Shown: positions 1-64,000 of the stretch, in pieces
Numbering within the stretch: the stretch's first letter is position 1
Layout of the letters: each line of letters begins with the position of its first letter
Assembly (NCBI RefSeq): GCF_002355635.1
Contig: NZ_AP017559.1
Span: forward strand, 1 to 64,000
Length of the DNA: 64,000 bases
Origin: Halopenitus persicus
GTDB lineage: Archaea > Halobacteriota > Halobacteria > Halobacteriales > Haloferacaceae
Direction of reading: 5' to 3'
The notes under the pieces: model-generated
Seen by the model: the letters and a program-made list of their open reading frames with translations, nothing else
The model's database searches: none
Told to the model about the DNA's origin: nothing
Program-made: the position numbers and the translations under genes

Positions 1-2
1 TG

Positions 3-929
3 AAAATCATCCGTCGGATTACGGATCGTCGGACGATATTAGAAGGTTTCAAAAAACATTATCTTGTCAAGAACGCCAAGGAAGGATTATCAGTATTTCT
101 TTCTGATGGGATGACGCGATTTGCCGTCGTCGCGCTTCTCACTCTTATTGTGCTCGGAGTTTTCGGACCTGCAATTACTCCATATGATTATGATGAGCGT
201 CAAGTCAATTCTGACGGAGAGTTACTTCGCCTCCAACCACCCTCTGCAGACTATCTCCTCGGTACCACACAGGGAGGATATGACGTCCTGTCTCGGATTC
301 TGTACGGGGCCCGTCCCACACTCATCACTGGGTTTCTTGGCGGCCTGCTAATTGTAGGAATCGGATTGACGATAGGGGTTACAGCCGGATATTTCGGAGA
401 TACTGTCGACACCATTCTTATGCGATTTACAGACTTCGTATATGGTGTTCCACTTATACCGTTTGCCATCGTTCTCGTAACGTTCTTTGGTATTGGATTC
501 TGGAGTACTATCGCGATCGTCGGTGGGATTCTATGGCGGGGGAACGCACGGGTATTCAGGTCCCAGGTATTGCAGATCAAGAGACGTCCTTACGTGAAAA
601 TATCACGCGCTTTGGGTGCAAACAGACGACACGTCACATTTACTCATATCTTACCAAATATGGGTGGTATGATCGTACTGTTCTTCGCTCTGGGGGTAGG
701 ATCTACCATTATCATAACTGCCTCTCTGGCATTCTTAGGAGTCACCAGTCCCTTCGTCCCCTCGTGGGGCGTGATGTTACGGAATGCGTATAATTCTGGG
801 TTGATGACCGAAGCTTGGTGGTGGGCGTTACCACCGGGACTCCTTATCTCATTGACAGTGTTATCAACGTTCCTATTAGGGAGAGGGTACGAGCGCGTTC
901 AAGAAGCAGATATGGGTGGTGTCCAATGA
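3..929 (+). CDS. dppC: Di/oligopeptide ABC transporter permease, DppC type (5' partial)
   Basis: Inner permease subunit of a peptide-type ABC importer. The reading frame is open to the window edge upstream of the internal ATG at 111, so the true start is outside the window. Hydrophobic segments and the cytoplasmic EAA-type loop (ISRALGANRRHVTFTHILPN) that docks on the ATPase are visible. The stop overlaps the next start (ATGA), so this is one operon with the two ATPases and the second permease. No solute-binding protein is visible; it is probably upstream of the window. The substrate (peptide, nickel or oligosaccharide) cannot be read from the sequence. Confidence 0.9.
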   Translation, partial: KIIRRITDRRTILEGFKKHYLVKNAKEGLSVFLSDGMTRFAVVALLTLIVLGVFGPAITPYDYDERQVNSDGELLRLQPPSADYLLGTTQGGYDVLSRILYGARPTLITGFLGGLLIVGIGLTIGVTAGYFGDTVDTILMRFTDFVYGVPLIPFAIVLVTFFGIGFWSTIAIVGGILWRGNARVFRSQVLQIKRRPYVKISRALGANRRHVTFTHILPNMGGMIVLFFALGVGSTIIITASLAFLGVTSPFVPSWGVMLRNAYNSGLMTEAWWWALPPGLLISLTVLSTFLLGRGYERVQEADMGGVQ

Positions 930-1978
930 GCGAACCCCTTCTAGAAGTTAGCAATCTAGACATTCATTACTCGACGAGGCAATCGACTATTCATGCCGTG
1001 ACTGATGCCTCGTTCGAGATCGCGGAAGAAGAGTATCACGGACTGGTTGGTGAGAGTGGTTCTGGAAAAAGTACGATTGCAAAATCTATCGTGGGGGCCC
1101 TTGATTCGAATGGTGAGGTGGTAGATGGCAAAATAAAATATCGCGGGGAAGAGATACAGAGTTATTCCGAGAAACAACTGAACGAAGAGATTCGTTGGAA
1201 AGAGATATCTGTGATTCCGCAACAGGCGATGAATAGTTTGGACCCTGTGATGCGGATCAGCGATCAAGCCGTCGAACTGGCAGATACACACACGAACTGG
1301 AGTAAACAAAAAACACTCGAAGAACTTAGAGAACTATTCGATACTGTTGGTCTTCCACCATCGCGAATTAACAACTACCCCCATCAGTTCTCAGGCGGTA
1401 TGCAACAGCGAGTTGTGATAGCACTCGCACTTTTATTGAAACCATCCTTAATTATCGCTGACGAGCCAACGACTGCACTTGACGTGATAATGCAGGACCA
1501 AATAATGGAGTATATCAACCGTTTGAAATCTGAATTCGGCGTTAGTATGCTATTTATTACTCATGATATCGCGGTTATCAATGAAAACTGTGACCGTATT
1601 AGCGTTCTTCATGGAGGGCAAGTCGCCGAAACCGGCAGCGTTACCGATGTGTATGATCGACCACGTCACCCATATACAATTCTACTACGGAACGCGTTTC
1701 CCGATCTTAGATCACCCGACAAGCAGCTCAGTGTTATAGAAGGGAGTCCACCCAAACTCCACGATAAGGTGACCCAATGTACGTTCGCTGATCGGTGTCC
1801 CTGGAGTGTTGACGAATGCTACAAAGAAGCCCCACCGTTGGAACAGGTCACGGAAGGTGATCAGCACGTCACGTCATGCATTCGAAGCGACGAGATTCCA
1901 CAATTAGCGGAGGACTTTGGGGAAGAAAGTAGAAAAGACAACGCGTCAGAACTTGCAAGAACGGAGGGACAAGAATGA
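926..1978 (+). CDS. dppD: Di/oligopeptide ABC transporter ATPase, DppD type
   Basis: Cytoplasmic ATPase of the importer. Walker A GESGSGKST is at about residues 42-50, followed by signature SGGMQQR, Walker B LIIADEP, and the oligopeptide C-terminal extension with CTFADRCPW. The start at 926 is chosen because its ATG overlaps the dppC stop. A longer in-frame extension back to 815 would overlap dppC by more than 100 bases and has no family similarity. The gene ends in an ATGA overlap with dppF. Confidence 0.93.
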   Translation: MSEPLLEVSNLDIHYSTRQSTIHAVTDASFEIAEEEYHGLVGESGSGKSTIAKSIVGALDSNGEVVDGKIKYRGEEIQSYSEKQLNEEIRWKEISVIPQQAMNSLDPVMRISDQAVELADTHTNWSKQKTLEELRELFDTVGLPPSRINNYPHQFSGGMQQRVVIALALLLKPSLIIADEPTTALDVIMQDQIMEYINRLKSEFGVSMLFITHDIAVINENCDRISVLHGGQVAETGSVTDVYDRPRHPYTILLRNAFPDLRSPDKQLSVIEGSPPKLHDKVTQCTFADRCPWSVDECYKEAPPLEQVTEGDQHVTSCIRSDEIPQLAEDFGEESRKDNASELARTEGQE

Positions 1979-3036
1979 ACGATATGCCCATACTCGAAGT
2001 GAAAGATCTCGACAAGTACTACAGTCAAACGACTAACGTAATCGAATCGGTGAGGACTCGTCTCCGTGGGGAAGATGTTCCTCCAATTCGTGCTGTTGAT
2101 AGCGTAAATCTCCGCCTAGAGACTGATGAAGTCCAGGGGATTGTGGGTGAAAGTGGCTGTGGGAAATCGACGCTGCTTGCAACTCTAATGAACTTGGAGG
2201 AACCAACGAGTGGGGAGATATATTTTGACGGTACACCCGTCTCTGAATTCAATAAACAGGACTGGAAAGAATTCCGACGTCGTGTACAGATTATCTTACA
2301 GGATCCGTTCAATTCGATGAATCCTAAGCTGTCCGTACGCGAGACTCTCGCAGAGCCACTTAACATCCATGGAATGAGCGTTGATGAGGAACGACTCCTT
2401 GAGAGTCTTGAAAAGGTTGATCTATTACCGCCAGAGAACTTTATCGATCGCCGTGAAAGGGAACTCTCTGGGGGTGAAAAACAACGAGTATCGATCGCCC
2501 GTGCGCTCGTTACTAATCCTGATCTGATTTTGGCTGATGAACCAGTTTCAATGCTCGACGTCTCGACACAGGCTTCGATTCTCGATCTAATGAATGATCT
2601 TACAGACTCTCTGGGAGTTTCTATGCTGTACATTTCCCATGACCTAGCGACCGTTCCATATATTTGTGACCGGGTGAATGTAATGTACCTTGGCAGGATC
2701 GTCGAAAGTTCTCCAACCGATGAAATCATCTCCAATCCGAAACATCCCTACACCCAAGCTCTAATAAATGCTGCCCCAATACCTGATCCACACTATCAGA
2801 GGGAACGTACCCAACTATCGGGACAACCACCGAAACCGAAAGATATTGGTCAAGGATGTCGGTTCAAAAATCGGTGTCCGGACCGGATGGAGATCTGCAA
2901 TAAACGCCCTGATCTGATTGATTTGGAAGAAGACTCGGAGTCGCAAGTAGCGTGCCACCTTTACTACAACCACGAACTACGAGACGAGGAAAGAGGAGAA
3001 CGGTCTGATGTCGTTCCAGGAGGTGTAGAGCAATGA
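1975..3036 (+). CDS. dppF: Di/oligopeptide ABC transporter ATPase, DppF type
   Basis: Second ATPase of the importer, pairing with DppD. Walker A GESGCGKS is at about residues 58-65, signature LSGGEKQR, Walker B LILADEP, and the C-terminal cysteine motif CRFKNRCPDRMEIC. It is 353 aa, normal for the family. It is translationally coupled on both sides by 4-base ATGA overlaps. Its base composition is AT-rich for a haloarchaeon, like the rest of this operon. Confidence 0.93.
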   Translation: MNDMPILEVKDLDKYYSQTTNVIESVRTRLRGEDVPPIRAVDSVNLRLETDEVQGIVGESGCGKSTLLATLMNLEEPTSGEIYFDGTPVSEFNKQDWKEFRRRVQIILQDPFNSMNPKLSVRETLAEPLNIHGMSVDEERLLESLEKVDLLPPENFIDRRERELSGGEKQRVSIARALVTNPDLILADEPVSMLDVSTQASILDLMNDLTDSLGVSMLYISHDLATVPYICDRVNVMYLGRIVESSPTDEIISNPKHPYTQALINAAPIPDPHYQRERTQLSGQPPKPKDIGQGCRFKNRCPDRMEICNKRPDLIDLEEDSESQVACHLYYNHELRDEERGERSDVVPGGVEQ

Positions 3037-4034
3037 GCCGTGCCACCTATTATATCAAACGCACGCTCATCTCGATCCTCCTAATCTTACTTATTATAAC
3101 GGGGCTGTTTTTGTTTTTCCGACTTATGCCAGGGAGCTATATCGATGTCATTGCTCAATCTGGGGCATCAGCGGAGCAACTCGAGGCGATTCGAGAGCGC
3201 TGGGGGCTTAATCAGCCACTTTACGTCCAGTGGTATAAATATATGATAAACGTGCTTGCGGGAGATTTTGGAACCTCTAGGGCATACGGAGTTCCCGTTA
3301 TCGAACTGGTCATTCCACGGCTTCTAAATTCATTTATCCTTGTTGGCCCAGCCATAACTGTCGCCTACATCCTCGGCTCGGTTTACGGCCTCTTCCTAGG
3401 GAATAGCAAGAACTCACTTCTAGAAAAGTACGGAATTGTTCCTCCAACAATCTTCGGTACGACTCCGGACTTCTTCATTGCTATCGTGTTAATCTTTATT
3501 TTTTCAGGAGTATTGGGTATCTTACCCGCTCAGGGAATGGTTTCAAGTCAAACTTCATTGGAGCTCAGCGAAAGCGGCTCTATGTTTTCCACATACGGTA
3601 CTATGGATTTCTGGATCCACTACATACTTCCATTCTGTGCTATTGTTTTACGGTACCTCTATTATCCGTCGATGATTATGCGATCTAGCGTTGTTGAGGT
3701 TAGTGGCCAGGACTTTATGTATTATCACAGACTAAAGGGAATTCCTAAGCTTCGGAGATTTAGCCATCTAATGCGGCATGCCTCGCTTCCCGTTCTTACT
3801 TTATTTCCCGTTACTATGAGTCGAGCTATCAGTGGTCTCGTACTCGTAGAAGTTGTATTCAATTGGCCAGGTATCGGGTCGCTCGTAGTTGAGTCGGTTC
3901 TACTGCGAGATACACCCGTCGTTCAATTCGTATTCATACTTGTTGCAGTATGGGTGATTCTGGGCAATTATCTTGTTGACGTGCTCTACGGGATTATCGA
4001 TCCCCGGATCTCAATAGAAGGAGAGAAGGGCTAA
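3033..4034 (+). CDS. dppB: Di/oligopeptide ABC transporter permease, DppB type
   Basis: Second permease subunit, 333 aa with about six membrane segments. The N-terminus (TYYIKRTLISILLIL) and the GxxxGxGxLVVESVLLRDTP region are typical of DppB/OppB. It is the last gene of the unit, so the order is C-D-F-B; B-C-D-F is the more usual arrangement. It overlaps dppF by four bases. An IS630 remnant starts about 45 bases after the stop. Confidence 0.92.
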   Translation: MSRATYYIKRTLISILLILLIITGLFLFFRLMPGSYIDVIAQSGASAEQLEAIRERWGLNQPLYVQWYKYMINVLAGDFGTSRAYGVPVIELVIPRLLNSFILVGPAITVAYILGSVYGLFLGNSKNSLLEKYGIVPPTIFGTTPDFFIAIVLIFIFSGVLGILPAQGMVSSQTSLELSESGSMFSTYGTMDFWIHYILPFCAIVLRYLYYPSMIMRSSVVEVSGQDFMYYHRLKGIPKLRRFSHLMRHASLPVLTLFPVTMSRAISGLVLVEVVFNWPGIGSLVVESVLLRDTPVVQFVFILVAVWVILGNYLVDVLYGIIDPRISIEGEKG

Positions 4035-4079
4035 TACTGACGGCTGAATCTTTTTGCAACAGGAACACGTTATCTCGAT

Positions 4080-5020
4080 ATGGTTTCCCTCGACGACATA
4101 TCTACTGACGGCTACTGCCAGGTCTTGTCGGAAGCTGGAAGATGTTACTGAACGCGATGGATCACTGCTGGATGGCTCTCACGCTGGCTTAACCGACTCG
4201 AACGGCTTGCCGGCGAGCCATTGAGGGGTTTTCTACGACGAACACCGTTCTGGGGGCCGTCCAAGTTCCCTGACGAACAGTATGAGCGGTTCATTGAGAC
4301 ACTCCACGACTCACCCGAAGAAGTTGGACTAGGCGCACCCGCGTGGTCGGTTCCACTAACCCGTCACTAACTCGCCAAGGAATTCGACGTTAGTACTGTG
4401 AACGCCACGCACAATGACTGATATCGGGGCTGTCCTGTCTTCCAGGACAGCCTGGCCGGTGTTACTACAAATCCGACGAACGGGTACAAGATGCCTGGCA
4501 AGAAGGCTTCAAAAGAAGCGCGACAACTTGGACGACGAATACACAGTCCTGACGGTTGATCAGACTCGACAGGTTCTCTCGACGCTGATCTATGCGTGGT
4601 CTCCCGATGGAGAGCGCCCGTCACTGGGTGTGATTGGCGCGTGGGAGAGCATTAAACTGCTCGGTGCAATGAGTGACCGCGGTGAGACATTCTTACTATC
4701 CTGTGCTGACAACTTCAACAGCGACACGACGATCCTTTTACTCGATGCACTCCAGAAAGAGTTCGGCGAGAAAATCTGCGTCGTGTTGGACAACGCCTCG
4801 TATTTCACGGCGAACGCAGTGCGGGTATTTGTCGAAGACATACCGATTGAATTGGTTACTCCCGCGGGGTTCACCGGAGCTGAACCCCACGGAAGAGTGC
4901 TGGAGACAACTCGATCAAGAACTTGGAAACCGTTCGTTCGAGACGCTTGACGATCTTCGTGATACTGCTCTCTGTACTCAACCGAATCAAAGTTCCAGAT
5001 GTCTTTACGTATTTATGTCC
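4080..5020 (+). pseudogene. Degenerate IS630-type transposase
   Basis: Remnant of an IS630-family transposase in several frames. A helix-turn-helix part near 4080-4380 has in-frame stops and the motif SPEEVGLGAPAW. The DDE core includes VLTVDQTRQ (about 4549) and CVVLDNASYF (about 4790). A further frameshift precedes the end motif SPELNPTEECWRQL (about 4870-4915). The order and motifs match the intact IS630 copy at 6771-7831, but stops and frameshifts make it non-functional. No clear terminal repeats were found. Confidence 0.85.
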
Positions 5021-5060
5021 GTGATATGAGTAGCGGCGACAGCTGAATACTATTCCGTCT

Positions 5061-5873
5061 TTAGCTTTGATTAGAGGATCGTGTGCGAGATTCAGCGTAA
5101 TCAGGTGAATGAATATGGACGCCGCCGTTCGCGGGGACAATAGCTCCGGTCGTAAACGCTGCTTCGTCCGAAGCTAAAAACGCGACCATTGCAGCGATAT
5201 CGCTGGGTTCTGCAAATTCAGGAGTGAGGTAATGGCGTTTCAATGCTTTGAGTGACTCGTTGTGAGTTGTAGTGCCGTTCTGTAATCGCTTGGTTTTGGT
5301 GATGCCTGGGACGACAGCATTACATCGAATACCTTCCTTCCCATAGCGGGTTGCGATATACCGCGTCAGATGGTTGAGTGCTGCCTTTGAAACGCCATAT
5401 GCTGGTCGGACGTAGTAAGCGTACAGCGACGAACTTGAAGAGGTATTGATAATCGAACCACCATTCTGTTCAAGCATTACAGGAATCGCGTGTTTGGAAC
5501 AAAGCATCGGCCCTCGGAGATTTACTGCCATCATACGGTCCCAGAATTCGATGTCCATCTCATCGATTGCTTTATCAGATTTATTGAGATCCATCGCCGC
5601 TGCATTGTTGTGTAAAATGTCGATACCACTATAGGTTTCTACTGTTTCTTCAACGAGCGATTCAACGCTTTGCTCATCAGCCACATCCGTCTTGATCCAC
5701 GTTGCCTGTCCACCACTAGCCTCGATTATGCGAACGGTCTCTTGGCCTGTTTTGCTGGTTCGATTTGCAACGACTACCTTCGCGCCCTCCCTTCCGAATC
5801 GTTTCGCGGTAGCCCTTCCAATCCCGCTTCCCGCGCCTGTAATAATTGCAACTTTATCTTGGAGTCCTTTCAT
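5061..5873 (-). CDS. Short-chain dehydrogenase/reductase (SDR)
   Basis: NAD(P)-dependent oxidoreductase of the classical SDR family, 270 aa. The nucleotide-binding motif TGAGSGIG is at residues 12-19, NNAA at 89-92, a serine cluster near 145-149, and the catalytic YGVSK at 159-163. The C-terminal part (FLASDEAAFTTGAIVPANGG) is FabG-like. The substrate is not predictable. It stands alone between two IS regions, read opposite to the ABC operon, so its link to that operon is unclear. Confidence 0.92.
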   Translation of the reverse strand: MKGLQDKVAIITGAGSGIGRATAKRFGREGAKVVVANRTSKTGQETVRIIEASGGQATWIKTDVADEQSVESLVEETVETYSGIDILHNNAAAMDLNKSDKAIDEMDIEFWDRMMAVNLRGPMLCSKHAIPVMLEQNGGSIINTSSSSSLYAYYVRPAYGVSKAALNHLTRYIATRYGKEGIRCNAVVPGITKTKRLQNGTTTHNESLKALKRHYLTPEFAEPSDIAAMVAFLASDEAAFTTGAIVPANGGVHIHSPDYAESRTRSSNQS

Positions 5874-6066
5874 AACAAATGATCTATGTCGTCCTATAAG
5901 TATGTTTCAGTAGCCTATAAATTTCCTGTGAGAGGGTTTTATATCTAATACACATACGAGACTCCTGATCAGATGGGTATGTCGGATTCGTTGATTGGTA
6001 CGTCGTATTCTGAAACAAAACCGCGTCTCGGTGATCTAGCTATGTGGTTCTACGGGCGTTATCTAC

Positions 6067-6763
6067 AGTCGTGTTTAGTTTGTAGCATTGTGCCAGACGG
6101 CGAAGGTGTGTAACCACGTTTCAGCTGTGCTTGGATCAACGTGGCTAAAACAGTTTGAGAACGAAGAGGTGCGTCGTTTTATCTCACGGAAGATACGTTC
6201 GACGCTGTTACGATTTCCGTGGCGTTCGTATCTGAAATCGAGGCCGTGTCGTTGGAGCGCGGTTTGCAACCAATCCGCATCATCGACAAGAAATAGCGTG
6301 TCATCAACATCGTGTTTCTCACGGAGCTCTCTGAGAAAGATCTCAGTTACTGCAGTCGTATACGTGGAAAAGAGCCGAATATGAAGGAAGTGGTTTGTAG
6401 ATGGATCGACCGCCGCGTACAACCAGTACTGCTGATCATTGATTCGGATCACGCTCTCATCAACCGCCACTTGTTCCGGATTGGCACCTCCGTCAAGTTG
6501 CAGATCGGCTTTCTGTACCCAATCGTGGACGGCTTTTCGGCTGCGTGTGACACCCAACTTATCAAGAATCGAGATGGTATTCGAAAGTGAGAGACCAGCA
6601 ACGTGAAGTTGAATACCAAGCTTCATCGCCGATCGGGGTGTCCGCTCGCGCTCCACAAAATCCAAATCGATCCAGTCGCAACCACCGCTGAGGCGTGTGA
6701 TTTCGGGCATAGACCACTCAGAAATCATCACGCCTCACTTTTCATAGTTAACTAAACACGACT
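6067..6763 (-). mobile_element. IS6-family insertion sequence with intact ends
   Basis: Complete element of 697 bp with perfect 14-bp terminal inverted repeats (AGTCGTGTTTAGTT at 6067-6080, its complement at 6750-6763). It is flanked by a perfect 8-bp target duplication TTATCTAC (6059-6066 and 6764-6771), the size expected for IS6. The right-hand duplication includes the first base of the neighbouring IS630 element, so this copy landed on that element's end and is the younger insertion. Partial copies lie at 9271-9426 and 11249-11308. Confidence 0.95.
6075..6710 (-). CDS. IS6-family transposase
   Basis: DDE transposase, about 211 aa from the ATG at 6710 (an upstream in-frame ATG at 6731 is possible). 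The start MPEITRLSGG is typical of haloarchaeal IS6 enzymes. Catalytic residues are visible as VAVDESVI, LFLVDDADWL and SVERIFREIKRRT. The frame is intact from end to end inside perfect terminal repeats with a fresh target duplication, so it may still be active. Confidence 0.92.
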   Translation of the reverse strand: MPEITRLSGGCDWIDLDFVERERTPRSAMKLGIQLHVAGLSLSNTISILDKLGVTRSRKAVHDWVQKADLQLDGGANPEQVAVDESVIRINDQQYWLYAAVDPSTNHFLHIRLFSTYTTAVTEIFLRELREKHDVDDTLFLVDDADWLQTALQRHGLDFRYERHGNRNSVERIFREIKRRTSSFSNCFSHVDPSTAETWLHTFAVWHNATN

Positions 6764-6782
6764 TTATCTACTATAGTAGACA

Positions 6783-7274
6783 TTAGAAATAATTGCTCAC
6801 TTTTGGAAGCGACAGCTGGTCAAGAGCGGTATCGATCGCCGTCGTGAGTTCATCGAGCGAGTCAAAGAATCGGTTGCTCAGAGCGTCCTGGAGTTGTCGC
6901 CAGCACTCTTCGACAGGATTGAGTTCCGGCGAATACGCAGGCAACGTGACGAAGGCGAGGTCGTCACGGGCCGCCAGCTCCGTGACGGCCGACGCCTGGA
7001 AGTACGGCGCTCCGTCTAACACAACGATCAAATCTTCTTCAAATTCTTTGCATAACGCGAGAATGAAATGTTTCGCGTGGTCGGCGGTAACGTACTCGGT
7101 GAACCGTGAGAAAAAGCAGTCACCGTTTTCGGTGACTGCGCCGAGTAGACACGTCCAGTCACGTTGGCCAGAGAGTTCGACGCTCGGCCGCGTGCCGCGC
7201 GGAAACCACGCGGCACGCGGCTCGACCTGGACGGATTTCTTGGTCTGATCGATACAGACTACTGTGGCGTCCAT
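6783..7274 (-). CDS. IS630 transposase, C-terminal DDE part (orfB)
   Basis: Catalytic half of the IS630 transposase, 163 aa. Motifs VVCIDQTKKS, IVVLDGAPYF and SPELNPVEECWRQL supply the DDE triad. It lies in the -1 frame relative to orfA and is probably translated as a fusion through ribosomal slippage at the run of seven A (minus strand) at 7285-7291. Independent starting at the internal ATG (7274) is less likely to give an active enzyme. Confidence 0.88.
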   Translation of the reverse strand: MDATVVCIDQTKKSVQVEPRAAWFPRGTRPSVELSGQRDWTCLLGAVTENGDCFFSRFTEYVTADHAKHFILALCKEFEEDLIVVLDGAPYFQASAVTELAARDDLAFVTLPAYSPELNPVEECWRQLQDALSNRFFDSLDELTTAIDTALDQLSLPKVSNYF

Positions 7275-7783
7275 CTCCGCTCGCTTTTTTTAATTTCGTC
7301 GTGGAACTCCTCTTGGTCGGATTCCTCAGATTCAGCGGCTGTACGTCGAGGTTTTTGATAGCTGAGTCCAGCTTCTTTCAGCAACCGCCGACAACTCGGG
7401 TAAGAGTACTCAACGCCGTAGGTTTCTTCGAGAAAATCTTGGACGAGCGCCGGCGTCCACGCCGGCGCGTCGATCCCGACTTCCTCGGGGGGTTCGTGAA
7501 CAGTTCGTTCGAACTCTTGTTGCTGTGATTCTGAGAGCTTTCGTTTTCTCCCAGATCGATGAGCATCAGAAACAGCGTGCTCAAACGGTTCGTCTGTATC
7601 AAGTCGCATCAACCAGCTGTAGATCGTTCTTCGCCCAGTGTCGTGCCACTCTGCAAGTTCGGTCTGCGTTACACCGTTCTTGTACGCGATCGCGGCTAAC
7701 AACCGTTGAGTCGGCTTGTTTCCGTCAACATTGTCGAGGGCGTCTTGGAGTTCTTCGACGGAGATCTCGTCGAGATGATCCAT
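7259..7783 (-). CDS. IS630 transposase, N-terminal helix-turn-helix part (orfA)
   Basis: DNA-binding half, about 174 aa from the ATG at 7783 (7798 is an alternative). It contains a helix-turn-helix (GVTQTELAEWHDTGRRTIYSW), a basic linker (RSGRKRKLS) and the motif EVGIDAPAWTPALV. Near its end is ATT AAA AAA AGC, a slippery stretch. A -1 shift there joins it to orfB with a continuous IS630 protein. Confidence 0.87.
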   Translation of the reverse strand: MDHLDEISVEELQDALDNVDGNKPTQRLLAAIAYKNGVTQTELAEWHDTGRRTIYSWLMRLDTDEPFEHAVSDAHRSGRKRKLSESQQQEFERTVHEPPEEVGIDAPAWTPALVQDFLEETYGVEYSYPSCRRLLKEAGLSYQKPRRTAAESEESDQEEFHDEIKKSERRWTPQ

Positions 7784-7966
7784 TGAGTATAGCAACAATT
7801 TCTGAGCGGAAAGTTCTAACGATTACTATAGTTCGTGAGTTCGTGTCCGACCAATAAAGTCAGTTCTTATGAAGCCCTCGGTGGTTTTTTATGAACGCAC
7901 ACTGATTATGTTTTTAAAGAATTTCGTATGTCGAAAAGTAGAAAACTAATATCAGATCGATGTTAA

Positions 7967-7974
7967 TTTAAATA
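7967..7974 (+). promoter_or_regulatory. TATA box of the MFS gene
   Basis: TTTAAATA centred about 24 bases upstream of the ATG at 7995. This spacing fits a haloarchaeal TATA box driving a leaderless or nearly leaderless transcript. Confidence 0.5.
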
Positions 7975-7994
7975 CTTCATAATCAAATCCCTCG

Positions 7995-9248
7995 ATGGAA
8001 GATACAGAAACTCTTGATGGGAATCGTGAAGTTCTAAAAGATACCACGCTTCAATTACTACTCCTAGCAGCGTTGATTCCATCCTTAGGAGTGACACTTA
8101 TTTCACCAATTCTCGACACTCTTATAACTCCTTTTGGGGTCACTCCAAATAAAATTGGATTGGTTGTCACATATATGTATGCCCCAGCGATCATCTTGAT
8201 CCCGGTAAGCGGTTTTCTCATCGATCGTTTTGGACGAAAGCCAATTTTAGTCACCGGCCTGTTTTTGTTTGGTCTTGGGGGGACAGCAATCGCACTGACT
8301 ACGAATTTCACTTATATTCTACTATTTCGTGCGGTTCAAGGAATCGGCTATTCCGGTACAATACCAGTGATAATTACTGTGATTGGCGATTTGTATTCAA
8401 ACAAAAACCAGACAGCAGCTCAAGGGTACAGAATGGCAGTATCTGGCCTTTCTCAAGTCATATTTCCCGTAATTGCAACATTTCTCGTAGTTATTGCATG
8501 GCAATTACCATTTATGATTTACTCCATTGCAATCATCATAGCTATTTATGTCTACTTCAAACTCGAGATACCTGTATTAAACGCCGAACAGAATGTATCC
8601 GAGAAGATATCGACCCGCTTGAGCGCTCGCTTCTTCTCATCTTACTCTATTGACCGGAAAGTGGGTTTGACGATGATTGCAAACTCCTTTATTTATGTTC
8701 CATTCATAGCATTTCTTACGTATAATTCGATCATAGTGGTCAGAGGAATTGGTGGCACAGCAACAGTTGCCGGAATTTTGGTCTCCACATTTAGTATTAT
8801 CTATGCCGTCACGGCTTCACAATCAGGTCGGATTTCGACATTTTTCCCTCACCGGATCTGGCTGTTGATAGCTGGCAATGTATTTTTAGGCTCCGGAATC
8901 ACTCTATTTGCGCTCTCATCTGGTATATTTGTTGCCGCAATTGCGGTTGCTATTCTTGGTATTGGATTTGGGACACTCTCTAGTTTATTTCGGAGCGTCA
9001 TAGCAGATATGGTTTCAAGAGAAAAAAGGGGTAGAATAATTGGGCTAAATGAGTCTCTCACCGTATTTATATTCACATTTACCCCTGTAGGATTCAGCCT
9101 TTCATCAAACTTATTCAGACCGGAACTGCCAAGAGTGGAGGCTTTACGACTGATTATGGTTCTGTCTGGGATTTTCCTCCCTGGCGTAGGAATCGTACTC
9201 ATTTTATACGCATATCGCGATCTCTTCAAGAGAGACTCCGCCAGTTAA
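7995..9248 (+). CDS. MFS transporter
   Basis: Major facilitator superfamily protein, 417 aa with about 12 membrane segments. Motif A is visible as GFLIDRFGRKP in the loop between helices 2 and 3, and RAVQGIGYSG resembles the antiporter-type motif B region, suggesting a DHA1-like drug/H+ antiporter. The substrate is unknown. The gene is AT-rich, has its own TATA box, and is bracketed by IS elements, which suggests it travelled with them. Confidence 0.9.
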   Translation: MEDTETLDGNREVLKDTTLQLLLLAALIPSLGVTLISPILDTLITPFGVTPNKIGLVVTYMYAPAIILIPVSGFLIDRFGRKPILVTGLFLFGLGGTAIALTTNFTYILLFRAVQGIGYSGTIPVIITVIGDLYSNKNQTAAQGYRMAVSGLSQVIFPVIATFLVVIAWQLPFMIYSIAIIIAIYVYFKLEIPVLNAEQNVSEKISTRLSARFFSSYSIDRKVGLTMIANSFIYVPFIAFLTYNSIIVVRGIGGTATVAGILVSTFSIIYAVTASQSGRISTFFPHRIWLLIAGNVFLGSGITLFALSSGIFVAAIAVAILGIGFGTLSSLFRSVIADMVSREKRGRIIGLNESLTVFIFTFTPVGFSLSSNLFRPELPRVEALRLIMVLSGIFLPGVGIVLILYAYRDLFKRDSAS

Positions 9249-9270
9249 ATACTTCACCCTTATATAACGA

Positions 9271-9426
9271 TCGTGTTTAGTTTGTAGCATTGTGCCAGAC
9301 GGCGAAGGTGTGTAACCACGTTTCAGCGGTGCGTGAATCAACTGGCTAAAACAGTTTGAGAATGAAGAGGTGCGGTATTTTACTTCGCGAAAGACACGTA
9401 CAACGCTGTTTTGATTTCCGTGATGG
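9271..9426 (-). mobile_element. IS6 remnant (terminal repeat plus transposase 3' end)
   Basis: About 155 bp closely matching one end of the intact IS6 element (compare 6070-6225). It includes the terminal sequence CGTGTTTAGTTTGTAGC and the codons for the transposase C-terminus. Homology stops after GATTTCCGTGATGGG. Same orientation as the intact copy and no second end nearby. Confidence 0.88.
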
Positions 9427-9437
9427 GGAGACGCTCC

Positions 9438-9478
9438 GCGTCTCGAACCACTTGACCCCGAGATGGTTCACGAGACGC
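9438..9478. repeat. Imperfect palindrome / strong hairpin
   Basis: GCGTCTCG (9438-9445) and AACCA (9446-9450) pair with TGGTT (9464-9468) and CGAGACGC (9471-9478), giving a 13-bp stem with a 2-base bulge and a 13-base loop. It sits just where the IS6 remnant ends, between two broken genes. It could be an end of another small element or a structured RNA; no function can be assigned. Confidence 0.45.
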
Positions 9479-9603
9479 AGTTCATCGGAGTCCCGAAGGT
9501 GTGATGTCGTAACCGCTCGACTGAGTCTGAACGGAGTCCAGTAAAAAAACTCGGCAAAGTGTGGCTACCGGAGCTATCGGCATTCGCGAATACCGAGAAA
9601 AAC

Positions 9604-9643
9604 TAACCAACCAAATGGTCGGAATCCGGCTTTCTGTTGGTTA
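9604..9643. repeat. TTAACCAAC inverted repeat, copy A
   Basis: TAACCAAC (9604-9611) and GTTGGTTA (9636-9643) around a 24-base spacer. It lies directly 3' of the decayed ArdC remnant, the same position copy C has next to the intact ArdC gene. Confidence 0.8.
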
Positions 9644-9649
9644 ATCGAT

Positions 9650-9845
9650 TAGCGGACGGATCTTCGAGAAGGTCGATGAGCTCTCCTGCCGTCCGAATGA
9701 TCCGCTCGAGCTGCTCCCGAACAGGATAATCCGACTCCCACGCGGTCAAGTAGAATGCCGACCTGCTAGTGTTTCGTCTGCAATATCAGTCAACGACGTA
9801 CGCAATGAATTTCGCATCAATTTCGCGTTCAAGGGTACTACCAAC
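9650..9845 (-). pseudogene. ArdC-type gene, decayed C-terminal fragment
   Basis: Minus-strand translation gives pieces such as SAFYLTAWESD and TAGELIDLLED, matching the C-terminus of the intact ArdC-type protein at 14095-15027 (SAFYLAAWESD, TAEELIDVVED). Nucleotide similarity is also plain on the plus strand (GTCGATGAGCTC, ATCCGACTCCCA). An in-frame stop follows FIAYVVD. The matching N-terminal piece is at 11318-11485, so a segment carrying the acetamidase gene was inserted into this gene. Confidence 0.8.
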
Positions 9846-9884
9846 GGCGGGTTTATGGTAAACGATCACCAAGTATTCACGGAT

Positions 9885-11192
9885 ATGTCTCAGCAAGGAG
9901 TACAACAGGAGCTGTACGTTGACCAGTACACACTCGGACTTGTCGGACCCGATCAGGAGTGGGCCGGCACCGTCGCCGACGGGGGAACGATCGAGACCTA
10001 CACACCGCCGGGCTGCTGGGGTCCGATGATTACGCCGTCGTTTCGCGGCGGACACGAGGTGACGCGACCGAGCCGTGTTGAGGGCGCCGAAGTTGGTGAC
10101 GCCGTCGCGATCCACATCCGCGATGTGAATGTAACGAGTATGGCAACCAGTACTGGATCGATGGCCGAACGCGAAGGAGCGTTCAACGACGACCCCTTTG
10201 TCGATCACCGCTGCCCGGAGTGCGGAACGACGTGGCCAGACTCGGTCGTTGAAGGCACCGGTGAGGGCGCCATCCGGTGTGCGGAGTGCGGTGCCAACGC
10301 CTCGTCGTTCGGCTTCGAGTACGGCTACACTGTCGCATTCGACCACGACAACGCCGTCGGAATCACGTTGGATAAAGAGGGTGCTCACGAGCTCGCACTG
10401 AACGCCAAGGAGGTAATGGATATCCCCGAGAACTCCCGCCAGCATCCCATCCTGCTCTACGAGCCGGACGGGATGCCCGGGACGCTCGGACGGCTACGAC
10501 CGTTCATCGGGAACATCGGCACGACGCCGTCGGTCACGCTTCCCGACTCTCACAACGCTGGGGACTTCGGGCAGAGCCTCATCGGTGCGGACCACGACTA
10601 CGGGGTCACTACTGAGAAAGACTTGGAGAAGCGGACGGACGGCCATATGGACATTCCAGAGGTCCGGGCGGGCGCAACGCTGATCTGCCCCGTCGTAATC
10701 GACGGCGCCGGGATCTACGTTGGCGACCTCCACGCCAACCAGGGTGACGGCGAACTCTCGCTGCATACCACCGATGTCAGCGGCACTGTCACGATGGACG
10801 TTGAGGTGATCAAAGGCCTCGAGATCGACGGCCCCATCCTCCTCCCGAACGAGACGGACCTTCCGTTCATCAGCCAGCCTTACAGCGACGAAGAGCGCAA
10901 CGCTGGGCTAGATCTCGGCACCGAACATGGCGTCGACGTCGAGACCGAGATGGCACCGATCCAAGTGGTCGGTTCGGGTGCGACGGTCAACGACGCCACT
11001 CAGAACGCGTTCGATCGCGCATCGAAACTACTGAAGATGAGCGAAGGCGAGGTCCGTGCCCGGTGTACGTTCACTGGTGGAGTACAAATTGGCCGACTAC
11101 CGGGAGTCGTCCAGCTCGATATGCTCGCGCCGATGGACCTGCTCGAGGACCGCGGCCTCGACGGATTAGTTCGTGAGCAGTACGGACTTTGA
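9885..11192 (+). CDS. Acetamidase/formamidase family protein
   Basis: Predicted amide hydrolase of the FmdA/AmdA family that releases ammonia from small amides, about 435 aa. Family features seen: GPMITPSFRGG, the PFIGNIGTTPS region and ICPVVIDGAGIYVGDLHA. An internal zinc-ribbon-like pair (CPECG at about residue 107 and CAECG about 20 residues later) is an insert worth noting. The start at 9885 (MSQQG) is preferred; 9855 adds ten residues. It lies between IS6 fragments in opposite orientation and inside a broken ArdC gene, so it was probably carried in. Confidence 0.9.
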   Translation: MSQQGVQQELYVDQYTLGLVGPDQEWAGTVADGGTIETYTPPGCWGPMITPSFRGGHEVTRPSRVEGAEVGDAVAIHIRDVNVTSMATSTGSMAEREGAFNDDPFVDHRCPECGTTWPDSVVEGTGEGAIRCAECGANASSFGFEYGYTVAFDHDNAVGITLDKEGAHELALNAKEVMDIPENSRQHPILLYEPDGMPGTLGRLRPFIGNIGTTPSVTLPDSHNAGDFGQSLIGADHDYGVTTEKDLEKRTDGHMDIPEVRAGATLICPVVIDGAGIYVGDLHANQGDGELSLHTTDVSGTVTMDVEVIKGLEIDGPILLPNETDLPFISQPYSDEERNAGLDLGTEHGVDVETEMAPIQVVGSGATVNDATQNAFDRASKLLKMSEGEVRARCTFTGGVQIGRLPGVVQLDMLAPMDLLEDRGLDGLVREQYGL

Positions 11193-11248
11193 TACAGCAG
11201 CCAAGCTGAATTTTTTACTCGAGATGTAGTGCGGTCCCATACTATGGA

Positions 11249-11308
11249 TGCTGAAATATGGTTACACACCTTCGCTGTCTGGCACAATGCTACAAACTAT
11301 ACACGACC
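11249..11308 (+). mobile_element. IS6 remnant (short terminal fragment)
   Basis: About 60 bp encoding the transposase C-terminus (WLHTFAVWHNATN) plus the start of the terminal repeat (ACAAACTATACACGACC). It is inverted relative to the remnant at 9271-9426, so the acetamidase gene is bracketed by IS6 ends in opposite directions. Confidence 0.85.
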
Positions 11309-11317
11309 GGAATAATC

Positions 11318-11485
11318 GTCAAAGCGACTTTGAACAACAAGCCATCCCTGGAACTCTTCACTAGATCGTGCGTCGTTGACGCCGACAACGAGCTCGCCGA
11401 TCCACTGTTCGATGGTACTGTGCATCTCATCGGATCGTGTGTCGGTCTGTTCGAAGGAGACCGACGAGTCACTGGTCGTAGACAT
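11318..11485 (-). pseudogene. ArdC-type gene, N-terminal fragment
   Basis: Begins MSTTSDSSVSFEQTD and continues through STIEQWI and WLVVQSRFDDYS, closely matching the first 55 residues of the intact ArdC-type protein (MATTRDSSVSFEQTD, STIEQWI, WLDVQSRFHDYS). It then runs into the IS6 fragment. It is the 5' half of the gene whose 3' half is at 9650-9845. Confidence 0.85.
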
Positions 11486-11528
11486 GTTTTCTCCAAACCG
11501 TATCACGGCGTTCCCGTCAACTCAGAAT

Positions 11529-11549
11529 GCGCCGCGCCCATCGCGGCGC
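11529..11549. repeat. Leader hairpin 1
   Basis: GCGCCGCG and CGCGGCGC form a perfect 8-bp stem with a 5-base loop, followed on the plus strand by AGAAA. It lies 44 bases 5' of the ArdC-remnant start. Similar GC hairpins with an adjoining A/T run occur at 12210, 15077 and 15499, each 27-50 bases 5' of a minus-strand gene. Confidence 0.5.
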
Positions 11550-11754
11550 AGAAACATCTCGTTGGTCGCAGATTTTCGGTATTTCTTTGGGAAGCCGCCC
11601 GTTCTGAGATGTCCGAAAAACTCGCCGAATCGCTCACCGTTGTTGAAAGTGCCAGTTCCAAGATGCCGTCTCTACTCGGTAGTTCATCGTCCGAGGCAAC
11701 GGCTTCCGTAGGGCCACTGAGTCGCTTGTGGAGAACCTCCTCGACTGGATGACC

Positions 11755-12186
11755 TCACAGGTAGTGAATCTCGCGGCGCTCGCGATGGTCGTAGGAACCG
11801 CACGTAGCTGCGCTCCCCATCCAGACGCGCCAGGCACCGAGCGCGGCCATCACATCGACGGTGTCACGGGGAACCGTCTGGTGGTCGTCGGGGAAGTACA
11901 CCCGGAAGCACGTACACTCCTCCTGCGGTGGGACAGTCTCCCACCAGTCTTCGCTGGAGCCCCAGCTATCAAACATTGCCTCGTCGCTGCCGTAGCCGAC
12001 CGTGACGCCGTTGATCGGCGTCCAATCCGCCGGGAGGTGGTCTGCCTGCCCTTCGAGTATCCGGAGGATGGCGTATCGAAGGTACTCGTGAGCCTGATTG
12101 TCCGCCGTACGAGCGACCTGATCGTGCTGCTCGGAAACGTGCTCGGCTTCCTCGAGGATCGTTGTAAGATAGTCGTCAGTTATGAT
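11755..12186 (-). CDS. Hypothetical plasmid protein, start codon unclear
   Basis: Continuous frame that begins ITDDYLTTILEEAEH after a stop at 12196-12198 and ends GSYDHRERREIHYL. The helical N-terminus and the motif LEGQADHLPADWTPI look like a real haloarchaeal plasmid protein of about 143 aa. There is no ATG, GTG or TTG at the natural start (the codons are ATC ATA), and the first ATG leaves only 73 aa (11755-11976). The start may have mutated, so the gene may be inactive. Function unknown. Confidence 0.5.
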   Translation of the reverse strand: MITDDYLTTILEEAEHVSEQHDQVARTADNQAHEYLRYAILRILEGQADHLPADWTPINGVTVGYGSDEAMFDSWGSSEDWWETVPPQEECTCFRVYFPDDHQTVPRDTVDVMAALGAWRVWMGSAATCGSYDHRERREIHYL

Positions 12187-12209
12187 TCGTGGAGGTCAGA
12201 ATTCGCCTC

Positions 12210-12225
12210 CGCCCCTCTGCGGGCG
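12210..12225. repeat. Leader hairpin 2
   Basis: CGCCC/GGGCG stem with a 6-base loop followed by CAGAAAA. It lies 27 bases 5' of the gene ending at 11755 and directly beside TTAACCAAC copy B. Confidence 0.45.
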
Positions 12226-12233
12226 CAGAAAAC

Positions 12234-12274
12234 TTAACCAACGCACCAGCCAGAGATCCCGGATTGTTGGTTAA
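12234..12274. repeat. TTAACCAAC inverted repeat, copy B
   Basis: TTAACCAAC (12234-12242) and GTTGGTTAA (12266-12274), 23-base spacer. It lies 57 bases after the abiEii stop and about 50 bases before the next minus-strand gene. Confidence 0.85.
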
Positions 12275-12330
12275 CTCTAGAGCTCCGGATGCGGCACCCA
12301 TCGCCCATCGACACCGATATCGGCCGTTGC

Positions 12331-13134
12331 CTACGACGATCCCTGTTGGGAGATCGCCGTATCCAACTGTTCCCAGACCATCTCGAACGCCGGCGGATCA
12401 CCGGTCAGGTCCGGCAGTGTGGTCTCCCACTGGTGGCGGATCGTTTCTTGTTGCTCGTCCGGGAGTCCGTCGCTCAGATCAACGGTGAGCCCATCGTGTT
12501 TGCACTTTGCCTCGAAGGCGGGCCCCACGTCGGCATAGTTGATCGCGACCGAATCGGTTTCGAGCAGCTGATAGAGGTCGTAGTAGTCACGGGCGGCCCC
12601 GCGCTGGTAGATCGCCCGGAGCTTTTCGGCGAAGATCTCCTCGACGCTGTACGCCTGGAGGTCGAATTCGGGCACGTCTTCGTATGCGTTCGTGTGCTGA
12701 ACAGGATCGAAAGCGACGTGCTCGTCGACCATCACGTCGATGCTGGTCGTGTTGGGGTGGTTGAGGACGGCGCGGTACTGAATGCTGATGTCGACGTAGT
12801 GGGTCGGGTAGTGGTCCTGCTGGGATTCGTGATGCTCCCGTATCTCGAATTCGATGCCAGAGCGGTCGGCAATCGTATCGAGGACCGTTCGGAGTTCCTG
12901 TTTGGACCCCTGGTACTCTCCTTCGACGCCAAAATCGAGGTCCTCCGAGAATCGCCACGACTGTGGGAAATACAGTTTGGATAGCGCGGTCCCACCTTTG
13001 AACAGGAGGTTGTCGCCGTAGTCGCTCGTGAAGATGCCCCAGAGAAGCCACGAATTGACGTAGTTCTTTTCGGCGTATCCTTGCCGAACGCCCAGTTCGC
13101 GAGCGAGGATTCGGAGCCGGTCCTGACTGATCAT
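12331..13134 (-). CDS. abiEii: AbiEii-type nucleotidyltransferase toxin
   Basis: Toxin of a type IV toxin-antitoxin / abortive-infection pair, 267 aa. The nucleotidyltransferase motifs are GGTALSK at residues 47-53 and SEDLDF at 63-68. The downstream motif EEIFAEKLRA with RDYYDLYQL is typical of AbiEii/AbiGii proteins. In characterised homologues the enzyme modifies tRNA acceptor ends. The gene follows abiEi after 5 bases, the standard antitoxin-toxin order. Confidence 0.92.
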   Translation of the reverse strand: MISQDRLRILARELGVRQGYAEKNYVNSWLLWGIFTSDYGDNLLFKGGTALSKLYFPQSWRFSEDLDFGVEGEYQGSKQELRTVLDTIADRSGIEFEIREHHESQQDHYPTHYVDISIQYRAVLNHPNTTSIDVMVDEHVAFDPVQHTNAYEDVPEFDLQAYSVEEIFAEKLRAIYQRGAARDYYDLYQLLETDSVAINYADVGPAFEAKCKHDGLTVDLSDGLPDEQQETIRHQWETTLPDLTGDPPAFEMVWEQLDTAISQQGSS

Positions 13135-13139
13135 CGCGG

Positions 13140-13970
13140 TCAGGACTCCGTCGACACCAGCGTGGCTGGCTCGACGTTGATCCGGAGGCGATACGTGCTG
13201 TTGGTCGACCCGGTGTCGGGTCGCGTCGGGTCTAGTGGGGAATAGCCACTTGTGAACGACGCGACGAGCTCCTCGCGGGCGGGGAGGTCGATTCCGAGCC
13301 GGTCGGCGAGGTAGACGATTCGCTTGGTCGCAGCGCCGTTATCGAGACGCTTGAGGTACTCGCCGACCGTGTCCCAGGCACAACCACGGTCGTCGGCGGT
13401 GCGCATCGCGGTCGCAAGTTCCCGAAGGCCACCGCAGAACTCGGGGTGGTCTGCACAGTCGACCAACGTTTTCTCTAGGTCGCTGACCTGCACGGTCGTG
13501 CCTTCGATCGATGTCGGCTCAAAGCCGAAGAACTTCCGCTCGGTGACTGTCGTGACGCGGTATGGGACGCCGTGGATCTCTCGGCTTTGCGCTCGGGTCG
13601 GCGTGACGACGTACACCGTCCGGGGGACCTGTTCGGTCAGCCCGTGGTGGCTGAGGGCGCTGTAGTAGCCGATGTACATCGGCTCGGCGACGTGGGCGGC
13701 GATGAGGTACTCGTGGGTGGTGTACACGGCGTCCTCGCCGGCAGTGAGTGGAATGATGAGATACGTGCCCGGGAAGAGCCGGTCGAGCCAGCCCTTCTCG
13801 GTAAGCCGGGAAGCGATCTCGCGGGCGGTGTTCGGGGAGACCTCCAGCGTCGTCTCGATGTCGTCGACGGAGATGATCTGGTAACCCGCGCCAGCGAGTC
13901 GTGCAAGGAGTCGACTTTCTCGAGTCGAGAGCCCCTGGCGTATATTTTGCGTTTGTTCTATAGTACTCAT
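13140..13970 (-). CDS. abiEi: AbiEi-type antitoxin and autorepressor
   Basis: About 276 aa from MSTIEQTQN (13970); an upstream in-frame ATG at 14000 is less likely. An N-terminal winged helix (ISVDDIETTLEVSPNTAREIASRL) is followed by the AbiEi core: YIGYYSALSHHGLTEQVP, TVYVVTP, VPYRVTTVTERKFFGF and VSDLEKTLVDC. Homologues bind inverted repeats in their own promoter. The TTAACCAAC repeat at 14050-14090 lies about 80 bases upstream and is a possible operator. Confidence 0.9.
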   Translation of the reverse strand: MSTIEQTQNIRQGLSTRESRLLARLAGAGYQIISVDDIETTLEVSPNTAREIASRLTEKGWLDRLFPGTYLIIPLTAGEDAVYTTHEYLIAAHVAEPMYIGYYSALSHHGLTEQVPRTVYVVTPTRAQSREIHGVPYRVTTVTERKFFGFEPTSIEGTTVQVSDLEKTLVDCADHPEFCGGLRELATAMRTADDRGCAWDTVGEYLKRLDNGAATKRIVYLADRLGIDLPAREELVASFTSGYSPLDPTRPDTGSTNSTYRLRINVEPATLVSTES

Positions 13971-14049
13971 ACCTGCGTTTCTTACATAGAGTATAAACAC
14001 GGGCCTGCTTTAGCCTTGCGACTGCCGCGGACGGCGGAGACGAGCAGAC

Positions 14050-14090
14050 TTAACCAACGGAATCGGGGTGTGGAACCGTACGTTGGTTAA
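14050..14090. repeat. TTAACCAAC inverted repeat, copy C
   Basis: TTAACCAAC (14050-14058) and GTTGGTTAA (14082-14090), 23-base spacer. It lies between the ArdC-type gene stop (14095) and the abiEi start (13970). Confidence 0.85.
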
Positions 14091-14094
14091 GAAT

Positions 14095-15027
14095 TCAAGC
14101 GCCGTCTTCGACTACGTCGATGAGCTCTTCTGCTGTGGAACTGATCCGGTCGAGACGGTCGCGAACGATCTCGGGATCGTCCGACTCCCATGCGGCTAGG
14201 TAGAACGCCGAGCCGCTAGTGTCGAGCCCGCAGTACCGCCCGACGACGTATGCGACGGCTTCGGCCTCGACTTCGCGTTTCGACCGTTCCGTATCGTCGT
14301 CGACGTCGAAGTGGAGCAGGGCGTGCGCGTACTCGTGAACCAGCGTCCGGGCGAGATCAGCGTCGTTCTCCCGATCCCGAACCTCGACACGCGGCTGCAT
14401 ATCGACGAGACTCAGCTGCTCACAGATACCCTTCGCCTCGCCGTGTGTCCACTCCTCGGCTGGAACGATTCGTACCGTCACGCCGAGCTCATCAGCGGCG
14501 GCAGTCAACCGTTCGACGAGGTCGCCGGTGTCGCCGGTCGCTTGCGTGTCCAAGTCGGGAAGTGGCTCGCCCTCGGTCTGGGAGACATCGAACACCGGCG
14601 CGGGCTTGAACCCCACCAAGCCCTCCGACCATTCCTCGGGCGGCGTCTCGTCGTACTCACAGTCACTGTCCTCGTGGTAGCTCGGCGAGTTCTCGCACTC
14701 CGGGCACTGCTTCGTGATGATCGGCGCCCAGATCCAGATGGCTGACTCGCCTTCCTGAACGTGCCGATCGAACTCCTCCTGCCACGTCCGGTAGCCCGCG
14801 ACGCGCGTCGCCTCGGGGCACTGCTGCTTGATGAGGAGCGTGTTCCGGTAGGAGTAGTCGTGGAAGCGACTCTGGACGTCGAGCCACTCTTGGAACTCGT
14901 CGCTGGCCTGCGCGTCGTCGACGCCGGCGACGAGGTCGTCGATCCACTGTTCGATCGTACTGTTCATCTCCTCGGATCGCGTGTCGGTCTGCTCGAAGGA
15001 GACCGACGAGTCTCTGGTCGTAGCCAT
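14095..15027 (-). CDS. ArdC-like antirestriction protein with zinc metallopeptidase domain
   Basis: 310 aa from the ATG at 15027; longer in-frame starts lack homology. The N-terminal ArdC-type ssDNA-binding region is recognised by TIEQWI, WLDVQSRFHDYSYRNTLLI and the VAGYRTWQE segment. A CPEC/CEYD cysteine cluster follows. The C-terminal metallopeptidase has LVHEYAHALLHF (HExxH) and a later glutamate region EAEAVAYVVG. Family members protect incoming plasmid DNA from restriction. A broken paralogue lies 3 kb away, and copy C of the inverted repeat follows the stop. Confidence 0.85.
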   Translation of the reverse strand: MATTRDSSVSFEQTDTRSEEMNSTIEQWIDDLVAGVDDAQASDEFQEWLDVQSRFHDYSYRNTLLIKQQCPEATRVAGYRTWQEEFDRHVQEGESAIWIWAPIITKQCPECENSPSYHEDSDCEYDETPPEEWSEGLVGFKPAPVFDVSQTEGEPLPDLDTQATGDTGDLVERLTAAADELGVTVRIVPAEEWTHGEAKGICEQLSLVDMQPRVEVRDRENDADLARTLVHEYAHALLHFDVDDDTERSKREVEAEAVAYVVGRYCGLDTSGSAFYLAAWESDDPEIVRDRLDRISSTAEELIDVVEDGA

Positions 15028-15076
15028 TGTGTTCACCGAATCAAGGTCACGGCGACTGCGTCTGTTCAGACCGCGC

Positions 15077-15093
15077 CGCACCCCTCCAGGGCG
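15077..15093. repeat. Leader hairpin 3
   Basis: CGC-CC/GG-GCG stem with one bulged A and a short loop, followed by TTCAAAAAA. It lies 50 bases 5' of the ArdC-type start codon. Confidence 0.4.
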
Positions 15094-15114
15094 TTCAAAA
15101 AACCGCTCTGTCGG

Positions 15115-15462
15115 TTAGCGGAGTTCGTGGCGTTCGTCAGCGAAGCCGACCGTGACGAGGTACTCAAGGAACTCGTCGAACCGCTCGACGTCACTGGGCG
15201 TGTCGGTCGCAAGGTGACGCGCCCACTCGATGGCCCACTGGAAGGCGGGATCCGTGCCGCCCTTGCCGTGAATGTACCACCACCGGGCCGCTTTCAGCAC
15301 GACCAGCGGATTCGTCGGCGGGTGTTCGCTGGCGAGCCCGCGGGTGATGGACTCGATTTCGTCGGGGACATCGGTGGAATCGACCCCCGCTGAGTGCGTG
15401 TTGTCGATATCGACCGGGATCTCGTCGGTCGAGACGTTGTCGAGACTCTGTTGTTGACTCAC
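15115..15462 (-). CDS. Conserved haloarchaeal hypothetical protein
   Basis: 115 aa, acidic N-terminus (about 35 residues, probably disordered) then a helical part with NPLVVLKAARWWYIHGKGG and FQWAIEWARHL. No enzymatic motif is visible. It stands 5' of the ArdC-type gene on the same strand, about 90 bases apart, and has the same sort of leader hairpin (15499-15513), so the two probably belong to one plasmid maintenance cluster. Confidence 0.75.
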   Translation of the reverse strand: MSQQQSLDNVSTDEIPVDIDNTHSAGVDSTDVPDEIESITRGLASEHPPTNPLVVLKAARWWYIHGKGGTDPAFQWAIEWARHLATDTPSDVERFDEFLEYLVTVGFADERHELR

Positions 15463-15498
15463 TGGAAGTCACCTCTGAGAGCTTTCGAAGGAGCCCTC

Positions 15499-15513
15499 GC
15501 CCTCTCTAGGGGC
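15499..15513. repeat. Leader hairpin 4
   Basis: GCCC/GGGC stem with a 7-base loop followed by ACGAAAAA. It lies 37 bases 5' of the gene starting at 15462. Confidence 0.4.
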
Positions 15514-15657
15514 ACGAAAAACAGGTCACGAAGTCACGCCGGCGGGAGGTAGACGTTCTGCTCGCGGGTGTGTTTTTGAATTGGGAAATTCTGCTGAAAC
15601 CATCAACAATTGATCGGTTATATCCCGGTGCGGTCAGTCCAGAGGAACGCTGTACCG

Positions 15658-15822
15658 TTATGATCCACGACTTACCCAGCATCTGCCAGAATCGCTCTGC
15701 TGAATATAGAGGGTGTGTTCATCAGTGAGGATTCGTTTATTCGGTTGTGTTTGAGAGCCAGTCGCGAGAAGATCAGTGAGTACTTGCTTATGGGGCGTAT
15801 CAAAACTGTTTGTCTTTAACAC
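15658..15822 (-). pseudogene. Possible gene remnant
   Basis: A 54-codon frame beginning with GTG and ending SGRCWVSRGS, open further upstream to an in-frame stop. The composition (TDLLATGSQTQPNKRIL) looks protein-like, but there is no ATG and no recognised family. The rest of 15514-15940 shows nothing else. Confidence 0.25.
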
Positions 15823-15940
15823 CGGGTCAGCGGAGTCTAACCGATACGCGTCCTCTCTTCCGTGACTATATTATGCCGCTGCGGGCTCAGAGCGACTCCC
15901 GCCGACAGTAGAGAATAAGGCGGATATGGCTTGAAACGCA

Positions 15941-16090
15941 CTAACCCGGTCGGACTGGGACCTCACATTCAGGGCACTCTGCATAGACCTCCTGGGAGTC
16001 TCCTTTCTCGTACTTGATGAGGAGCTTACCTGCAGGGATCACGGTGTGACAGGCCGGGCACCGTCCGAGTGTGGAACGATTGGTGGGCAT
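15941..16090 (-). CDS. Small zinc-ribbon protein (49 aa)
   Basis: Starts MPTNRSTLGRCPAC and ends CPECEVPVRPG. Two CPxC knuckles 27 residues apart form a zinc ribbon. The segment TVIPAGKLLIKYE matches a common family of tiny haloarchaeal zinc proteins. Role unknown; such proteins are abundant beside regulators and plasmid genes. The clean ATG, stop and knuckle spacing support a real gene. Confidence 0.75.
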   Translation of the reverse strand: MPTNRSTLGRCPACHTVIPAGKLLIKYEKGDSQEVYAECPECEVPVRPG

Positions 16091-16238
16091 CGGGGGAAAT
16101 GGAGTTCTGGAGCGTGTCACACTGGGTTCCAGGCTCCACTAGCACGTAGTGACGTAGCGCTCAAAAAGGCGAGCCAACCACGGTGGATGTGGAAATGGAC
16201 CTTTGAGATCGTACTAATGCACACCCTGTACTGTGGAG

Positions 16239-17996
16239 TTACAGGTCAAGGATTAGTTGTTCCAACTGGTCCCTCATCTCGGGAGCACTTTCCTCCGTAT
16301 ACTGTATTGAACCGAGGAATAGTGATAGTGACCAGATTGCAGAATCATTGACGCCGATAATCGGGTACGTGTACTCTTGTTTGAGTCGAGGGACGGGAGG
16401 TTTCTCGCCGGCTAAGATTGTTGCTGCGACGCGGATCGGTGTTTGTTCTTCAAATGCTGTGGTGGCGATGTCCTGTGCTGTTTGATATTCGTCGAGGAGC
16501 AGTTCGCTTTTGATTTCGAGAAGGCTCCGGTATTCGCTGAGAGGTAACTTGTCTTCGTAGCGGTCAATTGAGTTTAATATGTCTGTCCCCTCGGCGTATG
16601 CGCCATTCTGCTCTGATTCCAGCGCGTCTGCGATATCGTCTAAAGCTTTGAGGAAGTCTGTGTCGAACAACACAGGGACATTTCCGGTGTCCAGCATTTC
16701 CCAGACGTCATTAACGGCATCTCTGATTTTCTCTGGCGTTCCATTGTAGCAAGCGATGACTGCTTCTGCACGGGACCGCAGACATCGATGCAGTATGACT
16801 GTCTCATTCACCGTTTTGTTTAATTCTTCACTGCCATTCTGAGCGATTCCGAGCAAAACCTTCACAGAGATTTCGTGAAGTCGTGCAGTAACGGCCCAGC
16901 CATTCGCAGTGCCGTGTTCCTCGTACGTTGCTGCAGAGGCGAGGCTTCTCACGGCTTTGCTGAAGTACTTGAGAAAGCGTGTCTCATCAATGGGTTTGAT
17001 GAGCTGCGCTGCTTTGTAGAAATGCGCCGCAGCTCCCCGGAAATCCGGGTCAGAGCGGTTTCTCTCATCTTGTTGCGAGCCCCATAGCTTCCCGCTCTTT
17101 TCCTGTGCTAACGCGACGCGCAAGTAGGAGTCTAGCCGGGTGCGTTGTTCGTTCGTGAAGAACTCGCTAAATGTGGATTGGAGGACGTTGATTTGCTTGA
17201 TGCAGAGCTGGAGTTCGGCCCGCATCGGCTGGTCCCTGTGAGCATGACGATAGCGTTCTACGACATCGACGGCGTCTAAGTAGAGGTATTCTGCAACGCG
17301 GTTTTCGTCTGGCTGCCGGACGACACTTGCCTGGGCAAGGTCGAGTTTCTGAGGCTCTGAATATGCTGCCTCTTCGCTGTCGCTCCATAACGCGTCTCCA
17401 GAGCGGTCGTCGTCCGGATACGGATCAGGCAGATCGGAGATGAATTCGTTGAGGTAGTTTTCGAACGCGTCCGTGTCCCTATCTAGTGAAGTCGCTACAG
17501 ATACGAACCGCGCATGAGTGAGGAGTTTCGCGCCAGCGGTCGGTCGTGCTGATTCGGCTAAGAGGTTGTCACAGACTTCGTAGACAATATCGTGCTCGTT
17601 CTCGTATAGATGTTCGAGGACGGTTGAGATGACTCCTTCAGTCGTAATTTTGTCTACCCCGAGGTCCTGGTATTTCTGGACTCGCGTATCGAGTTCGGCG
17701 AGTGAGGTAATGGGGTATCGTTGCCCGGCGTCGCTTCCACGAGTAACCATGTTCTTCAGCGACCGTTCTGCGTTCCGGTAGAGCTCTGAGTAGACCAGAC
17801 CTGTAGGCCCGTCTTCGATACAGATCTCGTAAAACCGCAGATACTCATCGAAACTTCGCAAATGGTCTTTTGCCGCATCTCGAAGGGTCTCGTAGCAATC
17901 GAACTCATCATCGAAGTTGTCCACCAACTCGTCAAAGCTCTTTGACCTGTTCAGGAATAGTTTGATTCGCTCTGCATCACCCAGCTGTGAGGGCAT
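16239..17996 (-). CDS. Large helical protein of unknown function
   Basis: About 585 aa from MPSQLGDAERIK (17996); the frame is open to 18074. No known catalytic motif. The sequence is rich in paired helices (for example DFRGAAAHFYKAAQLI, RSLASAATYEEHG), suggesting a TPR-like scaffold. An acidic segment (DPYPDDDRSGDALWSD) sits near the middle. The gene stands alone on the minus strand. Location next to toxin-antitoxin and defence genes makes a defence role possible but unproven. Confidence 0.8.
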   Translation of the reverse strand: MPSQLGDAERIKLFLNRSKSFDELVDNFDDEFDCYETLRDAAKDHLRSFDEYLRFYEICIEDGPTGLVYSELYRNAERSLKNMVTRGSDAGQRYPITSLAELDTRVQKYQDLGVDKITTEGVISTVLEHLYENEHDIVYEVCDNLLAESARPTAGAKLLTHARFVSVATSLDRDTDAFENYLNEFISDLPDPYPDDDRSGDALWSDSEEAAYSEPQKLDLAQASVVRQPDENRVAEYLYLDAVDVVERYRHAHRDQPMRAELQLCIKQINVLQSTFSEFFTNEQRTRLDSYLRVALAQEKSGKLWGSQQDERNRSDPDFRGAAAHFYKAAQLIKPIDETRFLKYFSKAVRSLASAATYEEHGTANGWAVTARLHEISVKVLLGIAQNGSEELNKTVNETVILHRCLRSRAEAVIACYNGTPEKIRDAVNDVWEMLDTGNVPVLFDTDFLKALDDIADALESEQNGAYAEGTDILNSIDRYEDKLPLSEYRSLLEIKSELLLDEYQTAQDIATTAFEEQTPIRVAATILAGEKPPVPRLKQEYTYPIIGVNDSAIWSLSLFLGSIQYTEESAPEMRDQLEQLILDL

Positions 17997-18111
17997 AGTC
18001 TCTTCTGTCACGCAGTATAGATATAATTGGTGCTGGATCTTTCCCGAACTCTCAAAAGTATTAGATGGCGACAAGTTATTGTGGCAGACCTTATACCTCT
18101 AAGTCCAGGCT

Positions 18112-18264
18112 ATGTCGCTGTGGCGAGCAAAGCGGAAATATGAGGCCAATCAGGGCCTCAACGAAACTGCCGACGACGCTTTGCTAGCCATTGCTATACT
18201 TCAAAATGAGAGTGACGACTTTGGTTTATTCCATCTCGCCCACGCTGACCTCACCGCTGAGTAG
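18112..18264 (+). CDS. Small hypothetical protein (50 aa)
   Basis: MSLWRAKRKYEANQGL, then an acidic end with DDALLAIAILQNESDD. ATG to TAG with no internal stops. It lies divergent from the 585-aa gene and converges on the small membrane gene, overlapping its end by 14 bases. No family recognised. Confidence 0.4.
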   Translation: MSLWRAKRKYEANQGLNETADDALLAIAILQNESDDFGLFHLAHADLTAE

Positions 18265-18436
18265 CACCTGTCCACTGGTACACTCGTCCGAGAGCGAATC
18301 GTGTGGTGATTATCACGCCGACAATACTCACGAACCTCGACAACAATCCCAAGTTCGTGAATGCCCGTAAGGCGAACAGAGCAGCGAGGGCTACGACAGC
18401 AGAGGCAATCGTTATCTGATTCTCACGGGAAATCAT
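18251..18436 (-). CDS. Small membrane protein
   Basis: 61 aa from MISRENQITIAS (18436), or 71 aa from 18466. Two membrane segments: IASAVVALAALFALRAF and a second around FVSIVGVIITTRF. No function can be assigned. Confidence 0.5.
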   Translation of the reverse strand: MISRENQITIASAVVALAALFALRAFTNLGLLSRFVSIVGVIITTRFALGRVYQWTGATQR

Positions 18437-18691
18437 ACCAAATATCAGGAGAGTCAACTGAAACACCTACCGGAAGGTGGTTCTGCTGCACAGAGCGGTT
18501 CGGTTCCATCGGTGTGGGCGTCGAGACCGTGACCGACTCGCGCCCTGTATTCAGCACGAGTTATAGAACATCAACGGGATTTGGTAGATGGTTCGACTGT
18601 ACGTTTGCACTTTTTAGCGATCAAATGTTTCAGGCGAAAACCTCTCTGAAGAAGGGGATTTCAATATGGACAATTGATTGACGCTCAGAGG

Positions 18692-19209
18692 TCACTCAAT
18701 TACTGGCTGGGCTGGCAGCCGCTCAAGACGTCGATGATATGGAATGCAGAGTGTCAGTAGGTTGCTCGGTACGTTCGACTCCTCGATTGATCGATCTGGA
18801 TGATTGTAGAACCGCCGGCGTGGAATTCGATGGTGAACCGGGAGATCACGGCCAAATTGATCACGATGCGTCTTACGGTCCATGCCGCAGCGGAGACAGG
18901 ATTCGTCGTCCACGCCGAACGCGGGCAGCCGCGGGTCGTCGACGCTGGCTCGTTCGTGCTAGTGACGTCACTTCCGAGATGATTGGTGAGACAGAATCGG
19001 CATTTCGTCTGGCCGTCTGAAACTGACACCCCACAGGACCGGCACTCGCCGTCGGTGGTCGACGGCGCATCGGGGTAGCCACCAGAGCTCGTCGCAACGC
19101 GTTGCCGCTGGGGGTCACCTTCGTACCCATCGTCCAGCCTCGTGTCCGGAATGTGGGACGCCTCACCGGTCGGCCGTAGTTCCTCAAAGCCGGAGTAGTG
19201 ATTGTTCAT
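18692..19209 (-). pseudogene. HNH-type endonuclease-like gene, frameshifted
   Basis: The 5' frame starts MNNHYSGFEELR and includes the zinc knuckles CRSCG and CRFCL. Near 18950 the frame is lost, and a +1/-1 shifted frame continues PRLPAFGVDDESCLRCG, VHHRIPRRRFY and NLLTLC, an HNH-like zinc/catalytic end. The last expected cysteine is a tyrosine (LCIPYHRR). A single-base indel would restore about 170 aa. It is decayed or carries a sequencing error; the missing cysteine favours decay. Confidence 0.65.
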
Positions 19210-19359
19210 CGATTGGCTCAGGATTTCCACCGGGATGGTATTTGAACCTCAGGGAGGTGCTTTACACTTCCGTGAAATGTTCTACTATAAAGACGTATCT
19301 CGGGGAGACTGGCGTTGTATCGAAGAACGAATGGACACCCCGAGACTGCTGACTGCGCC

Positions 19360-19497
19360 CTATTCGGTCGCGAGCTCTTCGTAAATTTCCTCGTGTTCGT
19401 CGAGGTCCTGTCGTCCGAGGAACCGCATAAGATACTGCCGTGCCTCCTCGGGAGACATCTCATCGGGAATCTCGGGCTGCTCACTTTCAGCGGCCAT
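19360..19497 (-). CDS. 45-aa acidic partner of the Fic/Doc protein
   Basis: MAAESEQPEIPDEM, then SPEEARQYLMRFLGRQDL and an acidic tail. It starts 2 bases after the Fic stop on the same strand. Its size and coupling suggest an antitoxin-like partner, although Doc antitoxins usually precede the toxin and carry a DNA-binding domain; this one does not. No family was recognised with certainty. Confidence 0.6.
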   Translation of the reverse strand: MAAESEQPEIPDEMSPEEARQYLMRFLGRQDLDEHEEIYEELATE

Positions 19498-19499
19498 TC

Positions 19500-20045
19500 T
19501 TACTCCTCACTATGGGCGTCGTCGTCATAATCGTTCGGTTCATTGGATTCCTGATCGACGGTGCCGTGCTCCGAGAGTAGCTGTTCTGTGCCCTCAATAC
19601 GTGCCAGCCACAGGTTGATGGTCGCCTTGTATTCTGGGGCAAGCGGCTCTGTATGTGCTCGTAGATACTCGATCACGTCGTCCTCATCGACATTGCCTTC
19701 ATCTGTCGCGAGCGCCTTCAGGATCTCTTTGATCTCCCGATTGTAGTCAAAGCGCCGGCCATTCAGCGCGTAGAAAATACGGGTCGACATAAGCGCCGTT
19801 CGCTTGTTGCCATCGACGAATGGATGATTCGCCGCAATGAGTCGCAGCAGCTGAAATGCCTTCTCGTGAAGCGACTCGGGAACCTGACCGAAGTGGCCTT
19901 CTTGGATATGTTCGACGGTATATTCGATATCACCTGGTGAAGAGATGCCTGCCGCCGTGTTCGCATTTGACTCCACGATTAACTCGTGGATGTCACGGAT
20001 ATCACCAGCCGACAAATAGCTGATTGACTCCGGTTCCTCGTCCAT
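19500..20045 (-). CDS. Fic/Doc family protein
   Basis: 181 aa with the Fic/Doc core HPFVDGNKRTA at residues 74-84. The lysine in place of the second glycine of the Fic motif is Doc-like; Doc phosphorylates EF-Tu rather than adenylylating, so a kinase-type toxin is the better guess. The N-terminal part (ISYLSAGDIRDIHELIV, HIQEGHFGQVPESLHEKA) also fits Doc-like proteins. The C-terminus is acidic and extended. Confidence 0.88.
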   Translation of the reverse strand: MDEEPESISYLSAGDIRDIHELIVESNANTAAGISSPGDIEYTVEHIQEGHFGQVPESLHEKAFQLLRLIAANHPFVDGNKRTALMSTRIFYALNGRRFDYNREIKEILKALATDEGNVDEDDVIEYLRAHTEPLAPEYKATINLWLARIEGTEQLLSEHGTVDQESNEPNDYDDDAHSEE

Positions 20046-20073
20046 TATTGATATCCTCTGTTACAATCCTTAT

Positions 20074-21062
20074 CTAACCTCTGCTTTTTGCAGATGCTCC
20101 TCGCTTCTCTGTATCGCCCTTGGTGCCCATTCTATGCTCATCATCCAGCAGTTGGAGTGTGTCTCGATGCGGACGAATCGTTGTCGTTGAGATATTAGCG
20201 GCTTCTGCAACCTCGAATTGCGTCAGCCATCGTCCCTCCTCGCGACCGGCCGTGTAGAGACAGGCCGCTCGAACCCGGCCGGATGGACGCCCGTCGTGAC
20301 GCCGTGCTCCTCGGCCTGCTCCGCGAGCGTTCGGGCCCGCTGTCGGATCTCGTCCGGACACTCGAGGTCCGAGGCCAGGCGCGGCACGAACATACTGGGG
20401 GAGACCGGCTCAGCGGGGAGATCCAGCTCTTCGTTTAGCGTTTTGTACGCGTTCGTGACCCGTGACTCCGCAACGCGGGCCATCTCGCTGACGTCGTCCA
20501 CTAACCGCGAGAGGCCGTTGCACCGGCAGGCCCCGTAGACGCTGGCCGCGGCGATGGCCTCGATGGATCTGCCACGAAGCAGATCCTCATTCTGGGCGCT
20601 CCGGAAGAGCTGGCACGCCTGATCACGGACCGAATCGGAGAGCTCGAGGGCACTCACCAACCGGCGCACCTCGCCCAGCCCGTGGGCGAGATTCCGTTCC
20701 GCTTTCGACCGCCATCGGCCCCGGGTCTGCTCACGGCGCATCCGCGCGAGTCGCCGTCGCTTCTGCCCAGAGAGTTCGTTCCCCTTCGCGTCGGTTCCAC
20801 GACCGATTTCCGTCGACAGGCCGCGATCGTGGCGAGCGGCAGTGAGCGGCGCGCCCGCTCGTTCGCACTCCTCTTCGTCGTACGCCCGCCACTCCGGCCC
20901 GTGATCGATGCGCTGTTCGTCGATGACCAGCCCGCAGTCCTCGCAGACCGTTTCGACCGCGTTCGTGGTGACCCGGCCGGCGCACTCGGGACACTGGTTC
21001 GCACTCGATTCCGTTCGGACGTCTTCGTCGAAGCCAGTTTCGTAGATGTCTCTAGTTGCCAT
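20074..21062 (-). pseudogene. tfb: Transcription factor B gene with a one-base deletion
   Basis: From MATRDIYETG (21062): zinc ribbon CPEC...CEDC at residues 24-43, B-finger/linker region, then cyclin repeats (SIEAIAAASVYGACR). At about 20268-20271 the sequence TTC GAG CGG stands where GTHPAGF-AAACLYTA is expected, so one base is missing. The original frame ends at 20223, and the shifted frame carries ACLYTAGREEGRWLTQ and the final helix to 20074. The second cyclin repeat is cut, so promoter binding is probably lost, unless the deletion is a read error. Confidence 0.8.
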
Positions 21063-21527
21063 CGATCTCACCGTGTTTCGGGAACCCGCCAGTACAGCGA
21101 GCCCCTCACCCATTGAGGAGTTTATAAACGCTATCGAGTACGGATCTCGGTTCAGCTGGATTGGAGCTCGGACGATAGTGCTTGATTCACTATTGTGTAC
21201 CCCTTTACAACGGAGGGGCCTGCGTTCAGAAATGAATCTAAGATCCGGATAATCATAGAACAGAGCGACTCTGGTGGCCCCTTACACATTATAATAGTAT
21301 GATATTCAACTATAGAAGAGTTCAGTCCGATTGTGGATGCGCTGCGTGTCCTCGCCGTGGCAGAAATTGGCGTCACTGTACCTATTGTATGTTTCCAAGG
21401 CTTCACAGGTTATCCAATCGCCTGAAATTTTGTAGGCTGGTGTCCTGTGTGGACTCGACAGGACAGGCAAGACAAAATACCTCTTTGAGGATACGCTTTT
21501 TAACCACCCCTGAGAACCCTGTGCCTA
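21063..21527. other. Intergenic, no gene seen
   Basis: About 465 bases between the divergent tfb and DUF4365 genes, AT-rich. It must hold both promoters. Short stem CCCCT/AGGGG near 21210-21228. No convincing ORF or RNA. Confidence 0.4.
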
Positions 21528-23366
21528 GTGACGAAGAAGCGAAGCGACGACCAGGAACTACAGGCTGTTTCAGAAGGTGCCCTACAGAAGGAACTGAGCA
21601 CATTCGTAATCAACGAGCTCAGCGAAGACTTCGGTCTGGACTTCCAAGCCACGGTAACCGAAGAGCTGGATGACGAGTACCAGCAAGTCTCCTCCATCAA
21701 CTTCTTTATCCAGCTCAAAGCCTCTCAGGACTTTGGAGAAGGCGACACAGCAAGCTTCCAAGCAAGCACCGACGACCTGAACCTGTACCTGCAAAACCCG
21801 TCACCCGTCGTCCTCGCACTCTACGACAACAGTAAGGACGAGTTCTACTGGACCATCATCCAGGAGTATATCTGGGACGAGTTAGAGGACCGTACACCGG
21901 ACTGGCAGTCACAGGGGAGCAACGCTGTCAGAGTCGACAAGGATCAAACCTTCCAGGACACTGATCGCCTTCGCTCCCAAGTTTTGGAGGCTCAACACCG
22001 TATTCTCCGCCGGCACAATATGGCGATGGGAATAGGTCAAGGACTCCAATTCTCTCCAGATGACCTGTCCGAACTGGATATGCAGATCGGGACCAGTCTT
22101 GAGGACTACAAAGGCCATTCCCTGGTCAAATCAGCTGAAATGCTGAAACAGGGTGAAAGAGAAGGAGCGAGGGAACAACTCGAAAAGGTCTACGAAGCTC
22201 CGGAAGAAGATGAAGGGAAGCTGAAAGCGCTGTCCGGCCTGCTCCACATCCTCCATCCGGATCAGGGAGAAGACGAGGGTCTCCGAATACTCGAGCTGGC
22301 CGAAGAAGGCCAAGAGTTAGCACAGGATCTGGATCGCCTGGGCGATGAGAAATACCTTCAGATCCACCAGAATCACGCCCAGCTCTCCATACTATTGGAC
22401 AAGACAGAGGAGATCCTGTTCTCGATGAAAATCCAGGAAGGCGATGACCAGTTCTTCCAAGTCTTCCTCACCGAGAGCCTATTCGAGCTGTTAGAGGAGA
22501 AGCTCCGCGTATTCGGAGAGATCAACGAGGCTCTGAACAAGCTGCTGGAGAACGACGAATACTACTACTACACGATCTCCCTGCCGCTGATTGTCGACTA
22601 CATCACCTCGCAGATAATGGTCTACACCGGGCTGAAACTCATCGACAGAGAAGAACTCCGGGATTCAGATCAAGTCCATCCGATTGTCTCCCAGTTGGAA
22701 AGCATCCTGGAGATCATGAACGAACCCGAAACCGAGATGAGTATTCACCGGTACCTCGGCCTCTACTACTACCACACCTACAAACAGGACAAAGCGATAG
22801 AACACTTCGAGGCCACGCTCCAGCTCGCTGAAGAAGTCGAGGACGAATACATGGCCGACGGCATCACCGACTTCCTGCAGGACGTCAGGGAGAACCCAGA
22901 TCCGTACGCTCCGGACGAAGACAGGAAAGACCCGATGGAGATGCCTCTCGATGAATACCAGGACCTGATGAGAGAGGTCGTGGAGGCCCAAGGATTTGAC
23001 CTCGACAACCCGAGCGAAGACATTGGGAAACCGGTGAAGATGGCAGTGAAGGACATCGATATCACGGAGTACCTGCGGCACTGCGAGCACCTGCGTATCC
23101 GCCAAATGTCCACTAGTCCTCTCGGACGGCAAATGGGTCTTCGCTCACTCGGCCCGAAACTCATGTGGTGCAAACACGGTGGCGGAAGCGAAGGCCATAA
23201 CCTGGAGATGCAGTTCCGACATTTCAAACAGACTCACTGCGAAGGCTGCGACCACCACAGCCCCAGAGGAGATGACTGGACCTGCACCATGGAAGACGTG
23301 CAAGAACAGGAGCAGGATCCAGAACTACAGGAAGTCGTAGAAAACATCCACAAAAATCGCTACTGA
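21528..23366 (+). CDS. DUF4365-type nuclease domain with TPR-like repeats and zinc-binding end
   Basis: 612 aa from a GTG start. N-terminal DUF4365-like PD-(D/E)XK fold: ELSEDFGLDF (D38), then INFFIQLKAS (QxK at 62-64), PSPVVLALYDNSKDEFYW. The middle (about 170-480) is helical with TPR-like units such as IHRYLGLYYYHTYKQDKAIEHF. The C-terminal part has cysteines and histidines (MWCKHGG, HCEGCDHHS, WTCTME), a probable zinc site. DUF4365 proteins are nuclease effectors in several defence systems. Codon use (many AGA/AGG) differs from the flanks. No partner gene is coupled to it. Confidence 0.8.
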   Translation: MTKKRSDDQELQAVSEGALQKELSTFVINELSEDFGLDFQATVTEELDDEYQQVSSINFFIQLKASQDFGEGDTASFQASTDDLNLYLQNPSPVVLALYDNSKDEFYWTIIQEYIWDELEDRTPDWQSQGSNAVRVDKDQTFQDTDRLRSQVLEAQHRILRRHNMAMGIGQGLQFSPDDLSELDMQIGTSLEDYKGHSLVKSAEMLKQGEREGAREQLEKVYEAPEEDEGKLKALSGLLHILHPDQGEDEGLRILELAEEGQELAQDLDRLGDEKYLQIHQNHAQLSILLDKTEEILFSMKIQEGDDQFFQVFLTESLFELLEEKLRVFGEINEALNKLLENDEYYYYTISLPLIVDYITSQIMVYTGLKLIDREELRDSDQVHPIVSQLESILEIMNEPETEMSIHRYLGLYYYHTYKQDKAIEHFEATLQLAEEVEDEYMADGITDFLQDVRENPDPYAPDEDRKDPMEMPLDEYQDLMREVVEAQGFDLDNPSEDIGKPVKMAVKDIDITEYLRHCEHLRIRQMSTSPLGRQMGLRSLGPKLMWCKHGGGSEGHNLEMQFRHFKQTHCEGCDHHSPRGDDWTCTMEDVQEQEQDPELQEVVENIHKNRY

Positions 23367-23393
23367 CTCACTCGTCTTCTTAGGTAAATATAA

Positions 23394-23421
23394 GCGCCGA
23401 GACCCGGATTTGAACCGAGGA
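23394..23421 (-). other. tRNA 3'-end fragment (T arm plus acceptor strand), possible att site
   Basis: Minus strand: CTCGG-TTCAAAT-CCGGG forms a T arm, followed by the acceptor strand TCTCGGC and an AT-rich tail. No matching 5' acceptor (GCCGAGA), D arm or anticodon arm is found upstream, so this is only a 3' piece, as left at one end of an element integrated in a tRNA gene. It lies 28 bases after the DUF4365 gene. Confidence 0.4.
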
Positions 23422-23995
23422 CTGACGACTGCCACTCTACGGTAGAATCCGCCTGGCACAGGTGCGTGACAAAAGGGGGGTCGACACCCCGTTGTTGTAG
23501 AGAACAACAGATCTGGATCAGTGAATGAACCGATCCGAGTAGTCCAATTCAGCGTACTCCGGGTTTTCCTGGATAACCTCCCTGGCATACTCGAAATCCT
23601 TTATAGGGGAGTAGACTTGTCTGTGACAGTGCTCCACCTGGAGCTTATTCTGAAAATCCACGTGCTCCTTCTCCGTCAACTCCTCCCGTTTCGACTTCAC
23701 GAAATACCGCCCCGGATCATAAAGCGCCAGAACCAGATCTGTACTTAACGGGACGTGTACCTTGGAACCAGGCCTTTCAATACCTCTCTCCGGGTCCGGC
23801 TCTGGGTTAACCGGATTGAAGATTGCGATCGGATGATCTGAGGCCCACAACGGATACTCCGTCTTGTTCACGAACAGGAACCAGTTCATCCGGTACAGGA
23901 GATCTGCAAAGCCTTCGAGAGCGTTGGCGGTTAGCTGTGCCTGCCACTGCTTCGCCCCTTCCTCGGTAGTACCCGCTTCCACAGCTTTCCGAGCT

Positions 23996-24994
23996 CGCTC
24001 TTGTGTAGCACATTGTTGATTTCAGAGAGTTGCTTTGACGGCGTGTTTGAGAGCTTCTCGTCCGGGTTTGCGGTAGAGTTCTCGTCTGAGTTGGAACGCT
24101 CGGAGATACTGTGTGAGGCGATCTTTTGAGATGCCTCGATGCGGCGAGAGCCACCGTCGCGCCAGCGACGCGTGGCTCTCGCACGTGTTCACGTGGACCG
24201 TGTCGTCGGCATACTCACCATCTCCGTGAACGACGTATTCGCGGTCGAAGCTCTCGTCTTCCTCAAGCGGATCGTACGCGCAAAATCCGTCAGTATAGAC
24301 GGTGAGAGGCTCCTGCTGGCGGTCAGCCAGCAGGAGCCGGATCGTCGATTCGTCTGCGGATTTGGCCGGCACGAGATACCGCTGCTCGGTGCCGCGATCC
24401 ACAACGACAAACACCGGCGGTTTGTCTTGATCATACGTCCCGCGCCCGCGTCGAGAGAGGCCGCGAGAGCGCGACCATCGGTCGCGCTCGCGGCCTTTTA
24501 GGCCAGCAGAGACGTAGAACTCGTCAATTTCAACCGGGCCACGGAGATCGAGTGACGGCGCGTCGAGCGCTTCGGTGAAGCGCTCGACACGCCTGTGGAT
24601 CGTTTTGTAGGTGACTTCAATTTCGCACTGTAACTGCCTGAGGCTCGTGTTAAACCGCAAAAAGGCGTAGATCGAGAACAACCATTTGCGGAGCGCAATC
24701 TTCGAATGAGCGAAGATCGTGCCGGTCTTATCGTTGAACGTGCGGTCGCAATCCTTACAGAGATACCGCTGAAAGTGCCCGTAGCTGCCGTTTCTGACCG
24801 TTCGGTCAGAACGGCAGCGAGGACAGGAAACACCGTCACGTCAGCGAACCTGTTGGAGCAGGTCCGCTGCGACCGACCGACCCAAACGCATCTAGCGGAA
24901 TCATCCGTGTCGGACACCGCTGACGCGGTGTCCTTGTCCTCTTCGACTCGACAGCCGCAGCTCAGCAGTATCAACAATCTCCTACAGAAGAGCG
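23996..24994 (-). mobile_element. IS1595-family (ISH4-like) insertion sequence
   Basis: 999 bp. Terminal repeats CGCTCTTGTGTAGCAC... at 23996 and CGCTCTTCTGTAGGAG... reading in from 24994 match at most of the first 25 bases. Perfect 9-bp target duplication TTCCGAGCT (23987-23995 and 24995-25003). The exact ends are confirmed because removing the element restores the DUF4238 frame. Confidence 0.93.
24022..24891 (-). pseudogene. IS1595-type transposase with a nonsense codon
   Basis: From MRLGRSVAADLLQQVR, then a TGA (plus-strand positions 24841-24843) where a tryptophan is expected, then RDGVSCPRCRSDRTV and a second knuckle YLCKDCDRTF (zinc-ribbon N-terminus). The DDE core follows: LRGPVEIDEFYVSAG, LTVYTDGFCAYD, and CESHASLARRWL near the end. 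Except for the stop the frame is intact, so the element was probably active until recently or is helped in trans. Confidence 0.85.
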
Positions 24995-25476
24995 TTCCGA
25001 GCTTTATCATCGTCGGCCTCCTCCTCGTCGACGATATCCAAGTATGTTCGGAAGCCTGCTTCAACACTTCCCGGAACTTCCTGGTCCGGATATGTTGGTG
25101 AGAGAGGAACAGGTAGATAACGTGCTTCTCCTCAGGGGTCAAGCTGGTGACGTCGGCGCTATCGACCAGTTTGCCGTAGGCCTGGGAGAAAATTCCCTCA
25201 AGATCCGCATAGTTGTTTTCGATGAACTGCTCGTCAGAGAGATCGTAAAAATACTCACTCTGCGCAATATCCATCGTGTTAGAACCGAATACCCGATCCT
25301 CCGGCAGATCGTAACAGTACAGGTAGAACGGTTCCTCCGTGTCTTGGGAGAACGTGTTCAGATAGAACCTCGGGACGAAGTGCTGTCTCTTTTTCTCCCT
25401 CGCCATGAGCCTTAATCGAGGCCAACTAATCAGCGAACGGGTATAATTTTGTCCTGGCCGTGAGACCTCTCCAGAT

Positions 25477-25944
25477 ATGTCATTAGCGACGTCAGCGGCG
25501 ACTACATTTCTCGGTGCCGTAGCGGGAGGTATCGTCTCATACTTCGTCTCGGGGAGAGTGGCCCGAGACCAGATCGAGGCGCAGTACAATCTCCGAAACA
25601 AGAGGGAGCGCCGAGACTGGTACAAGAAGGCGAACGAACTCGCGGAACTCACTCTTTCAGATTGGTATGATGTGATGAGCAGCGGAGAGGTAGACCACGA
25701 TGTTGACGCCACAGGAAAGTTCGATGACCGGCGGGAAGAGCTCCGAAGACACGCAGCAGTCGGTCAACCACTGAACGTCGACTACGACGTCGTCAGTAAT
25801 CTGGAACAGGCGTCTGCCAATCTCAGCCTGGCATTGACCCAACTCGACTCGGGGAAGGATCTGGCCGGAATTGAAAACAGGCTCGATCCCATACTGGAAG
25901 AGGTACAGGAAGAATCACAAGAGAAGGTATCTGAGTTGTCCTGA
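25477..25944 (+). CDS. Membrane-anchored coiled-coil protein
   Basis: 155 aa. One N-terminal membrane segment (TFLGAVAGGIVSYFVSG) followed by a charged helical domain (RDQIEAQYNLRNKRERRDWYK, then NLEQASANLSLALTQL). It is divergent from the DUF4238 gene (71 bases apart) and converges on the TIGR02391-type gene. Such small anchored helical proteins occur in archaeal and bacterial defence islands, but no family can be named. Confidence 0.7.
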   Translation: MSLATSAATTFLGAVAGGIVSYFVSGRVARDQIEAQYNLRNKRERRDWYKKANELAELTLSDWYDVMSSGEVDHDVDATGKFDDRREELRRHAAVGQPLNVDYDVVSNLEQASANLSLALTQLDSGKDLAGIENRLDPILEEVQEESQEKVSELS

Positions 25945-25967
25945 TTTATCGGACCGGCTTACAGGGT

Positions 25968-26855
25968 TTAGTCTTCCGCAGCCTCTGTCTCGAGGACATC
26001 GAGAAGCAGGTCGACGTAGTGTAGGATCTGTATGGCACGCTGTTGGTCGATCGATTCTTCGTCCCGGTGACTGGGCGGATTACGTAAAGCACCGAATCCT
26101 CCCACATAGAGGTACATCCAACCAAGCTTCTCTGCTTCCACGTCGGCAAAAGTCAGAGGACCATCGTCAACGTGGAAGGCGTCTTGAGCCAGACTTACTC
26201 CGGTGTCATCCTGAGAAAACCCGCCTTCCTCCCTGATCCGCTCTTCTATGACTCGGAACGCAGTCCTAACGGAACTCTGGTAGTGCCCGTCGACGTATTC
26301 AGGAACTGCGTCACTCCGTAGGTCTGGGTGCTCCAGGTGGAGAATCGGTTCCTCATCCGTATCCTGAAACAGTTCATCGACCATGTCGAGAAACGCCATC
26401 GCGTTTCGCCGATCCTGATGTGTGTAGTCCACGGTCTTTCTGTAGTGGCGTATCTCCCCTCGATGGCCGTTTGCATCCAGCTCAAGCCAATAGTCATCTA
26501 CTGTGAACCTGGCCTCCTCAATACCCTCTATATGCCTTCCAAGCCTGCTGTTGAACCCTGTTCCAGAATCCAGTGGAACAGTTATCGACCGTGTCTGATC
26601 ATCCTGCTCGCGGATGTAACGCTTCAGCAGACCAGCTACGTCCTGAAGATCAGACCAGTCCGAGAAAACAAAGGTGCCTCCAAAAGATTGGGTCGGCGTG
26701 CTGTCTCCTGGATGATGTTCATAGGTGCTGATGTCGAAAACCTTCTCGTCACTGTCTAGATTCAGGATGGTCTCGATCCGGAAGACAGGTTCTTCGTCTT
26801 CTACGGCTTGCTCCGAAGGGAACTGTTCAGAGGTAAACTCCCGTGAGATACGCAT
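25968..26855 (-). CDS. TIGR02391 (Ymh) domain protein, last gene of the Argonaute operon
   Basis: 295 aa from MRISREFTSEQ (26855). The N-terminal half is not recognised. The C-terminal half carries the Ymh/TIGR02391 pattern: HPDLRSDAVPEYVDGHYQSS, AFRVIEERIRE, a GVSLAQDAF segment and GGFGALRNPPSHRDE. This domain is found in phage-defence and HEPN-like abortive proteins; RNPxSH may be a HEPN-like RNase motif (RxxxxH). It follows the 247-aa gene after 72 bases, same strand, so it is probably co-transcribed with the Argonaute. Confidence 0.75.
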   Translation of the reverse strand: MRISREFTSEQFPSEQAVEDEEPVFRIETILNLDSDEKVFDISTYEHHPGDSTPTQSFGGTFVFSDWSDLQDVAGLLKRYIREQDDQTRSITVPLDSGTGFNSRLGRHIEGIEEARFTVDDYWLELDANGHRGEIRHYRKTVDYTHQDRRNAMAFLDMVDELFQDTDEEPILHLEHPDLRSDAVPEYVDGHYQSSVRTAFRVIEERIREEGGFSQDDTGVSLAQDAFHVDDGPLTFADVEAEKLGWMYLYVGGFGALRNPPSHRDEESIDQQRAIQILHYVDLLLDVLETEAAED

Positions 26856-26927
26856 CGTTGGTCGAATGGTGAAACGAGAGTGTAATAGGCGTTCCCTCGA
26901 TAGCCGGGGTCGACAGTTCTTTCCCAA

Positions 26928-27671
26928 TTACGGGAGATTGAGCGAAGGAAGATCTAAGAGACAAACCGAATCGTACCGGTCGGATTTCCGAAGCTCCGTG
27001 AACTCAGACCGGATCACTGCTTCCAGGTCACCCTTCTTGTCATCCCGTATTTCCATGATCAATCCGTTTCCACTGTTGTCCTTCGGCAGCGCACCTACGT
27101 TCAGCGAACTGCCGACAATTGGGTCGTCACCCTGCCTTTTCTGCAGGACTCGGGCACCACGATCCAGCACGAAACCGGTCTGGTCAAACTGAGCTGATGT
27201 GAACCAGGTAATCGGGATCTTGTTGTTCCCCCGGATGTACGAATCATTATTCACTCGAAGCCGATACTCCATCTTATCAGGTAGAAGCATATATACCGGA
27301 CTGCTCAATGGCTTCAAGATTTTTTTCATCAAGTCCTTCGAGAACTCTGAGCCATCCACCTGCTTCTTCATATCTGCCTGGGCTTCCAACCAGTTCAACA
27401 GTTTGTCTTGCTCGAAGGAAGTGATATCGTCGATATCCTTCTTCACCTGGTCAGCTGCGATGCCCCGATTGAACTGTTTCATCTTCAATTTAGGAGTTAC
27501 GCGGCGCTTCTCAACCGGGATATTCGCTGAACCGTAATCGTCGACATACGTGGCTTCTCCAAGAAGCGTTTTCTCGCCGTAATACTTCATAACACCATCG
27601 ACGAAATTCTGGACGTTATCCTGCGTCAACTGCATACCTGCGCTGAGACAGGTAACCGTGTAAAGGTTCAT
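26928..27671 (-). CDS. Unknown protein coupled to the short Argonaute
   Basis: 247 aa. No family recognised. It begins MNLYTVTCLSAGMQL, has a lysine-rich middle (KLKMKQFNRGIAADQVKKD) and a conserved-looking C-terminal half (SPVYMLLPDKMEYRLRVNN, PITWFTSAQFDQTGFVLD). The predicted mixture of strands in the second half suggests a globular domain. It starts 21 bases after the pAgo stop, so it is part of the operon and a candidate third component or regulator. Confidence 0.75.
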   Translation of the reverse strand: MNLYTVTCLSAGMQLTQDNVQNFVDGVMKYYGEKTLLGEATYVDDYGSANIPVEKRRVTPKLKMKQFNRGIAADQVKKDIDDITSFEQDKLLNWLEAQADMKKQVDGSEFSKDLMKKILKPLSSPVYMLLPDKMEYRLRVNNDSYIRGNNKIPITWFTSAQFDQTGFVLDRGARVLQKRQGDDPIVGSSLNVGALPKDNSGNGLIMEIRDDKKGDLEAVIRSEFTELRKSDRYDSVCLLDLPSLNLP

Positions 27672-27692
27672 ACTGAAGAGGTAGTCCTCTTC

Positions 27693-29123
27693 TCACATGT
27701 AATAGTAGTACTGCGGTTTGACCGTTATCCCTCGCTTGTCCGCTTCCGCCAAGATAGCGCCGACAGCCTGCGCCACACGGATCGTGACCGGCTTCTTTTT
27801 CGCAAAGTCGGACGTATTCCAGTCCAGTTTCGTGAACGAGAGAATCTCCTCACAGATCTCCTCGTACGAACTGTGGCACACCTCCGGATCCAGCTCAACC
27901 GTGATCGGAGCTGGGATACGCGGGCCTGGATACGTCTGAATCGCCGGAGTGTAGCCCTGAGTGTACAGGAAGTGCTTATTCTCACCTTTCGGGGTGACAA
28001 CAGTCCCACGCAGCGGCGGGTAGTTCCCTGAACTGTAGAGCCTGACAGGATCTCCATCACGCACCGTAACGAAATCCAGCTTATCGATGTCTCCAGCGCC
28101 ACGTTTGAATCCTTCTCGTTCACCTGGCAGGAACCGAGAAGTCTTATGAAGCACGAACCGACTGGGTTCAGCTCCCCGACGCTTCCTCTTGTACTGGTCA
28201 AGGATCTGCCCAACTATCTCCTCCGCACTATCCTCTGTCAAGTGATTGTTCCCTGTCGACTCGTCTCTGACCGCTTGACCGCCGCGAAGCACGAAACTCT
28301 CCCCCGTCCCGAGGAACACCTGTGCAAGTGAAGCCCGAGTCTGATTCTGATTACCGTGGCGGACACGGTAGAACGAGATACCAGCGTAGCAGGTGTCGTT
28401 CTCCAAGTGGCCCAGTTTCCAGGGATGGCCTTCACGAGATTTGTAGAGCATCGCCACAGCGAGATTCCACGCCACCTCCGCCTTCTCCTGGCCTTCGTCT
28501 GCGTCGAACCGGAGCGAGCTCGGACGAATCAGTTGGGTGGGAACGTCGTACTCGAGGCCGAACGTCTTTATTCGGTCATGGAAATCAGTGTCCCCGGCCT
28601 TCATCTTCGGTTTGCTCTTGTCTGGGGGGGTGCAGGCTTCCTCGATCTCCTCCGGCAGAGAAATGACGATGACGTTCGGCGGCGGATCGTCCCCTGCAAG
28701 ATCTTTGATATAGATCTCCATCAGGTCCAGCAGTGTCTCCACGCTTTTGTCGGTGGTTGGCTCGTCAGTAACGAGTTCAACGTCGCTCGGCGGCATCTCC
28801 CACGTCCACCTATCCAGCATCGTGAAGCTGGCACGGAAAGCAGAGTCAGTGCCGAGAGCCGGGAACGGAGGCTTGTGCCTCTGAGGTTCTTCCTCGTCTC
28901 GGGGAATCACCGTCTCCATCTCCGTGAACAGCCGTTTCACCGCACTGATGGAGTGGCTGGTTCCGATGAACCCGACGTAGATATCGTTGTGGCTGCTTTC
29001 CTCTCCAGGTGTCCAAGGCCCGTGCTTCAGAAGACCGGCACGCGGATCCTTTGCTTCACCGTCCCCGAATTTTAGGGACGGCTCGCCCAGCCACCGTGCA
29101 TCGAAATCAGTCACCGTGATCAC
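27693..29123 (-). CDS. Short prokaryotic Argonaute (MID-PIWI), catalytically inactive
   Basis: 476 aa, the length of short pAgos (no N or PAZ domain). MID-like part: DIYVGFIGTSHSI, PPFPALGTDSAF, VIVISLPEEI, FHDRIKTFGLEYDVPTQLI. PIWI part: AWNLAVAMLYKSREGHPWKL, CYAGISFYR, FVLHKTSRFLPGE, YPPLRGTVV, YTQGYTPAIQTYPG and TKLDWNTSDF near the end. The first catalytic aspartate of active PIWI enzymes is replaced (GISF), so it should bind guide and target without cutting. Its start overlaps the nuclease-APAZ stop by 17 bases, showing translational coupling with its effector. Confidence 0.93.
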   Translation of the reverse strand: MITVTDFDARWLGEPSLKFGDGEAKDPRAGLLKHGPWTPGEESSHNDIYVGFIGTSHSISAVKRLFTEMETVIPRDEEEPQRHKPPFPALGTDSAFRASFTMLDRWTWEMPPSDVELVTDEPTTDKSVETLLDLMEIYIKDLAGDDPPPNVIVISLPEEIEEACTPPDKSKPKMKAGDTDFHDRIKTFGLEYDVPTQLIRPSSLRFDADEGQEKAEVAWNLAVAMLYKSREGHPWKLGHLENDTCYAGISFYRVRHGNQNQTRASLAQVFLGTGESFVLRGGQAVRDESTGNNHLTEDSAEEIVGQILDQYKRKRRGAEPSRFVLHKTSRFLPGEREGFKRGAGDIDKLDFVTVRDGDPVRLYSSGNYPPLRGTVVTPKGENKHFLYTQGYTPAIQTYPGPRIPAPITVELDPEVCHSSYEEICEEILSFTKLDWNTSDFAKKKPVTIRVAQAVGAILAEADKRGITVKPQYYYYM

Positions 29124-30525
29124 CCAGCTTCTGCTGCACCGAATCCGTGTCCCTGGTATCGATCTCCTCCCGCGTTCCGGCCGGACGCTTCCCGATCGAT
29201 ATCTCAGTGATACGCCGGAACCCGATTATCTGGCCGCTGGTATCCCTCGCTCGGTTGTGGATACTCAGGATCTTCCGCCAGTGATTGTACCTGCTGTAGG
29301 TCTGACTGTTGTTGTACCGGTGCTGAGCGAAGTTATCGTGGAGACTGCCCTTTCTATCGCCTCGGATCAAGGTCATGTGGTCGCCGTTCTCCGTGAAGTG
29401 ATCCTTGATTAGGACGAAGAGGAAGTAGTCGTCGTTCAAACGCCGGACGTTCAGCTGGGCTGTCCGGTGACGGACGAACTTGGAGGATGCGTCACTGAAT
29501 ACCCGGGAAACCTGCTGCCCCTGCACTTTTTCGACCTCCTTTTCCAGCGCCCCGTGCTCGAACATCAGGTAGTAGTCGCCCCGGTACTTGAACGCGACAC
29601 AGCCGTCCAGGTCGTGCTTCTCCACGTTCTGACGACAGATTTCCCGTGTTAAGAGGGACGACGCCAGGTCCGTGTTCTCCTCGTCTGTGGCCCAGTCGTC
29701 GAAAGACTCAGCGGAAACCGTGTCTATCTCCACGACCGACTCCACGTAATCCGGGAAATCCTCAGGAGGCAGCAAGCTGAAAACCTTGTTCGACCGGAAC
29801 CTGACCGCCTCCGTATCATCGATCAGGTTCGTAACTCCCTCGAAGAAGTTCGGTACCTCGACATCTCCGATGTAGATGTTCTCTGGTGGACTGTTGATCT
29901 CCGCGAAGTTCGGTCTCAGCTCTTCCCGCTTGTTGATCGGCTCTCTTTTCTCGGTGAAGGTGTCGTGCTCGTACCGGTCACTGCGTTCCAACTCCTCCGT
30001 AGCCTGCTGGACCTTCGCAGGCGACATCTGATGGACTGTAGTGACCTCGGTAACGAAATGGTCAAATTCCTCGTACGGGTAACTGTTGAACTTCTCCTTC
30101 TCAGCTTCGTCCAGCTCCGCGTCGTCCTTGACCCGGTGGTAGAAGTCCTTTACAGCCTCATCCTTCTGCTTAACCACCTTGAAAATCCGCTCCCACTTCT
30201 CCGGTGCCCGGAGATATCGGACGACGATATGCAAGTCAAACCGGTGCTCCGCAGAAAGCTCCTGGTACTCGATCATATACCGGGCAAACTCGGCCAAGAA
30301 GTCTGGATCAGTCCGGGTCAGCTTCGTATCCTTCGTCTCAATCCAGAGATCCTGGTTCCCGTGTTCGTGAGCCCTCCTGACAATCAGGTCAGAGGTGATG
30401 CTGTCGTCCTTGGAGTCCGCGACAACATCGTATTCACGGGCCTCCCAGTACCTGCGGACAAGATCCTTGTAGAGTTCTCCGTGATGGTGGCTTGCCTCAC
30501 GCCCACCCTCATGGTTGCGAAACAT
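29107..30525 (-). CDS. PD-(D/E)XK nuclease-APAZ effector of the short Argonaute
   Basis: 472 aa. N-terminal nuclease fold: LYKDLVRRYWEAREYDV, then SDLIVRR and LWIETKDTKL, giving the D...ExK triad. The C-terminal APAZ domain, which pairs with short pAgo in place of N-PAZ, is recognised by KFVRHRTAQLNVRRL, DYFLFVLIKDHFTENGDH, and SQTYSRYNHWRKILSI. The layout is that of SPARDA-type systems (nuclease-APAZ plus short pAgo), in which guide-directed sensing of invader DNA unleashes DNA degradation. The exact nuclease subfamily (DREN, Mrr-like or other) is uncertain. Confidence 0.88.
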   Translation of the reverse strand: MFRNHEGGREASHHHGELYKDLVRRYWEAREYDVVADSKDDSITSDLIVRRAHEHGNQDLWIETKDTKLTRTDPDFLAEFARYMIEYQELSAEHRFDLHIVVRYLRAPEKWERIFKVVKQKDEAVKDFYHRVKDDAELDEAEKEKFNSYPYEEFDHFVTEVTTVHQMSPAKVQQATEELERSDRYEHDTFTEKREPINKREELRPNFAEINSPPENIYIGDVEVPNFFEGVTNLIDDTEAVRFRSNKVFSLLPPEDFPDYVESVVEIDTVSAESFDDWATDEENTDLASSLLTREICRQNVEKHDLDGCVAFKYRGDYYLMFEHGALEKEVEKVQGQQVSRVFSDASSKFVRHRTAQLNVRRLNDDYFLFVLIKDHFTENGDHMTLIRGDRKGSLHDNFAQHRYNNSQTYSRYNHWRKILSIHNRARDTSGQIIGFRRITEISIGKRPAGTREEIDTRDTDSVQQKLGDHGD

Positions 30526-30573
30526 TACTGAAGTTGACCAAATAACGGCGTCGAAGTGATAAGTTCGTTTGGG

Positions 30574-30584
30574 TATTATAAAAG
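30574..30584. promoter_or_regulatory. Divergent TATA element of the Argonaute operon and the PIN unit
   Basis: TATTATAAAAG reads as a TATA box in both directions (TATAAAA forward, TTTTATAAT reverse). It is about 50 bases from the nuclease-APAZ start (30525) and about 55-65 bases from the start at 30639. Confidence 0.5.
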
Positions 30585-30638
30585 AAAGTCGTCTTGTGTC
30601 GCCAAACTACAAGTAAATTGCGCTCAGAGCGGCTACTA

Positions 30639-31517
30639 ATGACACAAGACAATCCCAGCAATATTGAACTGGGAGACGTCGCCGCCATCCTTTTCGATGA
30701 GTTCGGCAGGTCCTCAACAATGGACGCAAAGACCTTCCACAAAACCACCTACTTCATCGAGAAGAAGATCAACGAACGCGGAGAAGACTTCGACCTCCCC
30801 TACTTCTGGTACAAATTCGGAACGATGACTGCCACCCAGAACAGTCCCGTCACCATCCAACACGACGAGGAAGAGTCCGACGTCCTCTGCTCCAAGAGAA
30901 CAGAAGACCTGTCCCTGACCCCCCAGCAGGAAGAAGTCATCCGGGAATCCACCAAGGAAGTTCTCGAAGAACACGACGAAGTCGGGACAGAAGGACTCAC
31001 CGACCGCATGTATGAGGAGGACGCCCCATACGACGCCCAGAGAAAATATCGGAAACTGGACGACTTCGTCCAGTGGCAGCTCTATAAGAAGGACGAAAGC
31101 GAGACCAATTTTGAACGAGACGAAATCCACCGATACGTAAACGAGTTCATCGACGCCTTCCCAGAAGACGAATACCCACAGTACATCAACGACCTCTACC
31201 TCTGGTACGACCTTCTCAGCAACCGACTCAACGATCCAGAAACAACCCTCGAAGATATCGAAGAACTGGTCGACATCTTCTGGTCCATCTTCATCCTAGA
31301 ACTCGCCGTCGAAATCGACACCGGAACATCGAAGAAAGAAATCCAACGGGAACTGGGCATAGGAGACCTGGAAAACCGGAAGCAGTACTTCAGAAACGAG
31401 CTCCAACAGCAGGAGCGCGAACACCTATATATCGAGGACGAGAGCGAACACTTAGTCGAAGCAGCAGATGCAGTGATGGCATCTCAACTGGAGTTCACTG
31501 AGGTCAACGCAGACTAA
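30639..31517 (+). CDS. Panacea/SocA-like antitoxin-type protein
   Basis: 292 aa from MTQDNPSNIELG; the frame is open to 30594. The N-terminal segment KTFHKTTYFIEKKINERGE followed by LPYFWYKFGTMT resembles the Panacea/SocA pattern (kLhKllYf...w.YGp), which neutralises diverse toxins. The rest is helical and acidic. Three bases separate it from the PIN gene, fitting an antitoxin-toxin order. The family match is partial, so this is inference. Confidence 0.55.
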   Translation: MTQDNPSNIELGDVAAILFDEFGRSSTMDAKTFHKTTYFIEKKINERGEDFDLPYFWYKFGTMTATQNSPVTIQHDEEESDVLCSKRTEDLSLTPQQEEVIRESTKEVLEEHDEVGTEGLTDRMYEEDAPYDAQRKYRKLDDFVQWQLYKKDESETNFERDEIHRYVNEFIDAFPEDEYPQYINDLYLWYDLLSNRLNDPETTLEDIEELVDIFWSIFILELAVEIDTGTSKKEIQRELGIGDLENRKQYFRNELQQQEREHLYIEDESEHLVEAADAVMASQLEFTEVNAD

Positions 31518-31520
31518 GGA

Positions 31521-32300
31521 ATGGCGAGCTACTACGTCGACACGAACGTTCTTGTAGGATACACCTTCCTACACAACCGGTGGCAAGACCACACCCGACG
31601 CCTTATGGCGGCAGAAAACACTCTGTACGCCGGCGATACAGTCCTCTACGAATACTGCATCAACGTCGGGCACGGACCAAGAGACGGAGAATCCCTCGAC
31701 TGGTCAAAAGAAGACGGCGTAGTCGGCAAAGAAAAGCGGAAGCTCCGGAAACGGAAACGCTTCACCTATCTCGAGCTCAAGACCGAAGACGAGGAAGAAC
31801 TTGATCCTGACACTGTTTCCGAAGTCTTCATCGAGAAATTCGATGTCGAGGACCAGATTAAGCGCAAGGTCGAGAACTACTTCGAGAGAGAACTTGACCA
31901 AGACTGCACTCTGGATGACGTCGAGGACGCCCTCAACCATCTCATTAACAGGATCAACAGCACTGCGATAGACCGGAAAGACGAAATCCAGAAACGGATC
32001 AAGATCCGTCCCCGCCGTGACAGCAAGGATTACTCAACGCCCTGCTCCCAGATGAGCAGGATCATCGACGGCGACGAAGACGAATACTGTCCCGACGCCG
32101 AGGTACTCGTCGACGCGATGGATCTGAAAGACCGATTCCTAATCGACACCGTCGTCACCAGCGACAAGGGAGACATGATCTACAACAAGGATAAGCTGGA
32201 GCCGATAACCCGGTTGAGCCTCGTCTACCTGAAGAACAAGTTCGCCAACGAAGACCCGGAGATAGACGAAGAAATCCCTATAGACCAAGACTCCGACTGA
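31521..32300 (+). CDS. PIN-domain nuclease
   Basis: 259 aa. PIN residues: YYVDTNVLVG (first aspartate), LYEYCINVG (glutamate), then CPDAEVLVDAMDLKDRFLID and TVVTSDKGDM (later aspartates). A long lysine-rich helical insert (about 65-170, for example KEKRKLRKRKRF) separates them. Such lysine content is unusual for a haloarchaeal protein. It probably acts as an RNase toxin held by the upstream gene. Confidence 0.8.
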   Translation: MASYYVDTNVLVGYTFLHNRWQDHTRRLMAAENTLYAGDTVLYEYCINVGHGPRDGESLDWSKEDGVVGKEKRKLRKRKRFTYLELKTEDEEELDPDTVSEVFIEKFDVEDQIKRKVENYFERELDQDCTLDDVEDALNHLINRINSTAIDRKDEIQKRIKIRPRRDSKDYSTPCSQMSRIIDGDEDEYCPDAEVLVDAMDLKDRFLIDTVVTSDKGDMIYNKDKLEPITRLSLVYLKNKFANEDPEIDEEIPIDQDSD

Positions 32301-32315
32301 CTCCTCAACCCACCC

Positions 32316-32522
32316 ATGACAGACACGAAATACGCTCCAGGGCCCATCAAATGCCGAGAATGTGGTACCGAACTCGAAACGATCGAGAAGAGTCACCTCC
32401 AGAGCCAGAACTGCACCGGCGAAGTAGACGACGTTGAGGAGTATCGGTCGAAGTACCCGGCCGCCCCAACCCGGACCACCGAGATGCGTGACAAGATCGT
32501 TGACGGTCTCAAAGACAATTAA
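32316..32522 (+). CDS. Ros/MucR-like C2HC zinc-finger protein
   Basis: 68 aa. CRECGTELETIEKSHLQS, then C and EYRSKYPAAPT, the C2H(C)-plus-EYR pattern of Ros/MucR-like fingers often seen in phage and plasmid regulators. Third gene of the unit, 15 bases after the PIN gene; a likely DNA-binding regulator. Confidence 0.75.
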   Translation: MTDTKYAPGPIKCRECGTELETIEKSHLQSQNCTGEVDDVEEYRSKYPAAPTRTTEMRDKIVDGLKDN

Positions 32523-32911
32523 ATCTCTCTCGACCGGCGGAAAACACTTGCCGTGCCACTCTTAAACACACAACATACCCGTAGAGCTCTACCTCGCCGG
32601 GAAGGCTATCGAAGGCGCAGCAAAAGGAGTAGCCGGCACACTAGTACAACACAAACTCCAGAACACCGCTAACTAGAAATCCTCTGCCGTGAATCTTGAG
32701 AACTGCATCAGGGAACCGGATGGACAACGGTACTGCGCTGTAAACGACGGATACCAACACCAAGTAAACCGTACAGGCGTACACGAGCCAGATCCTCTTC
32801 AGCGACAGCCTGAGATGCCACCGACTGACTTCACGGAACCCGTTTCAAAGCCCTGGGAGCAAGATCTCCAGCCGGAACCAATCGAATTTGAGAGCTTCTC
32901 CGGTGAGAGAA
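32523..32911. other. Intergenic with weak ORFs only
   Basis: A frame near 32580-32680 reads VELYLAGKAIEGAAKG and ends at TAG but has no start codon. A GTG-initiated 91-codon frame at 32689 has no protein-like pattern. No gene can be supported. Confidence 0.35.
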
Positions 32912-33253
32912 CTACCCTCGAAGACCAAATATGCTTCCAGCCTTCCGGAAATCTGTCTTTATAGACTCTCCAGTGAATGTCACAACCTCGGCCAAGTCCC
33001 TCCCGTTCTCCCAGGTATTGTCCACCCAGGTTCGTTCCTGAAGACGCCGCGTCCTGCGCTGCTTCTCCAGAATCACCTCCTGCTTCCCGTCCATCCTCTC
33101 GCTTCTCTTCTCTATCATCGACGACAGCTCCGACGTCGTCAACGTCAAATTGTTAACCGTGCCCCGGACTGTACTCAGTTCGTTTTCGACATCTTCAAGC
33201 GATAACCCCACTCCGCCGACCTCTCTCTTGGCCAATTGCCGAGTCGCCTCCAC
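32912..33253 (-). CDS. Coiled-coil protein, possibly 5' truncated
   Basis: 113 aa from a GTG at 33253. Strong heptad pattern: LEDVENELSTVRGTVNNL, then SSMIEKRSERMDGKQEVIL. The frame runs upstream (NQTLQEKTGDE) to a stop at about 33290, where the sequence character changes, so the N-terminus may have been lost at the edge of the island. Function unknown. Confidence 0.5.
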   Translation of the reverse strand: MEATRQLAKREVGGVGLSLEDVENELSTVRGTVNNLTLTTSELSSMIEKRSERMDGKQEVILEKQRRTRRLQERTWVDNTWENGRDLAEVVTFTGESIKTDFRKAGSIFGLRG

Positions 33254-33340
33254 CTCGTCGCCCGTCTTCTCCTGTAGAGTTTGATTCTACGAAAGGTTGG
33301 GGAGGGTCCACTCGGTTCTATTGGCAGAAACGAAAGTGCT

Positions 33341-33529
33341 CTATGTTTTCGACCCACACCGGTGTCGCTGGATTCGTTCTGGGAGCCCGACCTTCCCACA
33401 AACCGGACACTCCTGCAGCGGCGTCGGCGGTTCACGCTCCCATTCTTCCAACGCAGCTTTGAGGTGCTGTTGGACAGCGTCTAATTCTACACGGATCAAT
33501 GCCTGTAACCAGATGCGGGTGATTTCCAC
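33341..33529 (-). CDS. Small zinc-finger protein
   Basis: 62 aa from GTG (VEITRIWLQALIRVEL). A helix with DAVQQHLKAALEEWE is followed by a zinc knuckle ECPVCGKVGLPERI and H-x3-C (QRHRCG). The upstream open frame is arginine-rich and probably non-coding. Resembles small haloarchaeal C2HC proteins found near IS elements. Role unknown. Confidence 0.55.
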   Translation of the reverse strand: MEITRIWLQALIRVELDAVQQHLKAALEEWEREPPTPLQECPVCGKVGLPERIQRHRCGSKT

Positions 33530-33791
33530 GAAGGCGCTCACGCGCCGACACCGCGATGCCCTTACATCGCGGCTTTCCGACGACAACGACCGACAGAACC
33601 ATCTGCGCGCTCTCGGTCGCGCCTTCGCGAGCGCCCTACCGGGCGCGACCGAGAGCGCGCCTGTATGACGTGGCCTCAACCAGCTCCGCGCGCCGACCCG
33701 CCCGAAGCAAGCGGCCAGCGGAGTAAGCGTGGGGGGTGAGCAGCCAGGCCGCGCAACCCCTCGCGCTTACCCGCTGGCGTCGAGACCAGAT

Positions 33792-34148
33792 TCACTTTAG
33801 CCCGGCAGCCCGCCCGCGACTGCAGGCAGGCAGCCCGGAATGGTCGGTCGCGAGCTCTGCTTCGCCGGCCCAGACGAGATCGCCGTCTTCGTCGAAGCCG
33901 GCCACGTCCAGTATGGTTCCGTCGTCGGTTTCGTAGTACGGTTCCACGCGAACGACGCCATCCCGTTGGTGGAGCCACAGTTCCAGGAGCCGGACGCCCA
34001 CCTTGTGTGGCGGTTTCTCGCCGAGATCGCCCGCTCCTGGCCCCGCCTTCAATTCCTTCCCGAGGAGGTCTCGACCGTCGGGGAGAACGGTGTAGTACTT
34101 GCGTCCCGCCGCGGATTCCGCTTTCAGGAGGTCCTGCTCCGTGAGCCG
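33792..34148 (-). pseudogene. Fragment of a haloarchaeal winged-helix plasmid protein
   Basis: Continuous from RLTEQDLLKAES through GRKYYTVLPDGRDLLG, HKVGVRLLELWL, RVEPYYETDDGTILDV to DLVWAGEAELATDHS, where it ends in unrelated residues (LPACSRGRAAGLK). A stop lies directly upstream (TAG). The N-terminal helix-turn-helix and C-terminal domain of this common haloarchaeal family (about 250 aa) are missing, so both ends are cut. Confidence 0.7.
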
Positions 34149-34235
34149 CTATATTTGGAGGTCGTTGTATTCGCCCTTCGACGATTCTCAGTCCTTTGAC
34201 AGTGTGTCGTCGCCGAAACCGAATTGGAAAGATGG

Positions 34236-35324
34236 TCACCCGGTTTCTTCCCCGTCGAGGCGAGACCAATTTTCCGAACTAACACGGAGCGTAGCTTTGA
34301 GTGCGCCGAGAACGACGGGGCCGAAAAATAGCCCCATAACCCCGAATGCGTACCCCCCGCCAAGAATCCCGAGAAGGATAACGACAGGGTTGAGTTTCGC
34401 ATACCTATTGACAGCGAACGGGCGGAGATAGTCATCAGTAAGCCCGACGATGATCACGCTGTAGACGAATAATCCCACAGCGAAAGCCGGTTTCCCCGTG
34501 AGATATAGATAGCCAGCCGCTCCTCCCCAGATCGGAATCGTTCCGACCAGAGGAACCATAGCGAGGACAACCATAACGGCCGTCCAAAATACCGCACTCG
34601 GAACACCGGCTACTGCGAGCCCGACGCCGGCGACGACGGCTTGGATGAATGCGACGAAGACGTGCCCCAAAAGGCCTCCCCACATCACGCCGTTGATTTC
34701 GGTATGCAGGTCACGCTGAATGTCCGCGGGAAGCGGGACTAGTTGAGTAAACCAATTCAGCAGGTCGTCGCCGTCTTTGAGAAGGTAGTAGAGGAGAAAC
34801 AGCGCGAGTGCGACTCCGATCAGGTGGAACGTGACCGTCCCGAACGCGTCGATCGATATGTCAAACACGACCGTTCCGAGCTCCCGCCCGGAACCGACGA
34901 GTTCCCCGAGGATATCTATCTCCTGCCCGGTGAGTTCTTCAACTTGAGATTCGATATCTTCGATCCATATCTCGTTAGCCCCGAAGTTTTCGAGGGCCTG
35001 CTCGGCACTATTGGCGACCACACCGATGACGACGACTAACGGTGTGACGAATCCGACAACTGCCAGCACGACGAGTGAGAACGCCGTCACCATTGGAGAT
35101 GCATACTCTTCGAAACGAACTTGCAGCGGGTAGAGCAGGTAGGCGAGAAGGACGGCACCAAGAACGTACTGGAGAAACGGCTGGATCAGCACACCGGACA
35201 AGGTGAGAAGAACGGCGACTAGCGTGAGAAGAAACCACTTCCGTGAATTCACGAACGCTAATCCGTCAACCAGCAACAAAAAAGATTCGCGGTTTTCGAG
35301 AAGTTGACTGAGGTTCTTCGTCAA
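34236..35324 (-). CDS. AI-2E family transporter (PerM-like)
   Basis: 362 aa with about eight membrane segments. Typical features: GVLIQPFLQYVLGAVLLAYLLYP in the first third, FLLYYLLKDGDDLL in the middle, and the conserved end region NPVVILLGILGGGYAFG followed by GLFFGPVVLG. Members of this family export varied small molecules or act as Na+/H+ antiporters; the substrate here is unknown. Monocistronic on the minus strand. Confidence 0.92.
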   Translation of the reverse strand: MTKNLSQLLENRESFLLLVDGLAFVNSRKWFLLTLVAVLLTLSGVLIQPFLQYVLGAVLLAYLLYPLQVRFEEYASPMVTAFSLVVLAVVGFVTPLVVVIGVVANSAEQALENFGANEIWIEDIESQVEELTGQEIDILGELVGSGRELGTVVFDISIDAFGTVTFHLIGVALALFLLYYLLKDGDDLLNWFTQLVPLPADIQRDLHTEINGVMWGGLLGHVFVAFIQAVVAGVGLAVAGVPSAVFWTAVMVVLAMVPLVGTIPIWGGAAGYLYLTGKPAFAVGLFVYSVIIVGLTDDYLRPFAVNRYAKLNPVVILLGILGGGYAFGVMGLFFGPVVLGALKATLRVSSENWSRLDGEETG

Positions 35325-35408
35325 CCGTTCTTAGGAGCCGGTATCGACCCGTCTCAACCGGTTTGAGAAACCACCGTCGGTGGGACGGCTTTGGCTACCA
35401 GACTCTTG

Positions 35409-35864
35409 CTATGGTGGATTCTCGGCCTCGTTCAGGAGCTCAACAGACTTGGTGTCGTATGCCCGACGCCACAGACTATGAATGGCGCGTGCAACGAGCA
35501 TCGGCTCCGTTGTGGTGATACAGGATTGCTCAACGTTGGCGGAGCGTGCCTCCGGTGGCGAGTGAAAGTGCTTCTCCGGCATACCTGGTTTCGGGTGATA
35601 GTCGAATCGGAAGTTCACCCCTTGCTCATCAGTGTGGTGGAAACTGTAGTACCCTTTCTGGAACCACCGAATGTCGAATCGGCACCAACTCGCGTCGCCG
35701 ATCCCGTCCGAGAATCGAATTTCGAGCTTTGTCGGATCTAGGCGGCTGTCGAATGCGGCTTCCTCGACGAGGCCGTCGAGATTCGCGAACACGGAGCGAA
35801 TTCCTTCCAATGTGACGTCGTCGATCGGGCCGACGTTGCCCTCAATATCCGTTTGTTCGGTCAT
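35409..35864 (-). CDS. Conserved haloarchaeal hypothetical protein
   Basis: 151 aa. Beta-rich middle with EIRFSDGIGDASWCRFDIRW and YYSFHHTDEQGVNFRFDYH, then HFHSPPEA. It directly follows the helix-turn-helix gene (stop TAA and start ATG adjoining: TAAATG). The pair recurs in haloarchaeal plasmids as HTH plus partner and is a candidate toxin-antitoxin unit, by analogy only. Confidence 0.75.
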   Translation of the reverse strand: MTEQTDIEGNVGPIDDVTLEGIRSVFANLDGLVEEAAFDSRLDPTKLEIRFSDGIGDASWCRFDIRWFQKGYYSFHHTDEQGVNFRFDYHPKPGMPEKHFHSPPEARSANVEQSCITTTEPMLVARAIHSLWRRAYDTKSVELLNEAENPP

Positions 35865-36479
35865 TTACGCCGCCGAATGGGCTGGATTATCACCGAGAGC
35901 TCCGCGTTCACGTGTGGCGGTGCGCCCTTCAGAGGCGCGGGCCGCCGCCGAACGACTGTCGTCTGGATCAAAGTCGTAGAGAGTGAGCGCTGCTTGGGCG
36001 ATCTCTAGGTTTTGCTCGACCTGCTGCCAACGGGTCAGATCCTGCCAGCCATCGTCGTCCGGTTCCAGTTTGAGTGTGAGCTCGTCGATGTCGCCGACAT
36101 CGTACCGCTCCTGGAAATCCCGACGCTCGGATTTGAGATCCTGAATTGCCTGGCGAATCTCGTCTTTCGTGTGCTCGCGGTGGATATCGGCGATCCGCTG
36201 CATTGCGAGCATCTGGGGTGCGCGCATATACCGGGATCCGGTGTCCGTCGTGATCGTCTTCACGCGACCGGTCTCCGCGAGAGCAGCCAGGTGCTTGCGA
36301 GCGGTCGGTTCGCTCACCCGAGCACGCTCGGCGATCTGCTTTGCGCTCTGTGGCTCTGTGGTGACGTCGATCACCTGGCGGATGCGCTCGAACGTCGTCG
36401 TGTCGGCCTTCCAGTCCTCCACGGCCGCCTCGTTAACGTCGCCCTCCCAGTGCTCTGTCGGGGCATCGGGTGAGGTCAT
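35865..36479 (-). CDS. Winged-helix transcriptional regulator
   Basis: 204 aa. The DNA-binding part is IRQVIDVTTEPQSAKQIAERARV followed by SEPTARKHLAALAETGRV. A helical coiled part follows (TKDEIRQAIQDLKSERRDF). Acidic N-terminus. It leads a two-gene unit, so it probably controls the following 151-aa protein as repressor or antitoxin. Confidence 0.8.
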   Translation of the reverse strand: MTSPDAPTEHWEGDVNEAAVEDWKADTTTFERIRQVIDVTTEPQSAKQIAERARVSEPTARKHLAALAETGRVKTITTDTGSRYMRAPQMLAMQRIADIHREHTKDEIRQAIQDLKSERRDFQERYDVGDIDELTLKLEPDDDGWQDLTRWQQVEQNLEIAQAALTLYDFDPDDSRSAAARASEGRTATRERGALGDNPAHSAA

Positions 36480-36558
36480 AGTCGTATATTCAACTGGTGG
36501 TAATATAATACTTTCCTAGGAATAAGCATATTTTTGGGGAACTCAGAACACTTGTTGT

Positions 36559-36948
36559 AACGGCCCCGCCTTCCGAACGCTCAACGCGTTCGCTCGCGAG
36601 ATTCTGCTGACGGCGAAACAACGGTTGGAGGCCGGCGGCTGGCGCGTTGTCCACGGCATCGTCGACTCCATTTGGGTGACCCCGGACCCCGACGTCGACG
36701 ACGATGATCGCGAGGACCTCGAGGCGCTCGCGACGGAGATCGCGGAATGCGTCGAGGTTCGGCTTGAACACGAAGCTCACTACGACTGGGTGGCATTTGT
36801 TCCGCAGCGCGAGAGCGATGCCGGCGCGTTGAGCAAGTACTTCGGGAAGGTCGCCGGCGACGACGACTTCAAGATCAGAGGCATTGAAGCACGGCAGCGC
36901 TCGGCCCCCCGTTCTTCGAGGAATAATTTCTTGATCGAATACAGCTGA
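36559..36948 (+). pseudogene. Fragment of a plasmid B-family DNA polymerase
   Basis: Reads FRTLNAFAREILLTAKQRL, EAGGWRVVHGIVDSIWVTP and then DAGALSKYFGKVAGDDDFKIRG, RGIEARQRS. The segment around HGIVDSIWV corresponds to the polymerase motif C region (YGDTDS-like, here VDS) of haloarchaeal plasmid PolB proteins. Only about 125 codons of a protein of several hundred residues remain; the end (PRSSRNNFLIEYS) is frameshifted. Remnant of a lost replicon segment. Confidence 0.75.
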
Positions 36949-36967
36949 AGTGTTCTTTGACACTAAA

Positions 36968-37009
36968 TTAACCAACAATAGCTGGGTTTGACATCTCGAT
37001 GTTGGTTAA
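36968..37009. repeat. TTAACCAAC inverted repeat, copy D
   Basis: TTAACCAAC (36968-36976) and GTTGGTTAA (37001-37009), 24-base spacer, 20 bases after the polymerase fragment. Confidence 0.85.
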
Positions 37010-37108
37010 TTCACGACATAGAAAAAACGGTGGCACCTCGAAGTCAAGGCCCAAGGTGATTCACGTAGAATCAAGGAGAAAGCCTTGCCCTTCACGGTGG
37101 GGAGGGTG

Positions 37109-37440
37109 TCAAGGCAAGTGGCGTAATTGGGAGTCAACCAGATCTTCAACTTTCTCTTGCGGGACCGACTGTATCCGAGAATCTTCCCGCAAGGTCTCGA
37201 GAATGGTCTGTGGCCGATCACCAAACCGAAACTCAAGGAACATCCCGGAACTCGGCCCGTGACTCCGTCGTTCAAAGTCGACCAGCGAATACGTCGTCAG
37301 CTCTTTCATCTTGTTCACGTAGGTTTCTTGGTGGTACTGTACGACGTCGATCGCAGATGACAGGGCCTGATAAATTCGATAGCCGATCGTGCTGCGTGCC
37401 GTTTCATCGGGTGTTCGAGCTGCAACGGCAGCTGTGGCGT
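37109..37440 (-). pseudogene. Gene remnant cut by ISH8
   Basis: Open frame from the ISH8 edge: ARTPDETARSTIGYRIYQAL, DVVQYHQETYVNKM and FLEFRFGDRPQTILETLRED to the stop. There is no start codon on this side of the IS. Family not recognised; the intact protein would have been longer at the N-terminus. Confidence 0.55.
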
Positions 37441-38843
37441 CATCCGTCTTTAGTTAAGCGAGAAACCGCGTGGCAGCGGCGGCTTATCGGGACTACTTTT
37501 CGGAAGGAATGAGGAGGAATCGAGTGTGCACAACGAAGCCTCCTCGTCTCAAATTATGCGTCGGCTCACTACACTGTTTCCCTCTGAGTTCCTTGAAGAG
37601 CACGCCGAGGAACTCGGCGTGGTCGAACGTGACCGCAAACTCCAGATTCCTGCCTTTGTCTGGGCATTCGTGTTCGGCTTCGCCGCAGGCGAAAGCCGAA
37701 CACTCGCCGGGTTTAGACGCTGTTACAACGCTACTGCCGATGAAACGATTTCTCCGGGCGGGTTCTATCAGCGGTTGACTCCGACGCTTGCGGAGTACCT
37801 CCGCGACCTCGTCGAGCGCGGTCTCGACGAGGTCGCTGTTCCTAACGCTGTTGACGCTGATATCGACCGATTTAGAGATGTGATGATCGCTGATGGAACG
37901 GTGTTGCGGTTACACGAATTTCTCTCAGATCAGTTCGAAGCCCGCCACGAGGAGCAGGCTGGAGCGAAGCTCCACCTGCTCCACAATGCCACGGTGCAGA
38001 CGATTGAACGGCTCGACACTGCTAACGAAAAAACGCACGACAGCACCCTGTTCAAAACAGGGCCGTGGCTTGAGAACCGCCTCGTGTTGTTCGATCTCGC
38101 CTATTTCAAGTACCGCCGGTTTGCGCTGATCGACGAGAACGACGGCTACTTCGTGAGTCGGCTGAAGCAGAACGCGAATCCGGTGATTACGGAAGAATTA
38201 CGGGAATGGCGCGGCCGCGCCATTCCCTTAGAGGGCAAGCAGCTCCGCGCTGTTCTCGACGACCTCGACCGGAAGTACATCGATGTAGAGGTCGAAGTAG
38301 AGTTCAAACGAGGGCCGTACAACGGGACACGATCGCTGGATACGAAGCAATTTCGCGTCGTCGGCGTCCGCGACGAGGACGCCGACGACTACCATCTGTA
38401 TATGACGAATTTGGCGAGAAAAGAGTTCTTTCCGGCAGATTTAGCAGAGATCTACCGCTGTCGGTGGGAAGTTGAGTTGCTGTTCCGCGAGCTGAAGACG
38501 CAGTACGAACTGGATGAGTTCGACACGAGTGACGAACACGTGGTGGAGATCTTGCTGTACGCAGCGTTGCTCTCGCTGCTGGTAAGCCGTGATCTGTTGG
38601 ATCTCGTCACTGAGCAGGCAGATGATGAGCTCGTCTTTCCGACAGAGCGCTGGGCGGCGACCTTTCGGTCGCACGCCCAGCTCATCCTCCACGAACTCGG
38701 TGAGTACCTCGGCTACTCACCACCGCCGCTGCTCGAACGGCTGATCGAAGACGCTCAAAAAATCCACAAGCAGCGACCGATCTTACAAGAGACACTCGCT
38801 ACCGCTACACAACCGAGGTGTGAGGCTTAACTAAAGACGGATG
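37441..38843 (+). mobile_element. ISH8-type insertion sequence (IS4 family)
   Basis: 1403 bp with perfect 19-bp terminal inverted repeats (CATCCGTCTTTAGTTAAGC at the left, its complement ending at 38843). Size and ends fit ISH8. The flanks (GCTGTGGCGT left, CCCTCTCACA right) are not a duplication, so this copy was involved in a deletion or recombination after insertion. Confidence 0.93.
37556..38830 (+). CDS. ISH8-type transposase
   Basis: 424 aa from MRRLTTLFPSEF; a GTG at 37526 would add ten residues. DDE features of the IS4 group: MIADGTVLRLHEF (first D), LVLFDLAYFKYRRF (second D), and the YREK-like EIYRCRWEVELLFRELK with the glutamate. The frame is intact, so the enzyme is probably functional. 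Confidence 0.93.
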   Translation: MRRLTTLFPSEFLEEHAEELGVVERDRKLQIPAFVWAFVFGFAAGESRTLAGFRRCYNATADETISPGGFYQRLTPTLAEYLRDLVERGLDEVAVPNAVDADIDRFRDVMIADGTVLRLHEFLSDQFEARHEEQAGAKLHLLHNATVQTIERLDTANEKTHDSTLFKTGPWLENRLVLFDLAYFKYRRFALIDENDGYFVSRLKQNANPVITEELREWRGRAIPLEGKQLRAVLDDLDRKYIDVEVEVEFKRGPYNGTRSLDTKQFRVVGVRDEDADDYHLYMTNLARKEFFPADLAEIYRCRWEVELLFRELKTQYELDEFDTSDEHVVEILLYAALLSLLVSRDLLDLVTEQADDELVFPTERWAATFRSHAQLILHELGEYLGYSPPPLLERLIEDAQKIHKQRPILQETLATATQPRCEA

Positions 38844-38960
38844 CCCTCTCACAGTCCCCTCACTTGGGTTCGCAATCGCGAGTTTCTCGAAGATCCCGAC
38901 GATCTTGTCCGGGAACAGTGCTGAGATAGCGCCGAGGACACCCACGAGTGTTCGAATCAT
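38844..38960 (-). pseudogene. Small membrane protein gene cut by ISH8
   Basis: Starts MIRTLVGVLGAISALFPDK and IVGIFEKLAIANPSEGT, then runs into the ISH8 end. Only the first 38 codons remain. It does not match the fragment on the other side of ISH8. Confidence 0.6.
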
Positions 38961-39097
38961 ACGATATGGTTCGACTGATACGGATATAATTCTCGCTGTG
39001 ATCCTACACTAGCGAGAATGATAGGTGTCCAAACGGTAGCGGTTTCGAATCAAGAACAATGCGCAGAGGCTGCTTTACGAATATACATCCCGAATAC

Positions 39098-39373
39098 TCA
39101 GGGGTTCGGGGCATACAGGGCGTAGAGAATCGACAGCATCCCGGCTGCGGTGACAACTGCTGCGACGAATCCTGCTTCGAAGATCGACACCTGGAGGAGT
39201 TCGAAGAGGACGCCTTCGAGAAGGCCGCCAAGCCCGACCAGCGCGAAGCCGGCGGCGACGTACAGCAGCAACTGTGTGTGATGCCGTTGGTATCCGCGAT
39301 ACGCCTGGTAAGCGATGACCAGCGCCAGCGCGGTCGTGAACAGCTTGCCGATGACGAATAGTGTGTGTTCCAT
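39098..39373 (-). CDS. Membrane protein, three segments (DUF7521-like)
   Basis: 91 aa with three hydrophobic helices (TLFVIGKLFTTALALVIAYQ, LLYVAAGFALVGLGGLLEG, FVAAVVTAAGMLSILYALY). It follows the winged-helix regulator by 3 bases, a pairing common in haloarchaea (regulator plus small membrane protein). Specific role unknown. Confidence 0.8.
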   Translation of the reverse strand: MEHTLFVIGKLFTTALALVIAYQAYRGYQRHHTQLLLYVAAGFALVGLGGLLEGVLFELLQVSIFEAGFVAAVVTAAGMLSILYALYAPNP

Positions 39374-39376
39374 AAG

Positions 39377-39727
39377 TCAGTCTCCCCGCATCTCCTCGAA
39401 GATGGTCGTAATCCGGTCGGCGGGGTCCGGTCGGACGTCGATCTGGACATCGAACCCCTCCGCCTGCAGGAGGACTTCGACACGTTCGAGGCGCGCTTCG
39501 TACTCGCTGTAGTGCCGGCCACCGGGGTCGACGTGCGTGTACTCCTCGAGGAGGCCCTGCTCGACGAGGTGCGTGACACGGCGCGAGACGGTCGGACGCG
39601 ACATGTCGCATTCCTCGCTGAGTTCCCTCGCAGACAGTCGGTCGGTCTTCGTCGCCACGAGGATGTCGCGGGCGTACTCGTCGTCGAGTGTTGCGAAGAT
39701 GTCCGACGGGTCGGCCTCCTCAGTCAC
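39377..39727 (-). CDS. ArsR-like winged-helix regulator
   Basis: 116 aa from a GTG start (39727), chosen because TATA sequence ATATATTA lies about 26 bases upstream, fitting a leaderless transcript. The longer open frame to 40240 overlaps DoxX and is a shadow. DNA-binding core: DEYARDILVATKTDRLSARE, CDMSRPTVSRRVTHLVEQ. Probably controls itself, the membrane protein and perhaps the divergent doxX. Confidence 0.85.
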   Translation of the reverse strand: MTEEADPSDIFATLDDEYARDILVATKTDRLSARELSEECDMSRPTVSRRVTHLVEQGLLEEYTHVDPGGRHYSEYEARLERVEVLLQAEGFDVQIDVRPDPADRITTIFEEMRGD

Positions 39728-39751
39728 ACGTCCGTACTCGCGACAGGAGGG

Positions 39752-39759
39752 TAATATAT
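39752..39759 (-). promoter_or_regulatory. TATA box of the ArsR-like regulator
   Basis: TAATATAT inside the near-palindrome GGGTAATATATCCC, 25-32 bases upstream of the GTG at 39727. Confidence 0.45.
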
Positions 39760-39841
39760 CCCGCCGATTTTCTGACTCAGAACGCCGGCTCGCTATTATA
39801 TCGTCTTTCTCCGCGTACTGATAGTTGAAGGTGCAATAATT

Positions 39842-40402
39842 ATGTCCACACTCGACTCCGGCATGAACCAGCTCGAGAGCAGAGTCGGCGGCCTGACCGT
39901 CGGCGGGAAAGTCCACAGCCTCAGCGCGTGGTTCGTGCTCGCGCTCCGCCTTATGATGGGCTACGCGTTCGCGTACTCCGGATTCACGAAGATCACTGGC
40001 GAGTTCGCCGCCGGCGGCTATCTGTCGAACGTCGCCGCGACGAACGGCAACCCGCTCGCGGGCATGTTCGCGTGGATGGGCTCGACGCCGTGGTTCGTTG
40101 AGTTCGCGAACGTCGCCGTCCCGTGGGGCGAGCTGTTCATCGGCCTCGGCCTCCTCGTGGGTGCGTTCGTCCGCCTCGCGGCGTTCTTCGGCGCGCTCAT
40201 GATGCTTATGTTCTACTTCGGGAACTGGGACATGGGCCACGGATTCATCAACGGTGACTTCGCGTACATGCTCGTGTTCCTCGCGGTCGCCGCGTTCGCC
40301 GCAGGCCGCATCCTGGGCCTCGACCAGTACATCGAGAATTACGACGTCGGCGGTGAGACGCTCGTCGAGCGCTACCCCGCCCTCGAATACATCCTCGGCT
40401 AA
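39842..40402 (+). CDS. DoxX family membrane protein
   Basis: 186 aa, four membrane helices. DoxX features: LRLMMGYAFAYSGFTKITG, PWGELFIGLGLLVGAFVRLAA and GNWDMGHGFINGDFAYMLV. A start at 39866 (MNQLES) is also possible. DoxX proteins are linked to quinone or thiosulfate redox and to oxidative stress. It opens the metal-handling island and is followed by a SHOCT protein. Confidence 0.9.
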   Translation: MSTLDSGMNQLESRVGGLTVGGKVHSLSAWFVLALRLMMGYAFAYSGFTKITGEFAAGGYLSNVAATNGNPLAGMFAWMGSTPWFVEFANVAVPWGELFIGLGLLVGAFVRLAAFFGALMMLMFYFGNWDMGHGFINGDFAYMLVFLAVAAFAAGRILGLDQYIENYDVGGETLVERYPALEYILG

Positions 40403-40430
40403 CCACGCCGAGACCTTTGGGAGTACAACA

Positions 40431-40826
40431 ATGCAAAATTCAATTCAAGCACGCGGGATTCGTTCTCTGGGACTCATCGTCGTTGGAGCGCTGGTTCTGG
40501 CCGTCGTCGCCGGAATGGCGCTAACGCACGCAACCGTCCCAGATGCAATGATGTGGAGCTGGCACGACGGTATGTGGAACGACGGCCACATGGCCGGATG
40601 GGGTAGCTGGGGCTGGGGGATGATGCTGTTCGGGCTCCTGTGGATGGCACTCCTCGTCGCCGTCCCCCTCGGTCTCATCTACTGGCTGGGGACGCTGTCG
40701 CATTCGAACGGCCCCGCCGAGGAGAGCGCACTCGCCGTCCTCGAAGAGCGGTACGCCCGTGGCGAGATCGACGACGAGGAATTCGACCGCCGTCGGGCCC
40801 GTCTCACACCAGATGATAGACGGTAG
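40431..40826 (+). CDS. SHOCT-domain membrane protein, His/Met-rich
   Basis: 131 aa from MQNSIQARGIRS. Two membrane segments surround a loop rich in Met, His and Trp (MMWSWHDGMWNDGHMAG), suitable for copper or other soft metals. The C-terminal SHOCT motif is ALAVLEERYARGEIDDEEF. The longer frame from 40254 overlaps doxX and is rejected. Similar in plan to the protein at 42956. Confidence 0.85.
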   Translation: MQNSIQARGIRSLGLIVVGALVLAVVAGMALTHATVPDAMMWSWHDGMWNDGHMAGWGSWGWGMMLFGLLWMALLVAVPLGLIYWLGTLSHSNGPAEESALAVLEERYARGEIDDEEFDRRRARLTPDDRR

Positions 40827-40840
40827 CGGACGGTCGTTCC

Positions 40841-41290
40841 TTACTCGCTGACTTCGGTTTTCACGACGGTTGCTGGACGGGTCGTCAATCGGAGGACGCG
40901 GTCGGTGACACTGCCGAGCAGCGCACGGTATTCATCCGGCCGGCGTTTGGTGCCGAGGACGAGTAGATCCGCGTCACAGTCGTCTGCGTGGTCGACGATC
41001 GTCTCAGCGGGGCGCCCGTGTTGCATCGCTGTCTCAACGTCGACACCGACGTCCGACGCTCGGCGCCGGAGCGCTGATAGCGTCTCCTCGCCGTGTTCTT
41101 CGAGACCGTGTTCAGGGCCTTCGGCTTCGTCGACGTACTCGTCGCCGCTGTACGCAGTCACGACGTCCTCGTCAACGACGTAGAGCACATGAAGGACTGC
41201 GTCGTGGGCGGCTGCGAGTTCGAGTGCGTGCGTTGCAGCTTCTTCGGATGCGACAGTGCCGTCGGTCGACAGGAGAATTCGGTCGTACAT
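40841..41290 (-). CDS. Universal stress protein (UspA family)
   Basis: 149 aa from MYDRILLSTDGT (41290). ATP-binding UspA pattern: ILLSTDGTVASEEA at the start and LLVLGTKRRPDEYRALLGS-VTDRVLRL near the end (G-x2-G-x9-G-S/T). Convergent with the SHOCT gene (14 bases apart). A general stress-survival role is likely. Confidence 0.9.
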   Translation of the reverse strand: MYDRILLSTDGTVASEEAATHALELAAAHDAVLHVLYVVDEDVVTAYSGDEYVDEAEGPEHGLEEHGEETLSALRRRASDVGVDVETAMQHGRPAETIVDHADDCDADLLVLGTKRRPDEYRALLGSVTDRVLRLTTRPATVVKTEVSE

Positions 41291-41388
41291 GTAGTCGGAT
41301 TTCAAACGGGGGTACATTAAATCTGGATTCCAGTTCTCACCGGTCAAGAGAGTCCGCTGTCAACCGTTGATCTTCGGCGAGACGTTCG

Positions 41389-42774
41389 TCAGTGGTCGTG
41401 TCCCTCCATCACCATCGGATGTCCGGTGGCGTATTCGTCGGGGGCCTCCTCGAAGGTCTCCTTGCAAGTCTTCGAGCAGAAGTAGTACGTCTCGCCGTCG
41501 TGCGTCGCCGATGGCCCGCCGTCGTCGGTCCGCATCCCGCAGACCGGGTCTCGGTACTGACCGGGAGCACCGAGGCCCTTCTTGTATACATAGAGGAGAA
41601 AGCCCGAAAGCGCGAAGGCAATGATGTTGAGGTAGAACGTGTAGTTGAGTTCAAAGTACGTCTGTTCGGTCGCCGTCTCCCCGCCGGCCAGGTCCGGAAC
41701 GATGCCGAGCGCATCGAACAGCACCTCCATCAGGAAGCCGGTGAACGCCATCGTGACGAAAAAGACGCCGAGGATGTACAGCATGATCTTCCAGCCGTAG
41801 TACTTCCGGTAGACGTTCAACACGGGAATCGTGATGAGGTCGGCGTAGACGAACGCGATGACGCCGGCGAAGCTGATGCCGCCACCCCAGAGGGCGACGG
41901 CGAACGGGACGTTGCCCATACTCCCGACGAAACTAATGACGGCGATGGCGACGCCCATAATCGCGTTCTCGGCGGTCACGAGCAGGCCGTCACCCTGGAT
42001 GAACAGCGTGTTCCAGACCCACTGCGGGACGAAGACGATGACGAACCCCGAGATGAGGAAGCCGGCGATGACGTCCTTCCAGATCATCGACCACTCCTTG
42101 CGGAACTGGTTCCCGACCTTGTACCAGCCACCCCACGACCGTAACTCCTCGCGCCACCCGCCGCGGCTGGACGTCTCCTGCAGGTACGTTTCCAGACAGC
42201 CCTCCGAGCAGAATTCCAGCGTCTCGCCGCCGTCAGTGGTGAGGGTGTACTCGTCTTTGCCTTCCATCCCGCAGGTCGGGTCCTCGGTAATCCCCGCTTC
42301 CTGATCGCGTTCGTTGAGCGTCGCCCGGACCTCATCGAATAGATTCTCGGGGAGTGTAAGATGGACAATAACGGCCATCACGACGATGAGAATGAGACCG
42401 CCCAGCAGCTCCGCGAGAAGGAACTCCCAGCCCAGCAGGATCAGAATCATCAGCCCGAGTTCGACGATGAGGTTCGTCGACGCGAACATGAAAGCGAGAA
42501 AATTCACCGCGTGTGCCCCCTTCTTGAACAGTCCCTTCCCGATTGCGACGGCGCCGAAACTGCAACCGCTGCTCGCCGCTCCGAAGACGGTGGCTTTGGT
42601 GAGCCCGCTGAGATCACCGTCGCCCAGGACCTGAGCCATTCGTTCCTTGGAAACGTAGACCTGGACGAGGCTCGTGACCGTGAGCCCCATAATGATCGCC
42701 CACGCCGCCGTCCACAGAAAGCCAACACCGATGCGCAGGGCTTCAAGGATGCCATCAGTCATCGTCGCGACCAT
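41389..42774 (-). CDS. SO_0444/ArsP-type permease with two YHS domains
   Basis: 461 aa from MVATMTDGILEAL (42774); the longer frame to 43143 is not supported. Permease halves: ATVFGAASSGCSFGAVAIGKG and GVAIAVISFVGSMGNVPFAVAL. Two YHS/TRASH-like metal-binding domains: DPTCGMEGKDEY with FCSEGCLETYL, and DPVCGMRTDD with YYFCSKTCKETFE at the C-terminus. The end is His/Met-rich (GHPMVMEGHDH). Likely exports copper, zinc or a related metal, with the YHS domains as metal acceptors. Confidence 0.88.
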   Translation of the reverse strand: MVATMTDGILEALRIGVGFLWTAAWAIIMGLTVTSLVQVYVSKERMAQVLGDGDLSGLTKATVFGAASSGCSFGAVAIGKGLFKKGAHAVNFLAFMFASTNLIVELGLMILILLGWEFLLAELLGGLILIVVMAVIVHLTLPENLFDEVRATLNERDQEAGITEDPTCGMEGKDEYTLTTDGGETLEFCSEGCLETYLQETSSRGGWREELRSWGGWYKVGNQFRKEWSMIWKDVIAGFLISGFVIVFVPQWVWNTLFIQGDGLLVTAENAIMGVAIAVISFVGSMGNVPFAVALWGGGISFAGVIAFVYADLITIPVLNVYRKYYGWKIMLYILGVFFVTMAFTGFLMEVLFDALGIVPDLAGGETATEQTYFELNYTFYLNIIAFALSGFLLYVYKKGLGAPGQYRDPVCGMRTDDGGPSATHDGETYYFCSKTCKETFEEAPDEYATGHPMVMEGHDH

Positions 42775-42803
42775 AGGTATCATTTCGACGGGAGCATCTT
42801 TTG

Positions 42804-42864
42804 CAGTTTTCCTTCTGATAGTTCGGTTCAGAGCCCTGGTAAGTAGGGATTCAAAAGAAAACTG
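42804..42864. promoter_or_regulatory. Inverted repeat in the permease/SHOCT divergent promoter
   Basis: CAGTTTTC (42804-42811) and GAAAACTG (42857-42864), 45-base spacer, between the divergent starts at 42774 and 42956. Possible operator. Confidence 0.35.
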
Positions 42865-42955
42865 GGTGGCAGAAAGCGGAGGTCCAAGGCACAACCGCAT
42901 TGAATAGTCAGTACGTAGTATTAGTTGAGACCCGATCTCACGGAGGGAACACACT

Positions 42956-43327
42956 ATGCCGACAAAAACAGACGATACGCGACTGGTTACGCTCCTCCTC
43001 GTTATCATCGGTGCCGTATTCATCTTCCCGCTGTTCTTCATAGGCTTCGGGATGATGGGATTCGGGCCGATGATGGGCGGGATGTGGGGCGGTGGAATGT
43101 GGGGTGACGGAACGATGTCAGGCTGGATGTTCGTCGTCGGCATCGCGATGCAGCTCCTGTTCCTCGCCGCCCTCGTCGGTGGTGGGTATCTCGTCTACCG
43201 CGCAATCACGGAAACCACGAGTGACTCAGACCAGGCACTCGAGGAACTCCGTCTCGCCTACGCTCGCGGCGAGCTGACGGACGAGGAATACGAACAGCGA
43301 CGGGAGGCGCTTGAACGAGATACCTGA
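42956..43327 (+). CDS. SHOCT-domain membrane protein, Met/Gly-rich
   Basis: 123 aa. First membrane helix LVTLLLVIIGAVFIFPLFFIG, then GMMGFGPMMGGMWGGG, a Met/Gly/Trp loop, second helix FVVGIAMQLLFLAALVGGG, and SHOCT end ALEELRLAYARGELTDEEYEQ. Divergent from the permease and sharing its promoter region, so probably regulated with it by metals. Confidence 0.85.
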   Translation: MPTKTDDTRLVTLLLVIIGAVFIFPLFFIGFGMMGFGPMMGGMWGGGMWGDGTMSGWMFVVGIAMQLLFLAALVGGGYLVYRAITETTSDSDQALEELRLAYARGELTDEEYEQRREALERDT

Positions 43328-43349
43328 TTCCGATTCGACGAAGCTGAGC

Positions 43350-43994
43350 ATGACCAGCAAATCTGACCAGTTCCACGGGACGGCACGTCCGTCACTTCCA
43401 GCGTGGCTTGACCGATACACAACGCTGGGACTGTATGGACTTCTCGTCGGTACTGGACTCTGCCTAGTCGCGTTCCTCACGAATCCAGTTCCCGATCCCT
43501 CGTTTCCGTGGGCGACGGTTCCCGAGTCAGTACGATTGCCAATTGAGCAGCCCCGAATCGAGCACTGGCCAGTGACCTACACGGTCGGAATTTGGTTGTG
43601 GATCATCGGCTTACCGGCGTTGTTCCTCGCTGGCTACAGACGGTTCGATACTCGAACGCCATTTGGCTCAACGATATGGCTCGCTGGGCTTCCGACGCTG
43701 GCGATGCTCAGCTGGACAACATACTGTCGGTTCTTCTGGCCGAAGCTCCATCCACCAACCTGGAATGCCCCCTCCTACACGTTCGTCTGCTGGTTGTACT
43801 GCTCCTCATATGACGTGATCTGGAGTAACGCAGCATACGTGATTGGGCTGTTCGGAATCGTCGCGACACTCCTCGCCATACGACACCAAGACGCAGATGG
43901 GTATGCCCTTCTCGGATTTGGACTGCTCGCACTCACCCTCGGATTACCAGCTCTGTACGAGGGATACCGACGGACGGCACGAAGGGCGACCTGA
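43350..43994 (+). CDS. Integral membrane protein of unknown function
   Basis: 214 aa from MTSKSDQFHG (43350); a TTG at 43311 is an alternative. About five membrane helices (TLGLYGLLVGTGLCLVAFL, YTVGIWLWIIGLPALFLAG, TIWLAGLPTLAMLSWTTY, NAAYVIGLFGIVATLLAI, ALLGFGLLALTLGLPALY). No conserved catalytic or metal motif. Confidence 0.7.
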   Translation: MTSKSDQFHGTARPSLPAWLDRYTTLGLYGLLVGTGLCLVAFLTNPVPDPSFPWATVPESVRLPIEQPRIEHWPVTYTVGIWLWIIGLPALFLAGYRRFDTRTPFGSTIWLAGLPTLAMLSWTTYCRFFWPKLHPPTWNAPSYTFVCWLYCSSYDVIWSNAAYVIGLFGIVATLLAIRHQDADGYALLGFGLLALTLGLPALYEGYRRTARRAT

Positions 43995-44029
43995 AGAACT
44001 TCTTTCCGTGATAATCGCTTAGCACAGGT

Positions 44030-44251
44030 ATGTCCACGACTGTCGAGACGCCCGACACTGACGAGACGTGTACGTACTGTGGGTCGTGTATCTTCGACCA
44101 CGACCCTATCTGTGTCCGTGACTGTGACGACGACTGTGGGTCACCTATCTACTTCTGTAATTATGCCTGCCTCTCGGCGTACATCAACGAAAATTCCCTT
44201 ACGACGGGTAATGCATGTGAGTGGAATCCAAACGAAAGTGACTGTTGCTGA
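44030..44251 (+). CDS. Small zinc-finger/TRASH-like protein (DUF7576-like)
   Basis: 73 aa with cysteines CTYCGSCIFDHDPICVRDC, DDDCG and YFCNYACLSAYI; the latter YxFCNYxC is TRASH/YHS-like, and the tail ends CC. Eleven cysteines in 73 residues. Seen beside haloarchaeal metal genes; probably a metal-binding accessory or sensor. Confidence 0.8.
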   Translation: MSTTVETPDTDETCTYCGSCIFDHDPICVRDCDDDCGSPIYFCNYACLSAYINENSLTTGNACEWNPNESDCC

Positions 44252-44342
44252 CAGAGTGTGTCAGTAGATACGTAGCCTTCAGCGACCGGTTCAATCGTTC
44301 CGTATCGTATCTAATGAATCCCAACAATCCCGAGGTTCTCCC

Positions 44343-44867
44343 TCAGGCGTCTCTGTGGGCACGAACGAACGCACGTCGCAAGACTGACAAGAGCACGTAC
44401 GTCTCGTACTTCTGAGTCCGGCAGTGCTCGCAGGGCTGCATGTCCGCGACAATCTCTTCGATCGCATCATCATACTCGTCGGTGAGCGTGGCGAGCGCGT
44501 CCGTAATCTGTGGCTGGACGGCGTCGATCATCTCCTCGACGGCCTGGTCAGCGGAGTCGGGTAGCGAGTACGAGAGAACGATCGTATTCGCGTGATAGTA
44601 CTTCGTCGTCCCACCGCGCCCCTCCTCGAAGCGGACGACGTCGACAAGGCCCGCGTCCCGGAGCTCGTTGATGTGGTGGCGGACCGTGTTTTCCGTCCGG
44701 TCGACACCGCGGTCGCCGAGGCTCGCGTGGACCTCAGTCGCGGTCAGTGCCTCCTCTGACAAAATATCGAGGATCATGGCCCGCATCGGCTCGTCGATTG
44801 CGTCCGAAACTCGAGGATCGCGTACCGCGATGTCCTCGAGTCGGTGATCGGTACCGGAACTGCTCAT
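44343..44867 (-). CDS. ArsR-family winged-helix metal regulator
   Basis: 174 aa from MSSSGTDHRLED (44867). DNA-binding part: EPMRAMILDILSEEALTATE, ENTVRHHINELRDAGLVDV. A beta-hairpin wing follows (GGTTKYYHAN). A C-terminal CxxC (MQPCEHCRTQKY) could bind metal. Divergent from copZ-copA with an inverted repeat between them, which suggests it controls them. Confidence 0.88.
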   Translation of the reverse strand: MSSSGTDHRLEDIAVRDPRVSDAIDEPMRAMILDILSEEALTATEVHASLGDRGVDRTENTVRHHINELRDAGLVDVVRFEEGRGGTTKYYHANTIVLSYSLPDSADQAVEEMIDAVQPQITDALATLTDEYDDAIEEIVADMQPCEHCRTQKYETYVLLSVLRRAFVRAHRDA

Positions 44868-44988
44868 ACGGGAACTGAGAGTGAGCACGCGGGAAAAGGT
44901 AGCGGGATGCCAGCGAAGATCCGCCCACCGAAGAACGAATCTCAGACGGAACCACGAGGGTGAAAGCCCTAGACGACCTGTTTGACTG

Positions 44989-45043
44989 TTCCAATAACCT
45001 GTATCTGTACTCGAACATATCATCTAAAAAATGTTTATTGGAA
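44989..45043. promoter_or_regulatory. Inverted repeat in the arsR/copZ divergent region
   Basis: Perfect 9-bp arms TTCCAATAA (44989-44997) and TTATTGGAA (45035-45043), 37-base spacer. The right arm is 24 bases before the copZ ATG, at TATA position, so a repressor there could block polymerase. Candidate operator of the ArsR-type protein. Confidence 0.5.
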
Positions 45044-45066
45044 TACGGGCACTACCTCAATCTGTA

Positions 45067-45282
45067 ATGAGCGACACAACCCAGTTCCGCGTACTCGACT
45101 TCGACTGCCCGACCTGTGCGAGTACCGTCGAACGCGCCCTCTCGAACGTCGACGGCGTTCAGCACGTCGAAGTCCACTACGCGACCGGCCGCGTCGAGAT
45201 CGAGTACGACGACAGCGCCGTTGATCCCGACGCCTTCGCACAGACCATCGAGAGCCAGGGCTACACGCCCCAGCCCGCCTAA
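45067..45282 (+). CDS. copZ: Copper chaperone-like heavy-metal-associated protein
   Basis: 71 aa HMA domain. Metal loop FDCPTCASTVERAL (CxxC), then VQHVEVHYATGRVEIEYD. The start at 45067 is directly followed by copA five bases after the stop, so the pair is an operon delivering metal to the ATPase. Confidence 0.93.
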   Translation: MSDTTQFRVLDFDCPTCASTVERALSNVDGVQHVEVHYATGRVEIEYDDSAVDPDAFAQTIESQGYTPQPA

Positions 45283-45286
45283 TTCC

Positions 45287-47206
45287 ATGAACAAACAATC
45301 GATCACGCAGTACTACCGCAAACACCGGAAGGCCATCGTCACGGCGACGAGCGGCCTGCTGTACGGCGGTGGGTGGGGCCTGGGCTACCTCACGAGTTTC
45401 GAGATGGCAAGCACCGCCATCCTCGTCCTGGCAACGATCGTGGGTGGCTACGACATCGCCAAGACCGCCTACCACGAAGTCTCCAACCGGACGCTCGGCA
45501 TCAAGACGCTGGTGACGCTGGCCGCCATTGGTGCCATCGTCATCGGCGAGTACTGGGAAGCCGCGGCCGTCGTCTTCCTGTTCAGCCTCGGCAGCTACCT
45601 CGAAGGCCGGACGATGCGGAAGACCCGGACAGCCCTCCAGGAGCTGCTGGAGATGACGCCCGATACGGCGACCGTCCGTCGCGACGGGGAAGTCCAGGAG
45701 GTCCCTGCCCGCGAGGTCGAAGAAGGCGAGGTCGTCATCGTGAAACCGGGCGGGAAGATTCCGATCGACGGCGAGGTCGTCGACGGCGAGAGCGCCGTCA
45801 ATCAGGCGCCGGTCACCGGCGAGAGCGCGCCCGTCCACAAGGCCGACGGCGACGAGGTCTACGCCGGGACGGTCAACCAGGAGGGCGCTCTGGAAATCCG
45901 GACGACGGGTGCGGGCGCGGATACGACGCTCGAACGCATCATCCGCCGCGTTGAGAAGGCCCAGGAGGCCCAGTCGCCGACCGAGAGCCTCATCGACCGG
46001 TTCGCGAAGTACTACACGCCGGCCGTCATCGTGTTAGCAATCGGCGCGTATGCAGTCACCCAGAACGCGATCCTGTCGCTGACCTTGTTGGTTATCGGCT
46101 GTCCGGGCGCGCTGGTCATCGGGCCGCCGGTCAGCATAGTCTCGGCCATCGGGAACGCCGCCCGGTCCGGCGTGCTGATGAAGGGCGGCGAACACCTCGA
46201 ACGTGCCGGCAAGATCGACCTCGTCGCCTTCGACAAGACCGGCACTCTCACGAAGGGCGAGACCACCGTCGCTGACGTCGAGGGGTTCGGCGTCGCCGGC
46301 GACGAGGTCCTCTCACTCGCGGCGACCGCCGAGAAGAAGAGCGAACACCACCTCGCCGACGCCATCGTCGACGCAGCTCGCGAGCGCCCGACCGCTGCGA
46401 CGGACGGTGGGGCGACGGTTGCCCAGGCAGACGATACGGACGCGGGGCGCCAGTCGATCCCCGATCCGGACGACTTCGACGTGGTCGCTGGCAAGGGGGT
46501 TATCGCCCATACCGATGCCCACGAAGTGGTCGTCGGCAACCGCGCACTGCTGGACGACCGCGACATCGACGTCCCCAGTCAAGTCGCCGACTACGTTCGC
46601 GAGCGCGAGGAGCGCGGCGAGACGGTCGTCCACGTCGTCCGTGATGGGGACATCATCGGTGCAATCGCGCTGCGGGACGAACTCCGAGAGGCCGCTCCTG
46701 GGGTCGTCGCAGCGCTTCAGGACGCCGGCATCGAGACGGTGATGCTCACCGGCGACAACGAGCGGACGGCCGCCGCTGTTGCCGAGGAAGTCGGGATCGA
46801 CGAGTACCGCGCCGAACTCCTCCCCGAGGACAAGCAGTCCGTCATCGAAGCCTACCAGGCCGACGGCCACGTCGTCGCGATGGTCGGGGACGGCATCAAC
46901 GACGCGCCGTCGCTGGCGACAGCCGATGTCGGTATCGCGATGGGTGCTGCGGGGACGGACACCGCCATCGAGACGGCTGACATGGCGTTGATGGCCGACG
47001 ACCTCGAACGCATCCCGTACGCGGTCAAACTCAGCAAGGCGACGCGCTGGAACGTCCTCGAGAACGTCGGGCTCGCGGTCCTGACCGTGACCGTTCTCCT
47101 CGCGGGCGTGCTCACCAGCTACGTCACCCTCGCGTCGGGAATGCTGGTCCACGAGGCCAGCGTCCTCCTCGTCATCCTCAACGGGATGCGGCTGCTCCGC
47201 TACTGA
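45287..47206 (+). CDS. copA: P1B-type heavy-metal translocating ATPase
   Basis: 639 aa from MNKQSITQYYRK; the longer frame from 45116 is a shadow of copZ. Phosphatase motif TGES (APVTGESAP), metal-channel motif VIGCPGALVIG, phosphorylation site FDKTGTLTKG, and MVGDGINDAPSLA near the end. There is no N-terminal HMA domain; CopZ supplies it. The channel motif is CPG rather than the usual CPC, so the metal could be copper, zinc or cadmium and the transport site may differ. Confidence 0.92.
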   Translation: MNKQSITQYYRKHRKAIVTATSGLLYGGGWGLGYLTSFEMASTAILVLATIVGGYDIAKTAYHEVSNRTLGIKTLVTLAAIGAIVIGEYWEAAAVVFLFSLGSYLEGRTMRKTRTALQELLEMTPDTATVRRDGEVQEVPAREVEEGEVVIVKPGGKIPIDGEVVDGESAVNQAPVTGESAPVHKADGDEVYAGTVNQEGALEIRTTGAGADTTLERIIRRVEKAQEAQSPTESLIDRFAKYYTPAVIVLAIGAYAVTQNAILSLTLLVIGCPGALVIGPPVSIVSAIGNAARSGVLMKGGEHLERAGKIDLVAFDKTGTLTKGETTVADVEGFGVAGDEVLSLAATAEKKSEHHLADAIVDAARERPTAATDGGATVAQADDTDAGRQSIPDPDDFDVVAGKGVIAHTDAHEVVVGNRALLDDRDIDVPSQVADYVREREERGETVVHVVRDGDIIGAIALRDELREAAPGVVAALQDAGIETVMLTGDNERTAAAVAEEVGIDEYRAELLPEDKQSVIEAYQADGHVVAMVGDGINDAPSLATADVGIAMGAAGTDTAIETADMALMADDLERIPYAVKLSKATRWNVLENVGLAVLTVTVLLAGVLTSYVTLASGMLVHEASVLLVILNGMRLLRY

Positions 47207-47231
47207 CCACCAGACACGATCACCACCACTC

Positions 47232-47885
47232 ATGACATTGAACTCGACTGCGACCGACGCGACTCAGGCTAGAACCAATTGGCAGGTCGACTACGACGTT
47301 GACCTGATCGAAATACGGGACCCCGTCGCGGAGGCCCTCGGCGTCCTCGAACCGGGCGACCCGTTCGTCATCACCTACATGGACGCGGTGAAAGAGGCGG
47401 GCCACTCCTGTCCGACCGCCTCGGGCGCCTACCGGATCGTCCAGCTCGGGCTCGACGCCCTGTATCCCGACGACTATCCAGTCCGGAGCGACATCGAGGT
47501 CCAGGCGGCCGGCCCGCGGGACGATGCTGTCTATGGTGTGATGAGCCGCATCATCTCGTACGTCACTGGCGCGACCGAAGACGACGGATTCAGCGGGCTC
47601 GCCGGCGGCTACGGCGACCGCCGCGACCTCCTCGTCTTCGACGCGTTCGATCCGGACACGGCGGAGCCGACGTTCCGGTTCCAGCGAACCGACACGGACG
47701 AGACCGTCGAGGTGACCTACCACGTTAGTGACGTTCCTGACGGTGGACCTGCAATCGGGAATCTTCAGGGGATTCTCGACGGATCGGCGAGCGACCAGCA
47801 ACGGGCGGCCTTCGCGGAGGCGTGGCACCGCCGGGTGCAGGTCGTCCTCAGCGACGACTCGCTGTTCACCGTCAAAGCGGTGTGA
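47232..47885 (+). CDS. FmdE-like protein
   Basis: 217 aa. Pattern FVITYMDAVKEAGHSCPTAS with GAYRIVQLGLDALYP matches the GHxCP metal site of FmdE (formylmethanofuran dehydrogenase subunit E-like) domains. Haloarchaea do not make methane; such proteins appear with metal genes as probable metal-binding proteins. It follows copA after 25 bases on the same strand. Confidence 0.7.
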   Translation: MTLNSTATDATQARTNWQVDYDVDLIEIRDPVAEALGVLEPGDPFVITYMDAVKEAGHSCPTASGAYRIVQLGLDALYPDDYPVRSDIEVQAAGPRDDAVYGVMSRIISYVTGATEDDGFSGLAGGYGDRRDLLVFDAFDPDTAEPTFRFQRTDTDETVEVTYHVSDVPDGGPAIGNLQGILDGSASDQQRAAFAEAWHRRVQVVLSDDSLFTVKAV

Positions 47886-47918
47886 ACGCGACGGTCTACC
47901 CCTCACACTCGGAATAAG

Positions 47919-49163
47919 TTACTGCCGTACGCTATCGATCTCTTCGAGCGCCTCAGTAGCGACATCACCGAGTTCTCCCGCCTCGATGTGTGAGTACCGC
48001 TCTCGAACCATTTCTTCAGAATTATCCAGATACCGGGCCGCCACCGTGTACCCGAACGCGCGGACGAGGACCTCACCCATCCCACGACGGCCGCCGTGCG
48101 GAGCAAGATAGTCGTGTTTCGGGTGGTCGATATCGATCTCGGCAGCCTCTGAGAGTCGCTGAAGAATCGACCGTGCGCCGTCCGTCGTGATCGACGGCGG
48201 CCGAATGTCCTCATCGAGCGCCAGCAGCAGGTCGCGAGTGTACTCCGCACGGCGTTCAGTGATTGCTTCTGGGCGTTCCCCTCGTTCGGCTAGCTCTTCC
48301 CGGACGAGCTCCGCGAGCGTCCGTTGGTCGAACGTCGGAAACACCGGCCACCGCTCCGTCGGCGGGTCCATCAGCTGCCGATAGCTTCGCAGCGGTGAAA
48401 TCACCGGATCGGGGAGACTGGCAGCGTCCCACTGCTGTTTCTTTCGGTAAACGTCCATACTCCCGTCGTCGAGGGACAGATCCTCCCAGCGGACGCCACG
48501 CCGGCGCGGATCGTTTGGGTCCCGAAGGAGTTCCCCAACGCGGACAGCTGTGTACGCGAGGACGAACACCAGAGCCCGGTCACGAGCCGCCTTCAGCGCC
48601 GCGTAGCGTCCTCGCTGCTTGTCGAGGGGGTCAGTATCCTCCGGGAGTGTCGTGTACGCCTCGACGGCGTCGCGGGCCCGTTCGTCGACGTGGCGGGTGA
48701 GGGCGTGGCGCTGTTCGGACGTCCAGGCCTGTTGGTCTCCGGGCTTTCGGCCGTCGTCCTCCGGCAGTGGCGCCATCGCACTCGCTCGCTGCGCGTAATG
48801 CGCTTCGAGATATCCCTCGTTGACGCACCAGCCACACCACGCAGAGATATAGCGGTAATAGGTTTGTACCGTGTTCTGCTTGAGTCCCCGATCACCGACG
48901 AGATGCCGGGCGTACTCCCGGAAGACCCGTTCATCGAGGTCCTCGAAGGTTGGTTCACGGCCAACGTTGTCGGGGGAAATTCCGGTCCAGTGATTGGCAC
49001 CGCGGTCACCAGCGGCCCACTCGGCGAACCGCTCGAGCTCGCGCGCAGCGTTGCGTCGATAGTTCCCGCCGTCACCACCTCGGCCTTTTCCCTTGTCCTG
49101 GAGGTACCGCTTGAAGCTTTCCACAAGAGCGTTTTCGGGACGAGATGAACGATCTTCAATCAC
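47919..49163 (-). CDS. Tyrosine recombinase/integrase (XerC/D-like)
   Basis: 414 aa. N-terminal SAM-like core-binding domain (RVFREYARHLVGDRGLKQNTV). Catalytic residues: first arginine in TAVRVGELL, HxxR in PHGGRRGMGE, and the nucleophilic tyrosine in MVRERYSHIEAGEL. Such enzymes resolve plasmid dimers or integrate elements. It lies between the metal island and the partition region. Confidence 0.92.
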   Translation of the reverse strand: MIEDRSSRPENALVESFKRYLQDKGKGRGGDGGNYRRNAARELERFAEWAAGDRGANHWTGISPDNVGREPTFEDLDERVFREYARHLVGDRGLKQNTVQTYYRYISAWCGWCVNEGYLEAHYAQRASAMAPLPEDDGRKPGDQQAWTSEQRHALTRHVDERARDAVEAYTTLPEDTDPLDKQRGRYAALKAARDRALVFVLAYTAVRVGELLRDPNDPRRRGVRWEDLSLDDGSMDVYRKKQQWDAASLPDPVISPLRSYRQLMDPPTERWPVFPTFDQRTLAELVREELAERGERPEAITERRAEYTRDLLLALDEDIRPPSITTDGARSILQRLSEAAEIDIDHPKHDYLAPHGGRRGMGEVLVRAFGYTVAARYLDNSEEMVRERYSHIEAGELGDVATEALEEIDSVRQ

Positions 49164-49184
49164 CAGTCCTCACCTCGATGTGGA

Positions 49185-49712
49185 TCATTTGAATTCGTTG
49201 GCCGTGATAGTCTCGAGATATTCGACGCTGACGTACCGAAATTCGATCCGGTCGCTGAATCCATATTGAGGGAGGAGCGTCTCGGCCGCGTTTCCTGCAG
49301 GTTTGTCGGTCGTCAAGAGAACGACGTGCTCCGCCTCCTCGGAGTCGAGCAGCTGCGCAGCAAGCCCGATAAGCGCCGTATCCGCTTTTTCGATACTGTC
49401 TTCGTCGCGGTCGGTCTCGTTGGCGATGAATCGACGCGCTTCGTCCATCACCGTCGAGACGAGTGGATTGGCGTAATCGAGTTCGTCGGCGACGACGATC
49501 CAGCCCTCCTCGAACCCATCGGGGTAGGGGATATTCCCCGAGGGATACGCGTCGGCTGCGGGATCGCCCCCGAGTTCTTCGTAGACGCGCTGGGGGATAC
49601 GCAACGAGACACCGATCTGTCGAACTGATCGGCGAAGCCTTTGGAATTTGTCGTTGTCCGGCCCCCCACACCGGACGAAGATGCCAGTATCGGCGATGTA
49701 GACCGTCGTCAT
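49185..49712 (-). CDS. PIN-domain toxin-like protein
   Basis: 175 aa. Aspartates in VYIADTGIFV and IEKADTALIGLA, and the late motif VVLLTTDKPAGN. It overlaps the upstream HTH gene by four bases (ATGA), giving the antitoxin-toxin order seen for many haloarchaeal HTH/PIN modules. Probably an RNase. Confidence 0.85.
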   Translation of the reverse strand: MTTVYIADTGIFVRCGGPDNDKFQRLRRSVRQIGVSLRIPQRVYEELGGDPAADAYPSGNIPYPDGFEEGWIVVADELDYANPLVSTVMDEARRFIANETDRDEDSIEKADTALIGLAAQLLDSEEAEHVVLLTTDKPAGNAAETLLPQYGFSDRIEFRYVSVEYLETITANEFK

Positions 49713-50245
49713 ACGGCCGCGTCGGCGTACTCGGTAGCAACGGGTTCCAGCGCCTGGAGGATGATCTCCGCCTCAAGCGGCGAGAGGTCGAGTTCCCGGG
49801 CCGCAATCCGATGGTTGACCGAGCCGTCGACGTACTCGTAAGCGTACTCGAGGACCACAGCGAGACCATCCAGACCGTGGCGCTCGATGTAGACGTCAAT
49901 GTCCTCGTCCTCGTCGCGGCGAGCAACAGCTGCGATAAGCGCCGGCGTGATCGTTTGGGTCTCGCCATCCGTCGAGAGCGTGAGTGCAATCGACTCGGCG
50001 TCGTATTCGTACGGGCGCTGCTCATGAGTTTTCTCCACTAAGCCAGCGGTTTCGAGGTTTTGAACGTAGTCGTAGGCGGTCCCCTGTGGGATGTCGAGTT
50101 CGTCGACGATTTCGGAGACGGTAACAGGCCCGTCCTGCAAGATGTGGGCGTACAGCTGAGCGAGTGCCGGTGTTTCGAGGAGATCGACAACCGTCTGCAG
50201 CTGCTGGATGGGTGGTCGACCAGGTCGAGGAGGTGAGTGGGCCAT
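49709..50245 (-). CDS. Winged-helix antitoxin/regulator (DUF7437-like)
   Basis: 178 aa. Winged helix: LAQLYAHILQDGPVTVSEIV, IPQGTAYDYVQNLETAGLV. A second helical domain follows (YIERHGLDGLAVVLEY) with RELDLSPLEAEIILQAL. Coupled to the PIN protein; probably autoregulates the pair. Confidence 0.85.
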   Translation of the reverse strand: MAHSPPRPGRPPIQQLQTVVDLLETPALAQLYAHILQDGPVTVSEIVDELDIPQGTAYDYVQNLETAGLVEKTHEQRPYEYDAESIALTLSTDGETQTITPALIAAVARRDEDEDIDVYIERHGLDGLAVVLEYAYEYVDGSVNHRIAARELDLSPLEAEIILQALEPVATEYADAAV

Positions 50246-50810
50246 CTTGGTTATGAATTATAGATAATTCGTGATAAGACTTCTGGCAATGGGTCGGAAC
50301 TCGCAACCAATCCAATACTCGCAGAGAGACAGGTGCTTTCAGCGCCCCAACCCCAGGGGAAGCGCCGTCGTGAGGTGTTTGTAGCATTCGTGCTTCACCG
50401 ACGGCGGCGGGTTACTTCAATTTGGTCGTGATTATTGGGGTAATCAGGACCAACTTAATATACGTCGAATATGCCGCAAAACACAGGTACAAGCCCTGAA
50501 GTCTCTCTATCTGTGATTATAAATTATATACCGCTATACAGAATATGTGCTAGCCAAGTTACTGTGTCAAAAAACGCATCCCCGAGGAAATCGGCTTGAA
50601 ATTGGGAGACTGAGTCAAGATCCACTCTGCTGCTTGCTCGCTCGCTGCTGCGGGCTGTGCTATCATTAAGAACGAGACTCCACCTGCACAAATTGAGTGA
50701 TAAGTACAGCTCGGGTCCGTTCTATCAATCCTCTCTATGAATGAATCGCTAGTTGACTCGATCGCCCTTTACCACTGTCCGAGGCGGTCTCTGTCACATA
50801 AGCCTATAAC
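50246..50810. other. Intergenic region upstream of the partition locus
   Basis: About 565 bases without a gene, AT-rich around 50440-50560. No RNA gene recognised. It must hold the promoter of the HTH/PIN pair. Confidence 0.4.
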
Positions 50811-50815
50811 GTCAC

Positions 50816-51048
50816 CCTGTAACAAGTGCCCATAACGTACATCTGTTACAGAATCCTATAACAGACATCTGTTACAGATACTATATAGAATCTAAACCTC
50901 GCATCTGTTATTGATAATCTAGCAATTCAACACAGACATCTAGTACAGATAATCGAAACAGATATTCGTTACAGACGATCTAGCCACATCCAATACCGCA
51001 ATCCAGAAGGGTTATAGAAATCTGTAACAGATGTCTGTAACAGACATC
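50816..51048. repeat. Iteron array upstream of parA
   Basis: Eight copies of a motif close to ACATCTGTTACAGA or its reverse: 50816-50826, 50839-50852, 50865-50878, 50901-50914 (degenerate), 50936-50949, 50959-50975, 51020-51032 and 51032-51048. The core CTGTTACAG is nearly palindromic. The last two abut and touch the first possible parA start. Likely a partition (parS) or autoregulatory operator array, or an iteron origin. Spacing is irregular (23-45 bases), which rules out CRISPR. Confidence 0.8.
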
Positions 51049-51102
51049 CATCCCGAACGTCTGACACAGATTTATGTTATGGGAAGTGGAATATCGAGTC
51101 GT

Positions 51103-52098
51103 ATGATCACGGCTGTTGTCTACTCGGAATCGGGCGGAACGTACAAAACCACCATGACTGCCAACATTGCGGTCGCGTTAGAGCGAATGGGCCAAAGAAC
51201 CCTTGTACTGGATCTCGATCCACAGGAAGGGAATCTGACCAGCCTTTTTGACGTCGGTGCGCACCGGAATGATCCGGACGCAGACAATCTGGTCAAGCAC
51301 ATCCTCGATATGCCGGATGGGAACTTCCAGGATCTAATTGAAACGACGGCCGAAGGCGTCGACATCATCCCAAGTCACGATATGCTTGGTGACTTCACGT
51401 CGAATCTGGAACAGAAAATCTCCTACGAGACAGGGATGAAGAATATGAGTCGCGAAGAGTACCCCCGGTACGAACTGCTGTACGATCTACTCTGGAACGA
51501 GCAAAAGTTACACGAGGAGTACGATGCAGTTCTAATCGATCCAAACGCACGGGCTGAAGACTTGCTATACAATGCAATCTACGCGCTACGCACGCTCGTC
51601 GCGCCGGTCAAGCCAGCCGGAAAGGGTAATCTGAGCTTGGAAGGACTAGAGGAACTCGTCGGGAATATGGAGAGTCAATTGGATATCGAGATCGGACTGT
51701 CCTGTGTCGTCCCATCAGGTGTGGGTCAAACGAATGCCCACCAGCAATACCAACAACAGTTCGAGGACACCGAGGCATTTGCCACCCCGGTCACCATCGG
51801 GAATCGAGAAAGCCTTATGGATGCTATGTGGGAGGCCAGAGGGTCAGCATTCAAGGTGATCGAAGAGCGATGGAAAACCTTCGAGAAAGATGGCAAGATG
51901 GTCAGTGAACCCGGCCAACGACGAGTGCGTGATAGAGAAATCGAGACGCTACAGAAATTGTATGAACTCGCTTGGTTCATCGCGACCGAGACGTTCGACG
52001 CCGACGTCGATCCAGTATTGGAGCTGGATATTCGGGATCACGAGAAGAAGATCATCAACCTCCGAGAGGCTGACACAACGGAGGTGACAACTGTATGA
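51103..52098 (+). CDS. parA: ParA-family partition ATPase
   Basis: 331 aa from MITAVVYSESGG (51103); in-frame ATGs at 51031 and 51082 are possible, but the first lies inside the iterons. Deviant Walker A SESGGTYKTTMTANI, Walker A' LVLDLDPQEGNLT, and VLIDPNARAEDL. Segregates the replicon together with the small downstream protein and probably the iterons. Confidence 0.92.
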   Translation: MITAVVYSESGGTYKTTMTANIAVALERMGQRTLVLDLDPQEGNLTSLFDVGAHRNDPDADNLVKHILDMPDGNFQDLIETTAEGVDIIPSHDMLGDFTSNLEQKISYETGMKNMSREEYPRYELLYDLLWNEQKLHEEYDAVLIDPNARAEDLLYNAIYALRTLVAPVKPAGKGNLSLEGLEELVGNMESQLDIEIGLSCVVPSGVGQTNAHQQYQQQFEDTEAFATPVTIGNRESLMDAMWEARGSAFKVIEERWKTFEKDGKMVSEPGQRRVRDREIETLQKLYELAWFIATETFDADVDPVLELDIRDHEKKIINLREADTTEVTTV

Positions 52099-52538
52099 GC
52101 AATTTCAAATCCGGCTCGGGAAATCTTGATTTCGGAGAGGGAGACGAAACTGATGGGGAAGACAAGCCCCCTGTCGAAACGACGGAGACGCAAACGGAGA
52201 AGGAAAAGTCCGAAGCAAAACCGACGGGACAGACCACCCAAACCTCGTCAGTCTCAAGTACTACAGAAGAGTCAACAAGCGATTCTCCAGTCGAGGAATA
52301 CCCATACTTCGTCCGGCGGAACAACGTCGGCGACGAACGCGACACACGACTCGAGATCCATGTTCGAGACCAGATCGCAGAACAAGAAGCTGAGTTCCGA
52401 AATAAGCTTGCCAACCAGCTCGGAGTGAACGAGGTCTCAAAAACGGACGCTCGAGAGTTCGCCCTTCTCGCCGCGTTTCACCATCCCGAGCGTGTCGCGC
52501 AACTGATGCAGGACGAAGGATTTGGTTCCCTCGGTTGA
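52095..52538 (+). CDS. Partition partner protein (ParB-analogue), acidic
   Basis: 147 aa, coupled to parA by an ATGA overlap. An acidic, Thr/Ser-rich disordered N-terminus (about 70 residues) and a helical C-terminal part with EIHVRDQIAEQEAEFRNKL, SKTDAREFALLAAFHHPE. No ParB nuclease-like motif; probably the DNA-binding adaptor typical of haloarchaeal parA operons. Confidence 0.75.
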   Translation: MSNFKSGSGNLDFGEGDETDGEDKPPVETTETQTEKEKSEAKPTGQTTQTSSVSSTTEESTSDSPVEEYPYFVRRNNVGDERDTRLEIHVRDQIAEQEAEFRNKLANQLGVNEVSKTDAREFALLAAFHHPERVAQLMQDEGFGSLG

Positions 52539-52878
52539 CGCACTCCAGCGGCTAAGTGGAGGAGGGTATTATGAGCGCGCCCGAACCATCGATTCGAAGT
52601 GTAATTCTTGGAGCCGTCCACACCCGCTCGGACGCTACCAAATGTTCACCGATGCCGCGGACTGTTTTCAGCTCTTCACACGTTTCTGTACCTACATTCA
52701 GAACGAAGATCTATGGTGTCTTCGATCGTCTCAATAATGTAACCACTAATTGAGTCAAACCGATCGAAAAACAGTCGCCAGGCCCCACGACTCATCCTCA
52801 GTTTGTCTCCCAACCGTTTGTAGTAGGCGGGAAAGGACAATCAGAACCGCTACTGACGGAATAGTGAACTACCCCACC
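52539..52878. other. Intergenic region, expected TnpB guide RNA region
   Basis: About 340 bases with no convincing gene. The part next to the tnpB stop (about 52780-52878) is where the omega/reRNA of IS200/IS605-type elements is normally found. The sequence GGGTAGGG...TAGTTCAC on the minus strand around 52862-52915 could be the element's right end. Confidence 0.4.
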
Positions 52879-54108
52879 CTACTCGCTCACGGCTGACGCC
52901 GTTCGCTCCTTGAGGGTAGGGCTTCCTGCTTCCACGACACGCTTTGCAGATACGGGTGTATCCACAGGGAGCGCAGTCTCCACAGGCATTGATTCGGAGT
53001 ATCCCACACCTACTTCTTCGAGACCGCGAGAAAGAATATTCCACGCCGCATTCGCGTCCCTATCCGCCTCGAACCCACACGAGGGGCACGAGTGTTCACG
53101 AACCCACAGCGGTTTGTCTGTCTTGACGCCACAGGACGCACACTCTTTCGTCGTATCTTTCGGATCAACTGCGGCGAAGTGCGTGCCTTCGCGCTCACAC
53201 TTGTATTTGAGCATCCCAAGGAATGTCCCCCACGCCGCGCCTGCCCGGTTTCGGGAGTTGCCCGTCAGTTCGACCAGTCCCTTCGCGTCCAAGGCCTCAA
53301 CCGCCACGAGGTCGTACTCGGTGGCGTAGTAGTTCGAGAGTTTGTGCAAGAAGTCTCGCCGCTTGCGCTTCAGGTCGGCGTGACGTTCGGCCACGACCTG
53401 CCGTTGTTTCTCCCAATTCGCAGAGCCGTGTTCCTTCCGCGAGAGATTGCGTTGGGCACGTTCCAACCGCTCGCGCTCGTCGGAGAAGTCCGGTGACTCG
53501 ACAGCGGTTCCATCCGTATCGTGGGCGTACTTGAGAATCCCTACGTCGATACCAACGACTTTCTCGGGCGTCTCTGGTTTCTCAGGCGTGTCTTCGTCCA
53601 CGTCGATGCCGAACGTGGCGAACCACTCGCCCGTGGGTTCTTGTTTGACCGTGACCTGTTTGATGGTCGCGTTCTTGGGGATGTCTCGGTGGAGGTGAAT
53701 CGGAACCTCACCGATTTTGCTCAACCACAACACGGGCCGACCACTCGTATTCTTGAGTTTGAAGCCGGACTGGTTGTAGGTGAGCGACCGATACTCCCGA
53801 GGTGGTTTCCACTTGAGCATTCCCACGGCGCGTCCGTTCTCCTTCTGCGCTTTGAGCGTGGAGAGATTGTCGTAGACCCGCTTGACGACCATCTGCAACA
53901 CTTTTGAGTGAACGCCAGTCAGGTCGCCCCACCACGTTTTGAGGTCGGGGAGTGTGCCCTGTACCTCGTAGCGAGCAGGAATGTCGTCTGCCTCGTTGAG
54001 CAGGTAGAGGACGTGATTGTACAGTTGTCTACAAGTATCGACTTGGTGTAGAAGTGTCTCGGTGAGGGTGTCTGACGGGTTGAGTCGATACTTGTAGTTG
54101 TAGTGCAT
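52879..54108 (-). CDS. tnpB: TnpB (IS200/IS605-family OrfB) RNA-guided nuclease
   Basis: 409 aa. N-terminal helix region DTCRQLYNHVLYLLNEAD. RuvC residues: VVGIDVGILKYA (D), DLVAVEALDAKGL (E) and ADRDANAAWNI (D). Zinc knuckles CASCGVKTDKP and CPSCGF between the last two. All three catalytic residues are present, so nuclease activity is plausible. No TnpA gene is near; the element is of the IS1341 type and depends on help in trans. Confidence 0.93.
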   Translation of the reverse strand: MHYNYKYRLNPSDTLTETLLHQVDTCRQLYNHVLYLLNEADDIPARYEVQGTLPDLKTWWGDLTGVHSKVLQMVVKRVYDNLSTLKAQKENGRAVGMLKWKPPREYRSLTYNQSGFKLKNTSGRPVLWLSKIGEVPIHLHRDIPKNATIKQVTVKQEPTGEWFATFGIDVDEDTPEKPETPEKVVGIDVGILKYAHDTDGTAVESPDFSDERERLERAQRNLSRKEHGSANWEKQRQVVAERHADLKRKRRDFLHKLSNYYATEYDLVAVEALDAKGLVELTGNSRNRAGAAWGTFLGMLKYKCEREGTHFAAVDPKDTTKECASCGVKTDKPLWVREHSCPSCGFEADRDANAAWNILSRGLEEVGVGYSESMPVETALPVDTPVSAKRVVEAGSPTLKERTASAVSE

Positions 54109-54111
54109 AGA

Positions 54112-54261
54112 TTATTCGTTTGAGTCGGGTTCGGAGACTCGCACGACCTTCACGTCGGCTCCGCGCCAACGTTTGGGGACGATGACGTGGGCGCTGTTCC
54201 CCGACGGTTTTGCGGTTCCGTCGAGGACTTCTTCGCCCTCGATTTCAAACCTATCCATCAT
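54112..54261 (-). CDS. DUF2080 transposon-associated protein
   Basis: 49 aa (ATG at 54261 or 54258). DRFEIEGEEVLDGTAKPSG, NSAHVIVPKRWRG and KVVRVSEPD match the small DUF2080 family that accompanies haloarchaeal TnpB genes. The last codons end 3 bases before the tnpB start, so the two are co-transcribed. Confidence 0.85.
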   Translation of the reverse strand: MMDRFEIEGEEVLDGTAKPSGNSAHVIVPKRWRGADVKVVRVSEPDSNE

Positions 54262-54320
54262 CAATGTATAGACTATGGATAGACATAAAGGTAGCGGTGG
54301 GCCTGTGAGTCAAGCGATAA

Positions 54321-54479
54321 TACACTGCGCACCCGGATGACATCTTCAAAAAATGCGTGATCCAGCGGACCGTGGATAACTACAACTGCTTTCTTCTAAC
54401 CGATCAGGCAGCCGTGAAAGATGCCGTTACGAATGGAGCAACTCGTCTTACAGAGACAGACCTGGAAAATCCCTTCTGA
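54321..54479 (+). pseudogene. Gene remnant 3' end
   Basis: Open frame without a start: FKKCVIQRTVDNYNCFLLT, DQAAVKDAVTNGATRL, TETDLENPF, stop. It is probably the 3' end of a gene cut by the TnpB element or another rearrangement. No family identified. Confidence 0.4.
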
Positions 54480-54494
54480 GCTGCAGGGGAGCTG

Positions 54495-54929
54495 TTAGGT
54501 TTCTTGTGAGTCGTCTTCAACAACACTGGCGAACGCAACGTTTTCTTGCACCTGTTCGATCTCGACGATTGGTTGTTGGCCTGGTTCACTCCCAGGGACG
54601 ATCACGACGTATCCGCGTTCGACTTTTGCGATACCGTCTCCTTGGTCGCCAATTGTCTCGATCGTCACGTCACGTATCTCACCCTCAGCGACTGGTGGGT
54701 CAGGAGAGTGCTGTTGATCCGTTTGCTGTGTTCGAGAAGACTGCGGTGAATCCTGCTCAGTAGATGATCTCGCGGGAGGTGTATCGAGAATCGCAACGCG
54801 ATACGTTTGGTCGACTGTGACGGCGTCGTGAGTGACTTCCTCCACTGGGATTTCGACGACATATCCACCATCGCGTTCCTGAACAGTTGCGCTAAAGACA
54901 GATCGAAGCGAGTTTGGAATCTTGACCAT
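54495..54929 (-). CDS. TRAM-domain protein
   Basis: 144 aa from MVKIPNSLRSVF (54929). The N-terminal segment (VFSATVQERDGGYVVEIPV) is followed by a polar linker, and the C-terminal TRAM domain is VTIETIGDQGDGIAKVERG, YVVIVPGSEPG. TRAM binds RNA; in archaea small TRAM proteins act as RNA chaperones. Monocistronic. Confidence 0.88.
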   Translation of the reverse strand: MVKIPNSLRSVFSATVQERDGGYVVEIPVEEVTHDAVTVDQTYRVAILDTPPARSSTEQDSPQSSRTQQTDQQHSPDPPVAEGEIRDVTIETIGDQGDGIAKVERGYVVIVPGSEPGQQPIVEIEQVQENVAFASVVEDDSQET

Positions 54930-55100
54930 CAGATATTCAAGTATTCCGGCAGTCGGGGACTTAATTCCGCAGGAAGTGCTAACTGGGAGATCTGTTTTCC
55001 AATCCCCCAGATGTGTTGAAACCCAGAAAAATTGATAGCGTTGCGTTCTGGACATCAGTACGGGCATTACTATTGTGTCTATGGCGTGTTAGCTACGAGT

Positions 55101-55409
55101 ATGGATATTCCACGCCAAGTTTCGAAAGAACTGTTTCGAGAACCGTCTGGTGGCCGATCATCGCTTGCAAGTACAGGATTCGGGCTGTTGGTACTCGGGA
55201 TAACACTGAGTGGGATACTCTCCACTGAATTATGGCTTGCACCGAGATTTGCGCTTCTCGGTTGTGCTTTCCTCTGTATGGGAGTCGCAGAATTGGTTCC
55301 GTCTGGTCAACGCCGAGTAGCCGCGCTATTTCGAATCGCCACAGTGGGTTGGTTTCTCTTGTTTGGCGGGATCACCATTCTCTCTGTCTTGCAGAACACA
55401 ACAGGATAG
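55101..55409 (+). CDS. Small membrane protein
   Basis: 102 aa from MDIPRQVSKELF (55101); 55032 is a possible longer start. Three membrane segments (GFGLLVLGITLSGIL, FALLGCAFLCMGVAELV, TVGWFLLFGGITILSVL). Unknown function. Confidence 0.55.
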   Translation: MDIPRQVSKELFREPSGGRSSLASTGFGLLVLGITLSGILSTELWLAPRFALLGCAFLCMGVAELVPSGQRRVAALFRIATVGWFLLFGGITILSVLQNTTG

Positions 55410-55506
55410 AATCGGCTGATAATAACCTTCTACTTTCGAACCACATATCACTCAGTGCAGGTAGTACATCAGTGGCGCACTCACCCAATTCAATGAAGCG
55501 GTTGAC

Positions 55507-55925
55507 ACGTTAATCGTCAACGACCTCACCACTGACCGGCGAGAGGAAGCCACGCGGTTATCCCAAATCAACTGAGAACCATTGTCCCGTCCCGAGGACC
55601 CGTTACTCCAAATTTCCCAGGCCGGGTTCCACACGTCAGCCTGTAACGCTTTCGAACACTCGATCGAGCAATTCGACACTATCATCGACATCGTCCTATA
55701 CGGAAACGTCGCAAGGGGGAACCGCTGATCGGTGAAGCGACATCGACCTCTTAGCCAATCGAGGATGGCCAGATAGTCAATCAGCGAGCCCTGAATACGA
55801 TTCGGCAAGATCTCGAGAAGAAGGAATTCGATGAGAATCGCTACACATACGACATCAATGTCGAAGCCCTGCCAATCATCTCGAACTACGTTCAAGACAT
55901 CCAGGAGATAGCGTTTTCTCAGCGT
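55507..55925 (+). pseudogene. Decayed MNT-type nucleotidyltransferase
   Basis: Fragments in different frames: NDLTTDRREEATRL, DTIIDIVLYGNVARG (nucleotidyltransferase GS motif with S replaced by N), RRSDIDLLA-like DxD region, then ALNTIRQDLEKKEF and YDINVEALPIISNYVQDIQE. Stops and frameshifts between them. Remnant of a minimal nucleotidyltransferase, a family often paired with HEPN proteins. Confidence 0.65.
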
Positions 55926-56343
55926 CATACCGGCGGACAAGTGCCGCAACATACCACAGTTTCAGGGCCATAGAAACGATACCGGCAAGCACCGTTGCAC
56001 GTGGACGTTGCCGATACGCAGCGACGAATGCGTATCCTGCCGCAGGGATATTGAGTACGTTGAGAACGTTCGGATAGGACAGATCGAATATGGGCTGTGC
56101 GTGTTCTGTCGTCCACCACCGTTCAGCCAGTACAACCCGAGTCATCCACGCCTCATTATCTGCTGGCGGGGCAAACAAAACCGGGTTGATTACGGTGAAG
56201 ACGACGGCCGCAACAGCAACTCGCCATCGCCGCTGATACATAGCATACAGAAGTACTGGAAAAACAAGCGTTCGACTCCACCCGCTTTTCGGGTTCGAAT
56301 GCCGGTTCCAAAACAGTTCGCTGAATTCGTTACTCCGTTCCAT
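55876..56343 (-). CDS. DUF6653-like membrane protein
   Basis: 155 aa from MERSNEFSELFWNRH (56343). FWNRHSNPKSGWSRTLVFP is the family signature, then LYAMYQRRWRVAVAAVVFTV and further hydrophobic helices. Four bases separate the upstream open frame from the CPBP protease stop. The 3' end overlaps the nucleotidyltransferase remnant and may be altered (ends GCLERSSR). Function unknown. Confidence 0.7.
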   Translation of the reverse strand: MERSNEFSELFWNRHSNPKSGWSRTLVFPVLLYAMYQRRWRVAVAAVVFTVINPVLFAPPADNEAWMTRVVLAERWWTTEHAQPIFDLSYPNVLNVLNIPAAGYAFVAAYRQRPRATVLAGIVSMALKLWYVAALVRRYDAEKTLSPGCLERSSR

Positions 56344-56399
56344 ACCTGATGAAACTCCTACTCGAAAATACCTAAGTACACGTATCGGTTGGCTGGACA

Positions 56400-57272
56400 T
56401 CACTTGTTGTGAATCGATGCGGAATTACCCGTGTCGTGGGCGAACTCACGAGTTAACGACGGCGCTCCAATCAGTGCGATGCCGACAGCAGCGAGTCCGA
56501 ACGCAAGAACACCCGCAGCCCCGACCGGACTAGCGACTAATTCACTGAGCACAGCCTCATCTGAGACGGCATAAGCAATCACGAGTCCGGCAGATCCGTT
56601 AAATACCCCGTGAAGTAACGCCGCTGCAAGCACGGACTCCGAGCGGATGACGAGGTATGTGTAGACTGGCGAAAAAGAGATACAGGCAATTATCATAGCA
56701 ACAACCCCGATTGCTGGGAACGAGGGATAGTTGTAGCCGGCAACGATGACCGGCGCGTGCCAGATACCCCAGAGCGCACCAATAGCCACCGACGCTTTCC
56801 AGAACCCCAACGGAGCCAACTCCCACAGCAGATATCCCCGCCAGCCGAACTCTTCACCGAAGGCGAACACTGCGTTCACGGTTGCCCCGAGTCCAAGTAC
56901 GAGGCCGAACGTCGCTATCACACCGAGCACTCCCGACGGCAATGCGAGCCCTGGTGTTGGATTGGCAGCCGGATCAAACCCGACACCAGGGACGGCCACC
57001 GCGATGAGGAGTGTCAACCCCACAAGTGGCAACGCAACTACGGCAGCCACAGCAAGCCATCGCCATCGGCCGGTTCGCAGCCCAACCGCTGAGAGTGGAA
57101 TATCTCGACGGAGACAAATAACGAGTCCTGCGAGCATTGGAGAGAACATATATGCTGGCGCAAGCGCGATCGGACTCAACGCGGTGATTTCGGAGACACC
57201 ATAGAGTGCGACGGCGGAGACGCCGAGAATACCGACAAAGAGTGTGAGTCGGCTTCTATCAGGGCTTGTCAT
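56400..57272 (-). CDS. CPBP family intramembrane metalloprotease
   Basis: 290 aa with about eight membrane segments. Protease motifs: FGEEFGWRGYLLWEL (EExxxR), GALWGIWHAPVI (second motif with H), and AALLHGVFNGSAG (third motif with HxxxN). CPBP/CAAX-like proteases act in membranes and in bacteriocin self-immunity. It precedes the DUF6653 gene by about 57 bases. Confidence 0.92.
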   Translation of the reverse strand: MTSPDRSRLTLFVGILGVSAVALYGVSEITALSPIALAPAYMFSPMLAGLVICLRRDIPLSAVGLRTGRWRWLAVAAVVALPLVGLTLLIAVAVPGVGFDPAANPTPGLALPSGVLGVIATFGLVLGLGATVNAVFAFGEEFGWRGYLLWELAPLGFWKASVAIGALWGIWHAPVIVAGYNYPSFPAIGVVAMIIACISFSPVYTYLVIRSESVLAAALLHGVFNGSAGLVIAYAVSDEAVLSELVASPVGAAGVLAFGLAAVGIALIGAPSLTREFAHDTGNSASIHNK

Positions 57273-57419
57273 TCGGCATCACCATATAGGACAACACAAC
57301 CCCACCGGTAATAAGGAATAATCCCATCACGGTGTCCTACCCGACAATTGCTGATAGAGCATCCAGACTGTAACTACACCAGCGAAAATGACTGCAAGAA
57401 TGACGTCGTCGTCGACGAG
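57273..57419 (-). other. Short region with two tiny hydrophobic frames
   Basis: Minus strand: a 22-codon frame starting ATG GGA TTA at 57357 (MGLFLITGGVVLSYM) overlapping the CPBP start, and a GTG-initiated 31-codon frame (VDDDVILAVIFAGVVTVWM). Both look membrane-like but are too short to call. Confidence 0.3.
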
Positions 57420-57645
57420 CACGTACGCAACTCAGCCTGAGAGCTTGTCCATACCAGCGCCGGTATTACTATGAGCACCCGGTCAGCGCTGTCCCGAGAG
57501 ATGAGCTCGTCGATGACGATGCTGGCTTCGATGGTCCTCCCGAGACCGACCTCGTCGGCGATGAGGTAGTGGTGGTCATAGGAGTTGAGGATCTCATAGG
57601 CGGTCTGAACCAGGTACGGTCGAACTCGATGCGGTTGCTGGTCAG
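57420..57645 (-). pseudogene. SNF2/DEAH-type helicase fragment
   Basis: Minus strand reads AYEILNSYDHHYLIADEVG, then LGRTIEASIVIDELI and DRVLIVIPAL. DEVGLGRTIEA is the Walker A region of SNF2-like helicases (usually GLGKT; here the lysine is an arginine). Only about 75 codons remain, with frameshifts at the ends. Confidence 0.65.
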
Positions 57646-57689
57646 CGAGGGGAACCAGTCATCTTGTAGACGGAATCTTACCGAATCGT

Positions 57690-58204
57690 CCGCTCGCGTA
57701 TGTCGAAGTGGTGTGTCTGGCTGGCCGGCTTGTGAGCCAGCTGTGCTCCAGCGAACACGTCCGAATGGACAAATACCACGATGAGCAGCTATACGATATC
57801 CTGAGCGCTCGCTCGACCGCGAAGCTCATCTCCTCGAGATCGACCGTTGTGATGTCGACGTCCTCCGGTGACGGCGTCTCATCAGCGACGTCGATATCCC
57901 GTGACCAGGTATCGACCGAGATGTCGCTGGTCGGGAACCGCCACTCGTCGCCGTCGAGCTCCTCACGAAGGTATGCTGCGAACTCCTTGTAGTGGTCGAG
58001 CGCGATGTTCTTTGTCGCCGAATCGGCCAGTAGTGCGATGGCGAGCTGATCGATGCGGGCCTCATCGGCTTCTAGTCCCCAGTCGAACCCACCAGGAGCA
58101 CGGCGAAGGACGTGGAGATGCTTGTCAAGCACGTCGCCATCGGGGCTGTACACCAGCTGTCCACCCATACAGCGCTCGCCACAGTATGCGCGACCAGCAG
58201 TCTT
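57690..58204 (-). pseudogene. DUF6166-like protein, damaged ends
   Basis: Core is clear: MGGQLVYSPDGDVLDKHLH, APGGFDWGLEADEARIDQLA and EWRFPTSDISVDTW. Upstream codons (RAYCGERC) fit the family but no start is visible. The C-terminal extension after DLEEMSFAVERAL does not match the family and runs into the helicase fragment. Probably a 3' fusion by rearrangement; it may still be expressed from the ATG at 58168. Confidence 0.55.
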
Positions 58205-58334
58205 CGGTACTCACCCTGCCGGTGGCCGTGGTCTTGTGGTCGGGTTTTTCACGTTTGTTGACATTTCAGAGTCGTCAGGATACTCCGGACAGACAATCGG
58301 TTCGAGGAGGCAAAACACGCGAAGGATCTCATTC

Positions 58335-60734
58335 TCAGAGCTGGTTAATCAGATTGTCCAGTACAAGCAATGTTGCCTCAGTATGGAGGAACCGGTTCTG
58401 GTTCCCACATTGAGAGTCCATTATACACGCAGGACAGCCACTCGTTCCGTTACAGTCACACTGGCTAACTCGCTCACGAGTCCGTTCAGCGATCGTCGCT
58501 GTTTGGTGGAAGATTCGTTTGCTAAAGCCAAGCCCTCCTTCGACGGCGTCGTGGATGAACCACGTTGGAGCACCCGTCTCCGGATGAGCGATAGTACTCA
58601 AGCCGCCAAGGTCGGATTTGTCCATCCGCAGTTCGAGCGGTGTGAGCTTGATCATTCCGTGTTCGGCGCCGTGGAGGCCACCACCAAAGACCTCCATTAT
58701 GTCGCCGTCCGTCAGCGTCGAAGAATCTTCACCCGTGATCTCGCGAAGGACGTCATCCTGCAGTGACGGTGGAGTTTCGATCCACATCAACTGTGTATTG
58801 AGTTCGATCGGCGGAAGACCCGTGGGTCGTAACGGTTGAGTCGCTGAGCCAGAATGGATGTCCTTCCGCCGAAAGTGGGTATAATGGATCTCGACGGTAC
58901 CCGTTCCCCAGGAGAGCTGGTATCCGTTCCCGAGATCTCGGGTTGCCTCGGGAACGATATTACGGACGGTCTTTTCGGAGATCGTCTCGGTATACGCGTT
59001 CGTCCGAACCTCTTCGACGGTGATGTAGGGGTTCGGAGCGTCTTCGACGAAGTCAACGACCTCGTACTGGACCCCGTTGTGGAGAAAGAGCGCTCCTTCG
59101 TGATGGTCTCGATATGCTCGTTCACGGTCGATCGGCTCCATATCGATGTCCCGATCCCGACAGCGGACGTCGAACTGGATATCCGAGGACGTATACATCG
59201 AAATGTCGGATTGCGGTCGCGGAGATCCGGTATAGCGGACGCTTCGCGACAGATCACCTGCGAGTTTTCTGGCATCGATCCACATCTCGACAGCACGATC
59301 GAGGCGATCCCCATCGAACCACTCCCGATCGGCGGCCGTCAGCGGGTGTTCCTGTGCAGCACACAGGATATGTTGTGCGTAGACTGGGTTGTTTTCGAGC
59401 CCGATGACGGCATCCTCGATCGCATCTCCGAGAACGTACGCTGGATCATCGAGGATGTACTGGTCGATCGCGTCTGCACGAGCAACGAACACCGAGAGGG
59501 CATCAGAATCGCCTCGGCCGGATCGTCCGATCTGCTGCCAGAACGACTGGCGGGTACCCGGATAGCCAGTAAGTATCGTTGCATCCATCGAACCGATGTC
59601 GATCCCGAGCTCGAGGGCGTTCGTCGACGTGACGCCGTCAAGTTGCTCGCTCTTGAACTGGTATTCGGTTCCACGACGTGTCTCCTTCCCCAGGCCGGCG
59701 TGGTACGGCTCGACGTTTAGATAGCCGGAGTTGGGGTGAGAACTCGCCGCGTTACCGGCGTATTTCGCTCCAAGCTCCGCGTTCTTCCGACTCCGAGTGA
59801 ACATCAGCGTCTGGATGCCGTTGAGTCCAAGATGCGCAAGAACGGAACTCGCTTCACGTACAGGATTCGTTTGCGCCTGTTGAAACTCCTCGAAGTCGGC
59901 ATCAGGACCCAACATCCCGTCGTCGACGGGTGGCTTCCAGAACGCGATATCACGCTTACCTCGAGGCGAGCCGTCTTCATCAACGACGGTAAACGATTTC
60001 CCGGTTAGTCGCCGCGAGTGTTCAGAGGGATTCCCGATCGTCGCAGAGGTACAGACGATCTGTGGGTCACTGTCGTAGTGTTCAAGGATCCGTCGTAATC
60101 GGCGTATCGTCCACGCAACGTGCATCCCGTGGACGCCCGTGTACGTGTGGGATTCGTCGATCGCGAGAAGGTCACAGTTCGCCCAGAACGTGTGCCATCG
60201 CGTGTGGTGTGCCAAATAGACGTTGACCCCAACGAAGTTCGTGATGATGACGTCGGCCGTCTCGCGAATGTGTTTTCGACGATCCTGAGGGGTATCGCCG
60301 TCGTATACTCGAACGGAAATATTCAATCCTAGCGTGCTGAAGAAGTCGTTGAGTTCCTGTTCCTGATCTCGAGATAATGCCTTCGTCGGGTAGACGAGAA
60401 GTGCCGTCGAATCCGGATCCGCGAGATAGTTCCGAGCAATTTGAAGGGCATAGACGTAGGTTTTCCCCGAAGACGTCGAGGTCGCGACACAGACGTCATC
60501 GCTATCTGCCAAGTGACGGAGGGCAGAAGCCTGGTGGGTGTAGAGATCGCCCAGAGACTCACTGACCGAGTCAGCGAGCCCAGCATCGAGTACTTCGTGC
60601 GGATCGACGTATGCACCGGCTTGTGCAGAAACGGATTCGGCGTGTTGTAACTGACCCTCGTACTCTGGAAACGTTCGTTCGAGTCCTCGAGCAGTAATTG
60701 GGGCGGATTCCGGCGGGTCTGGATCTGAGCTCAT
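58335..60734 (-). CDS. mrfA: MrfA-like DEAD/DEAH helicase with DUF1998
   Basis: 799 aa from MSSDPDPPESA (60734, two bases after the mrfB stop). Helicase motifs: TSTSSGKTYVYALQ (I), LLVYPTKALSRDQ (Ia), IDESHTYTGVHG (II), CTSATIGNP (III), FTRSRKNAE (IV), STNALELGIDIG (V), QQIGRSGRG (VI). The C-terminal DUF1998 region has the four-cysteine set CDCNGTSGCPACIMDSQCG. This is the YprA/MrfA family, which in Bacillus repairs mitomycin-type DNA damage with MrfB. Confidence 0.9.
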   Translation of the reverse strand: MSSDPDPPESAPITARGLERTFPEYEGQLQHAESVSAQAGAYVDPHEVLDAGLADSVSESLGDLYTHQASALRHLADSDDVCVATSTSSGKTYVYALQIARNYLADPDSTALLVYPTKALSRDQEQELNDFFSTLGLNISVRVYDGDTPQDRRKHIRETADVIITNFVGVNVYLAHHTRWHTFWANCDLLAIDESHTYTGVHGMHVAWTIRRLRRILEHYDSDPQIVCTSATIGNPSEHSRRLTGKSFTVVDEDGSPRGKRDIAFWKPPVDDGMLGPDADFEEFQQAQTNPVREASSVLAHLGLNGIQTLMFTRSRKNAELGAKYAGNAASSHPNSGYLNVEPYHAGLGKETRRGTEYQFKSEQLDGVTSTNALELGIDIGSMDATILTGYPGTRQSFWQQIGRSGRGDSDALSVFVARADAIDQYILDDPAYVLGDAIEDAVIGLENNPVYAQHILCAAQEHPLTAADREWFDGDRLDRAVEMWIDARKLAGDLSRSVRYTGSPRPQSDISMYTSSDIQFDVRCRDRDIDMEPIDRERAYRDHHEGALFLHNGVQYEVVDFVEDAPNPYITVEEVRTNAYTETISEKTVRNIVPEATRDLGNGYQLSWGTGTVEIHYTHFRRKDIHSGSATQPLRPTGLPPIELNTQLMWIETPPSLQDDVLREITGEDSSTLTDGDIMEVFGGGLHGAEHGMIKLTPLELRMDKSDLGGLSTIAHPETGAPTWFIHDAVEGGLGFSKRIFHQTATIAERTRERVSQCDCNGTSGCPACIMDSQCGNQNRFLHTEATLLVLDNLINQL

Positions 60735-60736
60735 AG

Positions 60737-62182
60737 TTACCAATCAGAGAGGCGTTGCTGTGTGGTTGTTTCCGTGGTATCGCGGGATGGCTCGTCGGTC
60801 GATATGATACGGTTACTCTTCTCGAGTGACTCATAGATCATAGCGAGTCCGCGGACGTCGTCTTCGCAGTAGGACTTGAATCGGTCCCAATCCGGCTCCG
60901 TTGACGAGGATCGGTCCGCCATCCATTGTTGATACGTTCGGGCAACTGCAGCTCCAGTCAACCCGGTTTCGTCACGTTCGTAACCAAGCGCTGCGGCGAC
61001 GTCTTCGAGTTTATTCGTTCGACCAGGGAGGATTGCGTTCTTCTTCTCAACGGCCCACCGGTAGGGATCGAAGCGATAGGTACTGTTCCAGTCGTCCTCG
61101 TAGTGTGGACAATACTCGATGATGTGGTCGTGGATAACGCTGAAGTCGAACTTCCAGCCACGGTACGCCACGAGAGGACGATGGCTCGCGTTCGCCGTGT
61201 ACCACGCCAAAAAGTCCTCGAGCGCCCGTCCTGGCTCATCAGGGTTCGTCTGGGTGAACGACAGATATCGGCCGTCCGCAGCTGTGCCATCCAGGACACC
61301 GATAAGCCACGTGATCGTCGGAGAGAGCCCATCCGTTTCGATGTCGATGTACACGGGATCTCCGTTCGGAAGCGGGTCGTCGGACTTGCGTACGATCTCG
61401 TCGTGAGCGATCGCCGTTGCGCTTTGCTGGATTCGGCCAGCGATCGTCTGCCCGAGTCCGGGAAGATCAGACAGCGAACTCGTTGACGTAGTGGCGATAT
61501 CTTCGCGACTTGTGAAACCTGCTTCTCGGAGCTGTTGTGCGCGTTTACCTCCGACCTGATCCAACGCTCGAAGCCCTAGTTGCGATCGATTCACTGAGCG
61601 CGTGAGCACACGTCCATCATCACGACAATCAAGAGCGACGAGAGGAGTGCCGGCATATCCCGAGTCGAACCCTCCACCAATGACGGTGAGGCCATCCCAC
61701 TCACGGCGATAGTCGGCTGGAAGGGACGCCGAGATGTGGACGTACTCTCCCTCGAGCTGGCTCGTTTGAAGGGATGAGACGTACTCTTCGCGACCGACGA
61801 GCGTGGTCGAGAGTGATGTCGTGTCCACATCCAGTTCGAGGAGTCCACTCAGGACGAACGATGGCTGATCGACGTCGAGGTCCTGATATTCATACTCACG
61901 AAGTTCGCGAACGGACTGTTCGGTCGGTGCAAGTACGAACTGCACGTCATCGATACGACGTAGACCACTCGTTGGTACGTTACTCGCAGGATGGTACAGG
62001 AGGGTTTCCGAATCAAGACGTCGACGAAGACGACTTGCAGCACGCGGTGCTGGAGAATCTCCCGTTAAGAGGACGATCGACGGGTCATAGTAGGTAAGCC
62101 AGTCGTCCAGCAGTGATGGCTCAGCCCGCTCGACGAACTGTGGAGATGCACACGCGATACGAGTGGTAGCAGGCGTCGACAT
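60737..62182 (-). CDS. mrfB: MrfB-like exonuclease (HhH plus RNase H-like fold)
   Basis: 481 aa. The middle holds helix-hairpin-helix motifs (LREAGFTSREDIATT, SDLPGLGQTIAGRI). The C-terminal DEDD exonuclease fold: VYIDIETDGLSP (D-x-E), AYRGWKFDFSVIH (second D), and FKSYCEDDVRGLAMIY (Yx-D-D region). This matches the YprB/MrfB pattern. It precedes the helicase by two bases, so the pair is an operon. The frame is open upstream of 62182, so a longer start is possible. Confidence 0.88.
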   Translation of the reverse strand: MSTPATTRIACASPQFVERAEPSLLDDWLTYYDPSIVLLTGDSPAPRAASRLRRRLDSETLLYHPASNVPTSGLRRIDDVQFVLAPTEQSVRELREYEYQDLDVDQPSFVLSGLLELDVDTTSLSTTLVGREEYVSSLQTSQLEGEYVHISASLPADYRREWDGLTVIGGGFDSGYAGTPLVALDCRDDGRVLTRSVNRSQLGLRALDQVGGKRAQQLREAGFTSREDIATTSTSSLSDLPGLGQTIAGRIQQSATAIAHDEIVRKSDDPLPNGDPVYIDIETDGLSPTITWLIGVLDGTAADGRYLSFTQTNPDEPGRALEDFLAWYTANASHRPLVAYRGWKFDFSVIHDHIIEYCPHYEDDWNSTYRFDPYRWAVEKKNAILPGRTNKLEDVAAALGYERDETGLTGAAVARTYQQWMADRSSSTEPDWDRFKSYCEDDVRGLAMIYESLEKSNRIISTDEPSRDTTETTTQQRLSDW

Positions 62183-62476
62183 TTCTGGAGGGAGAGTGTG
62201 CTCATCGGTACGGCGGCCACCGTCTTGAGTGTCCGGTTCCGTGAGCTGTTTTGGAGTCGCCGTGGCCGCAAAGATACGATGTGCCTCCGCTGTTTCCGAT
62301 GGAGTGGTTGCCGGAGCAAGATATCGCGCGGAGGAATGACTGCTTCGTCTTCGAACTGTCTATCGAAGGTGGGTGGACCGTCGCGACGAGGGCTATCAGT
62401 CATAGTTCTCCAAAATATATCTTTCTCTGAACAAAGAAAATGTATAGTCATCTGTGTAAAGCGGGAGTGAAGTAGT

Positions 62477-62824
62477 TCACGTATCTTCTTCCGAGATCGG
62501 ACCGTGATACTTCCACTTGAGGCTATCTCCCCGTCGACGAACGGTGTACTTGTAAGGACCATGCAGTTCGCCTGACTGGCATTTGCAACTGTCTTTGCCA
62601 CAGCTGACTTTCTTGATCACGACCGTCCCGTCGCTCGAGTCTTCAACTGCTTCGATTGATTCATTCTCGTCGACGTCGATGTCGTCGGCGTCGACGTCTT
62701 GGCGGTACGCGAGAAGATCGTCGATCCACGCTTGGAGCTCGTGGAGAGTCGGATCGTCCTGTTTGGGAACTCCCTCGGCGAGATACTTCGGGAGCGAATC
62801 AGGGGCAGGTGGTTGGGTCGACAT
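62477..62824 (-). CDS. DUF6788-like small protein
   Basis: 115 aa from MSTQPPAPDSLP (62824). An acidic N-terminal half is followed by the domain VSCGKDSCKCQSGELHGPYK with YTVRRRGDSLKWKYHGP. The three cysteines (CGKDSCKC) may bind metal. This domain is frequent beside haloarchaeal orc1 genes. It lies between the origin and mrfB on the same strand as mrfB. Confidence 0.78.
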   Translation of the reverse strand: MSTQPPAPDSLPKYLAEGVPKQDDPTLHELQAWIDDLLAYRQDVDADDIDVDENESIEAVEDSSDGTVVIKKVSCGKDSCKCQSGELHGPYKYTVRRRGDSLKWKYHGPISEEDT

Positions 62825-62883
62825 CATCTTACCAAACAATAGACGTGGTAATAATTAAAAATTAGGTAAGATTGAAACAGTAC

Positions 62884-63600
62884 CCCCTCCGTCGTTTCCG
62901 GAGCTATACCAATTGAGACGGCTCATATCGCGGGTTATACAACTATTAGATTTCTTCGGATACAGTGGTAAATCGGTGGGGTTATCTCGTCAGACTTTCC
63001 GAAAATGTCCTCGAAAGACTACTGTACACTCCACCGTTTCCGAAGCTTTGTACGAGCTGTATCTCCAAACGATGTGCGGGAAGAAGAACGGCTGAGACGA
63101 GTTGAGTTCTTCCTTGGACAGTGACGTAGGATTTCGTACGAGACGCTGACGATGTTTCCGTGACGATCGGAATGTTCTCGACCTGACGTCTTAGTAACCC
63201 TCCACCGTTTCCTAAGCTATTATCGACGACGGATGACGAAGACCCTCACTCCACTGTTTCCTAAGCTATCGTTTAGAGAAAGAGGATGCGTACGTAGGAT
63301 ACAGAAGATATTGCCGGGGAACGTCGAATCGTCTCTGATCCTAATATAATAAAATAAATATATTGTATTTATTACTATTCTTTTCTAAGGTACTGCGGAT
63401 ACTGTTTCTAGCATAGTGTCTTAATACTTTCTCTTAATAAATGAGTTCGTTAGAGGGGGTGGGGTACGTTTCAACAATAGCTTAGGAAACAGTGGAGTGA
63501 GTGTGTTATAAAAAGAAAGGCAGCTTAGGAAACAGTGGTGGGGTATTTGTTTATATACTACAGAGCTTGGGACGCTTCGGAAACTAAGGAAGCGGTGGCT
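62884..63600. other. Replication origin with ORB-like repeats and AT-rich unwinding region
   Basis: Seven copies of a motif near CTCCACYGTTTCCTAAGCT. Forward: 62884-62907 (weak), 63027-63047, 63198-63220, 63247-63269. Reverse: 63477-63499, 63522-63543, and a degenerate one about 63573-63598. The two sets face each other across the AT-rich stretch 63341-63442, the expected duplex-unwinding element. The arrangement upstream of orc1/cdc6 is that of haloarchaeal origins. No gene is seen inside. Confidence 0.9.
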
Positions 63601-63630
63601 TTATTGTATCGTGGTGTGAGGGCACGTTTT

Positions 63631-64000
63631 ATGGGGATGTTTCAGCGAGATCGTCATGTGTTTGCGGATGCTGAACCCCTTGACGACTCCTACGAGCCGG
63701 AAGACATCCGTGAACGCGACGAGGAACTCAAGAAGTACAAGCGTGCCCTCCAACCGATCATCGACAATCGCCCGACGTCGAACATCTTTCTCTACGGTAA
63801 GACGGGGACGGGAAAGACCGTCGCGACGAAGTTTATGCTCTCCCACCTCGAGGATGATGCGACCGAGTATGACGACGTCGAGCTCTCGACCGTCTGGGTC
63901 AGCTGTGAGAACCTCTCATCATCCTACCAGGTAGCGGTTACTCTCGTTAATGAACTCCGAGGGAGCAAGGACAAAGACCGCATCAGTACAACGGGGTACT
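63631..64000 (+). CDS. orc1: Orc1/Cdc6 replication initiator (3' partial)
   Basis: MGMFQRDRHVFADAEPLDD (an ATG at 63637 is also possible), then DELKKYKRALQPIIDNRPT-like AAA+ start, LYGKTGTGKTVATKF (Walker A) and VWVSCENLSSSYQ. Runs off the window at 64000. It binds the ORB repeats just upstream and loads the helicase. Confidence 0.94.
   Translation, partial: MGMFQRDRHVFADAEPLDDSYEPEDIRERDEELKKYKRALQPIIDNRPTSNIFLYGKTGTGKTVATKFMLSHLEDDATEYDDVELSTVWVSCENLSSSYQVAVTLVNELRGSKDKDRISTTGY

Follow-up and report, generated by a model that had tools for sequence, protein, structure and literature searches.

The window analyzed here, the whole stretch of 64,000 nucleotides from Halopenitus persicus, contains a two-gene par operon that sits on contig C2. 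This contig, of 138,020 bp, has three Orc1/Cdc6 genes that exceed the family cut-off, of which one is split, and it thus looks like a megaplasmid. The first gene of the operon, parA (51103..52098, forward strand), encodes 331 amino acids from its conserved start, among them the Walker A sequence SGGTYKTT with S10 at the signature-lysine position, and K174 (codon 51622-51624). The second gene (52095..52538, forward strand), whose start codon overlaps the stop codon of parA and which is single-copy in the genome, encodes the predicted centromere-binding partner, a protein of 147 amino acids comprising an N-terminal motif (FKSGSGNLDF), an acidic linker, and a C-terminal domain that begins near residue 69 (52299-52535). 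Just 3' of the operon lies a TnpB-like ORF (52879-54108, reverse strand), identified by eye from sequence. Upstream of parA, at 50790..51083 (given without strand), is an array of 13-bp units in three blocks that is conserved across loci and forms the predicted parS/operator.

Judged from conservation, the most likely start of parA is ATG 51103 (MITAVVY), which matches the start position of close ParA relatives and lies at a spacing of 27 nt from a TATA-like TTTAT. An earlier reading made from the sequence alone (hereafter the sequence-only reading) had the array end on the first possible parA start codon; that codon, ATG 51031, is instead located between two exact array units and is therefore unlikely to be the start of the gene.

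Array of 13-bp units upstream of parA

Each unit of the array consists of an 11-bp near-palindrome, TCTGTWACAGA, plus 2 bp. Between 50816 and 51048, where eight near-palindromic iterons had been noted in the sequence-only reading, we found eight 11-mers with at most two mismatches to TCTGTWACAGA (50842, 50855, 50868, 50904, 50939, 50965, 51021, and 51034), four of them exact (50842, 50868, 51021, and 51034); the site at 50816 has three mismatches. When region 50784-51090 was compared with 5000 first-order Markov sequences, it contained 10 sites with two or fewer mismatches (Markov mean 0.14, maximum 2) and 32 lag-13 windows in which at least 8 of 11 bases are equal (Markov mean 0.66, maximum 15), so that the eight iterons are confirmed at a density far above the Markov expectation. 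Across the genome (3,105,937 bp), exact copies of TCTGTWACAGA are present only in the array, where there are four, and copies with one mismatch occur six times outside the array, one of them within parA at 51405. A site matrix was derived from other loci (135 sites, none from the window) and applied with a cut-off at the 99.9th percentile; of the 74 sites that it identified on the scanned strand of the 64-kb window, 11 lie between 50790 and 51060. The sites at 50790 and 51060 also exceed this cut-off, so the array is longer than 50816-51048, and weak units extend to 51083.

Three blocks make up the 13-bp lattice (50790-50878, 50904 to about 50975, and 51008 to about 51083), and the phase shifts from one block to the next. 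The left block contains a core at 50842..50878, in which CCTATAACAGA at 50855 is flanked by the exact units 50842 and 50868, and it also contains the longest lattice run, of seven positions (50790-50868), with 50842, 50855, and 50868 scoring high, 50790 and 50816 moderate, and 50803 and 50829 weak. The middle block (50904..50975) consists of degenerate units at 50904, 50939, 50952, and 50965. The core of the right block (51021..51044) is composed of the exact units 51021 and 51034 and encloses ATG 51031, the first in-frame ATG.

Conservation of the array and of its pitch

The sequence-only reading had proposed a search for the motif on other plasmids with this type of parA, and 13-bp arrays were indeed present before the same parA type in nearly all of the close and divergent loci that we examined. 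Small partner relatives, close or distant, were found in 106 of the 195 genomes of the order. The scan of named genomes returned 49 loci, four of which had no parA match (L077, L079, L080, and L081), and hosts of the close loci include Halorubrum, Haloarcula, Halococcus, Haladaptatus, Natrinema, and Halobacterium. In the other 45 loci, which were not dereplicated, the 26.9 kb before parA contain 150 sites with at most one mismatch; the 189.6 kb after the parA start contain 8, with 0.51 expected by shuffling. Gaps of up to 78 bp between sites in these loci are multiples of 13 in 55 of 63 cases. Three or more sites with at most one mismatch were identified in 24 of the 45 loci, and none in L043 and L050; in L050, as in L041, the ParA match begins at residue 34, so the start is misplaced. 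When the close loci were dereplicated at 93% ParA identity, at least three sites with two or fewer mismatches were present in 29 of the 30 that remained.

The relative from Halobacterium salinarum NRC-1 (L089, pNRC200 184711-186101; VNG_RS11340, beside ParA VNG_RS11335), whose locus has an array of its own, directly adjoins the gas-vesicle gene cluster, and a par locus of haloarchaeal type (L036) is found in a record titled Candidatus Nealsonbacteria MAG, which is probably a mis-binned haloarchaeal contig.

A divergent set comprised 67 ParA/partner loci, 7 from plasmid records and 60 from distant places in the genome scan. The parA-partner arrangement is kept in nearly all of them (no partner was found for L128), and the start of the partner is offset from the end of parA by -4, -1, or 0 in most. 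In the 350-bp stretch whose 3' end lies 15 bp upstream of parA, the 13-bp lag was detected in 62 of the 65 divergent loci with sufficient upstream sequence, the exceptions being L136, L138, and L140, and control lags of 11, 12, 14, 15, and 17 were detected in 4-17 of the 65. In the stretch of equal length that stops 46 bp short of parA, and with no locus dropped, all 46 close loci and 60 of the 65 divergent ones had the lag, which was absent from L115, L132, L136, L138, and L140.

For comparisons of array word and ParA, we used a reduced set of 106 loci (43 close and 63 divergent), from which L041, L050, L078, L094, L128, L134, and L138 were dropped because the start was misplaced, the partner was missing or broken, the available sequence was too short, or the pair was aberrant. 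After dereplication of this set, whose dropped members include one locus without the lag (L138), the 13-bp lag was present in 30 of 30 close and 50 of 51 divergent loci, and the other lags tested between 8 and 18 in 0-5 of the 30 and 2-14 of the 51. TCTGTWACAGA with at most one mismatch occurs 86 times in the dereplicated close set and not once in the 17.9 kb of the divergent set.

A second class of haloarchaeal ParA with a 9-bp pitch

A second class of ParA was represented by the 30 loci returned (L241-L270), all 30 of which have an ordinary KGGxGK motif with the signature lysine. A downstream ORF was assigned by rule in 28 loci, of which two (L243 and L260) probably do not encode the partner; many partners of this class begin with MSDDRAxRxRxRR, and their N-termini are often rich in arginine. 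Upstream of these parA genes, lags of 9, 18, and 27 were found in 20, 15, and 13 of 29 loci, respectively, and a lag of 13 in 6 of 29. The partners differ from those of the window's class, in which K.[GP] is present within the first 22 residues in 110 of 112 proteins, versus 1 of 28 (L262) in the second class; under a stricter KxG rule the counts are 110 of 112 versus 0 of 28, the two window-class exceptions being L138 and L134, the latter with a start that is probably wrong. At E ≤ 1e-3, a profile made from C-terminal domains of the window's class matched 112 of 112 partners of its own class and 0 of 26 of the second class (best 0.66). That dissimilar partners are accompanied by a 9-bp pitch indicates that pitch goes with partner class.

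Correspondence between array word and partner

The array words, as read from tables of 8-mers, differ by clade and include ATAGCTATA, ATCTTAGAT, ATTAGGT, TTTGTAACAAA, and others. Within the 106 loci, pairs whose partner C-terminal domains are 50-95% identical share a mean of 18.5-28.7 array 8-mers; below 50% partner identity the number is 4.3-5.2, and 3.6-4.0 for shuffled sequences. At a ParA identity of 70-80%, where loci were not dereplicated and many pairs probably fall within the window's clade, the number of shared 8-mers was 3.5-4.0 for the nine pairs whose partners are less than 40% identical, 12.3 for seven pairs at 40-50%, and 17.6-30.2 for the 408 pairs with a partner identity of 50% or above. 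One pair runs against this trend (L109/L099; ParA identity 0.72, partner identity 0.40, 20 shared 8-mers), and outside the window's clade the contrast at a ParA identity of 0.65-0.8 is smaller (5.8 versus 9.2-10.5). The partial rank correlations for 81 dereplicated loci were 0.23 for partner given ParA and 0.26 for ParA given partner, neither of which was reached in 500 permutations. For the 51 loci outside the window's clade, they were 0.24 for the partner (0 of 500 permutations) and 0.14 for ParA (1 of 500). By these measures of sequence similarity, in which pairs are not independent, the word changes with the partner clade and the 13-bp pitch is mostly constant; the partner matters at fixed ParA identity, ParA identity adds to it, and the two effects are not cleanly separable.

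The array had been put forward as a possible centromere in the sequence-only reading, and the comparisons lend support to that candidate, as the array is kept before this parA at a conserved pitch, its word varies with the partner clade, and the second class has another pitch, of 9; on the same grounds the array is very probably the binding site of the partner. Its base composition might suggest an origin of replication, in which the units would be iterons for an initiator and would stand before parA by chance: the iterons lie in AT-richer DNA (37-40% GC in 100-bp steps over 50800-51100, versus a window average of 55%, although 50500-50600 is also at 39%), and the contig carries the three Orc1/Cdc6 genes described above. 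However, the word changes with the partner of ParA, the nearest Orc1 gene on the replicon is 12.6 kb away, and a tblastn search with one Orc1 query of flanks of up to 3 kb gave a match in only 6 of 49 loci. We therefore regard an origin as very improbable.

ParA and the partner protein

The product of parA is a ParA-family P-loop ATPase (Pfam AAA_31, E 1.3e-19; CbiA, E 1.7e-13). Its Walker A motif occupies residues 10-17 from the conserved start, which leaves no room for an N-terminal DNA-binding domain. All 106 ParAs counted lack the lysine that is the signature of the deviant Walker A motif (Ala in 54 and Ser in 52), and all 106 have a lysine at the position of residue 174 of the window's protein, a position occupied mostly by Thr in the second class (26 of 30). 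In a profile alignment based on 11 members, K174 is opposite the STKG lysine of McdA (PDB 6non and 6noo). The STKG lysine is reported to take the place of the signature lysine in McdA. We also considered that the lysine of the partner's KxG motif supplies the missing signature lysine in trans, and found this less likely given the conserved K174 within ParA itself. Type 1 beta-McdA is described in passages of two papers (PMC9178275, PMC8262871) as being without the signature lysine. A viral origin was considered and rejected: in phage records, ParA matches were distant only (15 records, all below 60% identity), and scans of IMG/VR found no partner relatives.

Searches with the whole 147-residue partner returned nothing of note in Pfam, NCBIfam, or, by sequence, the PDB. 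When its C-terminal domain was searched together with 45 relatives, no ParB family was among the matches listed from Pfam, NCBIfam, and PHROGs, which agrees with the view in the sequence-only reading that the partner has no visible ParB fold. Weak matches of single members among the 46 C-terminal domains to unrelated models (at best NF041551, YlcI/YnfO, 0.0031, and PHROG 21729, 0.0033) were not used, nor were a VapB_antitoxin match of one member at 0.055 and the two matches of a PDB profile search with the C-terminal domains (0.092 and 0.74). In PLSDB plasmids, many partner genes carry the label acyl-CoA dehydrogenase, which looks like a propagated misannotation.

Among the 46 aligned C-terminal domains, the hydrophobic fraction is 0.98 at positions 88 and 90 and 0.76 at position 89, flanked by 0.11 at position 87 and 0.00 at position 91, and the segments that follow position 91 are helical and contain the invariant residues D118 and E121. 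From this pattern, the domain may be a strand followed by two helices, as in a ribbon-helix-helix. AlphaFold predicted helices only, both for the whole partner, in which one helix extends over residues 78-109 with a mean pLDDT of 84 over the proposed strand (81-90), and for the C-terminal domain alone, with a mean pLDDT of 53 for residues 78-87 and 76 for residues 88-97; such single-chain predictions cannot form an intermolecular ribbon. A continuous helix over the proposed strand is argued against by Pro at position 87 in 12 of 46 domains and at position 92 in 6 of 46, and by a gap at position 86 in 21 of 46. Foldseek and VIA-align found no significant match; the hits, which reached at best an E of 3.5 and a Z of 4.0 and were mostly histone folds, were given no weight. 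The acidic linker was predicted with low confidence and is thus probably disordered.

Promoter box preceding parA

A promoter box, GTCTGAC-N5-TTTAT (51059..51075, forward strand; TTTAT at 51071-51075), overlaps the last iteron-like site, TCTGACACAGA (51060-51070). We did not retain this site, at -43, as a sure iteron because it coincides with the GTCTGAC box, which also precedes arrays with other words. Among the 46 close loci, 35 have TCTGAC between -40 and -46 relative to parA, as do 45 of the 67 divergent ones; in the close loci L041 and L050 it is at -17 owing to their misplaced start. In the second class, 9 of the 30 loci have it no more than 60 nt from the start.

In the same genome, GTCTGACN5TTTAT has three exact copies, located before parA, at C1:875551, and at C1:2252815, the last of which lies 42 nt before a coiled-coil gene that is followed by genes for SMC (Pfam SMC_N, 1.5e-62) and ScpA (7.6e-11). 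The 59 genomes of the order that were searched contain 140 exact copies of the box versus 5 of a reversed control pattern. We examined 60 of these 140 copies, a selection made by hand that omitted several known par loci. Sixteen precede a relative of the coiled-coil gene (phmmer), with an SMC-like ORF following it in 15 by eye, and two more (L199 and L205) are SMC-like by eye; six precede a ParA, four are bactofilin-like (one scanned, Pfam 2.4e-10), and one is MinD/ParA-like (L234), with nine having no ORF by rule and 22 no assigned target. The start is 40-46 nt from the box in 29 of the 51 copies with an ORF, the choice of ORF having slightly favored that distance. Part of the recurrence of the box at smc is simple orthology within the order. 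Proteins of 53-55 amino acids that appear RHH-like by eye, with no Pfam match at 0.001, are encoded behind the same box in two places (L198:111-269; L204:1948-2112, reverse strand).

Among the matches listed from the open-licence literature, none dealt with the centromere of a haloarchaeal plasmid or with the GTCTGAC box. In passages of one study, deletion of cdrS in H. salinarum changes the expression of sojA, sojB, and sojE, there called par-family paralogs (PMC7439475), and CdrS of H. volcanii has a motif (PMC8406309).

Since the box adjoining the array is common to host genes, the array might be read by a host DNA-binding protein and not by the partner. Such a factor would not be expected to follow the partner, whereas the words differ across the plasmids of the order and there is one pitch per partner class, and we find a host reader scarcely probable. 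For an array read by the partner, the box can be combined with the features above in a joint reading that we advance tentatively: the two par classes may carry a host segregation promoter, about 42 nt before the start, that is shared with chromosomal smc-scpA, to which the window's class would add a fixed 13-bp pitch, a freely changing word as recognition code, and an McdA-like moved lysine in ParA. If this is true, plasmid partition and chromosome condensation would be switched on by one host regulator, and the changing words at fixed pitch would keep co-resident plasmids apart.

Predicted centromere and proposed mechanism

We consider it highly likely, on the evidence of sequence, that 50790-51083 serves the 138-kb replicon as its centromere (parS) and at the same time acts as operator for the parA operon, the units being bound by dimers of the 147-residue partner. 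In the mechanism that we propose, partner dimers would bind the 13-bp palindromes side by side and so coat the array, their C-terminal domains reading the DNA, most likely as a ribbon-helix-helix. By way of the acidic linker, the conserved KxG motif at the N-terminus would reach ParA and stimulate its ATPase, by analogy with the tail of ParG, and nucleoid-bound ParA would move the coated plasmid. Because the array runs into the promoter, its coating should also repress parA and the partner gene.

This overlap with the promoter would equally suit an array that is an operator only, through which the partner represses its own operon and with the centromere located elsewhere, as repressors also bind repeated palindromes. 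The units, however, reach some 300 bp upstream, which is beyond the needs of a promoter, and exact copies are found nowhere else in the genome. Moreover, passages on the known systems describe centromere sites of pSM19035 that overlap promoters and a ParG that acts at both centromere and operator (PMC9499535, PMC7308502). An exclusive operator thus appears unlikely. As regards the centromere, passages on pSM19035 report that four or more contiguous repeats are needed for efficient activation of ParA (PMC9499535); if this rule holds here, the left block at 50790-50868, with its lattice run of seven positions, would be the functional core.

The array and its partner would provide a candidate centromere and a likely predicted reader for a widespread family of haloarchaeal replicons. 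Since Halobacterium salinarum NRC-1, a model organism, has a member of this family on its pNRC200, direct testing is possible, and the diversity of words at one pitch constitutes a natural set for deriving the DNA-recognition rules of the partners and for predicting plasmid incompatibility.

Comparison with known partition systems

Unlike ParABS systems with an HTH/CTPase ParB, the operon described here has a partner for which no ParB domain was among the matches listed. The AspA-ParB-ParA system of the Sulfolobus plasmid pNOB8 is likewise an archaeal plasmid partition cassette with a ParA, as described in passages of PMC5120986; it comprises three genes including a chimaeric ParB, whereas here there are two, with no ParB family among the matches listed. 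In the secondary replicons of Deinococcus radiodurans, a parS-like array of direct repeats upstream of parAB helps to maintain the replicon, according to the abstract of PMC7671480. These arrays are bacterial, and the likeness considered is one of placement and function. Archaeal SegAB of the Sulfolobales, as presented in passages of PMC12284271, resembles our system in combining a ParA with a small RHH protein, a fold that is putative for the partner here, and in the 13-bp palindrome that this protein reads, with sites before segA. The SegB sites (TCTAGASTCTAGA) are scattered over the chromosome, whereas exact copies of TCTGTWACAGA are confined to one tandem plasmid array.

The ParA itself is similar to that of the carboxysome McdAB system (beta type 1), with Ser at the signature-lysine position (52 of 106 here; Ala in 54) and the STKG lysine opposite K174; unlike in McdAB, the cargo here would be a plasmid. 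We know of no relation between the partner and McdB. Type Ib ParAs are not known to have an N-terminal HTH, and the present ParA is likewise without an N-terminal DNA-binding extension, with the gene of a small adaptor directly 3' of parA as in type Ib. Passages on type Ib ParABS (pSM19035 delta-omega; TP228 ParF-ParG-parH) describe two further likenesses, the pairing of ParA with a small adaptor and a short-repeat array that overlaps the promoter, as well as a flexible N-terminal tail of the adaptor (PMC9499535, PMC7308502); in our system, binding of the array by the adaptor is predicted. In contrast to type Ib, the unit here is a 13-bp palindrome in place of 7-bp non-palindromic repeats or degenerate tetramers, and the adaptor matches no model of Pfam, NCBIfam, or PHROGs. 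The system would thus work like a type Ib partition system, but with a ParA that lacks the canonical ATPase signature lysine.
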